Assembly: GCA_021783235.1 (NCBI GenBank)
Contig: JAJXUD010000015.1
Coordinates: 1 to 64,000 of the forward strand
Source: Myxococcales bacterium
GTDB lineage: Bacteria; Myxococcota; Myxococcia; Myxococcales; JAKAPL01
DNA length: 64,000 nucleotides
Reading direction: 5' to 3'
Shown: positions 1 to 64,000 of the stretch, in pieces
Layout: each line of letters opens with the position of its first letter
How positions within the stretch are numbered: the stretch's first letter is position 1
Translations under genes and position numbers: made by a program
The notes under the pieces: generated by a model
The model's database searches: none
What the model was told of the DNA's origin: nothing
The model's input: the letters and a program-made list of their open reading frames with translations, nothing else

Positions 1-58
1 CTCGACGCCGTAGTTCGTCGAGCGACGGCGCGGTGAGCCGCCGCGGAAGCTCACCCGG

Positions 59-89
59 GCGTCCGGGGACCCGAACGGTCCCCGGGCGC
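59..89 (-). terminator. GC hairpin downstream of xseA
   Basis: A 13-bp stem (59-71 with 77-89, one G-T pair) closes a 5-base loop 48 bases after the xseA stop. There is no T-run, so it could be a Rho-independent-like brake, an mRNA 3' end protector or only a stable hairpin. Nothing else is recognisable in 1-136. Confidence 0.35.
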
Positions 90-136
90 CCGCCACCCGC
101 GGGCCCTGGTCCGTCGCCCTGCCCGCGCCGATCGGG

Positions 137-1675
137 CTACTTCCCGCTCACCACGGCCTCGATCTTCTCCTCCTCGAGCCCCCGCTCCCCCTGCCGCAGG
201 CCGAGGACGACCTCGATCGCCTCGCCGGGGGCAACGCCGGCCCTCGAGCGCAGGATCTCGCCGCTCGCGAGGCTGCGGGTGAGGGAGTAGCCGCGCTCGA
301 AGACGCGCTGCGGCGAGATGCCCTCGAGCCGCGCCGCCTGGACCCGAAGGCCCTCGCGCCGCTCCTGGACGAGCCGCCTCCCGGCCGCCTCGACCCGGGA
401 TCGGAGCCCCGCGAGGGCGAGCCGCCGGGGCTCGAGGCCGACGGCGCTCCGCCCGGCCCGCTCGAGCGCGACCCGCCGGCCGCCGAGGCCCCGGAGCCGC
501 TCGAGGAGCTGCGCGCGCGGGCTCGCCGCGTCGAGCCGCTCGCGCAGCGCCCGCAGCGCCTGCCGCCGCCGATCGAGCCCCGTGCGCGCCCCCGCCGCGA
601 GCCCGTCCTCGAGCTCGGCGAGGCCGAGCCGCCGGTCGGCGATCTGGCGGCGGGGATCGCCGAGCCGCGGCTGCAGCCGCAGGATCTTCTGGCGCCGCTC
701 GGAGACGAGGCCGAGCATGGCGCGCCGCAGCCGCTCCGCGAGCTGCGCCCGGCCCGCCGCGAGGTCGGCGCGGACGGGGGCGAGGATCTCGGCCGCGCCG
801 GTGGGCGTCGGGGCGCGCCGGTCGGCGGCGAAGTCCGCGATGGTGAAGTCGATCTCGTGGCCGACCGCGGAGACCACCGGGACCCGGCAGCGGGCGATCG
901 CGCGGGCGACGACCTCCTCGTTGAACGCCCAGAGGTCCTCCATGGAGCCGCCGCCGCGGGTGACCACCACGACGTCGACCTCGCCGCGCTCGGAGAAGGC
1001 GTCGACGGCGCGGGCGATCTCCTCGGCGGCGCCCTCCCCCTGCACCTTCGCCGGCGCGATGAGCACGGGCAGGCGGGGGAAGCGGAGGTGGAGCAGCCGC
1101 AAGAAGTCGCGCAGGGCGGCGCCGGTGGGCGAGGTGACGACGCCGATGCGGCGGGGCAAAAACGGCAGGGGCCGCTTGCGGCGCGGATCGAAGAGCCCCT
1201 CCTTCTCGAGCCGCTCCTTGAGCTGCTCGAAGGCGAGGGCCAGCGCGCCCGCGCCGAGCGGCTCCATCCGCTCCGCGATGAGCTGGTACTTGCCGTGCGG
1301 CGGGTAGAGCTCGATGCGGCCGTGGCAGACCACCTCGAGGCCGTCCTTCGGCTCGAAGCGGAGCCGCTGGGCCGAGGCGCGCCAGAGCACGCCGCCGAGG
1401 GTCGCCCCCGCGTCCTTGAGGGTGAAGTAGAGGTGGCCCGAGCTCTGCCGCCGGCAGTTCGAGATCTCGCCCGAGACGACGACCCGCGGCAGCGCCCCCT
1501 CGAGGAGCCCCTTGATGCGGGCGGTCAGCTCGCTGACGGTGGCCACGGCCTCGGGCGCCTCCGCGGCGGCCGAGGCGGAGACGGCGGCGGGGGCGCTGGC
1601 CTCGGGCGCGGGCCGCCGGGGCGCGTCGACGTCGAAGAGGCCGATCTGGGGGCTTCGGCGCGGCACCCTCGTCAC
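137..1675 (-). CDS. xseA: Exodeoxyribonuclease VII large subunit
   Basis: Large subunit of the ExoVII nuclease, which degrades single-stranded DNA from both ends in the cytoplasm together with small XseB subunits. An Ala-rich N-terminus is followed by an OB fold (about residues 45-135, with GHLYFTLKD) and the catalytic domain carrying VTRGGGSMEDLWAFNEE and AVGHEIDFTIADFAADRRAP; the C-terminal part is the Arg/Leu-rich helical region that binds XseB. I chose GTG at 1675, whose GTGA overlaps the stop of the FHA gene before it; a second in-frame GTG at 1708 would lengthen it by 11 residues. It is last in the Tad/FHA run, so it is probably co-transcribed with genes of unrelated function. xseB is not seen in the window. 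Confidence 0.95.
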   Translation of the reverse strand: MTRVPRRSPQIGLFDVDAPRRPAPEASAPAAVSASAAAEAPEAVATVSELTARIKGLLEGALPRVVVSGEISNCRRQSSGHLYFTLKDAGATLGGVLWRASAQRLRFEPKDGLEVVCHGRIELYPPHGKYQLIAERMEPLGAGALALAFEQLKERLEKEGLFDPRRKRPLPFLPRRIGVVTSPTGAALRDFLRLLHLRFPRLPVLIAPAKVQGEGAAEEIARAVDAFSERGEVDVVVVTRGGGSMEDLWAFNEEVVARAIARCRVPVVSAVGHEIDFTIADFAADRRAPTPTGAAEILAPVRADLAAGRAQLAERLRRAMLGLVSERRQKILRLQPRLGDPRRQIADRRLGLAELEDGLAAGARTGLDRRRQALRALRERLDAASPRAQLLERLRGLGGRRVALERAGRSAVGLEPRRLALAGLRSRVEAAGRRLVQERREGLRVQAARLEGISPQRVFERGYSLTRSLASGEILRSRAGVAPGEAIEVVLGLRQGERGLEEEKIEAVVSGK

Positions 1676-3414
1676 TCCGCCGGCTTGCCGCCGAGCTGCG
1701 AGATCCACGACTGCGCCTTCTGATGGTCGATCGAGCCCGGCCCCGTCATGGCGACGACGAGCCGGAAGTTGCGGACGGCGGCGGCGGGATCGCCGTTCTC
1801 CATCTGGCCGTACGCGGTGAGGAAGAGCTCGTGGGCGTCGGTGGAGAGCCGGCCGAGCTGCTCCTTCGACTGATCGTCACCCGGGAAGGCCTGCTGGGCC
1901 GACGAGAAGTGGCGGAAGGCCCGCTCGAACTGGCGGCTCGAACGGGCCTGCAGGCCGAGCCGGTCGTGCTCCTGGGCGAGCAGCCGCCCGCTCGAGACGG
2001 CCATCGAGCCGTCGGCGCCACCGATGCGGACGGCGAGGTCGTGGGCCAGCGCGAGATCGTCGACGGCCGCCTGCGACCGGCGCGCCTGCACGGCCGCCTT
2101 GCCGCGCTGGAAGGCCGAGCTGAAGGTCGAGACGTCCGCGAGCAGCCGCCCCGCCGGGGCCGCGTCGGCGCCGCTCGCGCTCCGGAGGACCGCGAAGGCG
2201 CCGGCCACGTCGCCGTTGCGAAAGAGCCCCCGCGCCTGCCCGACGGGGCCGCGCTCGAGGCGGAGCTGGGCCGCGTGCTCGGCCTCCATCCGGGCGCGCT
2301 CGGCCGCGGTGGCCCGCTGGAGCGCCGTGGCCGAGGCGAGCTTCGGCTGGAGCGCGATCGCCTCGGGCTGCGCGGGATCCGCGGCGAGCGCCTGATCCAT
2401 GAGCGCCTTCGCCCCCGCGAGGTCTCCCGCCGCGAGCTTCTGCCCAGCCTGGGCGGCCACCGCCGCCACGGCCGCGTTGATCTTGCCCTGGAGCTCCGCC
2501 GCCGCGTCGGAGAGGAGGCTGCCAGATCCGACGAGCTTGATCTCCCGCTCGGCGGAGGTCAGATCGCCCTTCTGCAGCGCCGCCGAGGCGGCGTCGAGGT
2601 GGCGCTGGTTCTCGATCTCGGCCGTGACCGTCTCGAGGTAGCGCCGGATCTCGGGGTTGTCCGGGTCGTCCTGCTGCACCTTGAGCAGGAGCTCCTTCGC
2701 CGGCTCCCACTTCTGGGCGAGGACGAGCTTGCGGGCCTCGGCGAAGCGGTCGGGCCCCGCGCCGGTGAGGACCCTGGCCGCGCCGCCGCTGCCCATCGCG
2801 GCCTTGACGGCGGCGATGGCGACGAGCAGCGCCACGGTGGCCGTGGCGGCGATGAGGAGCCGCCGCCGGCTCCGGGCGGCCGGATCGGCGCGCTGCGCCG
2901 CCTCGCCCTCCTCGGCCTCCCCGGGATCGGGCTCGGCGGGCGCCTCCACGAACTGCAGCTCGAGGCCGCCGAGCTCGACGAGATCGCCGTCGTGGAGCAG
3001 CACCTCCTCGATGGCGAGGCCGTTGACGCGCGTGCCGTTGTTGCCGCCGCCGTCGGCGATGAGCCAGCCGTCGGGGACCCGGCGCATCCGCGCGTGCAGG
3101 CGCGAGATGCTGATGTCCGAGATGACGACGTCGCTGCCGGGATCGCGCCCGATCGAGACCTCGGTGCCGCGCAGCGGGAACTCCATCCCCTGCCGGCGGC
3201 CGCGCGTCATGACGAGCCGCGCCTTCGCCGCCGGCTGCAGCGCGCGAGCGTCGATGAGCATCGTCTGCTCGCTGCCCGCCCGCTTGCCCCTTCCGCCCGC
3301 GGTGTCGAAGAGGACCGTCGAATCCTCCCGGGACGGCGCCTCGGCCAGCCGGCCGCCTCCGGTGGGCGCCTTTCTCGGCGGGCGCTTCCCTGGCACTCGG
3401 TCGTTCGGGGGCAT
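1672..3414 (-). CDS. FHA-domain membrane protein with TPR-like C-terminus
   Basis: Predicted signalling or scaffold protein, 580 aa. Residues 64-157 form an FHA phosphothreonine-binding domain (VSIGRDPGSDVVISD, SRLHARM, NNGTRVNG), residues 185-205 are a single membrane helix, and residues 215-575 are Ala-rich helical repeats of TPR type (for example LLLKVQQDDPDNPEIRRYL). The N-terminus carries two short Thr motifs, TVLFD at 33 and TMLID at 51, which could be kinase targets read by FHA domains; that is inference. The topology would put the FHA domain in the cytoplasm and the repeats outside the membrane. It starts 6 bases after the preceding FHA gene and follows tadB/tadC, so a role in regulating or assembling the Tad-type machine is likely but not shown. 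ATG start. Confidence 0.85.
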   Translation of the reverse strand: MPPNDRVPGKRPPRKAPTGGGRLAEAPSREDSTVLFDTAGGRGKRAGSEQTMLIDARALQPAAKARLVMTRGRRQGMEFPLRGTEVSIGRDPGSDVVISDISISRLHARMRRVPDGWLIADGGGNNGTRVNGLAIEEVLLHDGDLVELGGLELQFVEAPAEPDPGEAEEGEAAQRADPAARSRRRLLIAATATVALLVAIAAVKAAMGSGGAARVLTGAGPDRFAEARKLVLAQKWEPAKELLLKVQQDDPDNPEIRRYLETVTAEIENQRHLDAASAALQKGDLTSAEREIKLVGSGSLLSDAAAELQGKINAAVAAVAAQAGQKLAAGDLAGAKALMDQALAADPAQPEAIALQPKLASATALQRATAAERARMEAEHAAQLRLERGPVGQARGLFRNGDVAGAFAVLRSASGADAAPAGRLLADVSTFSSAFQRGKAAVQARRSQAAVDDLALAHDLAVRIGGADGSMAVSSGRLLAQEHDRLGLQARSSRQFERAFRHFSSAQQAFPGDDQSKEQLGRLSTDAHELFLTAYGQMENGDPAAAVRNFRLVVAMTGPGSIDHQKAQSWISQLGGKPAE

Positions 3415-3420
3415 CGCGGG

Positions 3421-4761
3421 TCACTCGAGCTTCGCCATCCAGCTCCGCGCCTTCTCGTAGCAGGGATGGTCGTTCGTGGGGAAGTGGGCCACGATGTCGT
3501 TCAGCGCATCCATCGCCGCCGCCCCACCCTTCGTGATGAGCGCCTGCTTCGCGGTGAAGAGCATCTGGTGGCAGCGCTTGTCGAGCCGAATCGTGACCTC
3601 CTTCAGCCGCTCGTGGACGAGGTTGCTCAGGTTCGCGGGCGGCACCGGGATGGCCGCGAGGATGAGCCGCGCCCTCTTGTAGTGGATCCAGGCGTCGTGC
3701 AGGTTCGAGGCGTAGACCTGCTCGCTCTCGAGCTTGCTCTGGGCGAGATCGAACTCCTGCTGCGCCTGCCGCGTCAGCTCGGCCGGCGTCCCCGAGGGCA
3801 GGCTCTCCTGCTCGAGCCAGAGGCGGGAGACCTCCCAGTTCGTGGGCGGGTGGCGGAGGTTCACGAACTCGACGAGGTTCTCGTCGTTGGGCTTGAGCAG
3901 GCGGCGGTCCAGCGTCCAGTCGAGCTCGTGCGACTCGCCGAAGGTCGCGCTCAGGTAGGCGAGGTGGCGACCGTTGATTCGGACCTCGACGTCCTCCGGG
4001 CGCCCGACGAGGTCGACCTGGCAGTGAAGCGTGAGCAGCGACTTGCCGGGCACGGGCTCGGAGAAGTTGAACTCGAAGCGCGCCTTGGCGGGCGTGGTCA
4101 CGTCGACGCCCGGCCCGTCGCCGTAGACCTGCCGATCGGGCGCCGATCCGAGCTCGAAGAGCTGGTCTTGCACGGCGGGGCCGGCGGCCCCCGCCGACGT
4201 GAGCCGCGCGACGAGCGAGAGGACGAGCGAGAGGGCGAGCAGGCCACCCGCGGCGAAGACCGTGATCCGCATCGGCTTCGGCAGCTCCCGCACCCGCTCC
4301 CGGATCCGGGAGAGCGGGCCCGGCGCCGGGCGCCTCGCCATGGGCGCCGCGCCCGGGCGGGCGGCGACGGCGCCCGGGCGGGCCTTCGCGATCGCGCCCG
4401 GAGGCGGCGCCTTGTCCCACTGCGGCAGATCCCCCACCGAGACGATGCGCGTCGAGTTCGGCGCCTCGTCGTGCGCCTGGAAGCGGAAGGTCAACTCGCC
4501 GATCTGGACGAGGTCGCCGTCCCGCAGCTCGATTCGGCGCGTGAGCGGCTCGCCGTTGACGCGGGTGCCGTTCGAGGACTGGAGGTCCTCGACGAGGTGC
4601 CGCTCGCCCTCCACGCTGATGCGCGCGTGCTTGCGCGAGGCCGCCGCGTCCGGGACGACGATGTCGTTCTCGGCCGTCCGCCCGAGCGTCACCTCGTCCT
4701 GGTCGAAGACGTAGCGCCGCCCTCCGTAGCGACCCTCGTCGATGTTCAGCGAGAAGGCCAA
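3421..4761 (-). CDS. FHA-domain membrane protein next to tadC
   Basis: 446 aa. An FHA domain lies at the extreme N-terminus (residues 4-95: TLGRTAENDIVVPD, SRKHARI, SSNGTRVNG), followed by a Pro/Ala-rich linker, one membrane helix (165-187) and a C-terminal region of about 250 residues resembling a small beta domain plus helical repeats. The start is TTG 7 bases after the tadC stop; it is preferred because FHA strand beta-1 begins immediately and no ATG is available. Paralogous in layout to the next gene (FHA, helix, periplasmic repeats), although the FHA position relative to the N-terminus differs. Likely a phospho-dependent partner of the Tad-like apparatus; the phosphorylating kinase is unknown. 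Confidence 0.83.
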   Translation of the reverse strand: MAFSLNIDEGRYGGRRYVFDQDEVTLGRTAENDIVVPDAAASRKHARISVEGERHLVEDLQSSNGTRVNGEPLTRRIELRDGDLVQIGELTFRFQAHDEAPNSTRIVSVGDLPQWDKAPPPGAIAKARPGAVAARPGAAPMARRPAPGPLSRIRERVRELPKPMRITVFAAGGLLALSLVLSLVARLTSAGAAGPAVQDQLFELGSAPDRQVYGDGPGVDVTTPAKARFEFNFSEPVPGKSLLTLHCQVDLVGRPEDVEVRINGRHLAYLSATFGESHELDWTLDRRLLKPNDENLVEFVNLRHPPTNWEVSRLWLEQESLPSGTPAELTRQAQQEFDLAQSKLESEQVYASNLHDAWIHYKRARLILAAIPVPPANLSNLVHERLKEVTIRLDKRCHQMLFTAKQALITKGGAAAMDALNDIVAHFPTNDHPCYEKARSWMAKLE

Positions 4762-4768
4762 GCGTCGA

Positions 4769-5680
4769 TCACATCCCGAACTTGAACTGGAAGATGACGG
4801 GGCCGAAGAGCACGAGGAACACGGTGGGCATGATGCAGAGGACGAGCGGCCCGAGCATCTTGACCGGCGCCTCCCCGGCGAGCTTCTCGGCGCGCTGGCT
4901 CCGCTCGACGCGCAGCTGCGCCGACTGGATGCGGAGCACCTTGCCGAGCGGCGTCCCCATCTTGTCGGCCTGGATGAGCGCCGAGACGAAGGTGCTGAGC
5001 GCGGTGAGGTTCACGCGATCGACCATCATCTTGAGCGAATCGGCCCGGGTCTTGCCCATCTTGAGCTGCCGCAGCACGAGCGCGAGCTCCTCGAGCAGGG
5101 GCCCCTTGCGGCCGCGCTCGACCACCTTGGCGAGCGCCGCGGTGAAGTCGAGCCCGGCCTCCACCGAGAGCGTCAGCAGGTCGAGGTTGTAGGGGAGCGC
5201 CCGCGTGATGAGCAGGTGGCGCTTCTTCACCTGGTCGTTCAGCCACTGGTTCGGCAGGAAGACGCCGACGGCGAGCGCGATGGCCGGCAGCCAGACGAGG
5301 CCCAGCCCGTTCTGAAAGTAGAACCAGAGGCCGAGGATGCAGCCGCCCGCGACGCCGAGCTCCTGCAGCGCGATGAAGTCCTCGGGGCGCCGCAGGACGG
5401 TGTCGCGCATGTCGAGCCCCGCCATGATCATCTTGCGCTTGAGCGCCGCGGCCCGCTGGGCGGACAAGAACCGCTGGCTGAACTTCGCGAGGCGGCGGAT
5501 GAGCACCTGCTCGATCGCCATCACCGCGCTCGGGTTCTCCTGCTTGCCGACCTCCTCGAAGAACTGCTGCAGGCCCGCCTGGTAGAGGCCGACGCCGAGC
5601 ATGAGGAAGGCGCCGCCGATCGCCAGGCCGAAGAGCGGCGGGACGGAGATCTCGCGGAGGGTGTCGAGGACGCGTTCCAT
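4769..5680 (-). CDS. tadC: Flp/Tad pilus inner-membrane platform protein TadC
   Basis: Inner-membrane platform protein of the type IVc (Flp/Tad) pilus, which works with TadB and the TadA ATPase to polymerise pilin. 303 aa, close to the family norm. A first hydrophobic helix sits at about 17-37, a second pair near 100-130, and the T2SSF/GspF domain occupies about 145-270 (AALAKVVERGRKGPLLEEL, MVDRVNLTALSTFVSALIQ), ending in a C-terminal membrane helix. ATG start 3 bases after tadB. TadA, secretin and prepilin genes are absent from the window, so the rest of the machine must lie elsewhere. Confidence 0.9.
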   Translation of the reverse strand: MERVLDTLREISVPPLFGLAIGGAFLMLGVGLYQAGLQQFFEEVGKQENPSAVMAIEQVLIRRLAKFSQRFLSAQRAAALKRKMIMAGLDMRDTVLRRPEDFIALQELGVAGGCILGLWFYFQNGLGLVWLPAIALAVGVFLPNQWLNDQVKKRHLLITRALPYNLDLLTLSVEAGLDFTAALAKVVERGRKGPLLEELALVLRQLKMGKTRADSLKMMVDRVNLTALSTFVSALIQADKMGTPLGKVLRIQSAQLRVERSQRAEKLAGEAPVKMLGPLVLCIMPTVFLVLFGPVIFQFKFGM

Positions 5681-5683
5681 GGC

Positions 5684-6529
5684 TCAGACGTCGATGTTGA
5701 CGATGCGCATGATCATGAACCAGCCGAGGACGATGCCGATGAGGCAGACGAGGACGAGCCCCCAGCCGAAGGGGTGGTGCAGCATCGGCTGCATGAGGTC
5801 CGGGCGCATGAAGTTCAGGATCACCCCCATCGCGAGCGGCATCATCGAGACGATCATCCCCTGCATCTTCCCCTGGGAGGTCACCGCCTTGATCTTTCCC
5901 TCGAGCCTCATCCGCTCCCGAATGGTCGTGGAGATGGTCTCGAACATCTCGGCCATGTTGCCGCCGAGCTGCTTCGCGATGTTGGTGGAGGTCACGGTGA
6001 GATCGAGGTCCTCGCTGCCCACCCGCTTCGCCATGTTGACGAGCGCCTCCTCGAGCGGCAGGCCGAGCTTGAGCTCTCGGATCGTCAGGCTGAACTCCTG
6101 GCCGAGCGGCGGCGGCGACTCCTTCGCCACCTGCTCCATGGCCTGCTGGAAGGTGAGGCCCGCCTTGAGGGCGCCCGAGAGCTGCTGGAGCACCTCCACG
6201 AGCTGCTTGTTGAACTTCTCGATGCGCCGCTTGCGGAAGGCCCGGACCGCGATGAGCGGCAAGAAGAAGCCGACCAGTCCGCCGAGGAGCCCCGCGCCGA
6301 TGCCGCCGATGAGCGCTCCGCCCAGGGCGAAGAGCCCCATCACGCACAGGTTCAGGACGAAGACGGTGCGGGCGTCGACGAAGAGAAACATGTTGGAGAG
6401 GTCGCCGACCGAGCTGACGACGTACTTCTCCTCGTAGCGCCGCAGCGCCTTCATCAGCGTGTCGTAGATCACGAGCGAGAAGAAGAAGACGGAGCCGGTG
6501 ATCAGGATGAGGACGACGGACGCCAGCAT
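5684..6529 (-). CDS. tadB: Flp/Tad pilus inner-membrane platform protein TadB
   Basis: Partner of TadC in the Tad platform. 281 aa: N-terminal membrane helix (about 2-24), a second hydrophobic pair near 75-105 (GLFALGGALIGGIGAGLLGG), the T2SSF domain at about 115-240 (LSGALKAGLTFQQAMEQVA, GGNMAEMFETISTTIRER) and two helices at the C-terminus. ATG start with an AGGAG sequence 7 bases upstream (6536-6540), directly after the cpaB stop. Confidence 0.9.
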   Translation of the reverse strand: MLASVVLILITGSVFFFSLVIYDTLMKALRRYEEKYVVSSVGDLSNMFLFVDARTVFVLNLCVMGLFALGGALIGGIGAGLLGGLVGFFLPLIAVRAFRKRRIEKFNKQLVEVLQQLSGALKAGLTFQQAMEQVAKESPPPLGQEFSLTIRELKLGLPLEEALVNMAKRVGSEDLDLTVTSTNIAKQLGGNMAEMFETISTTIRERMRLEGKIKAVTSQGKMQGMIVSMMPLAMGVILNFMRPDLMQPMLHHPFGWGLVLVCLIGIVLGWFMIMRIVNIDV

Positions 6530-6547
6530 TGCGATCTCCTGCGGCGG

Positions 6548-7333
6548 CTACTTGCCGCCTTGGATGATCTCGGGCTGCAGGTTCTTGCGACGCTGCTCGA
6601 GTGCCTTCGCGCGCTCGCCGGTCAGCAGCGTCTGCGCGGTGGTGCGCACGCGCTCCCCCTGCGTCTCGAGGTCGTCCTCGTTGCGCAGGCTCAAGGAGAT
6701 CTTCCCGAGGTCCTCGGCGAGGTTCAGGATCTCGGCCTCCTCGGGCAGCATGAGCAGCGTCACGTTGGTGTAGTGCCGGTCCTCCTCCGAGAGGAGGTTC
6801 ATGTTGGTGTTTCCGGTGATCTTGCCGGTCGCGAGCACGAGCATGTTCTGCAGGAGCGTCATGGTGGAGAGCATGCCCTGCGGATCGCGGAAGGTCGCGA
6901 TGACGTCGACGTGGTCGTTCGGCCGAATCCAGCCGCCGACCGCGTCCTTGTCGGTCGCCCCGACGGTCACCGCGCGGAAGTTCTTCTGGACGGCCTTCGA
7001 GAGCCGCTCGAGCCCCTTGCTCGACTCGAACTGCGTCCAGAGGAGTGGGTCGCCGCGCTTGAGGTTCACGAGCACCTTCTGGCCGATGACGTAGTTGTAG
7101 TTCTCGGGCTTGATGACGCTCGGCGTGACGAACTGGCTCGGCAGCGGGCGCTGGGCGACCATGTCCGTGGTGAGCGTGCTCCCCTCGTCGATGTCCTGCG
7201 AGGCGACGATGATGGGGACGAGGTTCCATCCCCTGCGGGCCGAGCGTTGGGCTTCGCGCAAGTCGATGTAGCCGAGCAGGGCCGCCCCGACGCCCAGCAC
7301 GACCGCAATCACGAGTGGCGTTCTTCCCTTCAT
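6548..7333 (-). CDS. cpaB: Flp pilus assembly protein CpaB/RcpC
   Basis: Periplasmic/inner-membrane assembly factor of Flp/Tad systems, thought to act on the secretin channel. 261 aa from the chosen start: one N-terminal membrane helix (LVIAVVLGVGAALLGY), a SAF domain (VASQDIDEGSTLTTDMVAQR) and the RcpC/CpaB C-terminal domain (RAVTVGATDKDAVGGWIRP, DVIATFRD). ATG at 7333 is preferred over an upstream in-frame codon at 7408 because AGGAG lies 10 bases before it and the membrane helix follows at once. It starts 50 bases after the histidine kinase stop and is the first of the three Tad genes. Confidence 0.9.
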   Translation of the reverse strand: MKGRTPLVIAVVLGVGAALLGYIDLREAQRSARRGWNLVPIIVASQDIDEGSTLTTDMVAQRPLPSQFVTPSVIKPENYNYVIGQKVLVNLKRGDPLLWTQFESSKGLERLSKAVQKNFRAVTVGATDKDAVGGWIRPNDHVDVIATFRDPQGMLSTMTLLQNMLVLATGKITGNTNMNLLSEEDRHYTNVTLLMLPEEAEILNLAEDLGKISLSLRNEDDLETQGERVRTTAQTLLTGERAKALEQRRKNLQPEIIQGGK

Positions 7334-7383
7334 CGGATGCGCGCTCCTCCGGCCCGGGGGCCAGTGCTCGAGTGTCCGCGATG

Positions 7384-9267
7384 TTACCCCAAATCCCCCT
7401 GGGACCAAGCATCCGCGGGCGGACCAGCCGAAGGGAGGGGCGCTTCCTCATGGAGCGGAAGCGAGAGCGTGAAGCAGGTTCCCTTCCCCGGCCGCGAGGA
7501 GAAGCCGATCTCGCCCCCGTGCTCCTCGGCGATCTTCTTGCAGAGCGCGAGGCCGAGCCCCGTGCCCCCGGCCTTGCCGTGGCTGACGAACTCCTCGAAG
7601 AGCCGCCCCTGGATCTCCGGCGGGATGCCGGAGCCGGTGTCCTCGCAGCTCAGGAGCCAGCGGTCGCCCTCGCGCTCGGAGCGCAGCACGAGGCTCCCCC
7701 CGCCCGGCATCGCCTGGACCGCATTGCGCACGAGGTTGAAGACGACGCGCTTGACCTTCGCCTCGTCGCAGCGAACGTGCCCCTGCCACGAGCGGACCAG
7801 CTCGAACGAGATCGGCCGCCCGGCGAGGTCGTGGCGCAGAAACTCCTCCATCTCGTCGAGGAGCTCGGTCACCGACAGCCGACGGATGAGGAGCGCCCGC
7901 TCGCCTCGCACGAAGGCGAGCACCTCGCCCGTCATCGAGGAGACGAGATCCACCTGCCTGAGGATCGTCTCGCCCGAGCGGCGGCGCTGCTCGGGGTCGA
8001 GCTCGCGCTCGAGGAGCTGGGCGTGGCCCGAGACGATGGTCATCGGGGTCCGCAGGTCGTGCAGGAGCCCCGAGAGCATCTGGCCGACGAGCTGGAGCCG
8101 GCCGCGCCGCTCCTGCTCGGCGCGGCCGCGCGTCCGGTGGATCGCCCGCGCGGCCTGGCCCGCGACGAGCGTCGCGAGCCGCAGATCCTCCTCGTCGAAG
8201 GGGCCGCCCTTCTTGTTGAGGAGCTCGAGCGCGCCGAGCCGCGCGCCGTCCCAGGCGATCGGAACGGCGAGCGCGCTCGCGATGGGATAGCCGAGGGCCT
8301 GGGCGATGCCCGCATCGAACCTAGGGTCGCTCGCGGGGTCGTTCGTCAGGATCGACTTTCCCGACGCCGCTGCCGCGCCGACGAGGCCCCGCCCCGACGC
8401 GAGCGTCGTGCGAACGATCCGCGAGCTCTGCTCGCCGACGGCCGAGTGGAAGAAGAGATCGCCGCCGCCCTCCTCTCGGGCGAGCAGGACCGAACCCGCC
8501 TGGGCGCCCGAGAGGGCCACCGCCTTCTGGAGGATGGCGTCGAGCAACGGGTCGACGTCCCGGGCGAGCGAGACCTCCTGCTCGACCTCGTAGAGCGCGT
8601 CGATCTCTCGCAGCGCCTTCTCGAGCCGCCGCTGCGCGGCCTCGAGGGCGGCGTTCTTCTCGACGACCGCCTGGTAGAGGCGACCGTTCTCGATCGCCGC
8701 GGCGATCTGGCCCGCGAGCGCGAGGGCGAGCTCCTCGTCCTCGGCCCCGAACGAGCCGTCCCGCTTGTTCAGCGCCTGCAGGACGCCGACCGGGTCGCCG
8801 GCTCGAGAGTGCAACGGAACCGCGAGCACCGAGCGGGTTCGATAGCCGGTCGCCCGGTCGAAGCTCGGATCGAAGCGGGGGTCCGCGTAGGCGTCTTGCA
8901 CCAAGACGGGCCGACCGAGCTTCAGCGCCGCTCCGACGAGCCCCCGATCGTCGGGGATGCGGAGCAGCTCCTGCCCGGCGGAGGGCCCACCCCCGCCCTC
9001 CTCCACCCGAGGCTGGCGCGGCCCCTCCCCCAACCCTTGCGCGACCCTGGACCAGAGCTCGCGCCGCTCCGCATCGTGGACGAAGACCGTGCAGCGCTCG
9101 GCGTCGAGGAGCCGGCCGCCATGGGCCACGACGAGCCGCAAGAGCAGGTCGAGGTTCAGCGTCGATCCGAGCGCCCGGCCGATCTCGAGGATCGACGAGA
9201 GCCGCTCGGCCTCGGTGGAACCCGCCCCCTGGAGAGGGGGCGACGGAGTGCCCCGGGCCTCGGACAT
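7384..9267 (-). CDS. Double-GAF sensor histidine kinase
   Basis: Soluble histidine kinase of about 627 aa. Two GAF sensor domains lie at about 20-200 and 230-385, joined by a coiled coil (ENGRLYQAVVEKNAALEAAQ). The HisKA phosphoacceptor His is in LLHDLRTPMT (about residue 403), and the ATPase domain has an N-box (FNLVRNAVQAM), DTGSGIPPEI and GGTGLGLALCKK. No membrane helix or receiver domain. ATG at 9267 is chosen; GTG at 9276 would add three residues. It sits between a diguanylate cyclase and cpaB in the same direction, suggesting a two-component input to the Tad genes; no response regulator is nearby. Confidence 0.9.
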   Translation of the reverse strand: MSEARGTPSPPLQGAGSTEAERLSSILEIGRALGSTLNLDLLLRLVVAHGGRLLDAERCTVFVHDAERRELWSRVAQGLGEGPRQPRVEEGGGGPSAGQELLRIPDDRGLVGAALKLGRPVLVQDAYADPRFDPSFDRATGYRTRSVLAVPLHSRAGDPVGVLQALNKRDGSFGAEDEELALALAGQIAAAIENGRLYQAVVEKNAALEAAQRRLEKALREIDALYEVEQEVSLARDVDPLLDAILQKAVALSGAQAGSVLLAREEGGGDLFFHSAVGEQSSRIVRTTLASGRGLVGAAAASGKSILTNDPASDPRFDAGIAQALGYPIASALAVPIAWDGARLGALELLNKKGGPFDEEDLRLATLVAGQAARAIHRTRGRAEQERRGRLQLVGQMLSGLLHDLRTPMTIVSGHAQLLERELDPEQRRRSGETILRQVDLVSSMTGEVLAFVRGERALLIRRLSVTELLDEMEEFLRHDLAGRPISFELVRSWQGHVRCDEAKVKRVVFNLVRNAVQAMPGGGSLVLRSEREGDRWLLSCEDTGSGIPPEIQGRLFEEFVSHGKAGGTGLGLALCKKIAEEHGGEIGFSSRPGKGTCFTLSLPLHEEAPLPSAGPPADAWSQGDLG

Positions 9268-9297
9268 CGGAGCCACAGTCTAACAGACCCGCCCCCG

Positions 9298-10377
9298 TCA
9301 GCCCGCGGCCTTCTCGGGAGCGGGCGACGGTGGCTCCGAGGCCTGGCGGACGCCGTCGCGGCCGTTCTCCTTCACCCGGTACATGGCGAGGTCCGCCTGG
9401 CGCATCAGCTCGTCGCCCGTCGAGGCATCGTCCGGGAAGGTCGCGATCCCGAAGCTCGCGGTGAGCCGGACGCCGAGGCCGCGGTCCGCGAGGAAGAAGC
9501 GCTCGGAGATCGCGGTCCGCAGCCGCTCGACCGCGAGGCGCGCGTGCGCCCGGTCGGTCTCCGGGAGCAGGGCCACGAACTCGTCGCCGCCGTAGCGGAT
9601 GGGGACGTCCACGCTGCGCAAGGTCGCGCGAAGGATCTCCCCCACCTCGCGCAAGAGCGCGGAGCCGTGCTGATGGCCGTAGGTGTCGTTGACGGTCTTG
9701 AAGCGGTCGAGATCGAAGAAGAGGAGGGAGAGGGGATGGCTGAAGCGGCGAGCGCGGCCGATCTCGACCTCGAGCTGCCGGTAGAGATAGCGAGCGTTGT
9801 AGAGCCCGGTGTGATCGTCCTGGATCGCGAGCTCCTCGATGCGCCGGAAGTTGCGGGCGTTGTCGATGGCGATGGCGGCGTAGTCCGCGAAGCGCGCGAG
9901 CGTGCGAAGATCGCCGTCGGAGAAGGGCGGCCCCTCGGGACCCGAGATGACCTCGATGACGCCGAGCGTCCGCCCCTTGCATCGCAGGGGAACCGCCAGG
10001 GCCGCCCGCGTCTCGAAGGCGGCCGCCTCGTCGAAACGCGCGGCGAAGCGGGGATCGGCCCGGACGTCTGGGACGAGCAACGGCTTCCCTTCGCGCGCGG
10101 CCCAGCCCGCGATCCCCTCGCCGAGCTGCACCCTCAGCGGCTTGATCCGCTCGGCCCCCTGCCCCACGGCGATCTCGAAGCGCAGGTCGCCCGTCCGCTC
10201 GTCGACGAGCAGGAGCGACCAGTTCTCCGGCCGCAGCAGGTCGCTCACCTTCTGCATGACGGTGGCGAGCACCTCGTGCACGTCGAGCGTGCTCGTCAGC
10301 GCCTTGCCGATCTCGTTGAACGCCGCCAGCTCGTTCACCGTCCGCTCGAGCTCGCGGAGAAGCTCCTGGCCGTCCAT
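9298..10377 (-). CDS. GAF-GGDEF diguanylate cyclase
   Basis: Predicted to make cyclic di-GMP from two GTP. 359 aa: a short coiled N-terminus, GAF domain (about 22-175), then GGDEF domain (about 185-345). The active-site signature is intact (RYGGDEFVALLPETD) and an RxxD inhibitory site (RSVD) lies exactly five residues before it, so product feedback inhibition is expected. FFDLDRFKTVNDTYGH carries the metal-binding and nucleotide-binding residues. First gene of the minus-strand run that continues into the histidine kinase and Tad genes; c-di-GMP control of surface appendages would fit. ATG start; no clear Shine-Dalgarno sequence. Confidence 0.93.
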   Translation of the reverse strand: MDGQELLRELERTVNELAAFNEIGKALTSTLDVHEVLATVMQKVSDLLRPENWSLLLVDERTGDLRFEIAVGQGAERIKPLRVQLGEGIAGWAAREGKPLLVPDVRADPRFAARFDEAAAFETRAALAVPLRCKGRTLGVIEVISGPEGPPFSDGDLRTLARFADYAAIAIDNARNFRRIEELAIQDDHTGLYNARYLYRQLEVEIGRARRFSHPLSLLFFDLDRFKTVNDTYGHQHGSALLREVGEILRATLRSVDVPIRYGGDEFVALLPETDRAHARLAVERLRTAISERFFLADRGLGVRLTASFGIATFPDDASTGDELMRQADLAMYRVKENGRDGVRQASEPPSPAPEKAAG

Positions 10378-10472
10378 CGACTCGCAGCGTAACAGGAAGA
10401 CGGGCCGGCCGGGAGCGATCCCGCGCGGTCGACCGCCTCTTTCCGCCCGGGTTCGACTACGATGCCCGCGCC

Positions 10473-11105
10473 ATGACGCCCTCTCCCCTCGTCCTCGCGA
10501 GCGGCTCGCCGCGGCGCCGCGAGCTGCTTGCCCTGCTCGGCCTCCCCTTCGAGCGACTCTCGCCCGACGTCGACGAGTCGCCGCGCCCGCGCGAGGAGGT
10601 CGCGGCCTGGGCCGAGCGGCTGGCGCGCGAGAAGGCGCAGGCGGGACTCTCGCAGCGGCCCCATGCCACGATCGTCGCCGCCGACACGCTCGTCTCGTTG
10701 CCGCCGCTCGAGCCGCTGGGGCCGTCGGGCTCTCCCGAGGCCGAGACCGGCCGGATCACCTTCGGCAAACCCCAGGGGGCCGAGGACGCGAAGAAGCAGC
10801 TCCGGCTGCTCTCGGGCCGCGAGCACGAGGTCTACACCGGCGTCTGCGTGGCGAATGCCCGGCGGCTCACGAGCCAGACGGTGGTGAGCCGCGTCCGGCT
10901 GCGCGCGTTCTCCGAGGCCGAGCTCGCCTGGTACGTCGGCACGGGCGAGCCGCTCGACAAGGCGGGCTCGTACGCCGTGCAGGGCCAGGGGGCGCTGTTC
11001 GTCAAGTCGATCGAAGGGAGCTGGACGAGCGTCGTGGGGCTGCCGGTCGCCGAGCTCTGCGCCATGCTCGAGGGCATGGGGGTGCCTCTGCCGTGGCTGC
11101 GATAG
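10473..11105 (+). CDS. maf: Maf-family nucleotide pyrophosphatase
   Basis: Maf proteins hydrolyse non-canonical or pyrimidine nucleoside triphosphates (house-cleaning). 210 aa with the P-loop-like ASGSPRRRELL at 9-19, AADTLVS with the catalytic Asp, EVYTGVCV, and GEPLDKAGSYAVQGQG. An insertion of about 15 residues rich in Pro/Gly separates AADTLV from FGKP, where most family members have a short turn; this may alter the substrate pocket. It overlaps the yggS gene by 13 bases, so the two are probably co-translated. It is divergent from the diguanylate cyclase with a 95-base spacer. Confidence 0.93.
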   Translation: MTPSPLVLASGSPRRRELLALLGLPFERLSPDVDESPRPREEVAAWAERLAREKAQAGLSQRPHATIVAADTLVSLPPLEPLGPSGSPEAETGRITFGKPQGAEDAKKQLRLLSGREHEVYTGVCVANARRLTSQTVVSRVRLRAFSEAELAWYVGTGEPLDKAGSYAVQGQGALFVKSIEGSWTSVVGLPVAELCAMLEGMGVPLPWLR

Positions 11106-11773
11106 CCGAGCGACTCGCCGAGATTCGCGAGCGGAGCCGGCTCGCCTGCGCGCGGGCCGGGCGCGACCCGTCCGAGGTGACGCTCGTGGCGGTCACCAAG
11201 ACCCACCCCGCCGCCGCCGTCCGCGAGGCCTACGAGGCCGGCCAGCGCGACTTCGGCGAGAGCTATGCCCAGGAGCTGCGCGACAAGGCACGCGAGCTGT
11301 CGGAGCTGCCGAACCTGCGCTGGCACTTCATCGGCCGGCTCCAGACGAACAAGGCGCGGTACGTCGCGCCCGTAGCGTCGCTCGTCCACGCCGTCGACTC
11401 CGAGGGGCTCGCGCGCGAGCTCGCGCGGCGGGCGGGGAGCCGCGCGCTGCCGTGCCTGCTCGAGGTCAACGTCGCGGGCGAGCGGCAGAAGGGCGGCGTC
11501 GCCCCCGCGGCGGCGGAGGAGCTGGCGCGGGCCGTGCGGGCGCTTCCACCGCTCGCGCTGCGTGGCCTCATGACGATTCCGCCCGCGGGCGAGCCGGCCG
11601 CGCCTCACTTCGCACGGCTGCGCCGGCTGCGCGAGGAGCTGTCGAGCGCGCTCGGCGAACCGCTCCCCGAGCTGTCGATGGGGATGAGCGAAGACTTCGA
11701 GGAGGCGATCGCCGAAGGGTCGACGATCGTTCGGGTGGGCAGCGCGATCTTCGGCCCGCGCGAGGCCCGCTAG
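11093..11773 (+). CDS. yggS: YggS-family PLP homeostasis protein
   Basis: Cytoplasmic PLP-binding protein (PLPBP/YggS/PROSC family) involved in vitamin B6 and amino-acid homeostasis. 226 aa from GTG at 11093, typical length. Alanine-racemase-like TIM-barrel features are VAVTKTH (PLP lysine), RDFGESYAQE, WHFIGRLQTNK, LLEVNVAGERQKGG, GLMTIPP, LSMGMSEDFEEAIAEGSTIVRVG and a C-terminal IFGPR. A longer in-frame reading upstream is excluded because it runs through maf; the GTG lies inside the end of maf. Confidence 0.93.
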   Translation: MAAIAERLAEIRERSRLACARAGRDPSEVTLVAVTKTHPAAAVREAYEAGQRDFGESYAQELRDKARELSELPNLRWHFIGRLQTNKARYVAPVASLVHAVDSEGLARELARRAGSRALPCLLEVNVAGERQKGGVAPAAAEELARAVRALPPLALRGLMTIPPAGEPAAPHFARLRRLREELSSALGEPLPELSMGMSEDFEEAIAEGSTIVRVGSAIFGPREAR

Positions 11774-11831
11774 CGGCCGATGCCTCGCCCGCCCGCCCCC
11801 CGAATCGGAGGCGGACGGTGGTCTCCTCGGA

Positions 11832-14099
11832 TCACTGGACCTTCACGTCCTCGCCGCCTTGCGAGGCGAGCGTCCGGTAGCTCTGGTCGACGTACTGCAC
11901 GAGGTCGACGAACGACTGCCCGTAGGCCCGCGGCTGGCCGGTCGGCCCCCCCTGCGAATCGACGTAGAAGTTCCCCGAGTCGCACTCGCGCACCCAGGGC
12001 GCGCCGCGCGGCTGGCCGTTCAAGTCCTCGGTGCAGCCGAGCTCTCCCGTCTGCGAGTTCGTGAAGCAGCAACGGCCCGACGGGAAGACGACGATCATCT
12101 TGCGCAGCTGCCCCGAGAGCATCGGACCGTCGAAGATGAGCTCGGTCCCCATCATGTCGGCCGCGGACGCCCCGTAGCCGTGGAGCATGTAGAAGACCGG
12201 GTAGTGCGCGCTCGCGTTCTCGGGCGAGTCGTATCCGGGCGGCAGCACGATGCCGAAGTCGCGGTCGACCCCGAGCGACTTCGACGGGAAGGTCTGGATC
12301 GAGGAGCGATCCGTGAAGGTGCCCGGGCTCGAGCCGGCGGGCACGTCCGGGGCGACGCCGTCCCAGCGGTGCGAGAGCCAGTAGTAGAGCGCTCCGAAGC
12401 GGTCGAGGGCCTGCGAGACGGTTCCGACGTGGTCGCCGTCGCCCTGCGCGATCTGCGACGGGGTGGCGTTCAGGTCGCCGTAAAACGTGAAGAGGTCGCG
12501 CGGGATCAGGCTCCACTCGGCGAGCGAGGCGTCGAAGCTGTCGTCGTTGAACGCCGTCCCGCTCGCGCTCGGCCACGATGAGAAGTCCGCGAACCGGGCG
12601 ACCGACGAGCCGCCGAGGAGGCCTCGCAGCAACCCGTACACCTGGGCGCCGCTCACCCCGAAGTTGAAGACGTCCCGCACGCCGCCGTCGATCAGGTAGT
12701 CGATCCGCTGGATCTGCGGGACATGGACCCCGTCGGCGCCGATGCCAGGCCAGCGGTTCTCGATGTTCGTGCGCGGGTCGACCGCGAAGTACTGCTGGTA
12801 GGCCGGCTGCACGTCGAAGGTGCCGTTCCCCTCGCCGTAGTCCCCGGTCCCAGGCACGCCGTCGAGCCCGTTGTCCTCGAACGGCTCACCCTGCTCCCAG
12901 CGCCAGTCGTTCTCGGTGCCGAAGGGGTTCTGCTGGAAGTCGTAGTCGTCGCCGTTCGGATCGGCGGTCCCCTGCGCGTAGGGCGACTTCGAGGGATCGC
13001 TGACGCAGCCCCCCTTGCCGTCCTCGAGATCGTCCGGGCAGCCGTCGGTCCCGACGTCCTGGAAGCGCTCGTGCGCGTTGACCACGACCGGCTCGCCGTA
13101 GTCGCGCTTGCCGTTGCCGTTCAGGTCGATGGCGAGCGCCACCGCCATGGGGCGGGTCGAGGGGTAGCAGGGATCGTGGGTCCCCTGTCCAGCGATGAAG
13201 AGCGGCTCGTTCGGCCCACTCTTCCCTGCCTGCGCGGCGCCGCCCTTCGACTGGCAGTAGCTCTGCGGGTAGCTGGCCGGCGAGGCGCCCGCGGGCAGCT
13301 CGCACCAGTCGATCTCGGTCGTGGGGTCGTCCTGGCAGTACCAGATCGGCCGCTGGCCGTCGCAGAAGAGGATCGCGTCGTACTGCCCCTGCGGGTTGAA
13401 CTCGGCGTTGTAGAGCGGCGAGGCCCCGCCGTGCGCCTTGCCCGGGATGACGTAGGGGTGGACGCAGAGGTCCTCGCCCCTCGCCCAGACCGAGGCGTCG
13501 ACCTGCGGCGCGAAGAAGGTGCTCTTCGGGTTGTAGGAGAGCGGGTTGCCGAAGGCCGCGGAGATGTCCTCGAAGAGGCTCATGTACGAGTCGCGGTCGA
13601 AGTTGCCGCCGTTGCTCGTGTAGCGCCAGTGGTTGAAGTCCTCGGTGTGCTCGTAGGGCGTCACCTGCGGCGGCGGCGGGTGCATGCAGCCGAGCGCCGA
13701 CGGCTGGTTCAGGATGGCGCCGGTCGGGTCCTGGGCGAGCAGCGCCTCGAGCTGCGAGAGCGTGCAGAAGCCGCCGATGTCCGCGGCCTCGATGAAGTGG
13801 AGCAGGTAGGAGAAGTCCATCGGGCCGCCCAGGGAGCCGATGGCGTCGAAGAGATCGGGGTGGCTCGTGCCGATGAACGACGAGCCCATGCCGCCCATGC
13901 TGACGCCGCCGATGGCGCGGAAGGTGTAGTGGCGCAATGTCGGCGCCGGCGGGGCCCCGGCCGGCTTCTTCGCCGTCCTCCCCCCGCAGGCGGCCAGCAG
14001 GCCGAGCGCGAGGAGCATGGAGAGCCGCTCGGTCGCGCGGCCTTGGGACGAGGCGGAGGTCGGGCCGCGGGCGGCCGCTCTGCAAGGGCGTTCAGTCAT
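11832..14099 (-). CDS. Lipoprotein alpha/beta-hydrolase (esterase), halves in swapped order, copy A
   Basis: 755 aa, probably a lipoprotein: ALGLLAACGG gives a lipobox at about 31-40. ATG at 14099 is kept because it includes Arg residues before the hydrophobic stretch; ATG at 14018 would begin the hydrophobic core directly. The fold is that of the putative-esterase family (Esterase_D/PF00756 type), but the segments are permuted: the nucleophile elbow GVSMGGMGS (Ser67) comes first, an acidic calcium-like loop DLNGNGKRDYGE lies near 325-336, a candidate catalytic His is in GDGDHVGT (about 557), and the oxyanion strand YPVFYMLHGYG (633-643) followed by YVDQSYRTL (736-744) comes last. In ordinary members YPVxYxLHG precedes the SMGG motif. 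Copy B is nearly identical. Substrate unknown; enzymatic activity is inferred. Confidence 0.8.
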   Translation of the reverse strand: MTERPCRAAARGPTSASSQGRATERLSMLLALGLLAACGGRTAKKPAGAPPAPTLRHYTFRAIGGVSMGGMGSSFIGTSHPDLFDAIGSLGGPMDFSYLLHFIEAADIGGFCTLSQLEALLAQDPTGAILNQPSALGCMHPPPPQVTPYEHTEDFNHWRYTSNGGNFDRDSYMSLFEDISAAFGNPLSYNPKSTFFAPQVDASVWARGEDLCVHPYVIPGKAHGGASPLYNAEFNPQGQYDAILFCDGQRPIWYCQDDPTTEIDWCELPAGASPASYPQSYCQSKGGAAQAGKSGPNEPLFIAGQGTHDPCYPSTRPMAVALAIDLNGNGKRDYGEPVVVNAHERFQDVGTDGCPDDLEDGKGGCVSDPSKSPYAQGTADPNGDDYDFQQNPFGTENDWRWEQGEPFEDNGLDGVPGTGDYGEGNGTFDVQPAYQQYFAVDPRTNIENRWPGIGADGVHVPQIQRIDYLIDGGVRDVFNFGVSGAQVYGLLRGLLGGSSVARFADFSSWPSASGTAFNDDSFDASLAEWSLIPRDLFTFYGDLNATPSQIAQGDGDHVGTVSQALDRFGALYYWLSHRWDGVAPDVPAGSSPGTFTDRSSIQTFPSKSLGVDRDFGIVLPPGYDSPENASAHYPVFYMLHGYGASAADMMGTELIFDGPMLSGQLRKMIVVFPSGRCCFTNSQTGELGCTEDLNGQPRGAPWVRECDSGNFYVDSQGGPTGQPRAYGQSFVDLVQYVDQSYRTLASQGGEDVKVQ

Positions 14100-14139
14100 G
14101 GCCGGGGGACTCTACCCGTCCCGGCTCCACCCTGACCAG
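11832..14139. repeat. Direct repeat, copy A (2308 bp)
   Basis: Left unit of a tandem pair whose other unit is 14410-16717; both are 2308 bp with no indels. The unit covers the whole esterase gene plus 40 bases upstream of its start. Seven substitutions cluster within about 70 bases near the gene 3' end (11881-11942) and three lie at the other end; the central 2 kb appears identical, since translations in several frames agree. Confidence 0.9.
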
Positions 14140-14163
14140 GGCCCGCGCCGCGGGCGCGCGCCA

Positions 14164-14397
14164 CTACGACGACTTGAGCTTGAGCTTCCCCTCGTCGCTC
14201 ACCTGCGCGACGAACTCCTGGCCGCAGTAGAAGCAGCGGACCTCTTCACCGTCCCCGAACGACTCGTCGTACGGGTTGTTCGCGTTGCAGTCGGGGCAGT
14301 CGAAGTCCTTGAAGCGGCGCTGACCATCCATCGAGGCGCCGGCGTCCTTCTCCTCGTCGCGAGCGAACTCCTCTTCGTCCACCATCCGGTCGGGCAT
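14164..14397 (-). CDS. Small zinc-ribbon protein
   Basis: 77 aa with an acidic N-terminus (VDEEEFARDEEKDAG) and a four-cysteine ribbon: CPDC at about 34-37 and CFYC at about 55-58, so a structural zinc site is likely. No enzymatic motif. It lies between the two esterase copies in the same direction, starting 12 bases after copy B and ending 64 bases before copy A. Its isolation inside a duplication suggests it was either part of an ancestral unit lost from the other flank or inserted between copies. Function unknown. Confidence 0.75.
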   Translation of the reverse strand: MPDRMVDEEEFARDEEKDAGASMDGQRRFKDFDCPDCNANNPYDESFGDGEEVRCFYCGQEFVAQVSDEGKLKLKSS

Positions 14398-14409
14398 CGC
14401 GCGCTCCTC

Positions 14410-16677
14410 TCACTGGACCTTCACGTCCTCGCCGCCTTGCGAGGCGAGCGTCCGGTAGTTCTGGTCGACGTACTTCATGAGCTCGAGGAAGGACTGCCCG
14501 TAGGCCCGCGGCTGGCCGGCCGGCCCCCCCTGCGAATCGACGTAGAAGTTCCCCGAGTCGCACTCGCGCACCCAGGGCGCGCCGCGCGGCTGGCCGTTCA
14601 AGTCCTCGGTGCAGCCGAGCTCTCCCGTCTGCGAGTTCGTGAAGCAGCAACGGCCCGACGGGAAGACGACGATCATCTTGCGCAGCTGCCCCGAGAGCAT
14701 CGGACCGTCGAAGATGAGCTCGGTCCCCATCATGTCGGCCGCGGACGCCCCGTAGCCGTGGAGCATGTAGAAGACCGGGTAGTGCGCGCTCGCGTTCTCG
14801 GGCGAGTCGTATCCGGGCGGCAGCACGATGCCGAAGTCGCGGTCGACCCCGAGCGACTTCGACGGGAAGGTCTGGATCGAGGAGCGATCCGTGAAGGTGC
14901 CCGGGCTCGAGCCGGCGGGCACGTCCGGGGCGACGCCGTCCCAGCGGTGCGAGAGCCAGTAGTAGAGCGCTCCGAAGCGGTCGAGGGCCTGCGAGACGGT
15001 TCCGACGTGGTCGCCGTCGCCCTGCGCGATCTGCGACGGGGTGGCGTTCAGGTCGCCGTAAAACGTGAAGAGGTCGCGCGGGATCAGGCTCCACTCGGCG
15101 AGCGAGGCGTCGAAGCTGTCGTCGTTGAACGCCGTCCCGCTCGCGCTCGGCCACGATGAGAAGTCCGCGAACCGGGCGACCGACGAGCCGCCGAGGAGGC
15201 CTCGCAGCAACCCGTACACCTGGGCGCCGCTCACCCCGAAGTTGAAGACGTCCCGCACGCCGCCGTCGATCAGGTAGTCGATCCGCTGGATCTGCGGGAC
15301 ATGGACCCCGTCGGCGCCGATGCCAGGCCAGCGGTTCTCGATGTTCGTGCGCGGGTCGACCGCGAAGTACTGCTGGTAGGCCGGCTGCACGTCGAAGGTG
15401 CCGTTCCCCTCGCCGTAGTCCCCGGTCCCAGGCACGCCGTCGAGCCCGTTGTCCTCGAACGGCTCACCCTGCTCCCAGCGCCAGTCGTTCTCGGTGCCGA
15501 AGGGGTTCTGCTGGAAGTCGTAGTCGTCGCCGTTCGGATCGGCGGTCCCCTGCGCGTAGGGCGACTTCGAGGGATCGCTGACGCAGCCCCCCTTGCCGTC
15601 CTCGAGATCGTCCGGGCAGCCGTCGGTCCCGACGTCCTGGAAGCGCTCGTGCGCGTTGACCACGACCGGCTCGCCGTAGTCGCGCTTGCCGTTGCCGTTC
15701 AGGTCGATGGCGAGCGCCACCGCCATGGGGCGGGTCGAGGGGTAGCAGGGATCGTGGGTCCCCTGTCCAGCGATGAAGAGCGGCTCGTTCGGCCCACTCT
15801 TCCCTGCCTGCGCGGCGCCGCCCTTCGACTGGCAGTAGCTCTGCGGGTAGCTGGCCGGCGAGGCGCCCGCGGGCAGCTCGCACCAGTCGATCTCGGTCGT
15901 GGGGTCGTCCTGGCAGTACCAGATCGGCCGCTGGCCGTCGCAGAAGAGGATCGCGTCGTACTGCCCCTGCGGGTTGAACTCGGCGTTGTAGAGCGGCGAG
16001 GCCCCGCCGTGCGCCTTGCCCGGGATGACGTAGGGGTGGACGCAGAGGTCCTCGCCCCTCGCCCAGACCGAGGCGTCGACCTGCGGCGCGAAGAAGGTGC
16101 TCTTCGGGTTGTAGGAGAGCGGGTTGCCGAAGGCCGCGGAGATGTCCTCGAAGAGGCTCATGTACGAGTCGCGGTCGAAGTTGCCGCCGTTGCTCGTGTA
16201 GCGCCAGTGGTTGAAGTCCTCGGTGTGCTCGTAGGGCGTCACCTGCGGCGGCGGCGGGTGCATGCAGCCGAGCGCCGACGGCTGGTTCAGGATGGCGCCG
16301 GTCGGGTCCTGGGCGAGCAGCGCCTCGAGCTGCGAGAGCGTGCAGAAGCCGCCGATGTCCGCGGCCTCGATGAAGTGGAGCAGGTAGGAGAAGTCCATCG
16401 GGCCGCCCAGGGAGCCGATGGCGTCGAAGAGATCGGGGTGGCTCGTGCCGATGAACGACGAGCCCATGCCGCCCATGCTGACGCCGCCGATGGCGCGGAA
16501 GGTGTAGTGGCGCAATGTCGGCGCCGGCGGGGCCCCGGCCGGCTTCTTCGCCGTCCTCCCCCCGCAGGCGGCCAGCAGACCGAGCGCGAGGAGCATGGAG
16601 AGCCGCTCGGTCGCGCGGCCTTGGGACGAGGCGGGGGTCGGGCCGCGGGCGGCCGCTCTGCAAGGGCGTTCAGTCAT
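14410..16677 (-). CDS. Lipoprotein alpha/beta-hydrolase (esterase), halves in swapped order, copy B
   Basis: 755 aa near-identical twin of the gene at 11832-14099, same permuted order (Ser67 elbow, His about 557, YPVFYMLHGYG at 633-643). Protein differences are one near the N-terminus (PTPASS instead of PTSASS) and a patch close to the C-terminus (QSFLELMKYVDQN versus QSFVDLVQYVDQS, and PAGQ versus PTGQ). Its start codon overlaps the end of the DUF3108 gene by 8 bases, so translation is probably coupled. The pair is likely exported and lipid-anchored; whether the patch changes specificity is unknown. ATG at 16596 is an alternative start right at the hydrophobic core. Confidence 0.8.
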   Translation of the reverse strand: MTERPCRAAARGPTPASSQGRATERLSMLLALGLLAACGGRTAKKPAGAPPAPTLRHYTFRAIGGVSMGGMGSSFIGTSHPDLFDAIGSLGGPMDFSYLLHFIEAADIGGFCTLSQLEALLAQDPTGAILNQPSALGCMHPPPPQVTPYEHTEDFNHWRYTSNGGNFDRDSYMSLFEDISAAFGNPLSYNPKSTFFAPQVDASVWARGEDLCVHPYVIPGKAHGGASPLYNAEFNPQGQYDAILFCDGQRPIWYCQDDPTTEIDWCELPAGASPASYPQSYCQSKGGAAQAGKSGPNEPLFIAGQGTHDPCYPSTRPMAVALAIDLNGNGKRDYGEPVVVNAHERFQDVGTDGCPDDLEDGKGGCVSDPSKSPYAQGTADPNGDDYDFQQNPFGTENDWRWEQGEPFEDNGLDGVPGTGDYGEGNGTFDVQPAYQQYFAVDPRTNIENRWPGIGADGVHVPQIQRIDYLIDGGVRDVFNFGVSGAQVYGLLRGLLGGSSVARFADFSSWPSASGTAFNDDSFDASLAEWSLIPRDLFTFYGDLNATPSQIAQGDGDHVGTVSQALDRFGALYYWLSHRWDGVAPDVPAGSSPGTFTDRSSIQTFPSKSLGVDRDFGIVLPPGYDSPENASAHYPVFYMLHGYGASAADMMGTELIFDGPMLSGQLRKMIVVFPSGRCCFTNSQTGELGCTEDLNGQPRGAPWVRECDSGNFYVDSQGGPAGQPRAYGQSFLELMKYVDQNYRTLASQGGEDVKVQ

Positions 16678-16717
16678 GGCCGGGGGACTCTACCCGCCCC
16701 GGCTCCACCCTGACCAG
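14410..16717. repeat. Direct repeat, copy B (2308 bp)
   Basis: Right unit of the tandem pair with 11832-14139, offset 2578 bases. On the right it runs into the end of the DUF3108 gene, so its last 40 bases are coding for that protein; in copy A the equivalent bases are non-coding. This indicates that copy B sits in the original context and copy A is the derived insertion. Confidence 0.88.
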
Positions 16718-17443
16718 ATCGGCGCGGACCGTTCCCAGCAAGAGGTCAGCGTCGAGCCGCAGCGGCACGTGGCGCGGGTCGTCGGAGAACCAGCCGTCGA
16801 GGTCGCGCCGGCCCGCGAGCTTCCCCGAGAGGACCGTCGCGAGGCGGACGTGGATCGCCGGAACCTTGCCGAGCTTCCCCTCGATCGTCTCCTTGCCGAG
16901 CACCGTCGCCACCAGGGTCCACTCGTGCTTTCCGGTGAAGATGGGCAGCTCCTCGCGGTCGCCCACCCGAAGCGGGCGCGTCCGCAGCCAGTAGATCGCC
17001 GAGCCGAGGTCCTCGGCCCCTGGCGGCAGTTCGCGGCGGAAGCGTTCGAGACCGTGCTCGTCCTCGATCTCGACCTGGGCCACCGTGGCCGCGCCACCGT
17101 CGGCGCCCCCGCGTTCGAAGGCGATCGAGAGCCGCCGCGACTTGCCTTTCTCGTGCGCGACGAGCATCGCCTGAACCCCCTGCCGGGCGGCGAAGTCCCA
17201 GTAGGTCACGAAGCGATCGCGCACGGGGTAGACCGCGTCGACCGCGCCGGCGCTGCGGGAGATCACGACGATCGGCCAGACGGCCTTTCCCCGAAGCTCC
17301 ATCGCCGCGCCGACGTCGACGCGCACCGTGCCGGCCTCGGCGCCGAAAAAGCTGAGGTCGTAGACGAGCTCCTCTCCCGGGCCGAAGGCGAGGCCGGGCG
17401 CGGCGACGGCGCAGAGACCGGCAGCGAGGAGGAGGGCATGCAC
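16670..17443 (-). CDS. DUF3108 exported protein
   Basis: 257 aa with an N-terminal signal peptide (ALLLAAGLCAVAAPGLAFG) and the DUF3108 pattern: GEELVYDLSFFGAEAG, repeated beta strands, DRFVTYWD, and near the C-terminus DLDGWFSDDPRHVPLRLD. Proteins of this family are periplasmic or outer-membrane associated beta-rich proteins of unknown biochemical role. GTG start at 17443 with GAGAGG about 7 bases upstream; it begins 10 bases after the preceding lipoprotein gene and overlaps esterase copy B by 8 bases, so these minus-strand genes form one unit. Confidence 0.88.
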   Translation of the reverse strand: MHALLLAAGLCAVAAPGLAFGPGEELVYDLSFFGAEAGTVRVDVGAAMELRGKAVWPIVVISRSAGAVDAVYPVRDRFVTYWDFAARQGVQAMLVAHEKGKSRRLSIAFERGGADGGAATVAQVEIEDEHGLERFRRELPPGAEDLGSAIYWLRTRPLRVGDREELPIFTGKHEWTLVATVLGKETIEGKLGKVPAIHVRLATVLSGKLAGRRDLDGWFSDDPRHVPLRLDADLLLGTVRADLVRVEPGRVESPGHD

Positions 17444-17453
17444 TCAGAGCCTC

Positions 17454-18536
17454 TCAGGGGCCCGACGGCGCGGGGTCGATCCAGGCGGAGCCGCCGACCG
17501 TCGCCTGGAGCGGCACCGCGGCGAGCAGCGTCCCGCCGTCGGCCGCGCTGCCCGCAATCTCGACGAGGACGCCCCCGGGCGGGATGGCGAGCGCGAAGAG
17601 GCCGCTCCTCTCGGTGGCGCCGCGACCAGCCTCGAACGCGCCGTCGACGCCGAGGAAGGCGACCCGCCCCCCACCGTCCGTGCCCGTGATCTCGAGGGCG
17701 GCCCCGGAGAGCGGGGCCCCGGCGCAGTCGCGGACGATCCCGGCGGCCAAGGTCTCGCCGCCGTCCGATCCGAGCGCGGCGGCGAGCCGGCTCCAGCCGC
17801 TCGCCGAGAGGACGCCGAGGTCTCGCCGCGCCTGGCTGGCCTCGCGGACGGGATCCAGGGCCAGGGCCGCGTTCTCCGTCGAGCTCCAGCCCTGCGCCGC
17901 GCCCGAGACGACGACCTCGAACGGCTGTCCCACCGGGACATCGATCGAGTAGCCGAGACCGCTCGGGCAGCTCGCGGGGCTCTCCGCGACGACGGGCCGC
18001 GCAGGGCCGATGGCGAAGCCGTCCTCGAAGGGCTGGACGGTGGGGCCGCCGTCGCCGACGACCTTGCCGGCGGGCCCGAGCTGATCGCCGGGCAGCGCCA
18101 CGAGGCAGCCCGAGAGCGTCGCGAGCGGCTGGCCGTAGGCCGTGGGCGGCGGCCAGGGCTCGCAGGAGAGCTCGGCCGGCACGGTCACGCCGCCGTCCCA
18201 CGCGGTGAGATGCGCGCTGCAGCCGCCGGCGACGCAGGCGCCCGCGGGGCAGTTCGAATCGGACGCGCAGCCCATGGGCGAGGAGGCCCCGCCGTCGCCC
18301 GCCGGAACGCAGAGCCCCGCGGCGCAGGCGAAGCCCGGAAGGCAGCCGCCGGACGAGTCGCAGGGCTGAACGACGTCGTCGAAGCGGCAGAAGAGCGAGC
18401 AGCCCGCGAGCGCGAGCAGCGCCGCGAGCGTCGAGAGTCCCGGCCTCCGAGCGAGCAGTGCCCGCCCCTGAGCAGCGGGCGAGGGAGGGGCTCGGGGGCC
18501 ACCGGAATCGATCTCAGCAGTCACCGGCCGGAACAT
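17454..18536 (-). CDS. Cys-rich lipoprotein of unknown function
   Basis: 360 aa from ATG at 18536; a GTG at 18524 is possible. The hydrophobic stretch LSTLAALLALAGC gives a lipobox, followed by a Cys-rich segment (CDSSGGCLPGFACAAGLCVP, then CASDSNCPAGACVAGGC) of the kind seen in myxobacterial and polyangial secreted proteins, and then a beta-rich region with a carboxypeptidase-regulatory-like stretch (GIVRDCAGAPLSGAALEITG). The longer reading frame upstream is rejected because it lacks coding character and covers the divergent promoter region. First gene of the DUF3108/esterase unit. Confidence 0.72.
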   Translation of the reverse strand: MFRPVTAEIDSGGPRAPPSPAAQGRALLARRPGLSTLAALLALAGCSLFCRFDDVVQPCDSSGGCLPGFACAAGLCVPAGDGGASSPMGCASDSNCPAGACVAGGCSAHLTAWDGGVTVPAELSCEPWPPPTAYGQPLATLSGCLVALPGDQLGPAGKVVGDGGPTVQPFEDGFAIGPARPVVAESPASCPSGLGYSIDVPVGQPFEVVVSGAAQGWSSTENAALALDPVREASQARRDLGVLSASGWSRLAAALGSDGGETLAAGIVRDCAGAPLSGAALEITGTDGGGRVAFLGVDGAFEAGRGATERSGLFALAIPPGGVLVEIAGSAADGGTLLAAVPLQATVGGSAWIDPAPSGP

Positions 18537-18755
18537 ACCACGTGGGGGTCCGCGGGCCCCCGCGAATCGTTTTGCGGGGCACGCGGCGCTCCCTGGCGAG
18601 CCGATTCCCGGGAGGGAGGCGGTCCACGCCGTCGCCCAGCTGCCGGTGGTGCTGTTCAACCGAGGCCGGACACGAGGCTCGGCCTCGGGCGCCGGGCAGC
18701 GAGGAGAGGCCCCGCCTCGCTTGCGCAATGGCACGGGCGTGCCCATCTGGCCCGC

Positions 18756-20444
18756 ATGGCCCCGTCTCTCCTCGCGCTCGCGCTCGCGCTCTCCACGCCC
18801 AGCGTCTGGGTCGCCCCTCCCGACCAGAAGCTGCGGCCCGACGCGGCGCCGCAGCCGATGCGCGCCGCCTCGCTCGACGCGGGGCGCGGCGAGTGCGCGG
18901 CCTTCCAGGTCGCGGTGCGCGCGGGGGACGGGGGCCTTTCGGCGCTCGGGGTCGAGGCCGCGGGCTTCGAGCCCGAGCTTGGGGCGAAGCTCGAGCTGTC
19001 GCATGAGATCTTCGTGCACCTCGACCGGCCGAGCGGCCCCGAGGGCCGGGCGGGCGACTGGCCGGACCCGCTCGTGCCGGCCGTGGACTCCTTCGCGGGC
19101 GAGCGGCGAAACGCCTTTCCAGTCGCGCTCGCGCCGGGCGCGCTCGCGGTCGTCTGGGCCGACGTCTGCGTGCCGCCGACGGCGGCCCCTGGCCCGCGCC
19201 GGGCCGAGCTGCGGCTCCTCGACGGCCGGCGGGAGATCGGGCGGCTTCCCGTCGCGCTCCGGGTCCACCGCTTCGCCCTCCCAGCGACGGCGACGCTCCC
19301 CTCGTCGTTCGGCCTCTCGCTCCTCTCGCTCGAGAAGCGCCACCGCGTGACGACTCCCGCGGCCCGGGCCGAGCTCCTGCGCCGCTACGCGCTGATGGCC
19401 CTGCGCCACCGGATCTCGCTGCACGGCATGAGCATGGAGCCTCCGCCCTACCGTCGGACGGCGGAGGGCCTCGCGCTCGACTTCCGCGGCTACGACGAGG
19501 AGCTGGCCCCCCTCCTCCTCGGGACGGCCCTCCCCTCGGGGGCCCGCTTCACGACCACCGACCTGCGCACCGCCCCGGGTCTCTCGGATCCCGAGCGCGA
19601 GTCGTACTGGCGCGCCTTCGCCGCCCACCTCCGGGCGTTGGGCTGGCGCGGGACGCTCTTCGACTATGCCGCCGACGAGCCCTCGCCCGCGCGGTTCCCC
19701 GAGATCGTGCGGCAGGCGGCGCTCGTCCACGCGGCCGACCCCGCGATCCGGCTCCTCGTGACCGTCCCGTTCCAGCCGGCGCTCGCGGGCTCGGTCGACG
19801 TCTGGGCGCCGAACCTGAACTGCCTCGCCGTGAGGCGCGATCCGAAGGAGTTCTGTCCGCTGCGAGCCCCCGCGGGGGCCTACGCGCCTCGCCTCGCCGC
19901 GGGCGAGAGGCTCTGGTGGTACGTCTCGTGCAGCAGCTTCGGCTGCGGCGGCGCCATCCCCGAGAAGGCGCTCGCCTACTTCCACGGCTGGCCGAGCTAC
20001 GTCATCGACACCCCGGCGAGCCGGGCCCGCGCCCTGGGGGCCCTCGCGTTCCGGGAGGGCATCCAGGGCGAGCTCTACTACGACACGGTCCTCGCCTACG
20101 ACGACGGCGACCCGTGGCAGTCGACGTACCGCTTCGGCGGTAACGGAGACGGCACGCTCTTCTACCCTGGCACGCCGGACCGGATCGGAGGCGAGAGCGA
20201 GATCCCGATCGCGAGCCTGCGGCTCGAGCTCGTCCGGCTCGGCCAGCAGGACCACGCCGAGCTGACGCTGCTCGCGCGGCTCGGCGACCCTCGGCTCGCG
20301 GACGAGGTCGCGCGCGGCTACGCGCCCCGCCCCGACGAGGTCGACGTCCCGCCGGCCGAGCGAGAGAGGCTCCGCCGAGAGCTCCTCGCCCGGCTCGACG
20401 CGCTCTGGCCCGATGGCGTTGTCAGGGGCCGCTCCGCGCGTTAA
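18756..20444 (+). CDS. DUF4091 protein, probable secreted glycan-active enzyme
   Basis: 562 aa with an N-terminal signal-like stretch (SLLALALALSTPSVWVA). An N-terminal beta-sandwich (about 20-175) is followed by a TIM-barrel-like region (SFGLSLLSLEKRHR, FDYAADEPSPARFPEIV, with acidic residues typical of glycoside hydrolases) and a C-terminal DUF4091 segment: GIQGELYYDTVLAYDDGDPW, FGGNGDGTLFYPG and ASLRLELVRLGQQD. DUF4091 proteins resemble glycoside hydrolases, but no substrate can be assigned. ATG 18756 is chosen since the signal peptide begins there; the much longer upstream frame is non-coding. Divergent from the lipoprotein gene; the 219-base spacer should hold both promoters. Confidence 0.83.
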   Translation: MAPSLLALALALSTPSVWVAPPDQKLRPDAAPQPMRAASLDAGRGECAAFQVAVRAGDGGLSALGVEAAGFEPELGAKLELSHEIFVHLDRPSGPEGRAGDWPDPLVPAVDSFAGERRNAFPVALAPGALAVVWADVCVPPTAAPGPRRAELRLLDGRREIGRLPVALRVHRFALPATATLPSSFGLSLLSLEKRHRVTTPAARAELLRRYALMALRHRISLHGMSMEPPPYRRTAEGLALDFRGYDEELAPLLLGTALPSGARFTTTDLRTAPGLSDPERESYWRAFAAHLRALGWRGTLFDYAADEPSPARFPEIVRQAALVHAADPAIRLLVTVPFQPALAGSVDVWAPNLNCLAVRRDPKEFCPLRAPAGAYAPRLAAGERLWWYVSCSSFGCGGAIPEKALAYFHGWPSYVIDTPASRARALGALAFREGIQGELYYDTVLAYDDGDPWQSTYRFGGNGDGTLFYPGTPDRIGGESEIPIASLRLELVRLGQQDHAELTLLARLGDPRLADEVARGYAPRPDEVDVPPAERERLRRELLARLDALWPDGVVRGRSAR

Positions 20445-20453
20445 GACGAGCGC

Positions 20454-20783
20454 ATGCGAGTGCTCCGAAACCGCCGCGCCGTGATCGAATGGGCCGGCGA
20501 CAAGCACGCCTTCCCCGTCCGCAAGGAAGACGCCCCCTCGGACGTGAAGCTGGTCCGCGAGGACGAGCCTGGCTTCGTCCGGGTCGGCTGGAGGGAATTC
20601 TTCGCGCCGCTCGACCGGGAAGAACGGCTCGTCGCCGTCGACGAGACCGCCGACTTCTCCGTCCGGGTCCTCTCCGCCGAGGAGGCCCGCCGCACCCTCC
20701 CCCCCGAGGCGTTCGGCCCCCCGTGGTGGCAGCGGCTGCTCCACGAGATCTGGCTCGACCGTCCCCAGCCGAAGGCCGCCTGA
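20454..20783 (+). CDS. Small hypothetical protein
   Basis: 109 aa, not recognised. It is charged and aromatic-rich with no signal peptide or membrane segment (VIEWAGDKHAFPVRKEDA, VGWREFFAPLDREE, PPWWQRLLHEIWLD). It begins 9 bases after the DUF4091 stop and could be co-transcribed. Codon use matches the neighbours, which supports it as a real gene. Confidence 0.65.
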   Translation: MRVLRNRRAVIEWAGDKHAFPVRKEDAPSDVKLVREDEPGFVRVGWREFFAPLDREERLVAVDETADFSVRVLSAEEARRTLPPEAFGPPWWQRLLHEIWLDRPQPKAA

Positions 20784-20796
20784 GGCGCGCCCAGGC

Positions 20797-21780
20797 TCAC
20801 GGGCCGACCTGCGTGCCCGTGTGGACGAAGAGCCAGCGCTGGCCCGGCGGCCCCTGCTCGAGCCGCGCGCGCAGCCCCGCGGCCGCCTTGGCGGTGAAGA
20901 TGGGATCGAGCGGGATGCCCGCGGCGGCCCACTCTTCCGCCGCGCGCCGCGAGGCCTCGGTGGGAACGCCGTGCCCCTCGCCGAGCTCGGCCCGCGAGAT
21001 CTCGACCTCGTCGGCCGAGACGTGGCCCGGGGCGCCGAGCCGATCGAGCGCCGCGTTGGCGAGCGCCGCGACGAGCCAGGGGCCGACGAGCGGATCCGAG
21101 GCGCAGAAGCCCACGGGCTGGCAGGAGAGGCCGAGCGCGCGGAGCCCCGCCCAGAGGGCCGCGAGCGTCCCGCCGCTGCCGACCGCGACCGCCCAGCGGT
21201 CGGGCACGGGCTCGCCGCGCTCGGCGAGCTGTTCGACGACCTCGAGGACCAGCGTCGCCGCCGCGGCCGTCGTGGCGGGCGTCGTCCCGCCGGGCGGCAA
21301 GAGCGCGAGGCGGCGCCCTCGCAGCCGCGCAGCCGCGACGCGCGCGAGGGCGCCGACCACGAGCGGCACGGCGCCGGCGCGGTAGCTCACCCGGTCCGCG
21401 GCCGCGGCCATCGCCTCGCCGCGGCCCGGCTGCTCCTCGGGGCCCCGGGCCTCGATCCAGAGCTCGGTCGACAGGCCCGCGCGCCGCGCCGCGTCGGCGG
21501 TCGCGAGCGCGTGGTTGCTGTCCAGCTTGCCGAAGGTGAGGATCGCCGAGGCTCGCCGTCGCCGGGCGTCGAAGATCGCCTCGGCGAGTTTGCGCACCTT
21601 GGTGCCGCCGGGCCCCAGCCGATCGTCGCGCTTCACCCAGATCCGGCCGGAGCTCCAGGGCGCGGGCAGCCGGTCCACGAACTCGATGGGGCTTGGCGCG
21701 AGCGCGAGACCGACGGCGGCGCCCCGCTCGCGCAGCCGCGCCGCCGCAGCGCGCAGCCGCCGCTCCCCGAGGGCGATCAC
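20797..21780 (-). CDS. ACC deaminase / D-cysteine desulfhydrase family PLP enzyme
   Basis: 327 aa fold-type II PLP enzyme. VKRDDRLGPGGTKVRKL carries the PLP lysine (Lys61), FGKLDSNHALATA the substrate-loop Asn, PPGGTTP and AVGSGGTLAAL the phosphate-binding loops. The family includes 1-aminocyclopropane-1-carboxylate deaminases and D-cysteine desulfhydrases, and the sequence alone does not decide between them. GTG start at 21780 overlaps the stop of a tiny lipoprotein frame (GTGA), consistent with translational coupling. Ends 13 bases from the plus-strand small protein. Confidence 0.87.
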   Translation of the reverse strand: MIALGERRLRAAAARLRERGAAVGLALAPSPIEFVDRLPAPWSSGRIWVKRDDRLGPGGTKVRKLAEAIFDARRRRASAILTFGKLDSNHALATADAARRAGLSTELWIEARGPEEQPGRGEAMAAAADRVSYRAGAVPLVVGALARVAAARLRGRRLALLPPGGTTPATTAAAATLVLEVVEQLAERGEPVPDRWAVAVGSGGTLAALWAGLRALGLSCQPVGFCASDPLVGPWLVAALANAALDRLGAPGHVSADEVEISRAELGEGHGVPTEASRRAAEEWAAAGIPLDPIFTAKAAAGLRARLEQGPPGQRWLFVHTGTQVGP

Positions 21781-21911
21781 CGTCCGCCCGCGGCGCCGCT
21801 TCCAACGGCGCCGGCGGGAGCGGGGCCGCCGGCGTCGGGGCTCGGCGAGAGCGGCTGCGGGCAGGCGGCGAGGGCGAGGGGCGAGACCGCGATCAGCTCA
21901 CGAGCGGCCAC
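21777..21911 (-). CDS. Tiny putative lipoprotein
   Basis: A 44-aa frame starting with GTG at 21911 (inside the 3' end of rnr) and preceded by AGAGGAAG at a good distance. It reads ARELIAVSPLALAACPQPL, a short signal with a LALAAC lipobox, then a Pro/Ala/Gly tail. Its stop overlaps the start of the PLP enzyme by GTGA, and its start overlaps the rnr end by 14 bases. These two overlaps and the ribosome-binding site are the only support; a frame this short in GC-rich DNA could be chance. Confidence 0.42.
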   Translation of the reverse strand: MAARELIAVSPLALAACPQPLSPSPDAGGPAPAGAVGSGAAGGR

Positions 21912-24240
21912 GTCGCGTCTTCCTCTTGGGCGCCGGCCCCTTCGATCGTCCGCCGCGCCGGGGCTGCTCCTCGGCGCGTCGTGGCCGCTCTTTCGGCTCC
22001 GGCGACGACCGGGGCGGCCGTTCACCGGTGGCGGATTCGACCCGCTCGGCCAGCGCGAGGTCGATCTGGCGTCGCGCCACGTTGACGGAGGCGACGACGA
22101 CCTTCACCTTGCCGCCGATCCGGAAGGTCCGACCGCTGCGGGGCAGCCGCCAGCGCTGCTTGTCCCGCTCGAGCACGGCGTCGTCGCCGAGGTCCCGCGC
22201 CGGAACGAGCCCGGTGACGAGCCAGCGATCGAGCTCGATGAAGAGCCCCGGGTCGGCGGCGGCGTCGATGGTTCCGTCGAAAGTCTCGCCGACGTGATCT
22301 TGCAGGAGGAGCGCACCGTAGAAGGCCTGCGTCTCGCGCTCGACCGCCATGGCGGCCCGCTCGCGCTCGGACGACCGGCGCGCCACCGCCTCGAGCTCCT
22401 CTGGCTGCGTCGGCCTCTCGCCTCGAAAGCCCTGCCAGAGCAGCCGGTGGACGGCGAGGTCGGGGTAACGCCGGATCGGAGAGGTGAAGTGGAGGTAGGA
22501 ACTCGCGCCGAGGCCGTAATGGCCGAGGTTCTCGGCGCTGTAGAAGGCCTGCATCATCGCCCGCAGGAGAAGCTGGTTCAGCGCCCGCTCCTCCGGGTGG
22601 CCTGCGAGCCGCTTCAGGAAGGCGTCGAGGGCCGTGGGCGGGATCTCCTCCCCGGCGGCGATCTCGAAGCCGTGGGCGCGCGCCAGCGCCGCGAACTCCC
22701 CGAGCTTCTCCTCGTCAGGCTCGTCGTGGACCCGGAAGACGGTGGGCAGTCCCTTCTCGACGAAGTGGCCCGCCACCGCCTCGTTCGCCGCGAGCATCAG
22801 CTCCTCGATGAGCCGGTGCGCCGCGTTGCGCGGCCTGCGCGCCACCTCGGCCACCCGGCCGTCCGGGCCGAGCACCACCTTGGCCTCTGGCAGGTTGAAG
22901 TCGATGGCGCCGCGCGCGCGCCGCATCGCCGTGAGCCGCTCGGAGAGCCGCAGGAGTCCCGGAAAGCGCTCGGTGACCTCCCGCGGCAAGGGCACCTCTT
23001 CCCCCATGAGGCTCGCCGCCACCTGGGTGTAGCTGCAGCGGGCGTGGCTGCGCATGACCGCGGGGTAGATCTCCCGCTTCACGGTGCGGCCCGAGTGATC
23101 GACGAGGAGGTCGGCCACGAGGCAGAGCCGCTCCTTGCCCGGCACGAGCGAGCAGAGGTCGTTCGAGAGCCGCTCGGGGAGCATCGGCAGGACGCGGTCG
23201 GGCTGGTAGACGCTCGTCGCGCGCCGCAGCGCCTCGGCGTCGAGCGCGGTCCCAGGCCGGACGTAGTGGGCCACGTCCGCGATGGCGACGATGAGCCGGT
23301 CGCCCCCGCGAGCCGGCTCGACGTGGACCGCGTCGTCGAAGTCGCGGGCGTCCTCGCCGTCGATGGTCACGAGCGGCAGCGCGGTGAGGTCGCGGCGCCC
23401 CACCTTCTCGGCCTCCGTGACCACGGGCGGCAGCCGCGCCGCCTCGGCGAGGACGCCCTCGGGAAAGACGTCCGAGAAGCCGTTCCGGTAGGCGACGGAG
23501 AGCGTCTGGAGCCCCGGCGAGGACGGATCGCCGAGCAGCGCCTCGATCTCGCCGTCGTCGAAGGGCCGGAAGGGGAGCCGGACGCGGACCGCCTCACCGT
23601 CCCGGGCGCTCGGGTGGCGCGCCACGGGGACGGGGACAGCGTCGTCCAAGCGCTCGATCATCGCCTCCCGCCCGCGGATTCGGTAGATGCCGATGGCGCG
23701 TGTCCGGCGCTTCTCGAGCAGCTCGAGATTCTGAGCGGCGCGCCGGCCGCGGACGACGGGGCCCACCTCGGCGCGGACGAGATCGCCGTCGGAAGCGTGC
23801 CGCGCCTCGCCCGGCGGCACGAAAAGATCCTCCTCCGCGGCGGCGAGCGGCACGAGAAAGCCGAAGCCCTGCGGCTTCTTCTGCAAGACCCCCACGACCG
23901 TCCGGGGCCCGAGGCGCCGACCCTGGGCCGGCGCGGCGCGGAACCCGGCGAGGAGATCCTCCGATCGAACGCCGCGGCCTTCGGCGCGCTGGCGTGAGGG
24001 CGGCGCGGGCTCGGCATCGAGGAGCGCGGCGCCCGCGGCGGAGGGAGCGCCGGGAAGGCGGTAGCGCTTCGCGTCCCGCTCCACGGCCCCCGCCCGGACG
24101 AGCTCGCGAAGCGCCCGCTTCACCTCGGTCCGCGCGTTCGGGTGGAGCCCCGCCCGCGCGGTGAGCTCTTGGACGCCGAGCGGCTTGCCGCGCGCCTCGC
24201 GCAGGATCGAGAGGAGAAGCTTGTCGTCGAGGCGCGGCAT
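21898..24240 (-). CDS. rnr: Ribonuclease R
   Basis: 3'-5' exoribonuclease of the RNB (RNase II/R) family that degrades structured RNA. About 780 aa: N-terminal winged-helix region (LLLSILREARGKPLGVQELT), cold-shock domains (GFGFLVPL, DLFVPPGEARHASDGD), the RNB catalytic domain with IDGEDARDFDDAVHVE (catalytic aspartates) and SNDLCSLVPG, HFTSPIRRYPDLAVHR, an S1 domain near the end (DHVGETFDGTID) and a basic Lys/Arg C-terminal tail. ATG at 24240 is chosen; an in-frame start 12 bases upstream is possible. Downstream come the tiny lipoprotein and the PLP enzyme. Confidence 0.96.
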   Translation of the reverse strand: MPRLDDKLLLSILREARGKPLGVQELTARAGLHPNARTEVKRALRELVRAGAVERDAKRYRLPGAPSAAGAALLDAEPAPPSRQRAEGRGVRSEDLLAGFRAAPAQGRRLGPRTVVGVLQKKPQGFGFLVPLAAAEEDLFVPPGEARHASDGDLVRAEVGPVVRGRRAAQNLELLEKRRTRAIGIYRIRGREAMIERLDDAVPVPVARHPSARDGEAVRVRLPFRPFDDGEIEALLGDPSSPGLQTLSVAYRNGFSDVFPEGVLAEAARLPPVVTEAEKVGRRDLTALPLVTIDGEDARDFDDAVHVEPARGGDRLIVAIADVAHYVRPGTALDAEALRRATSVYQPDRVLPMLPERLSNDLCSLVPGKERLCLVADLLVDHSGRTVKREIYPAVMRSHARCSYTQVAASLMGEEVPLPREVTERFPGLLRLSERLTAMRRARGAIDFNLPEAKVVLGPDGRVAEVARRPRNAAHRLIEELMLAANEAVAGHFVEKGLPTVFRVHDEPDEEKLGEFAALARAHGFEIAAGEEIPPTALDAFLKRLAGHPEERALNQLLLRAMMQAFYSAENLGHYGLGASSYLHFTSPIRRYPDLAVHRLLWQGFRGERPTQPEELEAVARRSSERERAAMAVERETQAFYGALLLQDHVGETFDGTIDAAADPGLFIELDRWLVTGLVPARDLGDDAVLERDKQRWRLPRSGRTFRIGGKVKVVVASVNVARRQIDLALAERVESATGERPPRSSPEPKERPRRAEEQPRRGGRSKGPAPKRKTRRGRS

Positions 24241-24276
24241 CGAGCCGCGCACCGTGTCACGCGCCCGGGGAAGGGG

Positions 24277-25980
24277 TCAAGGCGACGGCGCTTCGCCGCG
24301 CTCGGCCCGCAGCCAGGCGACGAGCGCCTTCCGATCCTCGGGGGAGAGCTTCGCGCCGATGGAGGGCATGCCGTTGTCAGAGGCGAAGTAGAGATCGCCG
24401 CCGGGGTCGACGAGGAAGCCGTCGAGCCAAGGATCGCCCCCGTAGCCCGAAAGGCTCGGGCCGGCGCCCGGCTCGCCGGGCTCGAGCGAGTGGCAGGCGT
24501 CGCAGGCCGCCGCGAGGAACTCCGCCTTCCCCGCCGCGAGCGCGGGCGGAAGCGCCGCCGAGGGGACCGGCTGCCCCCCGAGCGACGAGAGGAACTCCGC
24601 GAGCAGCCGCAGCTTCGTGTCGCCGAGCGAGCCGTAGCCGTCCATGCCGTGGACCGCCCGGGTCCGCCCGTAGTAGCGCGGGTCGTCCGGCTCCCTGAGA
24701 AGCCCCGCGATCCAGGCAGGCGAGAGGTAGCCGGTCAGATCGGGCCCCTTGCGCGCGGCCTCCGAAGGCGGCGCGTGGCAGCCGGCGCAGCGCCGCGCGA
24801 AGAGCGCCTCGCCCCGTGAGACGGGATCGGCCGCGAGCATCGCGAGCGGCCCCTCGGGCGGCACGCCGTGCTCGGCGAGGGCGAGCGCGCGACGACCCGT
24901 CTGCATCGCCTCCCTCTCAGCTCGGCGGTAGGCAGGGTCGTGGGCGTCGCTCCAGAGCGAGCGGCCGAGGAGCGCGAGCGCCACGGCGCCCATTCCGAAG
25001 AGCGCCCCGAGAGGCGCGAGCCGCCCGGAGATCGCCCGCCCCTTCGCTCGGTCGAGGATGGGGAGCGCGACTAGAAAAGCGACGGCGAGCAGCGGCACGA
25101 GCAGCGCGAGCACGAGCTCGCCCTTGCCGCCCCCCAGCTTGAGCAGCTCGTAGAGCGGCCGGAAGTACCACTCGGGGCGCGGCTCGGCGTGGCCCGCCGG
25201 GTCGGCGGGCCCTTCGAGCGGCGCCCCGAACCGAAGGGCGAGCGCGAAGACGAGCCCGACCGCGACGAGCGCGACGAGCCCGTCGCGCCAGAGCTGGTCC
25301 GGGTAGAAGCGGCCGACCCGGCTCTCGTCGGCCCCTGCCGGCGGCGTGACGCCGTGGCGCCGGAACGAGGCCAGGTGGAGCGCGAAGCAGGCGAGGAGCA
25401 GGGCCGGCAAAAGAACGGCGTGGAGCGCGTAGAAGCGGGTGAGGGTGAGGTTGCCCATCCCCGAGCCGGAGAGCGCCACGCTCCGCAGGAAAGGGCCGAC
25501 GAGCGGCACGCTCCCCGCGATGCCGGTGGCGACCCGCGTCGCCCAGTAGCCGCGCTGGTCCCAGGGGAGCAGGTAGCCCGTGAGCGCGAAGGCGAGGACG
25601 ATGGCGCCGAGGCAGAGGCCGCTCCACCAGCCCACCTCCCGCGGGCGGCGGTAGGCGCCGAAGAGCGCGGTCTGCCCGAGGTGGAGCGCGAGGGCGACGA
25701 CCAGGGCGGAGGCGCCCCAGCGGTGCGTCGCCCGGAGGAAGGCCCCCGCCGGCACGCTCCCCTCGAGGTAGGCGACGGACGCCCAGGCCGAGAGCGTGCC
25801 GGGGCTGTAGAAGAAGGCGAGCGCGATCCCCGCGAGGATCTGCACGGCCAGCAGGACGACGACGACGCTGCCGAAGACGTAGGCGAAGCGGGCCCCGCCC
25901 GGCACCGGCTCGCCCAGCGCCTCGCGCGCGAGCCTTCGCCAGCCGATCCGATCGTCGAGGAGATCCCCGAGCCGCCGCAT
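24277..25980 (-). CDS. Cytochrome b fused to a diheme cytochrome c
   Basis: 567 aa membrane protein combining a bc-complex cytochrome b with a C-terminal cytochrome c. The b part (about 1-355) has multiple membrane helices with paired heme ligands in THRWGASALVVALALHLGQ and FYALHAVLLPALLLACFALHL, and the quinol-site sequence PEWYFRPLYELLK. The c part has two heme motifs, CAGCH (about 408) and CDACH (about 511), each followed by a Met-containing stretch. It would pass electrons from quinol through the Rieske protein to two covalently bound hemes, replacing cytochrome c1. It starts immediately after the Rieske stop. Confidence 0.92.
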   Translation of the reverse strand: MRRLGDLLDDRIGWRRLAREALGEPVPGGARFAYVFGSVVVVLLAVQILAGIALAFFYSPGTLSAWASVAYLEGSVPAGAFLRATHRWGASALVVALALHLGQTALFGAYRRPREVGWWSGLCLGAIVLAFALTGYLLPWDQRGYWATRVATGIAGSVPLVGPFLRSVALSGSGMGNLTLTRFYALHAVLLPALLLACFALHLASFRRHGVTPPAGADESRVGRFYPDQLWRDGLVALVAVGLVFALALRFGAPLEGPADPAGHAEPRPEWYFRPLYELLKLGGGKGELVLALLVPLLAVAFLVALPILDRAKGRAISGRLAPLGALFGMGAVALALLGRSLWSDAHDPAYRRAEREAMQTGRRALALAEHGVPPEGPLAMLAADPVSRGEALFARRCAGCHAPPSEAARKGPDLTGYLSPAWIAGLLREPDDPRYYGRTRAVHGMDGYGSLGDTKLRLLAEFLSSLGGQPVPSAALPPALAAGKAEFLAAACDACHSLEPGEPGAGPSLSGYGGDPWLDGFLVDPGGDLYFASDNGMPSIGAKLSPEDRKALVAWLRAERGEAPSP

Positions 25981-26505
25981 CTACGCCGGCCTCTTCTCGG
26001 GGAGGCCCGAGACGAAGCGGAGGTAGCGGCAGGAGAGCTCGCCATCGGGACCGACCCGGGCGGGCAGGGAGTCGAGCGGCCGTGGCGCGGGCCCCGAGAG
26101 CAGCCGCCCGTCCGGCGCGAAGAGGCTCGCGTGGCAGGGGCAGGCGAAGCGGTGGGCGCTCTCGTCCCAGTCGACGGCGCAGCCGAGGTGGGGGCAGATG
26201 GACGAGAAGACCGTGGCGCCGCCCCCCTCGCGGACGACGAAGACCGAGCCAAGCTCGCGCCCCTCGCGGAGCCAGCCGTCGCGGCTCTCCCCCGCGAGCG
26301 CGACCTCCTCGGGCACGCCCGGGAGGAAGTCCGACAGCCGGCCGAGCGGGAGGTAGCCCTCGGGATCGCGCACGGTGCGCCGCCGGGCGACGCCGAAGAC
26401 CGACCGCAGCGGCGCGACGAGCCCGAGGAGGAGCGACGCCGCGCCCAGGGCCCAGCCGGCGGCGCGGGCGAACAGCTCCCGGCGGGAAGGAAGGTCCGCG
26501 GCCAC
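25981..26505 (-). CDS. Rieske iron-sulfur protein
   Basis: 174 aa 2Fe-2S subunit of a quinol-oxidising cytochrome bc-type complex. A twin-Arg-like N-terminus (SRRELFARAAG) and hydrophobic anchor (GWALGAASLLLGL) suggest Tat export with the anchor retained. Cluster ligands are in CPHLGC (box 1) and CPCHASLF (box 2), with a downstream Gly/Pro loop. Start is GTG at 26505. Adjacent to the cytochrome b/c fusion with no gap, so the two form a compact complex operon. Confidence 0.94.
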   Translation of the reverse strand: MAADLPSRRELFARAAGWALGAASLLLGLVAPLRSVFGVARRRTVRDPEGYLPLGRLSDFLPGVPEEVALAGESRDGWLREGRELGSVFVVREGGGATVFSSICPHLGCAVDWDESAHRFACPCHASLFAPDGRLLSGPAPRPLDSLPARVGPDGELSCRYLRFVSGLPEKRPA

Positions 26506-26567
26506 GGCCGACGGCTATAGCAGATCCGGGCCGGCCGAAGGGGGGCGACCGCTCGGCCACTATTCGC

Positions 26568-26595
26568 TTGACAGACGACCCCTCCGGGATAGTCT
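26568..26595 (+). promoter_or_regulatory. Candidate sigma-70 promoter of the Lys-rich peptide
   Basis: A perfect TTGACA at 26568-26573 is followed by 16 bases and TAGTCT at 26590-26595, a weak -10. It lies 33 bases before the start codon of the small gene and is the only clear -35 match in the divergent spacer 26506-26628, which also must serve the Rieske gene. Confidence 0.5.
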
Positions 26596-26628
26596 GCCGC
26601 GAACTCATCCTCTTGAAAGGAGAGGGAC

Positions 26629-26799
26629 ATGCGCAAGCTCATGCTGCCGTTGCTCGCGATCGTTGGCGTCTCGTTCGCGAAGGTCGCCGTCGCCCAGGAT
26701 CAGGCCGCCCCGAAGCCGGAGAAGAAGGCCAAGAAGAAGGGCCACGGCAAGAAGAAGAAGGAGAAGAAGGCCGACGAGGGCGCGGGCGCCGCGCAGTAA
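26629..26799 (+). CDS. Small secreted Lys-rich peptide 1
   Basis: 56 aa: a signal peptide (MRKLMLPLLAIVGVSFAKVA, cleavage expected before QDQAA) and a 34-residue mature part with 12 Lys, a His and Gly in KKKGHGKKKKEKK, then a short acidic/Ala tail. It has a strong AAAGGAGAGG ribosome site 3-12 bases before the ATG, a candidate promoter and a following terminator, so it is a stand-alone transcription unit. A paralogue with the same layout lies at 40143-40307. It is too short for the usual gene callers. Function unknown; see findings. Confidence 0.8.
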   Translation: MRKLMLPLLAIVGVSFAKVAVAQDQAAPKPEKKAKKKGHGKKKKEKKADEGAGAAQ

Positions 26800-26821
26800 G
26801 CAGATCCCCGCTTTCGATTCC

Positions 26822-26862
26822 GAGAGCCCCTGGGCGCCACCGCGCTCGGGGGCTCTTTCTTT
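26822..26862 (+). terminator. Rho-independent terminator of peptide 1
   Basis: AGAGCCCC (26823-26830) pairs with GGGGCTCT (26849-26856), followed by TTCTTTT. It sits 23 bases after the stop and 19 bases before the DUF255 start. Confidence 0.75.
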
Positions 26863-26880
26863 TCGCGAAGAGGCCCACCG

Positions 26881-28941
<2,061 letters not shown>

Positions 28942-28961
28942 GGCGAGCGGCCGATGTTAGG

Positions 28962-30209
28962 ATGAGTGCACGAGAGCCTCGGATGAGCCCACCCGTTCCC
29001 GACCGCATTCTGCTCGACGATCCCGGGCTGCTGCTCCGCTGGATCGCGAGCGATCCCGCCGAACTCGATTTCGACCGAATCGACGTCTGTGAGATCTGGG
29101 GGCTCGTGGCGCTCGCCACCCTCGGACGGCGAGAACGAGGGACCCTCTCCATCCGGGAGACGATTGGAGAGACGGGGGCCTCGCGCTTCGCGCATGCGCT
29201 CGGGCTGGACGAGGTCGTCGCCGGCACCCCCCCCATCCAGGTGGCCGAGCCCGAGCGCACCGTCAAGCTGACCCGCTTGCGCGATTTTTCGGCAATCGAG
29301 CCGGCCGCCAACCAGATTTCACGCCTGCTGATCGCGAGGGACGACCTCGCCGACACCCGGAAGGCCGTCAGCTACGTCTTGGTCGAATTGCTCAGAAACG
29401 TTCTTCAGCACAGCCAGGACGACCTGGGAGCGGTCGTCGCGGCCCAGGTGAGGCAGCGGGGCTCCGACCGCTCTGGCGTCCAGATCGCCGTCGGAGATGC
29501 CGGTATTGGGATCTTCAAGGCGCTCGCCGGGATGCACCCCGATCTCCAGAGCCCCGAGGCGGCCCTCGAACGCGCCCTCTGGCCCCATCTCTCGGGGTCG
29601 TTCGAGCGCGGTCTGACGGGTTCGCCCTCGCAATCGAACGCTGGGCTCGGACTCTTCTTCATCTCCGAGATCGCCAAGCTCGAGCTCGGAAAGCTGATGA
29701 TCTCGTCTCGCGGGGCAACGCTCATCCTGGAGGGCGGCGAGGAGCCCGACCAGCACGGCTTTCGCTTTCTCCAGCCCACCGGCCTCGGCTTCCCGGGCAC
29801 CCTCGTCGCGTTCGAGATTCCACTTGGAGAGATCGCCGACTACGAAGGTTTGATGGGAACCATTCAGCGGCGCGCCCAGGAACGGCAGCCCAAGCGCCAA
29901 GTCCACCATTGGCTGAGGTTCGAAGCGCCTCCACCCACCATCTCTCCCTTGCTCGTCCGCTTCATCTGCGAGAACACGCAGGCCGCTTCCGAGACTGCTC
30001 GCGAGTTGGAGCCCCGCCTCTTCCGCCGCGATCCCGTCGCCCTCGACTTCCGCAACATCGAGATCTGCACGCAAAGCTTCCTGCACGCGCTGCTCTATGC
30101 GCCGCTGCGGCTCGCCTGGGCGCGGCAGGCGCCGATCTACATCGTCAATGCCGCCCCGGCGGTCCGGAGCGGACTCGAGTTCCTGGAGAGCTACGCCCTG
30201 GGCGGCTGA
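28962..30209 (+). CDS. STAS-like / HATPase / DUF4325 regulatory protein
   Basis: 415 aa. The N-terminus (about 30-90, LDFDRIDVCEIWGLVALATL, then GLDEVVAG) looks like a STAS fold. Residues 125-320 form a GHKL ATPase with N-box VELLRNVLQH, GDAGIGI and NAGLGLFF. The C-terminus (about 335-410, VALDFRNIEICTQSFLHALL) matches the STAS-like DUF4325. No HisKA phosphoacceptor is seen, so this is more like an anti-sigma-factor kinase (SpoIIAB/RsbW type) fused to antagonist-like modules than a histidine kinase. The base composition is visibly less GC-rich than the neighbours, hinting at transfer. ATG 28962 or 28983 are both possible. Confidence 0.72.
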   Translation: MSAREPRMSPPVPDRILLDDPGLLLRWIASDPAELDFDRIDVCEIWGLVALATLGRRERGTLSIRETIGETGASRFAHALGLDEVVAGTPPIQVAEPERTVKLTRLRDFSAIEPAANQISRLLIARDDLADTRKAVSYVLVELLRNVLQHSQDDLGAVVAAQVRQRGSDRSGVQIAVGDAGIGIFKALAGMHPDLQSPEAALERALWPHLSGSFERGLTGSPSQSNAGLGLFFISEIAKLELGKLMISSRGATLILEGGEEPDQHGFRFLQPTGLGFPGTLVAFEIPLGEIADYEGLMGTIQRRAQERQPKRQVHHWLRFEAPPPTISPLLVRFICENTQAASETARELEPRLFRRDPVALDFRNIEICTQSFLHALLYAPLRLAWARQAPIYIVNAAPAVRSGLEFLESYALGG

Positions 30210-30264
30210 ACCCGTCGCCGGGCGAGCTTGCCCTGGCCCGCCGCCATGCCTAGCTTCCCGGCAT

Positions 30265-31284
30265 TTGGACCGCGACCTCCAGCTCTATTCTTGGATGAAG
30301 CTCACCCGCGAGTTCGAGGAGCGCATCTCCCGGCTCCACCTGCAGAACAAGGTCTTCGGCGGCGTCTACAGCGGGCGGGGGCAGGAGGCCATCGCCGTCG
30401 GCTGCTGCGCCGACCTCGGGCCGCAGGACGTCGTCTTCCCGCTCCACCGCGACCTCGGCGTCTTCGTGGTGAAGGGCGTCGAGCCGGGACGGCTCATGGC
30501 CCAGATCCTCGGTAAGGAGGGCGGGCTGTCGCGGGGCAAGGACAGCTTCCTGCACGCGGGCGACCTGTCGAAGGGCGTCTTCGGCGGCACGAGCATGCTC
30601 GGCGCCACCCTGCCCGTCGCCTGCGGCGCGGCGCTCAAGTTCAAGCTGCGGCACGAGCCGTACGTCGCCGTCGCGTTCTTCGGCGAGGGCGCCTCCTCCC
30701 GCGGCGACGTCCACGAGGCGATGAACTTCGCCGGGGTCCACCAGCTCCCGGTCGTCTTCGTCTGCGAGAACAACCGCTACGCCTACTCGACGCCGCAGTC
30801 GCTCCAGATGGCGGTCGAGGACGTCGCCGAGCGCGCCGCGGGCTACGGCATGAAGGGGCTCGTCTGCTCGGGCAACGATCTCGCGGCGGTCCTCGAGACG
30901 ATGGGGCGCGCGCTGCGGCGGGCACGCGACGGCGGCGGCCCGACCCTGGTCGAGTGCAAGACCTACCGCTACCGCGGCCACAGCGAGCACGACCCGGCCC
31001 GCTACCGGACCGAGGAGGAGTTGCTCGAGTGGTCCACCCGCGACCCCATCCCCCGCTGGGAGCTCTACCTCGAGGCGCGCGGCCGAGACGTCGCGAAGGT
31101 GCGGCGCGAGACCGAGGCCGAGGTCACCCGGGTCGTCGACGAGGCGGTCGCCTTCGCCGAGGCGAGCCCGGAGCCGGAGGGGCCCGAGGCCTTCGAGGAT
31201 CTCTACGCGACGCCGCTCGCCGTCCCCGAGGCGCCCGAGGGCCCGGCGGCCTTCGAGCCCGAGCCGCCGCAGCTGACCCACTGA
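30265..31284 (+). CDS. 2-oxoacid dehydrogenase E1 component, alpha subunit
   Basis: 339 aa TPP-dependent E1 alpha subunit (pyruvate or branched-chain 2-oxoacid dehydrogenase). REFEERISRLHLQNKV and VYSGRGQEAIAVG match the N-terminus, FFGEGASSRGDVHEAMNFA with FVCENN is the TPP/Mg motif, and RYRGHSEHDPARYR is the phosphorylation-loop region. TTG at 30265 is chosen since the conserved LYSWMKLTREFEE needs residues before the internal ATG (30295). First gene of the E1alpha-E1beta-E2 operon; the E3 gene is not in the window. The E1alpha acidic tail is Pro/Glu-rich. Confidence 0.9.
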   Translation: MDRDLQLYSWMKLTREFEERISRLHLQNKVFGGVYSGRGQEAIAVGCCADLGPQDVVFPLHRDLGVFVVKGVEPGRLMAQILGKEGGLSRGKDSFLHAGDLSKGVFGGTSMLGATLPVACGAALKFKLRHEPYVAVAFFGEGASSRGDVHEAMNFAGVHQLPVVFVCENNRYAYSTPQSLQMAVEDVAERAAGYGMKGLVCSGNDLAAVLETMGRALRRARDGGGPTLVECKTYRYRGHSEHDPARYRTEEELLEWSTRDPIPRWELYLEARGRDVAKVRRETEAEVTRVVDEAVAFAEASPEPEGPEAFEDLYATPLAVPEAPEGPAAFEPEPPQLTH

Positions 31285-31287
31285 GCC

Positions 31288-32268
31288 ATGCCCGTCGCCA
31301 CCTACCTGCAGGCGGTCAACCTCGCGCTCAAGGAAGAGATGCGGCGCGATCCGGACGTCTTCGTCATGGGCGAGGACGTCGCGGTGCTGGGCGGCGCGTT
31401 CAAGGCCACCGAGGGGATCCTCGACGAGTTCGGCCCGGACCGGATCATCGACACGCCCATCAGCGAGGCGCTGCTCGTCGGAGCGGGCGTCGGGGCGGCC
31501 TCGCTCGGGCTCCGGCCGATCGTCGAGATGCAGTTCATGGACTTCATCAGCTGCGGCTTCGATCAGCTGGTCAACATGGCCGCGACCGCCCGATACCGGC
31601 ACGGCGGCGGCCTCCGGGTGCCGCTCGTCGTGCGAGGGCCCACGGGCGCCGGCGTCCACGGGGCGCTCTTCCACTCGCAGGACCCCGAGGCCTGGTTCAC
31701 CCGCGTCCCCGGCCTCAAGGTCGTGGCGCCCGCGACCGCCCGCGACGCGCGCGGCCTCCTGAAGGCGGCCATCCGCGACGACGACCCGGTGATCTTCCTC
31801 GAGCACAAGCGGCTCTACCGGAGCGTGAAGGAGGCGCTGCCCGACGAGCAGGAGCCCGAGCCGCTCGGCGTCGCCCGGCTCGCCCGCGGAGGGAGCGACG
31901 TCTCCATCGTCACGTACGGCGGGACCTTGCCGCTCTGCCTCGCGGCGGCCGAGCGGCTCGCCGCCGAGGGCGTCGACGTCGAGGTCCTCGACCTGCGGAC
32001 GCTCCTTCCCATGGACTTCGCGGCGATCGCGCGCACCGTCGGCAAGACGGGCAAGCTGCTCGCGGTCCACGAGGACCGGCGCACCGGCGGCCTCGGCGGC
32101 GAGATCCTGGCGCGCGTCGTCGAGGATCTCTGGGATGAACTGGACGCGCCGCCGCGCCGCGTGACCGCGAAGGACACCCACACGCCGTTCGCGCCGACGC
32201 TCGAGGCGTTCGTCTTGCCGAGCGAGGACGAGATCGCCGACGCCGCCCGCGGGCTCGCGGCGTACTAG
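31288..32268 (+). CDS. 2-oxoacid dehydrogenase E1 component, beta subunit
   Basis: 326 aa partner of the E1 alpha subunit, supplying the TPP-binding Glu and C-terminal domain. VFVMGEDVAVLGGAFKATEG, RIIDTPISEALLVGAGVGAA and LRVPLVVRGPTGAGVHGALF are conserved transketolase-type segments; the C-terminal domain has EVLDLRTLLPMD and HEDRRTGGLGGEI. Starts 3 bases after E1alpha. Confidence 0.94.
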   Translation: MPVATYLQAVNLALKEEMRRDPDVFVMGEDVAVLGGAFKATEGILDEFGPDRIIDTPISEALLVGAGVGAASLGLRPIVEMQFMDFISCGFDQLVNMAATARYRHGGGLRVPLVVRGPTGAGVHGALFHSQDPEAWFTRVPGLKVVAPATARDARGLLKAAIRDDDPVIFLEHKRLYRSVKEALPDEQEPEPLGVARLARGGSDVSIVTYGGTLPLCLAAAERLAAEGVDVEVLDLRTLLPMDFAAIARTVGKTGKLLAVHEDRRTGGLGGEILARVVEDLWDELDAPPRRVTAKDTHTPFAPTLEAFVLPSEDEIADAARGLAAY

Positions 32269-32277
32269 GAGGCCCCG

Positions 32278-33570
32278 ATGTCGATTCCGGTCGTCATGCC
32301 GCAGCTCGGGGAGTCGGTCATCGAGGGCGTCGTCACCCGCTGGCGAGTTCACGAGGGCGACCTGGTCCAGCGCGACCAGCCGCTCTGCGACGTCGAGACC
32401 GACAAGGCCCAGAGCGAGGTGCCGAGCCCGGCGACCGGCCGCGTCGCGAGGCTGCTCGCGCGGGAGGGCGAGACCGTGGCGACGGGCAAGCCGATCCTCG
32501 AGATCGACGAGGATCGGCTGCAGCCACCGCTCACGCAGGCCGGGCCCGAACCGCGGCCGGAGCCCCCGCCCCCGGTGAGGCCGCAGGAGGTCCGCGGGGG
32601 AGCCGCGAGTTCGCACGGGAACGGCCACCAGCGGCTCTCCCCGGTGGTGCGGCGCATCGCCGACGAGCGCGGCGTCGACCCGACGAAGATCCAGGGCACC
32701 GGCGGGGGAGGCCGCGTCACGAAGCAGGATCTGATGCGCTACCTCGGCGAGGGGGCAGCCTCCGGCGAAGAGCGGCCCAGAACGCCCAGCTGGCCGGCCG
32801 CCTCCGCCGAGCCCGCGATCGCCCCTGTTCCCGAGAGCGAGCTGCCCGAGCTGCCGCGCCGCCCGCCGGCCGAGGTCGGCGCCACCGGCGACCGGCGGGT
32901 CCCCTTCACCCGCCGCCGCCGGCTCATCGCCGACCGGATGGTGGCGAGCCGCCGCACCATCCCCGAGGTCACCTGCGTCTGCGAGGTCGACCTCGCCCGC
33001 GTCGCCGGGCTGCGCCGCGAGCAGGCGGCCCGGGGCGAAAAGCTCACCTGGCTTCCGTTCATCGCCCGCGCCTGCGTCCGCGCGCTGCGCGAGCTGCCGG
33101 AGCTCAACGCCACCGTCGGCGAGGAGAGCTACACGCTCAAGGCCGAGGTCAACCTGGGGCTCGCCGTCGAGACCGAGGCCGGGCTCGTGGTCCCCGTGAT
33201 CCGGCACGCCGACGAGCTGTCGCTCGTCGGCCTCGCCCGCGCCGCCGAGGAGCTCGCGAAGAAGGCGCGCGAGGGCCACCTGGCGCCCGACGACGTCGCG
33301 GGCGGCACCTTCACGCTCTCGAACCCGGGCCCCCGCGGCAACCTCTGGGGCACGCCCATCATCCTCCAGCCGCAGGTCGGCATCCTCCGCATGGGGGAGC
33401 TGGTGAAGCGGCCCGTCGTGATCGAGGTCGACGGCGGCGACGCCGTCGCCATCCGCCCGATGATGCACCTCGCCCTCGCCTACGATCACCGGATCGTCGA
33501 CGGCGTGAAGGGCAACGGCTACCTGCGGCGGGTGAAGGAGCTGCTCGAGGCGGGCGACGTCGCGAGCTGA
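32278..33570 (+). CDS. Dihydrolipoamide acyltransferase (E2)
   Basis: 430 aa core of the 2-oxoacid dehydrogenase complex. One lipoyl domain (1-75) has the target Lys43 in DVETDKAQSEV; after a Pro/Glu linker comes the E1/E3-binding segment (LSPVVRRIADERGVDP, GGGGRVTKQDLMRYL) and the catalytic domain (about 200-430) with AYDHRIVDG carrying the catalytic His and Asp. The two-subunit E1 and this E2 fit a branched-chain or pyruvate complex of Gram-positive/mitochondrial type. Substrate not resolved. Starts 9 bases after E1beta. Confidence 0.94.
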   Translation: MSIPVVMPQLGESVIEGVVTRWRVHEGDLVQRDQPLCDVETDKAQSEVPSPATGRVARLLAREGETVATGKPILEIDEDRLQPPLTQAGPEPRPEPPPPVRPQEVRGGAASSHGNGHQRLSPVVRRIADERGVDPTKIQGTGGGGRVTKQDLMRYLGEGAASGEERPRTPSWPAASAEPAIAPVPESELPELPRRPPAEVGATGDRRVPFTRRRRLIADRMVASRRTIPEVTCVCEVDLARVAGLRREQAARGEKLTWLPFIARACVRALRELPELNATVGEESYTLKAEVNLGLAVETEAGLVVPVIRHADELSLVGLARAAEELAKKAREGHLAPDDVAGGTFTLSNPGPRGNLWGTPIILQPQVGILRMGELVKRPVVIEVDGGDAVAIRPMMHLALAYDHRIVDGVKGNGYLRRVKELLEAGDVAS

Positions 33571-33573
33571 CCT

Positions 33574-33592
33574 GCGGGGCCGCCCGCCCCGC
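33574..33592. terminator. Hairpin between converging E2 and carboxypeptidase genes
   Basis: GCGGGGC (33574-33580) pairs with GCCCCGC (33586-33592) around a 5-base loop in the 24-base gap. No T-run; it may act bidirectionally. Confidence 0.4.
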
Positions 33593-33594
33593 GT

Positions 33595-35094
33595 CTAACG
33601 CCGCACGCCGTACAGCTCGCCGTACTTGCGCCAGAGGTAGTCGACGAACGGCCCCTCCGAGAGCCCCTCTCCCGCGGCAGCGCGGACGGTGGCCTCGGCC
33701 TCCTCGAGCCTGCCGCGGGCGTGGATCTTCCGCCGCAACCAGTCCCGCAGGGGCGAGAGCTCGCCGCGCTCGACGTCCCGCCAGAGATTGGGTAGCTCGC
33801 GCTCGGCGGCCCGAGCGAGGATCACGGAGTAGAGGTTGCCGATCGTGTAGGTCGGGAAGTAGCCGAGGTCCCCCCAGGCCCAGTGGATGTCCTGGAGGAC
33901 GCCGAGCGAGTCGTCGGGCGGCACGAGCCCCAGGATCTCGCGGCTCGCCTCGTTCCAGGCCGAGGGCAGCTCGGCCAGCGGCAGCTCGCCCGAGATCAGC
34001 GCCTGCTCGATCCGCAGCCGCAGGGCGATGTGGAGGTTGTAGGTGACCTCGTCGGCCTCGACGCGCACGTGGGTCGGCCGCACCTCGTTGACGGCGCGCC
34101 AGAACCGTTCGACGTCGAGGCCCTGGAGCGACTCCGGGAAGAGGCGGCGCAGCTCGGGGAAGAAGGCGCGCCAGAACGGGAGGCTGCGGCCGACGAGGTT
34201 CTCCCAGAGCCGCGACTGGCTCTCGTGCAGGCCGAACGAGCAGGCCTCGGCGAGCGGCGTGCCGTGGATCGACGGGGCGAAGCCCTGCTCGTAGAGGCCG
34301 TGGCCGCCCTCGTGGAGGGCCCCGAAGATCCCGGGCAAGGGATCGTCCTCGCGGAAGCGGTTCGTCACCCGCACGTCGGTCGCGTGGCTGCGCATCGTGA
34401 ACGGGTGCGTCGAGCGGTCCAGCCGGCCGGCCTGGAGGTCGAAGCCGATGGCGCGCAGGAGGGTGAGCGAGAGGTCCCATTGGCGGGCGAGATCGAAGCG
34501 GCGGCCCACGAACGGCCGCAGCGGCTCGGGGCGCGTCTCGGCGATGGCCCCGGCGAGCCGCTGGAGCTCGGGGACGAGCCGCGCGAAGATCGGCCCGATC
34601 GAAGCGAGCGTCGCCCCGGGCTCGTAGACGTCGAGCAGCGCGTCGTACCTCGTGCCGCCGTGGCCGAGGGCATCCGCCTGCTCGCGGCGCAGCTCGAGCA
34701 CGCGGGCGAGCGGAGCCTCGAAGGGAGCGAAGCGCCCCTCGGCGCGCGCGAGCCGCCAGGCCTCCACCGCCTCCGAGGTCGCGAGCGCGAGCTCGCGCAC
34801 GAGCCGATCGGGCGTCCGCCGGGCGCGCTCGGCCTGCCGGTGCAGCACGCGGACCCAGGCCGCCCGCTCGGGCGAGAGGCCGCGCTCCCCCTGGAAGCGC
34901 AGGAGCAGCTCGAAGAGCCGCGGATCGACGAGCCGCTCGTGCAGCACGCCCTCGAGCGCGGCGCGCTGCCGGCCGCGGGCAGCCACCCCCTTCGGCGGGA
35001 GCTGCGTCTCCTGGTCCCACGAGAGCAGCTCGAAGGCGCCGCGCAGATCCGACAGCTCCCTCGTCCGCCGATCGAGCTCGTTCCACCCGTCCAT
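33595..35094 (-). CDS. M32 carboxypeptidase (Taq type)
   Basis: 499 aa zinc metallocarboxypeptidase that removes C-terminal residues from peptides. The zinc site is LHEGGHGLYEQGF (HEGGH), with LHESQSRLWEN downstream supplying the third ligand and the family-specific HES motif; YNLHIALRLRIEQALISG and WGDLGYFPTYTIGNLYS are also conserved. ATG at 35094 is chosen with AGAGAGG upstream; a longer frame to 35259 extends into the divergent promoter region. Single gene, convergent with E2. Confidence 0.93.
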   Translation of the reverse strand: MDGWNELDRRTRELSDLRGAFELLSWDQETQLPPKGVAARGRQRAALEGVLHERLVDPRLFELLLRFQGERGLSPERAAWVRVLHRQAERARRTPDRLVRELALATSEAVEAWRLARAEGRFAPFEAPLARVLELRREQADALGHGGTRYDALLDVYEPGATLASIGPIFARLVPELQRLAGAIAETRPEPLRPFVGRRFDLARQWDLSLTLLRAIGFDLQAGRLDRSTHPFTMRSHATDVRVTNRFREDDPLPGIFGALHEGGHGLYEQGFAPSIHGTPLAEACSFGLHESQSRLWENLVGRSLPFWRAFFPELRRLFPESLQGLDVERFWRAVNEVRPTHVRVEADEVTYNLHIALRLRIEQALISGELPLAELPSAWNEASREILGLVPPDDSLGVLQDIHWAWGDLGYFPTYTIGNLYSVILARAAERELPNLWRDVERGELSPLRDWLRRKIHARGRLEEAEATVRAAAGEGLSEGPFVDYLWRKYGELYGVRR

Positions 35095-35267
35095 GGCCGC
35101 CTCTCTAGCCGAGGCCGGGGCCCCGGGGCAATCGCGGCAGGTTGCCGGCGGGAGGAAGAACGCCATGAGGAACGTCGCCCTCGGCCGAGCGCTTTGATTC
35201 GCCGCGCCCCGATGCGGTAGCTTGCCCGCTCCGTGAGCCGGTCCGCCGACGCGACCCACAACTTCTG

Positions 35268-36140
35268 ATGGCGATCTTCACGCGACTGCTCGCCTCGCTG
35301 CTCGCGCTCGTGCCGCGCCCGCTGCGGCGGGGGACCGGACGGCTCCTCGGGTCGTTCGCCTATGCGCTCGGCCTCCGCCGGAGGGTCGCGCTCGAGAACC
35401 TCGCCGTCGCCTTCCCCGACCGCTCGCCGCCCGAGCGGCGCCGCCTCGCCCGGTCGGTCTACCGGCAGCTCGGCGCGAGCCTCGCGGACTTCGCGGCCGC
35501 CGGGGCCCTGGGCGACCGCGCGCTCGAGAGGCTCCTCGTGCTCGACCGCTTCGAGCTCTTCGAGCGGCTCTTCGCCGAGGGCCGCGGCGTCGTCGTCGCC
35601 TCGGCCCACCTCGGCTCCTGGGAGCTGCTCGGGACCCTCTGCGCCCGGCGCGGCATCCCGCTCAACGTGGTCACGCGCAAGCTCTCCGGGAGCGTCAACC
35701 GCGAGCTCGTGGCGGCGCGCGCCCGGAGCGGGCTGCGCGAGATCCCGCCGCGCGGCGCGCTCAAGCTGGGCGCGGCAGCGCTGCGGCGCGGCGAGGTCGT
35801 CGTGAACCTCATCGACCAGAACATGCTGCCGAAGCGCGGCATCTTCGTCGACTGGTTCGGCCGCCCCGCCTGCACCACCCCGGCGGCCTCGCTGCTCTCG
35901 CTCCGAACCGGCGCGCCCACCATCGTCGCGCTCTCGGTCGACCAGCCGGACGGCACGGTGCGCCTCTCGGTGGAGGGCCCCTTCCCGGTGGCCCGGACGG
36001 GGAGCGTCGCCTCGGACGTTCGCGCCCACACGCAGGCGCTGACGAACGTCATCGAGGGCTACGTCCGCCAGAACCCCGAGCAGTGGCTCTGGCTGCACCG
36101 GCGCTGGAAGACGCGCCCGCCCGGCGAGAGCGTCCGCTAG
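35268..36140 (+). CDS. LpxL/HtrB-like lipid A or lysophospholipid acyltransferase
   Basis: 290 aa inner-membrane acyltransferase. An N-terminal membrane helix (LLASLLALVPRPLRRG) precedes RVALENLAVAFPD and the catalytic HX4E motif (ASAHLGSWELLG, about residue 107). VNLIDQNMLPKRGIFVDWFG and EQWLWLHRRWKTRP are typical of the LpxL-type family. Probable role is secondary acylation of lipid A or a related lipid. Divergent from the carboxypeptidase. Confidence 0.9.
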   Translation: MAIFTRLLASLLALVPRPLRRGTGRLLGSFAYALGLRRRVALENLAVAFPDRSPPERRRLARSVYRQLGASLADFAAAGALGDRALERLLVLDRFELFERLFAEGRGVVVASAHLGSWELLGTLCARRGIPLNVVTRKLSGSVNRELVAARARSGLREIPPRGALKLGAAALRRGEVVVNLIDQNMLPKRGIFVDWFGRPACTTPAASLLSLRTGAPTIVALSVDQPDGTVRLSVEGPFPVARTGSVASDVRAHTQALTNVIEGYVRQNPEQWLWLHRRWKTRPPGESVR

Positions 36141-37186
36141 GGCACGCAGGCCGAGCCGTAGCTCGCGACCCCGGCCGTCGTCGCGCCGCTGCCGACCGTG
36201 AGCTGCGCGTCCGGCAGCTGGCTCTTCAGCTCGCCCCGGCGGACCAGGATCGCGCCGCCCACGTCCTTGTCGTGGAAGTGGGCGAGCAGCGCGCCCGGCA
36301 CGGTCACCGTCCCCGACGAGTCCGCGGTCTCGCAGAAGACGAGCCCGTCCGAGGTCGACGGCAACGAGCAGCTCTGCGCCGTGAGCAGCAGGGTCACGGT
36401 GGGCGTGGCGCTCCCCGCCGCCGGGAGCCAGCTCACGGTGAAGTCGCCGCTCAGCGGCACCGCGACCTGGGAGGAGAAGCTCGGGCTCAGCCCCGCGAAG
36501 TCGGCCGTCGCGTCGATCGACGCGGAGAAGGGCCCCACCGCCGCGCCGGCGGCCGAGGCGGTCAAGCTCGCGCCCCCGTCCCAGCCGAGCGCCGCGTCGC
36601 AGCTCGACGGCGCGCCCGTGTAGCCGCACGAGCTGAGCAGCGGGTAGCTCTGCGAGCTGCTGCCGTAGGCCAGGGTCCCGAGCGCCGCCCCGCCCGCGCC
36701 GGTCAGCGCGATGTCGCCCGCGTTCGCGCTGCCCCCCGTTGGAAAGCCTGCGTCGAGGCCGGTCGCGGTCGGCAGGTAGCAGCAGGCGCCCGAGCGGATC
36801 CCGCCCGCGCAGCTCGCGAGGAGCGCCTCGGACGAGGGAGGCAGAGCCGAGCCGAAGTAGGCCGAGGCGGTGAACGCCGTCTGCGTGCCGCCGCCGAACT
36901 GACCGAGCTGGGTCACCACCTTCTCGAAGTCGACGAGCCCGAGGAGCGGCCCCGCGTCCGGCGAGCCGCCGCTCGTGACGCCCCCGCTCGTCGAGCCTCC
37001 CCCGCTGGTCGCGACGCCGCCGCTGCTCCCGCCCGTCGTCCCGCCGCCCGAGGTCGACCCGCTGGATGCGGCGGCCGGCCCGCTGGCCCCTCCCGTCGAG
37101 CCGCCGGAGCTCGAGGGGACCGACTGGTAACAGCAGCCGCCGAGGAGCGCGAGCGGGACGGCGAGGACGAAGAGGCGGCGTGTCAT
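36137..37186 (-). CDS. Lipoprotein with Ser/Gly/Thr spacer
   Basis: 349 aa. LFVLAVPLALLGGC is a signal with lipobox, followed by about 50 residues of Ser/Gly/Thr low complexity and then an unrecognised beta-rich domain containing several cysteines (CAGGIRSGACCYLP). ATG at 37186 has GGAGGG eight bases upstream. It overlaps the acyltransferase end by 4 bases (convergent). Function unknown; likely outer-membrane anchored. Confidence 0.75.
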   Translation of the reverse strand: MTRRLFVLAVPLALLGGCCYQSVPSSSGGSTGGASGPAAASSGSTSGGGTTGGSSGGVATSGGGSTSGGVTSGGSPDAGPLLGLVDFEKVVTQLGQFGGGTQTAFTASAYFGSALPPSSEALLASCAGGIRSGACCYLPTATGLDAGFPTGGSANAGDIALTGAGGAALGTLAYGSSSQSYPLLSSCGYTGAPSSCDAALGWDGGASLTASAAGAAVGPFSASIDATADFAGLSPSFSSQVAVPLSGDFTVSWLPAAGSATPTVTLLLTAQSCSLPSTSDGLVFCETADSSGTVTVPGALLAHFHDKDVGGAILVRRGELKSQLPDAQLTVGSGATTAGVASYGSACVP

Positions 37187-37265
37187 CAGAAAACCCTCCA
37201 AGCGGCGCGATTCGGATCGCGAGAGCCTGAGCCTACCAGCCTCCGGGGCGCAAGCGAGGGGCGAC

Positions 37266-37833
37266 CTAGCGCGCGATGGTCGGGTAGAGCCGCGAGGCCA
37301 AAGTGACGAGCAGCAGGAGGACCACCGCGAGGAGCGCGAGGTCGACCGGCACGCCGAAGACCGGCCGCCGGATCCCAGCGCACCCGGATGCCGAGGAGGA
37401 GGGCGACCGCGTAGATCACCGTCCCCTGCGCGAGGCCCCGCACCCCGGCGGTGGCGCACTTGCCGAGCACGAGGGCGCTGCGATGGGCGGGGCTGACGAG
37501 CATCTTGTGAAGGAGGCCGACGTCCCGCTCCCAGATCACGTTGATGCCGTAGAAGATCGAGCTGAAGAGCACGCTCTGGGCCAGGATCCCGGGGGCCATG
37601 AACTCGAGGTACGAGAGCTTCCCGGTCGGGATGGCGTGCATCCTCGTGAAGACCTGGCCGAACACGAGGAGCCAGAGCGCCGGCTGGACCGAGCGGGTGA
37701 AGATGTCGGTGGGGTCGCGCCAGAGCTTGCGAAGCTCCGCCCGTGCGACCGCCGAGGTCGCCGAGCCGAGCTCGACGATCGAGCGGGCGAGGCTATTGGA
37801 GGCGACGAGCGGTCTCTCGAGCGCGGGCGGCAT
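37266..37833 (-). pseudogene. ABC-2 type permease, internal deletion and frameshift
   Basis: The frame from ATG 37833 reads a good ABC-2 membrane protein N-terminus (ELRKLWRDPTDIFTRSVQPA, LLVFGQVFTRM, ILAQSVLFSSIFYGINVIWE, GLLHKMLVSPAHRSALVLGK, VIYAVALLLGIRVRWDP). At about 37370 the meaning jumps: the original frame turns into Arg/Pro/Gly noise, while another frame gives RRPVFGVPVDLALLAVVLLLLVTLASRLYPTIAR and a stop at 37266, which looks like the end of the same kind of protein. The joined length is about 189 codons versus about 260 in the family, so some 70-80 residues are missing. Real inactivation or an assembly error cannot be told apart here. Confidence 0.7.
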
Positions 37834-38617
37834 CTCTGTAACTCCCCCCCTGATCGAGGGTTCCACCGGTGAAGTGGACGAAGACGTCGTCCAGACGCGC
37901 CTTTGGTCCCACCGCGGCCTTGAGCTCGGCCGGGGTGCCGAGGGCGACCAGCTTGCCGCCGTGCATGAGCCCGATCCGATCGCAGAGCGCGTCGGCCTCT
38001 TCCATGTCGTGAGTCGTGAGGAGGACCGTCGTGCCGAGCCGGGCCGAGAGATCGCGAAGCCGGTCCCAGACGCCGCGGCGGGCGACGGGGTCGAGGCCGA
38101 CCGTGGGCTCGTCGAGCAGGAGGATCGGCGGCCGGTGGAGCATCGACTGCGCGATCTCGAGCCGCCGGATCATTCCGCCCGAGTAGGTGCGGACCAGCCG
38201 ATCGCCCACCTCGGTCAGGTTCATGAACTCGAGCGCCCGCGCCGCCCTCGGCGCCTGCTCGGCGCGCGGCAAGCCGTAGAGCCGCGCGAAGAGCAGCAGG
38301 TTCTCGCGCCCCGTGAGCCCCGAGTCGGACGAGACCAGCTGCGGGACGTAGCCGAGGCGCCGGCGGACCTCCCGAGGCGCCGCGACCACGTCGATCCCGG
38401 CCACCGTGGCGCTCCCGGAGGTGGGCGGCAGCAGCGTGGTGAGCATCTTGATCGTCGTGCTCTTGCCGGCCCCGTTGGGGCCGAGGAGGCCGAAGAACTC
38501 CCCGGAGCGGATGGTGAGGTCCAGGGCGTCGACGGCCGTGACGGCCCCGTAACGCCGGGTCAGCGCCACGGTTCGGATGGCGACGGGTTCGTCTTGCCCC
38601 GCGATTGCGTCGGCCAC
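37793..38617 (-). CDS. ABC exporter ATP-binding protein (DrrA/ABC-2 type)
   Basis: 274 aa ATPase subunit. Walker A GPNGAGKST, Q-loop YVPQLVSSD, signature YSGGMIRRLEIAQ, Walker B ILLLDEPTVGLD and switch His in LLTTHDMEEAD are all intact; the C-terminus LDDVFVHFTGG is the drug-exporter type. GTG start at 38617. It overlaps the permease frame by 41 bases, so the two formed a coupled pair; with the permease damaged, this subunit may have lost its partner. Confidence 0.92.
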   Translation of the reverse strand: MADAIAGQDEPVAIRTVALTRRYGAVTAVDALDLTIRSGEFFGLLGPNGAGKSTTIKMLTTLLPPTSGSATVAGIDVVAAPREVRRRLGYVPQLVSSDSGLTGRENLLLFARLYGLPRAEQAPRAARALEFMNLTEVGDRLVRTYSGGMIRRLEIAQSMLHRPPILLLDEPTVGLDPVARRGVWDRLRDLSARLGTTVLLTTHDMEEADALCDRIGLMHGGKLVALGTPAELKAAVGPKARLDDVFVHFTGGTLDQGGSYRDAARARETARRLQ

Positions 38618-38705
38618 GTTCGGACCTATCCCCGCCTGTCATTTGCCACGAGGACTGACTGGGGGTCCCGTCCGGGCGAGGCAACGGCATCGACGAGACC
38701 AGCGG

Positions 38706-38777
38706 TGCGGGCGGCAGGGTTTGAACCTGCGACTTCCACCGTGTGAGGATGGCACTCTACCACTGAGTTACGCCCGC
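38706..38777 (-). tRNA. tRNA-Val (anticodon CAC)
   Basis: A full cloverleaf on the minus strand: acceptor GCGGGCG/CGCCCGC, D arm ACTC/GAGT, anticodon stem CCATC/GGTGG with loop CTCACAC (anticodon CAC, codon GUG), T arm GCAGG/CCTGC with loop TTCAAAC, discriminator A. CCA is not encoded (the following bases are CCG). It sits between the ABC ATPase gene and the 21-bp repeat; no integration scar is visible. Confidence 0.95.
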
Positions 38778-38796
38778 GAAACGACGGCGCGGGAAT

Positions 38797-39165
38797 ATGC
38801 CAGCGTCCGGGGGCCGGTCGCAAGGGCTTCGAGCGGACGGCGCCAATCCCCAGGGCTCGAGCACGGTGGCGACCGTCGCGGTCACGTCCGTGATCGTCGC
38901 GGTCGGAGAGGTGACCGCGACGGTCGGAGAGGTGATCGTCACGGTCGGGGAGCTGATCGCGACGGTCGGGGAGGTGACCGTCACGGTCGGGGAGGTGATC
39001 GCGACGGTCGGGGAGGTGATCGTCGCGGTCGGGGAGGTGATCGCGACGGTCGGGGAGGTGATCGCGACGGTCGGGGAGGTGATCGCGACGGTCGGAGAGG
39101 TGATCGCGACGGTCGGAGACGTGATCGTCGCGGTCGGGGAGCTGATCGCGACGGTCGGCCCGTGA
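38797..39165 (+). CDS. Possible heptad-repeat peptide across the 21-bp array
   Basis: A 122-codon frame from ATG 38797 would encode 13 heptads of the type VIATVGE, each with alternating hydrophobic residues and Gly-Glu or Gly-Asp ends, and a stop 9 bases before the neighbouring gene's stop. There is no convincing ribosome-binding site, the frame begins next to the tRNA, and the opposite strand also reads without stops (SPTVAIT repeats). Coding status is open. Confidence 0.25.
   Translation: MPASGGRSQGLRADGANPQGSSTVATVAVTSVIVAVGEVTATVGEVIVTVGELIATVGEVTVTVGEVIATVGEVIVAVGEVIATVGEVIATVGEVIATVGEVIATVGDVIVAVGELIATVGP
38890..39162. repeat. 21-bp tandem repeat, 13 copies
   Basis: Exactly 13 units of 21 bp (273 bp), consensus GTGATCGCGACGGTCGGGGAG, differing at a few fixed positions (gtg/ctg, atc/acc, gcg/gtc, acg/gcg, ggg/gga). 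Units 8 and 9 are identical, others differ by 1-3 bases. Both strands stay open in several frames because the unit length is divisible by three. This fills most of the 38778-39174 gene-free stretch. No spacer structure, so not CRISPR. Confidence 0.93.
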
Positions 39166-39174
39166 TTCCCGCGG

Positions 39175-39951
39175 TCAGCCTCGCCGCTGCGGGCGGAACT
39201 GCCAGAGCCAGTCGCCCTCGCGCGGCCGCTCCTCGTGGAACTCCTCGTGGAGCCCGCCGCGGTAGAGCGTGACCCGCGTGCGCGGCGGCCCAGCCGGCGC
39301 GTCGAGCCGGCAGCGAGCCCGCTCGACGAGAGCGCCCTCGACGAGCTCGTGGGAGAAGCGCCAGCCGTACGCCCCCTCGCCGGTGACGCCGCCGGGCGCG
39401 CCCACCTCGAGGAGCCAGCGGCAGGGCGCCCGCACGAGGCGCGAGAAGAGCGGTCCGGGCGGCAGCCAGACGGCGAGGACGACGTCGGGCCGAAAGCGGC
39501 GCACCGCCCGGAGCGCCTCCAGCCGGAGCACCTCGGGGCCGAGCCGCAGCCCGGGGATCGCCTCGCCCCGCAGCCGTCGCCGCTCGGCGGCGCTCATCCG
39601 CCCCTCGGGCCGCTCCCAGGCGCCCGAGTCGGTCGCGATGACCCGCAGCCCCGGGGCGGCGCGGGCGAGCCGGCGGGCGACGAAACCGTCGCCGGCGCCG
39701 ACCTCGAGGACCGTCCGACCGAGCGTCCGGCAGCGGCGGGCGAGCGCCGCGATCCACTCGCGGGTCGGCAGGAAGTAGAGCGGGCCGCGCGGCTCGCGCT
39801 CGCAGAGGCGCCAGAGCTCGCCCGCGCTCATCCGGGCGAGCGCCCGGTCGAGCTCGGCCGTCCCGGGCAGCCGCCGCTCCCCTCGCCGGTTCCAGAGCAG
39901 CCGCTCGAGCGCCGCGGCGTTTCGCAGCGCCAGGCTCGGGCGGGGGCTCAC
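39175..39951 (-). CDS. Class I SAM-dependent methyltransferase-like protein
   Basis: 258 aa. Motif I of a Rossmann-type methyltransferase is clear in VLEVGAGDGFVARRLARA (about 82-99), followed by the motif II region RVIATDSGAWE and VVLAVWLPPGPLF. A long N-terminal basic helix region (RPSLALRNAAALERLLWNRR) precedes it. Substrate unknown. GTG start at 39951. Ends 12 bases from the tandem repeat. Confidence 0.75.
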   Translation of the reverse strand: MSPRPSLALRNAAALERLLWNRRGERRLPGTAELDRALARMSAGELWRLCEREPRGPLYFLPTREWIAALARRCRTLGRTVLEVGAGDGFVARRLARAAPGLRVIATDSGAWERPEGRMSAAERRRLRGEAIPGLRLGPEVLRLEALRAVRRFRPDVVLAVWLPPGPLFSRLVRAPCRWLLEVGAPGGVTGEGAYGWRFSHELVEGALVERARCRLDAPAGPPRTRVTLYRGGLHEEFHEERPREGDWLWQFRPQRRG

Positions 39952-40065
39952 CCTGACAGCTTAGCGGAGGAGGCGCGTGGGGAGAAATCGGACAACCGGC
40001 CCCGGGGGTGCGGAAAAGCTCCCCAGCGGCGCCAGCGGCAGCCAGTGATTTCAAAGAGGTCGCGA

Positions 40066-40081
40066 TGGCACGCAGGCTGCA
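40066..40081 (+). promoter_or_regulatory. Candidate sigma-54 (-24/-12) promoter
   Basis: TGGCAC (40066-40071), five bases, then CTGCA (40077-40081) matches the sigma-54 consensus TGGCAC-N5-TTGCA with one mismatch at the -12 element. It lies 62 bases before the ATG of the second Lys-rich peptide; the 5' leader would carry the AGGAG site. An FHA-type sigma-54 activator is encoded at 47077-48399. Confidence 0.5.
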
Positions 40082-40142
40082 TTGACCCTGTCCAGAGCAA
40101 CGAAGAAGTCCCAAACCAGCATTCCCTTCGAGGAGAACTCCA

Positions 40143-40307
40143 ATGATCAAGAAGACCCTGATGGTCGCCGCCCTCGCCCTCCCCTTCGCCCTCCCCGCCT
40201 TCGCCCAGGATGCCGCCGCGAAGCCGGCCAAGGCGGAGAAGAAGATGAAGAAGCACGGCAAGAAGGCGAAGAAGGACGCGAAGGCCGACGCTCCGGCCGC
40301 GAAGTAG
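40143..40307 (+). CDS. Small secreted Lys-rich peptide 2
   Basis: 54 aa: signal peptide MIKKTLMVAALALPFALPAF with cleavage expected before QDAAAK, and a 33-residue mature part with 12 Lys, including KKMKKHGKKAKK, and an Ala-rich end. Layout, length, processing site and a shared K/H/G block match the peptide at 26629-26799. AGGAGA lies 7 bases before the ATG and a strong terminator follows. Both are free-standing small genes, too short for usual gene callers. Function unknown. Confidence 0.8.
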   Translation: MIKKTLMVAALALPFALPAFAQDAAAKPAKAEKKMKKHGKKAKKDAKADAPAAK

Positions 40308-40329
40308 CTCGCGAGCCCGCTTCCGTTCA

Positions 40330-40372
40330 GGGAGCCGCTCGGGCCTCAGCGCCCGGGCGGCTCTCTCGTTTT
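40330..40372 (+). terminator. Rho-independent terminator of peptide 2
   Basis: GAGCCGCTCGGGC (40332-40344) pairs over 13 bases (one G-T) with GCCCGGGCGGCTC (40351-40363), followed by TCTCGTTTT. It overlaps the last coding bases of the converging RlmN-like gene. Confidence 0.7.
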
Positions 40373-41485
40373 GGGGGCGTCCGCCTGGCCGCCGATCGGC
40401 GTGGCCGCGAGCATCCCGCAGCCGGCGCGAACCTCCCGGCCGCCGCTGTAGCGGCGCGCCACGGGCTGACCGAGGATCTGCAGGCTCGCCCGAAACGCGG
40501 CGAGCCGCTCGGGGGGTGGCGGGCGGAACGCGCCGTCGGGATCGGCGACGTCGATGAGGTCGAGCCGGATGGGCAGATCGCCGACCAGCTCGCGCAGCGC
40601 GCGGGCGTCCTCCTCGCCGACGTTGACGCCGTCGATCGCCACCCAGGCGAGCATCACGCGCCCCCCGCGGCTCGCCTGCTGCTCGCGCAGCGCCGCCGCG
40701 AGCTCGGGGAGCGGCCAGGTCTCCTCGATCGGCATCAGCCGCCGCCGCTTCTCGGAGGTCGCGGCGCCGAGCGAGACCGCGAGCCGGAACGGCTGCCGCT
40801 CGGCGGTGAAGCGGCGGATTCCCGGCACGACGCCCGCCGTGCTCACCGTGATCCGGTCGGCGGCGATCGCGTAGCCCTGCGGCGCCGAGAAGACGCGCGC
40901 GGCCGCCATCACCCGGTCGTAGTTCAGCATCGGCTCGCCCATGCCCATGAACAGCGCGCCGCGGACCGGCGGATCCGATTCGGCCCGGACGATGCGCAGC
41001 TGCTCCACGATCTCCCAGACCGCGAGGTTGCGGCGAAAGCCCAGCTTGCCCGTGGCGCAAAAGACGCAGCCGAGCGCGCAGCCGACCTGCGAGGAGACGC
41101 AGACGACGGCGTGCGGCTTCTCGAGCAGCCGCTCCGGCACCTGGGCCCCCGGCGCGAGGCACGGGATGGGGATGCGCACGGCCTCGATCCGCGCGCCGTC
41201 GGGGCAGGCGAAGAGGTAGCGGGTGAAGCCGTCGGCGCCCGTCTCGCTGCCGAGCTTCTCGAGGCGCGGCAGCTCGCCCTCCCGGACGGCCCGGTCGAGC
41301 ACCGCGCGCCGCACGCCGCGAGTCCGCGAGAGCTCCAGGGCGCCCTCCCCCCGCCAGAGCGACCGCGAGCTCTTCGCGTGCACCATCGAGAAGAGCTTGC
41401 GCGCCTCGAGCGGCGTGGCGCCGAAGCGCTCGGCCGCCAGGGCGTCGAAGGAGTCGGGGGCGAGGTCGTTGAGGGCGGGCGTCAC
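40346..41485 (-). CDS. RlmN/Cfr-family radical SAM methyltransferase
   Basis: 379 aa. The radical SAM cluster motif is CALGCVFCATG (CX3CX2C, Cys about 126-133). The N-terminus has LFSMVHAKSSRSLW, and SLGAATSEKRRRLMPIEETW is typical of 23S rRNA/tRNA A2 methyltransferases. The methylated Cys near the C-terminus is in VRAGCGMLAA; ordinary RlmN has DAACGQL here, so this may be a divergent subfamily. GTG start overlapping the DMT stop (GTGA). Its 3' end contains the terminator of peptide 2. Confidence 0.88.
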   Translation of the reverse strand: MTPALNDLAPDSFDALAAERFGATPLEARKLFSMVHAKSSRSLWRGEGALELSRTRGVRRAVLDRAVREGELPRLEKLGSETGADGFTRYLFACPDGARIEAVRIPIPCLAPGAQVPERLLEKPHAVVCVSSQVGCALGCVFCATGKLGFRRNLAVWEIVEQLRIVRAESDPPVRGALFMGMGEPMLNYDRVMAAARVFSAPQGYAIAADRITVSTAGVVPGIRRFTAERQPFRLAVSLGAATSEKRRRLMPIEETWPLPELAAALREQQASRGGRVMLAWVAIDGVNVGEEDARALRELVGDLPIRLDLIDVADPDGAFRPPPPERLAAFRASLQILGQPVARRYSGGREVRAGCGMLAATPIGGQADAPKTREPPGR

Positions 41486-42396
41486 GGCGGCACCGGCTGC
41501 GCGGCGGGCAGCCTAGTGTCCCCGTCGGCCCGTGTCGACAGGAGCACGCCCAGGAAGATCAGCAGGGCGGCGGCGCCGGTCCGCGGCGAGGGGCGCTCGC
41601 CCAGGATCGGCACGGCCAGCGCCACCGCGAAGATCGGCTGGAGGTAGATGAACGACGCGGCGGTCGACGAGTCGACCTTCCCGAGCGCGAAGGCGTTCAG
41701 GAAGTAGGCGAGCAGCGTCGGGAAGAGGATGACGTAGGCCACGGTGCCGACGAGCCAGAGCGGCCGCGGGCCCGGCTCGCCGAGGACGCGCAGCCCCGGC
41801 AGGTCGTAGGGGAGGAGGAAGATCGCGCCGAGGGCGAAGCTCCAGACGACCACCGTCATGGCGCCGTGGCGCCGCACGAGCCGCCGGCTCACGACCAGGT
41901 AGCCCGAGTAGCTGAGCGAGTTGCCGAGGAAGCAGAGATCGCCGAGGCTCGCCCGCCCGAGCCGGAGGCCGTCGAGCCCCGCGAGCGAGAGCGCCCCGGC
42001 GAGCGCCAGCCCGATGCCGAGGGCGCGCCGCCACGAGAGCCGCTCGTCGCCCGCGGCCACGGCGAAGGCCGCGGTGAAGACGGGGACGCTCGTGCCGATG
42101 ATGGTCGCGTTCGTGGCGGACGAGAGCGAGAGCCCCGTCATGTAGAGCCCCTGGTTCAGCGCGACGCCGAGGAGGCCGCAGAGCGCGAGCCAGAGCGCCT
42201 CGCGGCGCGAGCCCGGCCGAACGGCGCCGAGGGGGCGCGCGAGGGCGAGGAAGACGAGCGTCGCCCCCACCACCCGGACGAGCAGCATGAGGCGCGGGCC
42301 GAGCCAGAAGACGTTGATCCGCCCGACCACCGCGTTGCTCCCGAAGAGGAGCTGGACGGCGAGGAGGGCCCAGATCTCGGGACGCAGCCGGCGCAC
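41482..42396 (-). CDS. DMT-superfamily (EamA) transporter
   Basis: 304 aa with about ten membrane helices arranged as two EamA repeats (WALLAVQLLFGSNAVVGRIN, GLLGVALNQGLYMTGLSLSS, LGDLCFLGNSLSYSGYLVVS, YLQPIFAVALAVPILGERPS). Substrate unpredictable (amino acids, metabolites). GTG start at 42396. It is translationally coupled to the downstream RlmN-like gene. Confidence 0.9.
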   Translation of the reverse strand: MRRLRPEIWALLAVQLLFGSNAVVGRINVFWLGPRLMLLVRVVGATLVFLALARPLGAVRPGSRREALWLALCGLLGVALNQGLYMTGLSLSSATNATIIGTSVPVFTAAFAVAAGDERLSWRRALGIGLALAGALSLAGLDGLRLGRASLGDLCFLGNSLSYSGYLVVSRRLVRRHGAMTVVVWSFALGAIFLLPYDLPGLRVLGEPGPRPLWLVGTVAYVILFPTLLAYFLNAFALGKVDSSTAASFIYLQPIFAVALAVPILGERPSPRTGAAALLIFLGVLLSTRADGDTRLPAAQPVPP

Positions 42397-42562
42397 CCAC
42401 GCGGGTCTACGGTCCCGAGCGGTGGCCGGTCAAGGTACGGAACGACGCCGAGCCCACTCTCCCGGGACCAGCGCCGCGTCGGATTTCCGCGGGCCCGCTT
42501 GTGCCCAAAGGGCGTTGTCGTCTAGAAACAGCCGCTCGAAGTCGTCACCGAAAGGACGTTCC

Positions 42563-43948
42563 ATGGGCGCCATCGCGCGGCTGAAGGAGCACCCCAAGGG
42601 CTTCTGGTTCGTCTTCTCTGGCGAGCTCGCCGAGCGCGCCTCGTACTACGGCATGCGCACCGTCCTCGCGCTCTACATCGTGGACCGGCTCGGCTACACG
42701 AGCTCCAACGCCTCGACCATCGTCGAGATCTTCATGGCGGCCTGCTACCTCTTCTGCCTGCCCGGCGGCTGGATCGCCGACCGCTTCTTCGGCCGCTACA
42801 AGACCATCGTCTACTTCTCGTTCCCCTACATCCTGGGCCACATCATCCTGGGCGGCATCCAGACGAGCCCGGCCATGCTCGTCGCCCTCTTCCTCCTCGC
42901 GGCGGGCTCCGGCACCATCAAGCCCTCCTGCTCCCCCTTGATGGGGATGATCTACGAGAAGCAGGGCAAGGAGCATCTTCTCTCCGAGGCGTTCAGCTAC
43001 TACTACGCCGCCATCAACATCGGCTCGATGGTGACGACCTTCGCGCTGCCGGCGCTGCGCAACCACCTCGCGCCGCAGCCCGCCCCCGGAGCCGGCCCCG
43101 CCGCCATCGCCGCCTGGAAGGCCGCCCTGCCGCACGCCTACGCGGTCACGCTCATGTTCCCGACCGTGCTCATGGTGGTGGCGCTCGGGATCTTCGCCGT
43201 CGGTAAGCGCTTCTACGTGGTCGAGACGATCAACCGCGAGAAGAAGAGCCACGAGCAGAAGACGGCCGAGTGGCAGAGCCTCTGGCGCGTCGCCCCCGTC
43301 TTCGGCCTCTTCGTCTTCTTCTGGTTCGTCTACGACCAGTCGGCGAGCACCTGGATCTTCTTCGCGCGCGACCACATGAACCTCACCCTGCTCCGGTTCG
43401 GGAGCTGGAGTCTCACGATCCCGCCGGACCAGATTCAGACGGTGAACCCCTTCGCCATCCTCGTCTTGACGCCGATCTTCAACTGGCGCTGGGAGCGGGC
43501 CCGCCGGCGCCGGGGCGGCGCCGAGATCCCCGACACCCGCAAGATGATGGAGGGCTTCGTGGTCGTCATCGCCTGCATGGCGATCATGGCGCTCGCGGGC
43601 TTCGCGGTCGGGGGCGGCCGCGTCACCGCCTGGCTCGAGGTCGCGGCCACCATCGTCATCAGCTACGCCGAGCTCGGCGTGTCGGCCATCGGCCTCAAGT
43701 TCGCCTTCCAGCAGGCCGCCCCGGGCACGAAGTCGTTCATCACCTCGGCCTTCCTCGTGACCGTCTTCCTCGGCGACATGCTCGGCAGCGCCTTCGTGCA
43801 GCTCTACGATCGGCTGAGCCCCGGCAGCTACTTCGCCATCCAGACGGCGCTGATGGTCGCGGTCGCCGTCATCTTCCGCCTGGTGGCGCGCCGCTTCGAG
43901 CAGCAGGGCAACGGCGGGGTGGCGAGCCTGCCCGCGGCGGCCGCCTGA
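42563..43948 (+). CDS. POT-family proton-coupled peptide transporter
   Basis: 461 aa, 12-14 membrane helices. GELAERASYYGMRTVLALY is the POT/PTR2 ExxER-type motif on helix 1 and GGWIADRFFGRYKTI the loop 2-3 motif; HLLSEAFSYYYAAINIGSM is helix 4-5. Takes up di/tripeptides with protons. ATG 42563 is chosen (AAAGGA upstream); the longer frame to 42287 overlaps the divergent DMT region. Single gene. Confidence 0.92.
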   Translation: MGAIARLKEHPKGFWFVFSGELAERASYYGMRTVLALYIVDRLGYTSSNASTIVEIFMAACYLFCLPGGWIADRFFGRYKTIVYFSFPYILGHIILGGIQTSPAMLVALFLLAAGSGTIKPSCSPLMGMIYEKQGKEHLLSEAFSYYYAAINIGSMVTTFALPALRNHLAPQPAPGAGPAAIAAWKAALPHAYAVTLMFPTVLMVVALGIFAVGKRFYVVETINREKKSHEQKTAEWQSLWRVAPVFGLFVFFWFVYDQSASTWIFFARDHMNLTLLRFGSWSLTIPPDQIQTVNPFAILVLTPIFNWRWERARRRRGGAEIPDTRKMMEGFVVVIACMAIMALAGFAVGGGRVTAWLEVAATIVISYAELGVSAIGLKFAFQQAAPGTKSFITSAFLVTVFLGDMLGSAFVQLYDRLSPGSYFAIQTALMVAVAVIFRLVARRFEQQGNGGVASLPAAAA

Positions 43949-43989
43949 CGTAGAACGCTCGGCGACGTCGAGGCGCTCGAGCTGCCCGT

Positions 43990-45339
<1,350 letters not shown>

Positions 45340-45489
45340 GGAATCCTCCAATGCGGGGCGAGGTGGGCGAACAGGCTAGCGCGCGCGCAGCGGGCGGGCA
45401 ACGGAGCTGCGGGGACGTCACGTCCGGTAGGAACTCCGCGGGGGCGCCGTCTTGCCGCCGCGAGGGTTCGCCTGGTAGCCACTGAACCC

Positions 45490-47049
45490 ATGGAACTTCG
45501 CCATGGCCGCGCTCGACCGACGGGCCACCTGCCGCCGCGAGGGCGCGCGCTCGTCTCGATCTGGCTTTTCGCGGCCGGCTGCGTGATCCCGACGGCGCCG
45601 CTCGCGGGCACCCACTGCGACGCAACCCACCCCTGCCAGTCCGGCGCCTGCGTGAGCGGGCTCTGTGGAGCCAGTGGAGCGCCGGGCGACGGCGGGGCCG
45701 ACGCCGGCACCGGCTTCGACGCCGGATCCGACGCGGGTCCGCTGACCGACGCCGGGCCCACCGACGCTGGGGGACTCGCCGACGCCGGTGCCGCCTGTCC
45801 CGCGGGAGAGATGCCGTTCGGCGGCGCCTGCGTCTGCCAGACGAGCGGCCTCGCCTGCCAGCCGCCGGCGAACGCCGTGGGCTTCTGCGACGGCGGCATC
45901 GCCTGCGACTACGTCTGCCAGGGCGGGCTCATGAAGTGCCTGACCGGCTGCTGCGGCGCCGTCTCGCTCGAGAGCGAGGGGCCGGGGAGCTGCGCGCTGC
46001 TCGGCGACGGAGAGCTGCGCTGCTGGGGGGTGGTCGATCTGGATGGGGTGATGCCCAGCCCGGCGTCGCCACCGATGGCGGACGGGGGCGCGCCGTCGAA
46101 CGTGCGGCTCGTCGCGATCATGGGCGGAGACAGCGCGGCCGGCGCGATCTGCGCCTGGACGAGCGGCGGGCTCTTCTGCGAGGGCGAGGGACACGACGGT
46201 GAGACGGCCACGGGCGACTTCCAGAGCCACTACGGCTTCGTGCCGGCCGGGCTCTCGGCCGACGCGGGCCTCGTCGCGCTGGCCGGTGGCAGCAGCGACG
46301 CCTGCGCGGTCACGACCGCCGGGACCGTCGAGTGCTGGGGCAGCGGGGTCACCTGGAACGGCCTGTCGTCCTCCCCGACGGCCATCACGACGAGCGGAAC
46401 CGCCGACGGGGGCCTCCTCGCCGGGATCGCCAGCGTCGCGCTCGGATACCACCACGTCTGCGCCCTCGCGTTCGACGGGGGAGTCTCGTGCTGGGGCGAC
46501 AACAACAACGGCGAGCTCGGCCAGGGGACCGCCTGGGGAGGCCCGAACCCCGGGCCGCTCCCGGTCTCGTTGCCCGTCTCCGCGCCGGTCGTCGTGCTCG
46601 CCGCCGGCGGCAGCGAGAGCTGCGCCATCCTCGCGGACGGCCAGGTCTACTGCTGGGGGGACGGCGCGCCGACGACGGGTGCGAGCTGCGCCTCCCCTTG
46701 CCCGGGCCCCGCCTGGCTACCTCTGCCATTTCGTCCCGTGGCGCTCGCGGTCGGCGCCTCGGGCTTCGCCTGCGCCTTGCTCGATGGCGGCAGCGTGCGC
46801 TGCTGGGGCGCGAACGGCCTCGGCGAGACGGGGGCATCGCCGACCGGCGCCGCGGTCCCGCCCTCGGCGGCCTCTCTCGCGCTCGCAGGCGCTACGGCCG
46901 TCGCGGCGGGCGACGACTTCGCCTGCGCGATCACCTTGGATGGCGGCGTCGTCTGCTGGGGCGGGGCCGAAAACGGCCAGCTCGGGCGCAGCGCGAACCT
47001 CTCGGCGGACGGCGGCGTGGGTGCCCCCGATTTCGTCTACGGCGGCTGA
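45490..47049 (+). CDS. RCC1-like repeat lipoprotein
   Basis: 519 aa. WLFAAGC gives a lipobox, then a Cys-rich segment (CDATHPCQSGACVSGLCG), an Asp/Ala/Gly spacer (DAGSDAGPLTDAGPTDAGGL), and several repeats of RCC1 type with the signature CxLxDGxVxCWG (SCALLGDGELRCWG, CAVTTAGTVECWGSG, CALAFDGGVSCWGDNNNGEL, CALLDGGSVRCWGANGLGE). A beta-propeller exposed outside the cell is likely. ATG 45490 is used. Divergent from DUF1015. Confidence 0.85.
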   Translation: MELRHGRARPTGHLPPRGRALVSIWLFAAGCVIPTAPLAGTHCDATHPCQSGACVSGLCGASGAPGDGGADAGTGFDAGSDAGPLTDAGPTDAGGLADAGAACPAGEMPFGGACVCQTSGLACQPPANAVGFCDGGIACDYVCQGGLMKCLTGCCGAVSLESEGPGSCALLGDGELRCWGVVDLDGVMPSPASPPMADGGAPSNVRLVAIMGGDSAAGAICAWTSGGLFCEGEGHDGETATGDFQSHYGFVPAGLSADAGLVALAGGSSDACAVTTAGTVECWGSGVTWNGLSSSPTAITTSGTADGGLLAGIASVALGYHHVCALAFDGGVSCWGDNNNGELGQGTAWGGPNPGPLPVSLPVSAPVVVLAAGGSESCAILADGQVYCWGDGAPTTGASCASPCPGPAWLPLPFRPVALAVGASGFACALLDGGSVRCWGANGLGETGASPTGAAVPPSAASLALAGATAVAAGDDFACAITLDGGVVCWGGAENGQLGRSANLSADGGVGAPDFVYGG

Positions 47050-47076
47050 GGCGGGGGGCGGGGATGGTGACGCTTC

Positions 47077-48399
47077 TCAGCGCCCCACACCGTAACGCTG
47101 CAGCAGCCGGTGAAGGTAGTTGCGGTGGATTCCCGACATCCGGGCAGCGGCCGAGACGTTGCCCTCCGAGCGCTCCAGAAGCGCGCTCAGGTAGTCCCGG
47201 GTGAATTCGTCGAGCATCTTCTCCTTGGCCGCCTTGAACGGGAGCTCGGCGCTCGAGGCCGCCGTGGGGTCGGCGGCGCCTCGGCCGCGCGCAGGGGGCG
47301 GCACGAGCATCGCATCGACCCCCGCGAGCGCCCGCTCGACGGAGTTGCGCAGCTCCCGCACGTTCCCCGGCCAGGGGTGCGCGTAAAACAGATCGAGCAG
47401 CATCGCCGACGGCTCGAAGCTGCCGCGGCCCATCGCGTCGACGAAGTGCCGGATGAGCAGCGGAAGATCCAGGGGCCGCTCGCGCAGCGGGGGGATCTTC
47501 GCGAGCACCACCGCGAGCCGAAAGTAGAGGTCGCTGCGGAAGCGACCCGCCGAGACCTGCTCGTCGAGGTCCCGGTGGGTGGCCGCGAGGATGCGGACGT
47601 CGAAGGGACGCTCGACGTCCTCGCCGAGACGCTTGACGAGGCGCATCTCGAGCGCGCGCAAGAGCTTCGGCTGGAGATCCTGGGGCAGCTCGCCGATCTC
47701 GTCGAGGAAGAGCGTCCCGCCGTTCGCCTGGAGGAGCGCGCCCTTCCGGTCGGCCGCCGCGCCGGTGAAGGCCCCCCGCAGGTGACCGAAGAGCTCGCTG
47801 TCTGCGAGGGTCGCGGAGAGCGCGCTGCAGTCGACGGTCACGAAGGGGCCCGAGCGCCGCGGCGACGCCTCGTGGACCGCCCGCGCGAGCACCTCCTTGC
47901 CCGTCCCGGTCTCGCCCTGCAGCAGGATCGTCGCGTCCGAGGCGGAGACGCGCTCGAGCAGATCGAAGAGGCGGAGCATGGCGGGAGCGCGGCCCACCGC
48001 CCCGCCGAAGCGACGGCTGCCGTCGGCACCGGTTCGGCCGCCGCCGATTCGAAGTTCGATCGCGGACTCCCCCAGGCGAAGCAGCGCTCGATCGGTGAGG
48101 CGCAACTCATGGAGTCGCGCCCCTCCGAAGAAGGAGCCGTTCTTCGAGTCGAGATCGCGAACGACGGCCTCGGCGCGTCCGACCTCGATGGAGAGGTGGC
48201 GCCGCGAAACCGTCGGGTCACGGAGCTGGACGGCGCAGCCCTCCTCGCTGCCGACGACGGCGGTTCCCTCCGCGAGTTCGACGACGAGACCCTGATCGGG
48301 CCCCTCGGCGACCCGGAGCACCGCCCTGGTCGCCGAGGACGGCTCAGCGGGGTCGGAGCTTCCGGAGCGAGCGGGGGCGAGCGTCTTCGTCTGATCCAT
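47077..48399 (-). CDS. FHA-domain sigma-54 transcriptional activator
   Basis: 440 aa enhancer-binding protein. FHA domain (about 25-118: [35 protein letters not shown]) replaces a response-regulator receiver. AAA+ domain 130-360 has GETGTGKE (Walker A), [15 protein letters not shown] with the sigma-54 loop [19 protein letters not shown] (Walker B) and [12 protein letters not shown] Fis-type HTH ends the protein ([20 protein letters not shown]). Activation would depend on phosphothreonine binding from a Ser/Thr kinase; a PAS histidine kinase lies upstream, a Ser/Thr kinase 4 kb away. Confidence 0.95.
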
Positions 48400-48470
48400 C
48401 GGACACGCCTATCGTTCAGCCAACTCTGCAGCTTACCACGCTGGCGCGATCGAGAGCGTCCAACCGACGG

Positions 48471-48535
48471 CTGGACCACGTTGTGCGGCTCCCTCGCCGC
48501 GACCGCCGTCTGCTGCGGCATGAAATCCTCCGCCC
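48471..48535 (-). pseudogene. Decayed fragment of a DUF1015 gene 5' end
   Basis: About 45 of 50 bases match the parent at 45199-45248 (the AKDPHNVVQ region), followed by TGAAATCCTCC, which matches the start-codon and ribosome-site region of the same gene (45338-45348) with a change. So the start and GGAGG site are joined directly to codons about 37-50, deleting the part between. Read from ATG 48521 it gives QQTAVAAREPHNVVQ and then nothing sensible. Confidence 0.65.
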
Positions 48536-48643
48536 CCGAGGTCTCGACCCCTGGAGCGGGAACGGAAGCGGGCAGCCCAAGAGGGGGTGGTTCAAGAGCT
48601 TCGGCGGGCTCCGGCGATCCCGAGGGAGCGAGCCTCGCTGCCT

Positions 48644-49783
48644 TCAGGGCGCTCGGGGGAGGACGACGATGAACGTCGAGCCCTTGCCGGCCTCGCTCTG
48701 GACCGTGATCGTGCCCCGGTGCGCCTCGACGATCTGGCGCGCGATGTAGAGTCCCAGCCCGAGGCCGCCGTACTGGCGCGTCGAAGCGGCCCGCTCGAAC
48801 CGCTGGAAGAGACGCCCGAGGGTCGCCTCGTCGATCCCCAAGCCCTGGTCCCTGACGACGAGGCGGACCGCGTCGTCGCCGCCCTGCAGCTCGACCTCGA
48901 TGGGCTTTCCGGCCCCATACTTGAGCGCGTTGGCGATCAGGTTCGAGAGAAGCTGCTCCAGGCGCAGCCGGTCCCAGCAGCCCACCGCCGGCTCCGCTGC
49001 CTTGACGAGAATCCGGGCACCCCGGAGCTCGGCTTCGCGGGCGAACTGCTCGCTCACCTCGCGGGCGACCTCCGCGAGATCGAACCGCTGCCGGTCGAGG
49101 GTGAGACGGCCGGCGCCGATCCTGGCGACGTCGAGGAGGCCATCGACGAGGCGGACGAGGCGGGCCGTCTGCCGCTTGATGAGATCCAGGCTGCCCGCGA
49201 TCCGAACGTCCTGCTCCCCGGCCTTGGCGAGGGCGCGGCCCAGCATTTCGAGCTGGAGGACGAGGGGCGTGAGCGGCGTCTTCAACTCGTGCGAAGCGAT
49301 CTGGAGGAACTCGTCGCGCGCCTTCAGCGCCTCGATGGCCGACTCCCGCCGTACCTGCTCCGCGTTGAGCTTCGCCTGGAATCGCTTCTGCTCCGAGATG
49401 TCGCGGACCACGGCGATGATGAACGTGCCCCGGCGCGTGGACAACGGGCTCAAGCTGATCTCGGTCGGGAATTCGCTGCCATCCTTGCGGCGCCCCCAGA
49501 GATCCAACCCCACGCCCATCGGCCTCGTCCGCGGCTCCCGGAGATAATGCTGCCGGTCGCTCAGGTGCCGCTCCCGGTAGCGCTCGGGCACCAGATCCTC
49601 GATGCGTCGACCGAGCAGATCCTCGCGCGAATAACCGAAAAGCCGCTCGGCTCGCTGGTTGGTGACGACGATGACGCCCTGGCCATCGACGACGATGATC
49701 CCGTCTGGAGCCGCCTCGAGAAAGCTCTCGAGCGCACCGGGGCCCGAGAGGCCGAGTTCCCTCAGTCTCCCTTCCCCTCCCAT
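48644..49783 (-). CDS. PAS-domain sensor histidine kinase
   Basis: 379 aa soluble kinase: PAS domain (about 18-130: GIIVVDGQGVIVVTNQRAER, LFGYSREDLLGRRIEDLVPE), coiled linker, HisKA with ASHELKTPLTPLVLQ and an ATPase domain with NLIANALKYG, DQGLGIDEATLGRLF and GGLGLGLYIARQIVEAH. No membrane helix. ATG 49783 is chosen because PAS follows immediately; longer frames upstream lack coding character. Adjacent to the FHA activator with 244 bases between. Confidence 0.9.
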   Translation of the reverse strand: MGGEGRLRELGLSGPGALESFLEAAPDGIIVVDGQGVIVVTNQRAERLFGYSREDLLGRRIEDLVPERYRERHLSDRQHYLREPRTRPMGVGLDLWGRRKDGSEFPTEISLSPLSTRRGTFIIAVVRDISEQKRFQAKLNAEQVRRESAIEALKARDEFLQIASHELKTPLTPLVLQLEMLGRALAKAGEQDVRIAGSLDLIKRQTARLVRLVDGLLDVARIGAGRLTLDRQRFDLAEVAREVSEQFAREAELRGARILVKAAEPAVGCWDRLRLEQLLSNLIANALKYGAGKPIEVELQGGDDAVRLVVRDQGLGIDEATLGRLFQRFERAASTRQYGGLGLGLYIARQIVEAHRGTITVQSEAGKGSTFIVVLPRAP

Positions 49784-50064
49784 GTCCTCGCGATCGTTCA
49801 AGCCTCGAGACCTCGACAGTCCAAAGGTGACGAGCGAATGATGTATCCACCTGGCGACCCGGCGTCCAGGAGGCGCGCAAGGGCGCGTTCGGACGAACCC
49901 TTCCCTGCCTGGCGGCGTGGCTTTCACCGACCAGCGCGCGAGCGGCGCCGACATGCGATCGAATCAGATGGCTGATCGGTCCAGCGTCTTCGCCAATCGG
50001 CCGAGTCGCACCTGGGGAAGTGACGCGGCTCGTTGGTCGAATCGGGGACCGCTGATCGGCGGAC

Positions 50065-50520
50065 TCACGGACCTGATCGGCCGAGTGAGGCGCCAGGGAC
50101 ACGGAGAGGGCCAGCGTGCGCGTCGAGGAAGAGCTCCACCTGCCGCTGGATCTCGTCCCGGACCCGCCGGAACGCCGCCAGCCGCTCCTCCTCGCGGCCC
50201 ACTGCCGCCGCCGGGTCGTCGAAGGACCAGTGGAGCCGCGCCTTCGCCTCGGGCCAGACCGGGCAGCTCTCGCTCGCCCGGTCGCAGACGGTGATCACCC
50301 AATCGAAGGGCTGGCCGACGAACGCCTCCAGCCCCTTCGAGCTCTGCCGCGAGATGTCCACGCCGGCCTCGCGCATGACCCGCGTCGCCAGCGGATGGAG
50401 CCCCTGGGGCCTCGTCCCGGCGCTGAACGCCTCGACCTTCCCACCGCTCCTAAATCGCGCCCAGCCCTCCGCCATCTGGCTGCGGCACGAGTTGCCGGTG
50501 CAGAGAAACAAGAGCCTCAT
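50065..50520 (-). CDS. arsC: Arsenate reductase, thioredoxin-coupled
   Basis: 151 aa low-molecular-weight phosphatase-type arsenate reductase. CTGNSCRSQMAEG is the catalytic P-loop; the two cysteines used for the redox cascade are in VCDRASESCP. Reduces arsenate to arsenite for export by Acr3. ATG 50520 overlaps the acr3 stop by 4 bases. Third gene of the ars operon. Confidence 0.92.
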   Translation of the reverse strand: MRLLFLCTGNSCRSQMAEGWARFRSGGKVEAFSAGTRPQGLHPLATRVMREAGVDISRQSSKGLEAFVGQPFDWVITVCDRASESCPVWPEAKARLHWSFDDPAAAVGREEERLAAFRRVRDEIQRQVELFLDAHAGPLRVPGASLGRSGP

Positions 50521-51614
50521 ACGCCCTCCGAGACGCCTCGCGAACGGGGCGACGCTTCGACCTCCGAGCCGCCGGGCGCGGACGGCCCCGCGGGGAAGAG
50601 CCGCTCTCGCAGCCAGAGCGAGAGGTAGACCAGCCCCAAGAGCGCCGGCACCTCGATCAAGGGGCCGACCACCCCGGCCAGGGCTTCGCCCGAGGAGATG
50701 CCGAACAGCCCGACGGCGACCGCGATGGCCAGCTCGAAGTTGTTCCCGGCCGCCGTGAAGGAGAGCGCCGCCACCTGGTCGTACGAGAAGCCGAGCGCCC
50801 TCGAGAGCAGGAAGGCGAGGAGGAACATGATCGCGAAGTAGAGGACCAGCGGCAGCGCGATGCGGGCGACGTCGAGCGGCGCGCGGAGGATGCGGTCGCC
50901 CTGCATCGCGAACATGAGGACGATGGTGTAGAGCAGGCCCAAGAGCGCCAGCGGAGCGATCCGCGGCACGAATCGCGTCTCGTACCAGGCCTCTCCGCGC
51001 GCCCGCTCCAGCCCGAACCGGGTGAGCGCGCCGGCGGCGAGCGGAATGCCCAGGAAGACGAGCACGCTCCGCGCGATCATCCAGATGGAGACGTGAAGCG
51101 CCGCGCCGGCCGCGCCGAACCAGGTGGGGATCACCGTGATGAACAGCCAGCCGAGCAGCGAGTAGAAGCCGATCTGAAAGAGGGAGTTCAGCGCCACCAG
51201 CACCGCCGCGATCTCCCCGTTGCCGCAGGCCAGCATGTTCCAGATGAGCACCATGGCGATGCAGCGCGCCAGCCCGATCAGGACGAGGCCGGTCCGGTAG
51301 TGCGGCAGATCGGGCAACAGGAGCCACGCCAGCGCGAACATCACGAGCGGCCCGACCAGCCAGTTCAGCACGAGCGAGGTGCCGAGGAGCTTCCGGTTCA
51401 GCCCGGACTGGCGGAGCTTCCCGTACCGGACCTTGGCCAGCACGGGGTACATCATCAAGAAGAGCCCGACGGCGATCGGGAGCGAGACGTCGCTCACCTT
51501 CACCTGGTCGAGCAGCGCCCCGAGCCCCGGGGCGAGGCGGCCGAGCGCGATGCCCAGGGCCATCGCGGCGAGAATCCAGACCGGCAGGAGCCGGTCGAGC
51601 AACGAGAGCTTCAT
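50517..51614 (-). CDS. acr3: Arsenite efflux transporter Acr3
   Basis: 365 aa bile-acid/arsenite transporter with about ten helices, including LVLIGLARCIAMVLIWNMLA with the Cys of Acr3 and AALSFTAAGNNFELAIAVAV, the characteristic Asn-Asn-Phe-Glu motif. Exports arsenite from the cytoplasm. ATG 51614 is chosen because it overlaps the arsR stop (ATGA); a GTG at 51620 is possible. Confidence 0.93.
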   Translation of the reverse strand: MKLSLLDRLLPVWILAAMALGIALGRLAPGLGALLDQVKVSDVSLPIAVGLFLMMYPVLAKVRYGKLRQSGLNRKLLGTSLVLNWLVGPLVMFALAWLLLPDLPHYRTGLVLIGLARCIAMVLIWNMLACGNGEIAAVLVALNSLFQIGFYSLLGWLFITVIPTWFGAAGAALHVSIWMIARSVLVFLGIPLAAGALTRFGLERARGEAWYETRFVPRIAPLALLGLLYTIVLMFAMQGDRILRAPLDVARIALPLVLYFAIMFLLAFLLSRALGFSYDQVAALSFTAAGNNFELAIAVAVGLFGISSGEALAGVVGPLIEVPALLGLVYLSLWLRERLFPAGPSAPGGSEVEASPRSRGVSEGV

Positions 51615-51973
51615 TTGCACGCGCCCGGCCCACGGGACGCGAGGAGCCGCGCCACGTCTCGGCGGAGCGGCTCCTCTCCGGCGAAGCCACGCGCGAGCCG
51701 ATCGAGCTGCTCTCGGCTCGCCGGATCCGACTGCCTCGCGAGCTTGAAGTAGACCCAGCTACCCACGCGCCGCCGCTCCACGACCCCGGCGCGATGGAGG
51801 ACGCCGAGCTGGCGGGAGGCGTTGGGCTGGGAGAGACCGAGGGCCTCCTCCACGTGACAGACGCAGAGCTCCCCGTGCGAGAGCAAGGCGACGATTCGGA
51901 TCCGGGTCTCGTCTCCCAGCGCCTTGAAGACGCGGGCGAGCGGCGCGACGTCGGCGACGATTCTTCGGCTCAT
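51611..51973 (-). CDS. arsR: ArsR-family metalloregulator
   Basis: 120 aa from ATG 51973 (ATG 51985 also possible) winged-helix repressor. LCVCHVEEALGLSQPNASRQL holds the CxC arsenite-sensing cysteines and the DNA-recognition helix; VFKALGDETRIRIVALL is the family N-terminus. Expected to repress arsR-acr3-arsC until arsenite binds. A longer frame to 52102 crosses the divergent kinase start and is rejected. An A/T-rich inverted repeat lies at the start. Confidence 0.92.
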   Translation of the reverse strand: MSRRIVADVAPLARVFKALGDETRIRIVALLSHGELCVCHVEEALGLSQPNASRQLGVLHRAGVVERRRVGSWVYFKLARQSDPASREQLDRLARGFAGEEPLRRDVARLLASRGPGACK

Positions 51974-51977
51974 TGGA

Positions 51978-52001
51978 ATGCGCATATCGGAATGTATGCA
52001 T
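51978..52001. promoter_or_regulatory. Candidate ArsR operator
   Basis: Imperfect inverted repeat ATGCGCATA-N8-TATGCAT, a low-GC island in GC-rich DNA, right before arsR and within the divergent spacer to the Ser/Thr kinase. Spacing and A/T content fit ArsR/SmtB operators. Confidence 0.55.
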
Positions 52002-52092
52002 TTCAGCAACCACCGCCCCCGCCTGAACAGCTCGGACAGGATGGCGGCGGCTTCGTGGGCGCCCTCGAACCCGCCTATAATGCGGCCGATCA

Positions 52093-53574
52093 ATGGCACC
52101 ATCGGTGGCAGCGCTCAACGGGCGGTTCAGGATCGTCAGCCGGCTCGCCTCGGGCGGGATGGCGGAGCTCTTCCTCGCCGAGCAGATGGGCCGGGGAGGC
52201 TTTCGCAAGCAGGTGGCCATCAAGCGGATCCGTCCCGAGCTCGCGGCGGAGCCGGAGTTCGTCGAGATGTTCCTCGACGAGGCGCGCATCACCGCTCAGC
52301 TCCAGCACCCGAACGTCGTCCAGCTCTACGAGCTCGACGACACCGACGGCGCGCTCTGCCTCGTGCTCGAGCTCGTCCGCGGCGTCTCGCTCGCGGCCCT
52401 CCGCCAGCGGCAGGTCGGCTCCTTCCCTCCGCCCCTCGCCGCCTTCGTCGCGAGCGAGGTCGCCCGAGCGCTCGCCTACGCGCACGCCTTCCGGGACGCC
52501 GAGACCGGCCACCCGCTCGGAATCGTCCACCGCGACGTCAGCCCGCAGAACATCCTGATCTCGCAGGAGGGGCTGATCAAGCTGGCCGACTTCGGCATTG
52601 CGAAGGCGGCCGGGAACCTCCAGCGGACCAAGACGGGCCAGCTCAAGGGCAAGGTCTCGTACGCCTCGCCAGAGCAGCTCGCGAACGCGCCCGTCGACGG
52701 CCGCACGGACATCTGGGCCCTCGGGGTCGTCCTCTTCGAGCTGCTCACCGGCCGCCGCCTCTTTCCGACGAGCAGCGAGGCCGCCGCGGTCACAGCGATC
52801 CTCGAGGCCCCCATCCCGGACGCGCGGGAGCTCGCCCCGGACCTGCCCGAGGAGCTCTGCGCCGTCCTCCGCTCCGCGCTCGAGCGCGTTCCAGCGGCTC
52901 GACTCGGATCCGCCGCGCTCTTCGCGAATCGCCTCGAGGCCTTCGCCGCGCGCGCGGGGCTCCGCGACGGGCGGGAGGCGCTGGTCCGCTGGGCGGGACC
53001 GAACCTCTCGCCGGCCGCACCGGCCATCGCCGGTCGAACCGCCCCCATCATCCCCGGGGAGACGCTCTCCGCCCTGCGCCCGACCGTGCGCAGCGGCTGG
53101 ACGAGGAGCCTCCTCGTCCGGGTGGCGCTCGGGAGCTGCGCGGCCGCGCTCGTCGGCACGACTGGCTGGCTCGGCCTCTCGCGGCACGCGGCGCCTCTCA
53201 CGGCGGCGGCGAGGATCGCAAGCCCACCGCCGGCGAAGGAGACCTCCCCGGCGCGCCCGAAGGCCCCGCCGGCACCGGCCCCGCAAGTCGCTTCGGCGCC
53301 GAGCCGAGCCACGAGCGCGCCCGCCCGCCCCAAGCGCCGCGACGGGAGGGCCGGCTCGCTCGACGTGAACACCGAGCCCTGGTCGGAGGTCGAGCTCGAC
53401 GGGAGGGCGCTCGGCATGACTCCACTCGCGAACGTCCCGCTCTCGCCGGGCCGTCACCGGCTCCTCTGCAAGAACCCGGAGACGAATACCCATGCCGCCG
53501 AGGCGCTGAACGTCCGGCCGGGGCAGCACATCACCCGCTTTCTGCGGCTCGGCAGGGGTGCGGCGGCGCGCTGA
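52093..53574 (+). CDS. Ser/Thr protein kinase with membrane helix and PEGA-like tail
   Basis: 493 aa eukaryote-like kinase. Glycine-rich loop SRLASGGMAELF, VAIKRI Lys, HRDVSPQNIL catalytic loop, DFGIAK, and a Ser-Pro-Glu activation segment (SYASPEQL) are intact, about residues 11-275. A single membrane helix (about 340-360), a Pro/Ala-rich linker, and a C-terminal PEGA-like domain (LDVNTEPWSEVELDGRALG, TPLANVPLSPGRHRLLC) follow. Could supply phosphothreonine for the FHA proteins in the window; that link is inference. ATG 52093. Divergent from arsR. Confidence 0.93.
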   Translation: MAPSVAALNGRFRIVSRLASGGMAELFLAEQMGRGGFRKQVAIKRIRPELAAEPEFVEMFLDEARITAQLQHPNVVQLYELDDTDGALCLVLELVRGVSLAALRQRQVGSFPPPLAAFVASEVARALAYAHAFRDAETGHPLGIVHRDVSPQNILISQEGLIKLADFGIAKAAGNLQRTKTGQLKGKVSYASPEQLANAPVDGRTDIWALGVVLFELLTGRRLFPTSSEAAAVTAILEAPIPDARELAPDLPEELCAVLRSALERVPAARLGSAALFANRLEAFAARAGLRDGREALVRWAGPNLSPAAPAIAGRTAPIIPGETLSALRPTVRSGWTRSLLVRVALGSCAAALVGTTGWLGLSRHAAPLTAAARIASPPPAKETSPARPKAPPAPAPQVASAPSRATSAPARPKRRDGRAGSLDVNTEPWSEVELDGRALGMTPLANVPLSPGRHRLLCKNPETNTHAAEALNVRPGQHITRFLRLGRGAAAR

Positions 53575-53600
53575 GCGAAGGCCCGCGCGGCGCTCCCACG

Positions 53601-54323
53601 CTACCAGACGAGAAAGACGCCGAGCCCCGCGAGCGCCAGCAGGGCAGCCCCAGCGAACAGCTCGTTCGCGGTGCGCGCCCGGCCCTGGGCGAGCGCCTGA
53701 TCCCGGAGCGAATCGCTCTGGAAGTAGTCGGTCTGGTAGGCCCCGGCCGCCGAAGTCTTCGCCGCGGCCCCCTCGAAGAGCCCCGCCCCGCCGGCCGCCA
53801 CGGCGCCGACCGCCAGCCCAGCGGCGACCCATCGGCTCACGCGGGAGGGCGGGGGCTTTACGGCCTCGGCGATCGACGGCGGACCGATCGGTGGAGCGGC
53901 GGCCCACGGTGCCGCCGAGACCGCGCGCGGAGCCTGCCTCGGCGCCCGAGGCGCGGCGGCCTGGCCACGCCGCAGCTCGCGGAGCAGATCGGCGCGCGCC
54001 CTCTCGAAGATCTGAACGACCTTCGGCGAGGTACCCGCGGGCAGCCGCAGCTCGGCGCGCAGCGTCAGCGCGGTGCGAAATGCCTGGAGCGCGTCCTCGT
54101 CGTCCGCCGCGACGGTCGCGACGAGCCCCAGGTAGAGGTACGCCTCGGCGCGCCGGCCTTCGTCGGCGTAGCCGGTGGCCCGCAGCAGCGCCACCCGGGC
54201 GCCGTCGTAGTCGAACTGGTGATAGAGCCGCTTCCCGAGATCGAGCGAGTCCGCCCTCGCGAGCGTCGAGGCGAGCAGCAGCAGCGGGACGAGGGAGAGA
54301 CGGGGCGGGGCGAGCTTCAGCAT
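53601..54323 (-). CDS. TPR-like exported protein with C-terminal membrane helix
   Basis: 240 aa: signal peptide (LSLVPLLLLASTLARA), a helical repeat region (LGKRLYHQFDYDGARVALLR, AYLYLGLVATVAADDEDALQ), a Pro/Ala-rich linker and two hydrophobic stretches near the C-terminus (AAGLAVGAVAAGGAGLF, FAGAALLALAGLGVFLVW). Not recognised as a known family. Such TPR/PEGA-kinase neighbours are common in myxobacteria, where they may form scaffolds. Convergent with the Ser/Thr kinase gene, 26 bases apart. Confidence 0.7.
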   Translation of the reverse strand: MLKLAPPRLSLVPLLLLASTLARADSLDLGKRLYHQFDYDGARVALLRATGYADEGRRAEAYLYLGLVATVAADDEDALQAFRTALTLRAELRLPAGTSPKVVQIFERARADLLRELRRGQAAAPRAPRQAPRAVSAAPWAAAPPIGPPSIAEAVKPPPSRVSRWVAAGLAVGAVAAGGAGLFEGAAAKTSAAGAYQTDYFQSDSLRDQALAQGRARTANELFAGAALLALAGLGVFLVW

Positions 54324-54546
54324 CCCGACTCCAAGTACTAGCGGAAGCCTCGGCGACTGTCCATTTGGCGCGGGCTCGCTGCCGCCCGAGGAGCGATACT
54401 TTTTGTGGGCACTGCCGCGTCGAGAGGGCAGTCCGGGCGGAACAGACGACCGTCATTTCGGTCGCTTACGAGGTCCGCCTTCGCCGCAACGGACTGGCAT
54501 GAAGGGTGCGTTTCGAACCCACGGACCCTCTGCCCAGGAGCGCACG

Positions 54547-56727
54547 ATGACACGCAGACGAGCTGACCGCGAGCCGATTGGATCGGCCTACCCGGCCCTC
54601 GCCGCCCTCCTGGCCCTGCTCTTCTTCGCCGTGGGCTGCGGAGGCGTAAGCGGCACCGCCGCGCAAACGGGCGTCGCTGGCTGCGGCTCCAGTTCGGGGA
54701 GCGGCGGCACGACCTCGGGAGGCAGCACGACCACTCGGGGCGGAGGCACGACCTCCGAGGGCAGCACGACCTCCGGGGGCAGCACGACCTCCGGGGGCAG
54801 CACGACCTCCGGAGGCAGCACGACCTCCGGCAGCGGCACCACCTCGGCTGGGAGCAGCAGCGGGAGCGGGACCACGGGAGCGACCGACGGCCTGCCGCCG
54901 CTGACGCTCTCGGGCGGCAGCCAGCCAGTGCCCGTCCCCTTTCCCACCTGGACCGGGGCCACGGTGGCGGTGGCGCCCTCGACCACCGGCAACACCTACT
55001 ACGTCGATGCGGCCTCCGGGAACGACTCGAACCCCGGCACCAGCCTTGCGACCGCCTTCAAGACGATCGGGGCCTCGCTGGGCAAGGTGGCCCCGGGCGA
55101 CACGGTGCTCATCCGGGCCGGCCTCTACCGCGAGATCGTCATGCTGAGCTCGGTCTCGGGCACGGCGGGCAAGCCAATCACCTTCGGCAGCTACGGCAAC
55201 GGCGAGGTGATCGTCGACAGCTCGGCCGCCGTGACCGGCTGGGCATTGGCGTCGGGGACGGTCTGGAAGGCGCCGGTGACGGGCGGCGCGAGCATCGACG
55301 CGGTGGTGGTGAACGACACCGTGCTCGCGCGCTACAAGACCACGACCGCGATCCCAGCATCAGGCTCTGGCCAGTGGTGGTTCGACGGTAGCTCGACGCT
55401 GTACGCCGACATGGGCGGGGCCGACCCCACGAGCCCCAAGACCGACCTGCTCGTGGTCGCGCACAACCACGGCGCCTCCACCATTTTCCTCGGCCCGAGC
55501 AGCTACCTAAACGTCATCGGACTCACGATCCGGGGCTCGGGCTGGGCCGGTATCTGGAGCTACCCGGCCGGCGGCGGGATCGGTGGGCAGCACGTAAACG
55601 TCGCCTACTGCAACATCGAGTACAATGACGGCGACGGCCTGGGCTTCGGCGGCGGGAGCGACGACGCCGCCCTCTACAACCACGTCTATCACAACACGCT
55701 CAACAACTGGCCCTTCGGCGCGAATGGCTATGGCGTGGCCGGCGGGGGCTGGCCCGGCGGCCTGGGCCTCGCTGGAGAGGCCCACCCGGTCGTTCGGGGC
55801 AACGTGGTCAGCCTCAACGGCGGCGAGGGGATCATCCTCTACGGAAACGCCGTCACGAACGGTCTGCAGTCGGGCAACTCGCTCATCGAGGAGAACGTCT
55901 CGTACGACAACTGGAGCACGAACATCTACCTCGACAACCAGCCGACGCACCTGGTCCGCCGGAACCTGGCCTACCGGCACCCGCTCATGCCCGCCTGGAT
56001 GTGGGACCCCACCGACGAGTACACCATGGAGAAGTTCCGCAACTGCCTTGGGCTCGGCGACGAGTACGAATCAGGCAACCCCGTGGGGACGGCGAGCCTC
56101 GCGAACGTCACGGTCTACGACAACCTCTTCATCGGATGCCGCTTCGGGATCCAGGACGGCTTCGAGGACACAACCGGCCATGGAATGAAGAACGACCTCA
56201 TCGTCAACAACACGATCGTCATGGACGCGTCCCCGTATACCCAGGAGTGGCTGGGAGGGCTGGTCATCGCAGACAACGGAACGAACAACACCGGGACGCT
56301 CATCGCGAACAACGTGATCTACCGGCCGACCGCTTGCGGCCAGAACCTCTGCGGGCTGGTCGAGTCGCAGGGGGCCGCCGTCCTCACGGGCGTGAGCCTC
56401 GAGAACAACGTCTATTTCGCCGTCGGGGCCGCCGCCGGCGACACGTCGCTCTTCGTGAGCGACAGCGCCACGGCGCCCAGCATGATGGGCTTCGCCGGGT
56501 GGCAGTCGTTCGAGAAGACCGACGCGGCGAGCCTCTACGCGGATCCGGAATTCGTCGGGGGGTCGAGCCTGCAACCGGCAGCAGGCGCGGTCTGCGACTA
56601 CACGCAGGCGGCGGTGAAGGCGACCTCGCCCGCTCGAGGTCTCGCGGTGCCGCAAACGTCCGTCTTCACGGTCGACTTCGCCGGCGCGGCGCGCGGCGCC
56701 TCCTGGACCGTTGGCGCGTTGCAGTGA
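54547..56727 (+). CDS. Parallel beta-helix lipoprotein with Gly/Ser/Thr linker
   Basis: 726 aa. ALLALLFFAVGC gives a lipobox; residues about 50-120 are a Gly/Ser/Thr repeat linker; DUF1565-like GNTYYVDAASGNDSNPGTS starts the main domain and a right-handed beta-helix follows (NVAYCNIEYNDGDGLG, NGGEGIILYGNAV, NTIVMDASP). Such proteins bind or cleave polysaccharides; no catalytic set can be named. ATG 54547 with AGGAG upstream; longer frames into the 223-base spacer are rejected. Confidence 0.86.
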   Translation: MTRRRADREPIGSAYPALAALLALLFFAVGCGGVSGTAAQTGVAGCGSSSGSGGTTSGGSTTTRGGGTTSEGSTTSGGSTTSGGSTTSGGSTTSGSGTTSAGSSSGSGTTGATDGLPPLTLSGGSQPVPVPFPTWTGATVAVAPSTTGNTYYVDAASGNDSNPGTSLATAFKTIGASLGKVAPGDTVLIRAGLYREIVMLSSVSGTAGKPITFGSYGNGEVIVDSSAAVTGWALASGTVWKAPVTGGASIDAVVVNDTVLARYKTTTAIPASGSGQWWFDGSSTLYADMGGADPTSPKTDLLVVAHNHGASTIFLGPSSYLNVIGLTIRGSGWAGIWSYPAGGGIGGQHVNVAYCNIEYNDGDGLGFGGGSDDAALYNHVYHNTLNNWPFGANGYGVAGGGWPGGLGLAGEAHPVVRGNVVSLNGGEGIILYGNAVTNGLQSGNSLIEENVSYDNWSTNIYLDNQPTHLVRRNLAYRHPLMPAWMWDPTDEYTMEKFRNCLGLGDEYESGNPVGTASLANVTVYDNLFIGCRFGIQDGFEDTTGHGMKNDLIVNNTIVMDASPYTQEWLGGLVIADNGTNNTGTLIANNVIYRPTACGQNLCGLVESQGAAVLTGVSLENNVYFAVGAAAGDTSLFVSDSATAPSMMGFAGWQSFEKTDAASLYADPEFVGGSSLQPAAGAVCDYTQAAVKATSPARGLAVPQTSVFTVDFAGAARGASWTVGALQ
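54757..54828. repeat. 18-bp coding tandem repeat, 4 copies
   Basis: Four near-perfect units of GGGGGCAGCACGACCTCC encode the Gly-Ser-Thr-Thr-Ser-Gly linker of the beta-helix lipoprotein. A likely slippage site that changes linker length. Confidence 0.8.
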
Positions 56728-56761
56728 CCCAGCTGGCCCTCCCTTCCGCCAGAGAGCGAGC

Positions 56762-57154
56762 GTGACCAGGACGAGGACGCAGATCCAGCGGATTCGGCAG
56801 CTGATTTCGACCGCACCCGCCGTGGCCCTGGCACTCGCCGTCGCCGGCTGCGGCGGCGCCCCTGGCGAAGGCGCCGCTCACTCGACCTCGACGGGCAGCG
56901 GCAGGGCTTCGGGTGGAACCTCGGGCAGCGGCACCGGGGGCGACGCGACCACGGGTGGGACGGGCGCTCCACTCAGCGGAGGCGTGCAGGGCTTGCAGCT
57001 TCCGGGGTACACGCCGCTCGCCAAGCCGGCCAATGGCTACGGCTACCCGCGCGGCGGCTCGTTCGTCGTCTGCACCGCCTACCAGCACCGCCCCTGGTGC
57101 GTCGGCGGCGGTCGACAGCTACGTCAGCACGCTGCCGCCGGACGCGCCCCCTGA
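56762..57154 (+). CDS. Small lipoprotein, probably truncated
   Basis: 130 aa from GTG 56762 with VALALAVAGC lipobox and a Gly/Ser/Thr linker like the preceding gene. The last part (LPGYTPLAKPANGYGYPRGG, VVCTAYQHRPWC) looks like the start of a domain, then the frame dissolves into Arg/Gln/Ala noise. In another frame the following bases read VDSYVSTLPPDAPPEPKF, more protein-like, so a frameshift near 57100 is suspected. It starts 34 bases after the beta-helix gene. Confidence 0.5.
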   Translation: MTRTRTQIQRIRQLISTAPAVALALAVAGCGGAPGEGAAHSTSTGSGRASGGTSGSGTGGDATTGGTGAPLSGGVQGLQLPGYTPLAKPANGYGYPRGGSFVVCTAYQHRPWCVGGGRQLRQHAAAGRAP

Positions 57155-57188
57155 GCCGAAGTTCGCGCCCCGGCCACCCGCGCCGGCC

Positions 57189-58421
57189 TCAGAACAGCGA
57201 GAGCTGTCGCGGGGCCGGCCGGCGCGCCTTCACCGCGACCGTGGGCGGCTCGACCGCTCCGCCCACATGGCGCCCGCCGAACCGCCACGAGTCGGCGCGC
57301 TCCTTCTTCAGGAGCGCCTCCACGTCCACGCCGCGCGAGGCCGCCTCGAGCCGCCGGGCCTCGAGGTCGAGCCGCCGGATGGCGGCCAGCTTGTCGTCGC
57401 CGCCGAGCTTTGCCTGGTCGACGGCGCCGCGCATCGTTCGAATCGTCCGGTCGTAGACCGAGAGCGGCACGGGAAACGGGTGCCCGTCCTTGCCACCGTG
57501 CGCGAGCGAGAAGCGGGCCGGATCCGAGAAGCGGCAGGGCGCGCCGTGGACCAGCTCGGCCACGAGCGCCAGGGCGAGCACCGTGCGCGCGCCGACCCCC
57601 GGCGTGAGAAGAAGCTCCGGGAAGTCCGCGGGCCCGCGCTCGGCCGCGGCGCGCAGGGCCCCCTCGATGCGACGGCCGACCACGTCGGCGGCCGTGACCT
57701 CGTGGCGCGAGGGCATGGTGAGGCGAGGGGCGCGCGCCAGCTCCGCGAACAGCCGCGCCGGCTCGCGCACGAGCGAGAGCTGGGCCTCGCGCGAGGGGGC
57801 GGCGCGCCGGTCCGCGAGGTTCACGATTTCGCCGAGCGGCGCGCCCTCGATGGCCGCGTGCGGCTCGTCGACGAAGCTCTGGAGCCCCTCGGAGAGCCAG
57901 TGGTAGCGGCGGGCCGTTCGCGACTCTGGGTTCATCCCCTGTTGCACCACGCACCAGCGCCCTTCGTCGGTGACGACGAAGCCGTGCAGGTAGAGCTGGT
58001 GGCCGTCCTGCAAGAGCGCGCCGTCGACCTTGGCGACGAGCCGCGAGGCGCGCGAGAGCGCCGCGCCGTCGAAGCCGAGCCGCTCGCCGAGCGCGGTCAG
58101 CTCCCCGGGCGTCCGGCGCGAATGGCGCCCGCGCCCGCCGCAGACGTGGAGCCCGAGTTCGCCCTCGACCGGCGCGAGACCGCGCCGCAGGGCGCCGAGC
58201 ACGCTCGTGGTGATTCCGCTCGAATGCCAGTCCATCCCCATCACGCAGCCGAGCGACTGGAACCAGAAGGGGTTCGCGAGCCGGCGGAGGATCTCGTCCC
58301 GCCCGTACTCGTGAACCAGCGCCTCGACGAGCACGCGGCCGAGCCGCGCCATCCGAGAGGCCAGCCACTCGGGGACTCGCCCACCGTGGAGCGGCAGCTC
58401 TGCGGTTCCGGTGCGAGGCAT
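57189..58421 (-). CDS. DUF763 protein with C-terminal QLSLF
   Basis: 410 aa. Conserved DUF763 segments: RTGTAELPLHGGRVP at the N-terminus, ALVHEYGRDEILRRLANPFW, GMDWHSSGITTSVLGAL, DFPELLLTPGVGARTVLALA (helix-hairpin-helix-like) and FSLAHGGKDGHPFPVP. The final five residues, QLSLF, match the canonical bacterial sliding-clamp (DnaN) binding pentapeptide. ATG 58421 is chosen as family members begin at this point. Function unknown, but a DNA-linked role fits the HhH and clamp motif. Confidence 0.9.
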   Translation of the reverse strand: MPRTGTAELPLHGGRVPEWLASRMARLGRVLVEALVHEYGRDEILRRLANPFWFQSLGCVMGMDWHSSGITTSVLGALRRGLAPVEGELGLHVCGGRGRHSRRTPGELTALGERLGFDGAALSRASRLVAKVDGALLQDGHQLYLHGFVVTDEGRWCVVQQGMNPESRTARRYHWLSEGLQSFVDEPHAAIEGAPLGEIVNLADRRAAPSREAQLSLVREPARLFAELARAPRLTMPSRHEVTAADVVGRRIEGALRAAAERGPADFPELLLTPGVGARTVLALALVAELVHGAPCRFSDPARFSLAHGGKDGHPFPVPLSVYDRTIRTMRGAVDQAKLGGDDKLAAIRRLDLEARRLEAASRGVDVEALLKKERADSWRFGGRHVGGAVEPPTVAVKARRPAPRQLSLF

Positions 58422-58544
58422 ACGGGCGTTCAGTATGCGAAAACCAGCCCTGCCCCGCAAGCGCTACCCCAACGCCCGGGGTCGCCCGGCAGCAAGGAGC
58501 CGGGCGCAGGACGCTGGCCCCCCCCCGGCCGCGTGCCGAAGCCG

Positions 58545-58775
58545 TCAGTGCGTCGACGACTGAAGCGCCTTGCGGCCGCTGAGCGGCGCCCCGATGAGCG
58601 CCGAGATGGTGCAGAAGTTCATCGCGCCGGCGGCGAGCGGCAGGAGCCCGGCGATCCCCAAGACGAGACCGCCCGTGCCTCCGATGAGCCCGAAGCCGAC
58701 GATCATCATCGCGAGCCCGGCCACGATTCGGACTCCACGTCCGAGCGGAGATGCCATGAAGCGTGCGAACGCCAT
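58545..58775 (-). CDS. DUF2892-type small membrane protein
   Basis: 76 aa with two membrane helices (VRIVAGLAMMIVGFGLIGGT, GGLVLGIAGLLPLAAGAMNF) and a Cys in NFCTIS, matching the YgaP-like transmembrane domain family (DUF2892). ATG 58775 has a perfect AGGAGG nine bases upstream. A relatively A/T-rich divergent region follows upstream to the histidine kinase. Confidence 0.85.
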   Translation of the reverse strand: MAFARFMASPLGRGVRIVAGLAMMIVGFGLIGGTGGLVLGIAGLLPLAAGAMNFCTISALIGAPLSGRKALQSSTH

Positions 58776-58986
58776 TTTGTCGCCTCCTCTTTGAACGAGC
58801 ACGCGATGGCGCGCTCGCCCACTTGGATGCCTCGGAGCCCGAATCGGGTTCTAACTTTCGCTTAACTCAATGTAACCACTCGCGATGGCCCCAAGGGCTC
58901 AGCTGCCCTCGCCGACCTCGCGGGAGCCCGCCCCCCCCCCTGGGGCAGCGGCATGACGGCGGGGAGGGAACGGGTAGGATGGCGGC

Positions 58987-61245
58987 GTGGACATCCGAAC
59001 CCAGAGCTCCCTGCTCGCGGGGGTCGTCTCGCTCGCGCTCGCGGGCTCGATGCTCCTGCGGCCACGCCTCTCGCGCGGGCGGCCGCTGACGCTCTTCGCG
59101 CTGCTCTGCCTGTCGCTGTCGGCCTGGTACCTCTCCGACTTCGTCTCGGCTCTCTACCCGCGGCCGCTCTGGACGCGGCTCGAGATCGGCGCGGGCGCCT
59201 TGGTGCCGCTCGCGGCGCTCGCCTTCTTCGGCGAGTTCCTCGGCATGGACCGGCGCGCGGCGCGGCGCGCGCAGGAGGCGGCGCTGGTCGGCAGCCTCTT
59301 CGGGGTCACGGTGGCGATCTCGCCGCTCTTCCGCTGGCCGCTCGCCACCGCCGCGGTGACCGTCTGGGCCTTCGGGGTGCTCTGCGTCACGCTCTGGCTC
59401 CTGCAGGGGCGCAAGGGCGCGACGCCGTCGCGGCTCGAGCGGGAGCGGCTCCTCTACCTCCTCATCGGCGCGGCGGTCTCGGTGGGCTTGTCGGCGGCCG
59501 ATCTCATCGCTCGCTGCGGGGTGCCCTGGCCCACGCTCGGCAGCGTCGCCACCACGCTCTACCTCTTCTTTTTGGCGCAGACGCTCCAGCGCCACCGGCT
59601 CCTCGACCTGCACGAGCTCTTCGGCAAGGTGGCCTCGGTCTCGGCGCTCGGGCTCATCCTCGCGGCGGTGTACGGCGTCATCGGCCTCTGGCTCAAGGAC
59701 CGGCCCGGCCTCTTCCTCTTCAACACGGTCATCGCCTCGTTCGTGATCCTCTCGCTCTTCGAGCCGTTGCGCGAGAAGATCGAGGAGCAGGTGCTCGCCT
59801 CGCTCTTTCGCGAGCGCTTCGAGCTCATCCAGACGCTCGCGGCGGTGCGCGCGCGCCTGGCCTCGGTGCTCGAGCCGCAGGAGATGGCGACGATCCTGCT
59901 CGACGGTGCCCACGACAGCCGGCGCGCCACCCACACGTCCATCTATCTCCTCGCCGAGGACAGACCGGGCTTTCGGCTCCTGGACCACCGAGGGCCGGCG
60001 CCGGCGCCGTTTCTCGAGCCGGCCTCGGTGCGCGGGCTCCTCGCCGCCGCCGCGGCGGGCGAGCGCGCACTGCTGCTCGAGGTCGTCGAGCGGCGCCTCT
60101 CGGAGCTGACGGGCCGCACGGGCGCGGCCGGGCCCGACGCGGAGGAACAGAAGCGACTCTCGGACGTCCGCGCGGCCATGGAGCAGCTCTGCGCGGGGAT
60201 CAGCTTCCCGCTCGTCGGCACCGACCGGGTGCTCGGCTTCTGGAACGTCTGGGACGACCGGGCCGCCGATGCCTACAGCTCGGACGAGATCGCGGCCATG
60301 CTGGAGGTGGCCGAGCGGGCCGCCGCCATCCTCGAGAGCTCGCAGCTCCTCGAGCGAATGAAGGAGCGCGACCGACTGGCCGCGCTCGGCGAGATGGCGG
60401 CGGGTCTCGCCCACGAGATCCGAAACCCGCTGGGCGCCATCAAGGGGGCGGCCCAGTACCTGAACCCGGCGTCCCTGCCCGGCGACGACGGCGACCTCTT
60501 GCAGGTCATCGTCGAGGAGGTCAACCGACTGAACGGGGTCGTGACCGAGTTCCTCGACTACTCGCGGCCCGTGAAGTCGCAGCTCGCGCCCACCGACGTG
60601 AACGACGTGCTCCAGCGGACGGTGAAGCTCCTCCAGTCGCAGGGGCTGCCCTCGGGCATCGGCATCGAAGTGCGGCTCGCCCCGGACCTGCCGCGGGCGG
60701 TCGGCGACGCCGAGCAGCTCAAGCAGGTCTTCATCAACCTGGCGCTCAACGCGGTGCAGGCGATGCCGCGCGGCGGGACGCTCTCGATTCGAACCCTCGA
60801 CCCGACCGGCTCGCAGCCGTCGTGGCGCTTCGCCGACGTCTCGCCTCGCCGTCGCTCGCCGCGCGGCGACCTGCTCGAGATCCGCTTTCGGGACACGGGC
60901 GAGGGCATCCCTGCCGAGGCGCGCGAGCGGATCTTCATCCCCTTCTACACGACGAAGGCGAAGGGCACGGGGCTCGGGCTCGCGATCTGCCAGCGGATCG
61001 TCAAGGCGCACAACGGCACGATCGCCGTGGAGAGCGAGCCGGGTCAGGGCACCGAGTTCATCGTGCGGCTCCCGGTGGCGCCGCCGATCGCGCCGCCGGA
61101 GGAGGACGCCGCCGCGGTGCGCCGCCCGGCGGCGGAACCGCTCACGGCCGCCGCCGCAGAATCATCGGCGCCGGCGCGCAGCCTCGGCACCCCTGAGTCC
61201 CCGCCGCGAAGCGGTCGCCTGCGCCGTCGCCGGCGAGGGCGCTGA
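58987..61245 (+). CDS. Multi-TM GAF histidine kinase
   Basis: 752 aa. The N-terminal third has seven or so membrane helices (MDIRTQSSLLAGVVSLALAG and onwards, a 7TM sensor-like array), then a GAF domain (about 295-450), HisKA with His476 in LAHEIRNPLGAIKG and ATPase with INLALNAVQAMPRGG, DTGEGIPAEA and GTGLGLAICQR. The final 40 residues are Ala/Pro then Arg-rich and overlap the convergent lipoprotein by 104 bases, suggesting an extended or spurious tail. GTG start. No response regulator adjacent. Confidence 0.9.
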   Translation: MDIRTQSSLLAGVVSLALAGSMLLRPRLSRGRPLTLFALLCLSLSAWYLSDFVSALYPRPLWTRLEIGAGALVPLAALAFFGEFLGMDRRAARRAQEAALVGSLFGVTVAISPLFRWPLATAAVTVWAFGVLCVTLWLLQGRKGATPSRLERERLLYLLIGAAVSVGLSAADLIARCGVPWPTLGSVATTLYLFFLAQTLQRHRLLDLHELFGKVASVSALGLILAAVYGVIGLWLKDRPGLFLFNTVIASFVILSLFEPLREKIEEQVLASLFRERFELIQTLAAVRARLASVLEPQEMATILLDGAHDSRRATHTSIYLLAEDRPGFRLLDHRGPAPAPFLEPASVRGLLAAAAAGERALLLEVVERRLSELTGRTGAAGPDAEEQKRLSDVRAAMEQLCAGISFPLVGTDRVLGFWNVWDDRAADAYSSDEIAAMLEVAERAAAILESSQLLERMKERDRLAALGEMAAGLAHEIRNPLGAIKGAAQYLNPASLPGDDGDLLQVIVEEVNRLNGVVTEFLDYSRPVKSQLAPTDVNDVLQRTVKLLQSQGLPSGIGIEVRLAPDLPRAVGDAEQLKQVFINLALNAVQAMPRGGTLSIRTLDPTGSQPSWRFADVSPRRRSPRGDLLEIRFRDTGEGIPAEARERIFIPFYTTKAKGTGLGLAICQRIVKAHNGTIAVESEPGQGTEFIVRLPVAPPIAPPEEDAAAVRRPAAEPLTAAAAESSAPARSLGTPESPPRSGRLRRRRRGR

Positions 61246-62440
61246 TCCGCAGCGGCTCCGCGTCGACGGGCTCGATTGCCGCCGCGCCGGCGCCGAGGCG
61301 GACGATCTCGGCGTTCGAGCCGCCGCTCGGCGTGCCGGCGAGGTAGAGGTCGTCCGGCGCGGCGGCGAAGACCGCGCTGAGGGGCGGAGCGCCACCGGGC
61401 ACGAGGGAGAGATCGATCGCGGAGAAGCCGCCGTCGCTGCTCCAGGCGAAGGCGAGACCGTTGCCCGCACCGTCGTCGCCGACCGCGACGAGCCCGCCCG
61501 CAGGATCGACCGAGATGTCCGAGAGCGTGACCGCGCCGCTGGGCGGCAGCTCGATCCAGCCGCCGTCGGCCCGTTCGAGGATCTCGGGGGCGCCGCTCGG
61601 ATCGCTGCCGAGCGCGTAGGCGACGGGCCCGCCGCGCAGCCGCCTCAGCTGCGCGAGCGGCGCGGGCAACGGCTCGCTCGAGACGCCGCCGTCGGGGAAG
61701 GCGTGGAGCAGGACGGCGGCGCCCGCGAGCCGCCCGCAGGCGTAGAGCTCGCCCGGGCCGACGCCGAGCACGCCGAGGAGCACGTCGGCCAGCGCCGAGA
61801 CGGGGAGCGAGGCGAGGCCGCCGTCCAGCGAGCCCGACAGCAGCGCCGCCCCGCCGTCGGCGCCGCTCCCGGCGGCGACGAGATCCCCCGCGGGATCGGC
61901 AAAGACGCCGAAGAGACCGGCCGTGGCGGGCTCGCCCACGATGGCCGCCCAGGCGACCGGGGCGCCGCCGCCTCGCGAGATCAAGGCCCCCGACCCCGAG
62001 CCCGCCCCCACCGCGAAGGCGAGGCCCGGCGCCGGCGCGACGAGATCGTCGACGGCGGCGATCGGCGGCACCACTCCCTCCGCCACCCAGTGGGGCCCTC
62101 CGTCCGCGGGCCCGGCGTCGGCGCCCGCGTCGGTCGGCCCGGCGTCCACCGGGCCGGCGTCGAGCCCCGCATCCGCCGGCCCGGCGTCCGCCCCCGCGTC
62201 CGGCACGAGGATGGGCGCGCAGTTGTAAAAGGCGGCCGGCGAGCAGACCTCAGAGCCCGGATTACAACAGGGGACCGAGATGCACGAGGCGCCCTCGACG
62301 GCGCAGCCGGCATCGAGCGAGAGCGAGCCATCCGGCGCCCCGGAGGAACCGGGGCCTGCGCCGCCGTCGGCGCTCGAGGGCGAGGAGCAGGCGGACGCGA
62401 AGAGCGCGGCGAGGGCGAGGGCGGAGAGGGAGCGCGACAT
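61142..62440 (-). CDS. Lipoprotein with Asp-Ala-Gly spacer and beta-propeller-like domain
   Basis: 432 aa from ATG 62440. LSALALAALFASAC is a lipobox; a Cys-rich segment (ISVPCCNPGSEVCSP) and an Asp/Ala/Gly/Pro spacer (DAGADAGPADAGLDAG) precede a repeat region resembling a beta-propeller (GLFGVFADPAGDLVAAGSG, LSDISVDPAGGLVAVGDD, AVFAAAPDDLYLAG). Function unknown; structure resembles the RCC1-like lipoprotein above in layout but not in repeats. Confidence 0.72.
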   Translation of the reverse strand: MSRSLSALALAALFASACSSPSSADGGAGPGSSGAPDGSLSLDAGCAVEGASCISVPCCNPGSEVCSPAAFYNCAPILVPDAGADAGPADAGLDAGPVDAGPTDAGADAGPADGGPHWVAEGVVPPIAAVDDLVAPAPGLAFAVGAGSGSGALISRGGGAPVAWAAIVGEPATAGLFGVFADPAGDLVAAGSGADGGAALLSGSLDGGLASLPVSALADVLLGVLGVGPGELYACGRLAGAAVLLHAFPDGGVSSEPLPAPLAQLRRLRGGPVAYALGSDPSGAPEILERADGGWIELPPSGAVTLSDISVDPAGGLVAVGDDGAGNGLAFAWSSDGGFSAIDLSLVPGGAPPLSAVFAAAPDDLYLAGTPSGGSNAEIVRLGAGAAAIEPVDAEPLRISALAGDGAGDRFAAGTQGCRGCAPAPMILRRRP

Positions 62441-62503
62441 GCCGCGCATCCTACCGCGTGCGGACCGCGGCGGCGCCACGACCGCTCGACCGCTCCCGAT
62501 TTG

Positions 62504-62532
62504 TTGACGCGAGTGGAGCGAAGCCCTACGCT
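62504..62532 (+). promoter_or_regulatory. Candidate sigma-70 promoter
   Basis: TTGACG (62504-62509), 17 bases, TACGCT (62527-62532): good -35, weak -10. It would drive the 27-residue membrane peptide and the SDR gene. Confidence 0.4.
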
Positions 62533-62563
62533 CGATTTCGGCGCGTCACGGGAGGTGCTCGAC

Positions 62564-62647
62564 TTGTCGAAGGCCATGCTGCTTCCGCTCTCCGCCGCAC
62601 TCCTCGCCCTCGTCCTGATGATCGCCTACGCCCCCTTCGGAAGCTGA
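62564..62647 (+). CDS. 27-residue membrane peptide
   Basis: TTG 62564, eight bases after GGAGG, opens a 27-codon frame reading SKAMLLPLSAALLALVLMI and ending YAPFGS: a short positively charged start, one membrane helix, then stop six bases before the SDR. Support is the ribosome site and composition only. An alternative ATG is internal (62575). Confidence 0.4.
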   Translation: MSKAMLLPLSAALLALVLMIAYAPFGS

Positions 62648-62653
62648 TCCGGG

Positions 62654-63709
62654 ATGGCCTCGAAGGCTCCACGGCGCCGCCCGCGACCGGCGCGGCTCTC
62701 GGACGCGCGCGCCTCCGGCCGGCCGGACGCCGGCCGCTCGATCGCGGTCACGGGCGCATACGGCTACCTCGGCCGCGCGCTGATCGAGCGGCTCGAGGCG
62801 AGCCCCACCGTGGAGCGGGTGCTGGCCTTGGATCTCAAGCCGCCGCCGGGCGCGCTGCGCAAGACCCGCTTCTTGCCCGTGGATCTCACCCGTCCCCGAG
62901 CCGATCAGGCGATGGCCGAGGCGTTCGCCGCCCACGAGGTCGACACGCTCGTGCACCTCGCGCTCTTCTACAATCCCATCCACAACGCGTCTTACGCTCA
63001 CGAGGTCGAGGCCATCGGGACCTTGCAGCTGCTCGACGCGGCCACCGCCGCGGGGCTCGGCGCCGTGGCCACCATCAGCACGACCGCCCTCTACGGCGCC
63101 CACGCCGACAACCCCGCCTACCTCACGGAGGATCGGCCGCTGCGGCCGGCGGCGCAGAGCCGCTTCCTCGCGGACAAGCTCGAGGTCGAGCGCCACCTGC
63201 AGAAGTTCCACGCAGAGCGGCCCGAGACGCGCATCGCGGTGCTGCGGCTCGCGCCGATGCTGGGCGCTCGCGTGCGCAACCCGGCGACGCGGCTGCTCGG
63301 CCGCCCCCTCGTCCCAGTGCTGCTCGGCCACGACCCGTTGATGCAGTTCCTGCACGAGGACGACGCCGTTCGCGCGCTCCTGCTCGCGGTGGAGCGGCGC
63401 GCCTCCGGGATCTACAACGTGGCGCCGCCGGGCCCCTTGCCGCTCTCGTCGATCATCCAGCTGCTCGGCCGCGCGCCGCTGCCGTTGCCGACGCCCGTGG
63501 CGCGCGCCGCCATGTCGGCGCTCTGGTCGCTCGTGGGCTTCGGAACGGCGCCGTCCTGGCTCGACTACCTCCGCTATCCCTGGGTGGCCGACGGCTCCAA
63601 GGCGGAGCGTGAGCTCGGCCTCTCTTACGCGCACCCGTGCCGGGAGGTCGTCGCCGAGTTCGGCCGCGGACTCGCCGCGCTGTCGGCGTCGGCGGAGGGG
63701 GTGGCCTGA
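62654..63709 (+). CDS. Extended SDR (NAD-dependent epimerase/dehydratase-like)
   Basis: 351 aa. GAYGYLGRALIE (about 33-44) is the Rossmann nucleotide motif (GxxGxxG), LALDLKPPP the second strand, and ISTTALYG the Ser/Thr of the catalytic triad. The expected Tyr-x-x-x-Lys is Phe-Leu-Ala-Asp-Lys (FLADKLEVE), so the catalytic Tyr appears replaced. C-terminal substrate region is intact and the length is normal. Possibly a binding or regulatory member rather than an active dehydrogenase. Followed without gap by another gene. Confidence 0.88.
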   Translation: MASKAPRRRPRPARLSDARASGRPDAGRSIAVTGAYGYLGRALIERLEASPTVERVLALDLKPPPGALRKTRFLPVDLTRPRADQAMAEAFAAHEVDTLVHLALFYNPIHNASYAHEVEAIGTLQLLDAATAAGLGAVATISTTALYGAHADNPAYLTEDRPLRPAAQSRFLADKLEVERHLQKFHAERPETRIAVLRLAPMLGARVRNPATRLLGRPLVPVLLGHDPLMQFLHEDDAVRALLLAVERRASGIYNVAPPGPLPLSSIIQLLGRAPLPLPTPVARAAMSALWSLVGFGTAPSWLDYLRYPWVADGSKAERELGLSYAHPCREVVAEFGRGLAALSASAEGVA

Positions 63710-64000
63710 GTGGCGAAGCGGCGCGGCGTCCTCGGGAACGACCCGTTCGAGCGAGGGGCGGCCCACCGCCCGGAGCTCGAGGAGGGCGTCCCTCCGATCG
63801 TCCGGGCGGGCGGCGACGAGCCGCGGCCGCCGGAGCCGCGACCGGCCTCGCGCCGAAAGCGGGTCGCTCGAACGGAGCTCCAACGGCCCGAGGCCGAGGC
63901 AACAGAGGACGTCGAAGCCGAGGTGGCCCGCGAGCCTACGACCGAGGCGCCGACCGAGCCCGAGCCGGCGCCGACCGTGGCCGCGGAGGCCGACGGATCG
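63710..64000 (+). CDS. Start of an acidic Pro/Glu-rich protein, cut by window end
   Basis: GTG 63710 follows the SDR stop directly, with a GGAGG site overlapping the SDR end. The first 97 codons read AKRRGVLGNDPFERGAAHRP, then Glu/Pro/Arg/Ala low complexity. No domain visible yet; the N-terminus could be the leader of a membrane enzyme or a scaffold. Unrecognised. Confidence 0.7.
   Translation, partial: MAKRRGVLGNDPFERGAAHRPELEEGVPPIVRAGGDEPRPPEPRPASRRKRVARTELQRPEAEATEDVEAEVAREPTTEAPTEPEPAPTVAAEADGS

What the first reader, a model, noticed from the sequence alone, without database searches (positions are those of the whole stretch)
11832..16677. Pair of esterases with swapped halves, probably circularly permuted
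Seen: the motif order is signal/lipobox, SMGG nucleophile elbow (Ser67), acidic loops, His candidate (557), then YPVFYMLHGYG and YVDQSYRTL at the C-terminus, stopping just where the SMGG strand should follow. Known: in Esterase_D/S-formylglutathione-hydrolase-type folds the LHG oxyanion strand precedes the SMGG elbow. The protein's own end (GEDVKVQ) and start (TLRHYTFRAIGGVSMGG) look contiguous if joined, as a circular permutation predicts. The joined old termini would be near WLSHRW and SPGTFT. Inference: an enzyme made by tandem duplication and loss of outer halves, kept in two copies.
Basis: partly seen in the sequence, partly recalled or inferred. Interest (0 to 1): 0.8.

Follow-up and report, generated by a model that had tools for sequence, protein, structure and literature searches.

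The report
Circularly permuted CE1-like lipoprotein esterase family
These two neighbouring genes encode an exported enzyme whose two halves are joined in the opposite order from all ordinary relatives, an ancient rearrangement kept in many bacteria of one phylum and apparently a second, independent case of a rearrangement known from plastic-degrading enzymes.

Summary
Two 755-aa ORFs (99.2% identical in the mature region) lie in direct tandem. Each chain starts with a lipoprotein signal, then strand β5 with the SMGG nucleophile elbow, and ends with the LHG oxyanion strand and helix αB. A 47-sequence family profile hits a canonical CE1 ferulic acid esterase (7XRT, E=2.6e-24) in swapped pieces that abut exactly at its residues 143/144. 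Profile-profile alignment gives two swapped halves in natural order (scores 112 and 87) and one near-full-length match (187) once rotated. The AlphaFold model is confident (pLDDT 92, pTM 0.91), with strands in the order β5-β6-β7-β8-β1-β2-β3-β4. S67, D476 and H557 are invariant in 47/47 members.

The permutation is not local. Relatives occur in 59 of 195 phylum genomes (42 of 90 genera), and every one read has this order. No unpermuted relative with the 370-aa insert was found. Type 2 PHA depolymerases share the same new termini, but by sequence the new family belongs with CE1, so the permutation probably arose independently. The tandem pair itself is a local duplication, unrelated to the permutation.

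The parts
14410..16677 (-). Copy A: 755-aa circularly permuted CE1-like lipoprotein esterase
11832..14099 (-). Copy B: second copy, 99.2% identical in the mature protein
14410..16717 (-). Direct repeat unit A (gene plus 40 nt upstream)
11832..14139 (-). Direct repeat unit B; its 40-nt upstream part is a relic of the 3' end of the DUF3108 gene (one mismatch)
16558..16677 (-). Copy A N-terminal leader with lipobox LLAAC (Cys40 region); the exact start codon is uncertain
   Evidence: sequence; relatives also begin with lipobox leaders
16477..16479 (-). Copy A catalytic Ser67 (SMGG elbow, strand beta5)
   Evidence: 47/47 conserved; aligned with canonical Ser
15298..16380 (-). Copy A approx. 360-aa insert (residues ~100-460) between beta6 and beta7, with EF-hand-like Asp loops (DLNGNGKRDYGEP)
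   Evidence: AlphaFold secondary structure; D325 and E336 47/47; Ca binding inferred from motif
15250..15252 (-). Copy A catalytic acid Asp476 (GGVRDVF, after beta7)
   Evidence: 47/47; aligned near the canonical acid
15007..15009 (-). Copy A catalytic His557 (GDGDHVGT, after beta8)
   Evidence: 47/47
14848..14940 (-). Copy A joint of the ancestral C and N termini (residues ~580-610)
   Evidence: hhalign of rotated profiles
14758..14760 (-). Copy A His640 of the LHGYG oxyanion strand
   Evidence: 45/47; PF00756 model start
14164..14397 (-). 77-aa zinc-ribbon-like ORF (CPDC...CFYC) between the two copies; homologues lie near the esterase in seven other loci
16670..17443 (-). DUF3108 gene directly upstream of copy A
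   Evidence: Pfam E=1.3e-34; homologues in four other loci

Best explanation
Each gene encodes an exported lipoprotein serine esterase built on the CE1/Esterase (PF00756) alpha/beta-hydrolase fold, circularly permuted. The chain runs lipobox - beta5 (Ser67) - alphaC - beta6 - ~360-aa insert - beta7 (Asp476) - beta8 (His557) - alphaF - linker over the old termini - beta1-beta2-beta3 (LHG oxyanion strand) - alphaA - beta4 - alphaB - end. The folded chain should rebuild an ordinary CE1 active site (Ser-Asp-His with backbone oxyanion hole) and hydrolyse an ester, while the insert, with Asp-rich EF-hand-like loops and invariant cysteines, probably forms a Ca-stabilised, disulfide-braced lid. Moving the start to beta5 puts the lipid anchor next to the active-site strand. 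Shown: order, rotated homology, invariance of the triad, confident single-chain model, phylum-wide fixation. Inferred: catalysis, substrate (an ester outside the cytoplasm), calcium binding, and the duplication-truncation route. The tandem pair is a separate local duplication.
For: Family profile vs PDB 7XRT (E=2.6e-24): profile 515-601, 648-670 and 19-68 match chain 23-107, 120-143 and 144-193, so the C-terminus abuts the N-terminus. hhalign: natural order gives swapped pieces 112+73 (113+87 with the insert left out); rotation gives one match of 172-187 covering nearly all of the canonical profile. Positive control: type 2 PHA depolymerases, known to have this order, give the same signature against type 1 (94+85, then 167 rotated). 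AlphaFold pLDDT 92.2, pTM 0.91. Triad 47/47. Same order in every relative read. dN about half of dS or less against L005 and L006.
Against: No coordinates could be measured, so triad geometry and beta3-beta5 pairing were not checked. Foldseek matches to canonical enzymes cover only one half (~150-170 columns), and the match to the permuted 2D80/2D81 has poor rmsd (~10.5), so the structural comparison alone is weak. The canonical His did not align in hhalign; it is assigned by motif and order. Activity and substrate are untested.
Confidence: 0.92

Rival explanations
1. The protein descends from type 2 PHA depolymerases, which are already permuted, so the permutation is inherited and not new.
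For: Same chain order and same new termini (alphaB end, beta5 start); 2D80/2D81 are the only long sequential Foldseek matches.
Against: Profile-profile score against type 2 in natural order is only 30 (probability 6-10%), against 132-187 with rotated CE1; type 2 sides with type 1 (167) and not with CE1. The type 2 model does not hit this genome at E<=0.001, and no member is listed for it at E<=1.
Confidence: 0.06
2. Two unrelated domains: the N-terminal part is an independent domain and the C-terminal part an incomplete esterase, each non-catalytic or completed by pairing with the neighbouring copy.
For: Single-sequence Pfam hits are partial; tandem copies could complement each other.
Against: The rotated profile aligns as one domain including Ser and acid; pTM 0.91 for one chain; single-copy genomes keep both halves in one chain.
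Confidence: 0.03
3. Assembly artefact: a mis-joined contig or collapsed repeat created the swapped order.
For: Copies are identical over about 2 kb and differ only at the ends, as a resolved assembly-graph loop would; G001 has a perfect 3704-bp tandem.
Against: The same order occurs in tens of independent assemblies, including a one-contig genome (G008). An artefact could affect copy number or core identity, not the order.
Confidence: 0.01

Closest known systems
CE1 / Esterase family PF00756 (ferulic acid esterases BT_4077 7XRT, XynZ 1JJF, esterase D)
   Same: Clear sequence homology of both halves, SMGG elbow, LHG oxyanion strand, catalytic triad
   Different: Order of halves exchanged; ~360-aa insert between beta6 and beta7; lipoprotein anchor placed just before beta5
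Extracellular PHA depolymerases, catalytic domain type 2 (NF050059; Penicillium funiculosum PHB depolymerase 2D80)
   Same: Same kind of permutation with the same new termini: lipase box first, oxyanion hole C-terminal to the triad (PMC2666664)
   Different: No recognisable close sequence relationship; different insert and size; it groups with type 1 PHA depolymerases rather than CE1
Type 1 PHA depolymerases / Esterase_PHB PF10503
   Same: alpha/beta-hydrolase, Ser elbow matched locally
   Different: Unpermuted; only weak profile similarity

Membership tests
CE1-like / PF00756 Esterase (as a permuted member) | Profile match above the curated cut-off | tested here: met
   36 bits against cut-off 22; 47/47 members match at E<=1, best 4.5e-16
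CE1-like / PF00756 Esterase (as a permuted member) | Ser-Asp-His triad and LHG oxyanion strand | tested here: met
   S67, D476, H557 47/47; H640 45/47; geometry not measured
CE1-like / PF00756 Esterase (as a permuted member) | Canonical order: LHG before the Ser elbow | tested here: not met
   Order exchanged in all members read; collinear only after rotation. It is therefore filed as a permuted relative of CE1, not as an ordinary member
CE1-like / PF00756 Esterase (as a permuted member) | Esterase activity | not testable with these tools
   No assay
PHA depolymerase type 2 | Permuted order, Ser first and oxyanion last | tested here: met
PHA depolymerase type 2 | Match to NF050059 (cut-off 280 bits) | tested here: not met
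   No match in own genome at E<=0.001, none listed for A2 members at E<=1; hhalign score 30
PHA depolymerase type 2 | Polyester hydrolysis | not testable with these tools
   No assay

The most novel reading that the evidence does not exclude
A previously undescribed, phylum-wide family of naturally circularly permuted CE1-type esterases, arising independently of the type 2 PHA depolymerase permutation yet opened at the same loop (alphaB-beta5), which would mark that loop as a repeatable permutation site of the alpha/beta-hydrolase fold.
Probability: 0.8. Interest if true: 0.62.

Novelty: new variant of a known kind. Interest (0 to 1): 0.56.

Why it matters
Natural circular permutation appears to be rare in the large α/β-hydrolase superfamily. 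A second case with the same new termini, old enough to be spread over a phylum, makes it testable whether the αB-β5 loop is a privileged opening site, and gives enzyme engineers a natural precedent. It also explains why annotation sees only fragments of an esterase here: standard profile searches split the domain.

Tried and rejected
Unpermuted relatives with the insert: a rotated query against 189 phylum genomes broke at the natural junction in the relatives with the insert, so none was found. Viral contigs: no relative. Plasmids: only two short matches over the LHG part. Other PF00756-like hits in the same genome (L001-L003): the two read in full (L002, L003) are ordinary hydrolases. Literature searches for a permuted CE1 or myxobacterial permuted esterase found none in the held library; most subscription journals are not held. 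Conserved tandem pairing was rejected: the second tandem (G001) has different boundaries.

Full report
Observation. Two ORFs of 755 codons lie at 14410-16677 (copy A) and 11832-14099 (copy B), both on the - strand, in a direct repeat spaced 2578 bp. They differ at 9 of 2268 nt: two in the first 99 nt and seven in the last 111 nt, with none in the ~2058 nt between. The repeat includes 40 nt upstream of the start. In copy A this is the 3' end of a DUF3108 gene; in copy B it is a relic of that end. Copy A is therefore at the ancestral place and copy B is the added one (inference). A 77-aa zinc-ribbon-like ORF lies between them, and homologues of it lie near the esterase in seven other loci.

Motifs. 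Pfam finds PF00756 with the C-terminal stretch 606-672 matching model 1-62 and a second stretch. NCBIfam gives feruloyl esterase positions for the C-terminal part and Ser-elbow positions of PHA depolymerase and S-formylglutathione hydrolase models for the N-terminal part.

Relatives. A search of 60 related genomes found full-length relatives in the same order, and a profile search matched in 59 of 195 genomes of the phylum, 42 of 90 genera. Contig lengths identify three of these genomes with GenBank MAGs labelled Proteobacteria, Myxococcales and Deltaproteobacteria, so the phylum is very probably Myxococcota (inference). The relatives read have a lipoprotein-like leader, then SMG(G/A), then the insert, then the D/G/N-H-V/A/L-G His motif, then the HG oxyanion motif, and stop a few residues after a helix of the type ELMxHIDxxYRT. 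Rerunning with the broader profile gives continuous matches over positions 2-676 in this order in many genomes. S67, D476 and H557 are present in 47/47 sequences, H640 in 45/47, and D325 and E336 of the insert in 47/47. Against the two nearest relatives dN is about half of dS or less, which indicates purifying selection.

Permutation test by sequence. The family profile against PDB sequences hits the ferulic acid esterase BT_4077 (7XRT) with E=2.6e-24. Profile positions 515-601, 648-670 and 19-68 fall on chain residues 23-107, 120-143 and 144-193: the end of our protein abuts its beginning exactly in an ordinary enzyme. With hhalign against canonical PF00756 esterases from related genomes, the natural order gives two separate swapped alignments (scores 112 and 73). 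Rotations that rejoin the halves give one alignment of about 172. With the insert left out, the rotated profile gives one match of score 187, E=1.2e-26, in which GGVRDVF lies beside the canonical acid; the unrotated control gives 113 and 87.

Positive control and the known case. Type 2 PHA depolymerases are described as having the oxyanion hole C-terminal to the triad, unlike type 1 (PMC2666664). From my own knowledge, the structure 2D80 was reported as a circularly permuted α/β hydrolase. Type 2 members taken from the same phylum show this order and give the same hhalign signature against type 1: 94 and 85 in natural order, 167 rotated. The new family scores only 30 against type 2 although both are permuted, but 132-187 against CE1 after rotation. 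The simplest reading is two independent permutations opened in the same αB-β5 loop. The type 2 set had only three sequences, which lowers sensitivity, although the same three suffice to find type 1.

Structure. AlphaFold with 12 relatives gave pLDDT 70 and pTM 0.74; with 47 relatives, pLDDT 92.2 and pTM 0.91. The predicted elements run β5 (22-27 of the mature chain), αC, β6, insert, β7 (428-434), β8 (496-501), αF, β1-β2, β3 (596-600), αA, β4 (630-634), αB (687-701). That is the canonical order rotated. Foldseek matches CE1/esterase D enzymes over about 150-170 columns, one half, and the permuted 2D80/2D81 over 243-319 columns, though with poor rmsd.

Origin. A rotated query found no unpermuted protein carrying the insert in 189 phylum genomes, so no intermediate is known. 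Duplication followed by loss of outer halves remains a reasonable but untested route. The tandem pair is not a trace of it: each copy is already complete and permuted, single-copy genomes have the same protein, and the second tandem pair (G001) has other boundaries. The perfectly identical core between divergent ends suggests gene conversion or collapse of differences by the assembler.

Function. The lipobox, many invariant cysteines and the CE1 triad point to an exported, membrane-anchored serine esterase. Asp-rich loops such as DLNGNGKRDYGEP suggest calcium binding in the insert, which sits where lids usually sit in this fold. One relative (L015) lacks part of the insert, so that part is dispensable. 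Substrate is unknown; CE1 precedents are acetylated or feruloylated polysaccharides and small esters (established knowledge of the family). The search did not reach beyond this phylum except for viral contigs, plasmids and one narrow scan of genome contigs, so the wider distribution is open.

Noticed in passing
14164-14397 (-) and homologues in L109-L114, L117: A small zinc-ribbon-like protein (CPDC...CFYC) is conserved near the permuted esterase in seven other loci; function unknown, possible operon partner.
   Followed up: partly
11832-16717: The two copies are identical over about 2 kb but differ at both ends, which suggests gene conversion or assembler collapse.
   Followed up: partly
L109 (G001:C5), about 5.0-12.0 kb: A perfect head-to-tail duplication of 3704 bp containing a DUF3108-like gene and the esterase: very recent, or an assembly artefact.
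   Followed up: partly
L015, L023 (G014): A relative lacks most of the second part of the Asp-rich insert, showing it can be lost.
   Followed up: no
7384-10377 (-): Neighbouring GAF-histidine kinase-like and GAF-GGDEF-like ORFs, by reading of the sequence.
   Followed up: no
L119, L120, L121: Bona fide type 2 PHA depolymerases occur in the same phylum beside many type 1-like enzymes.
   Followed up: partly
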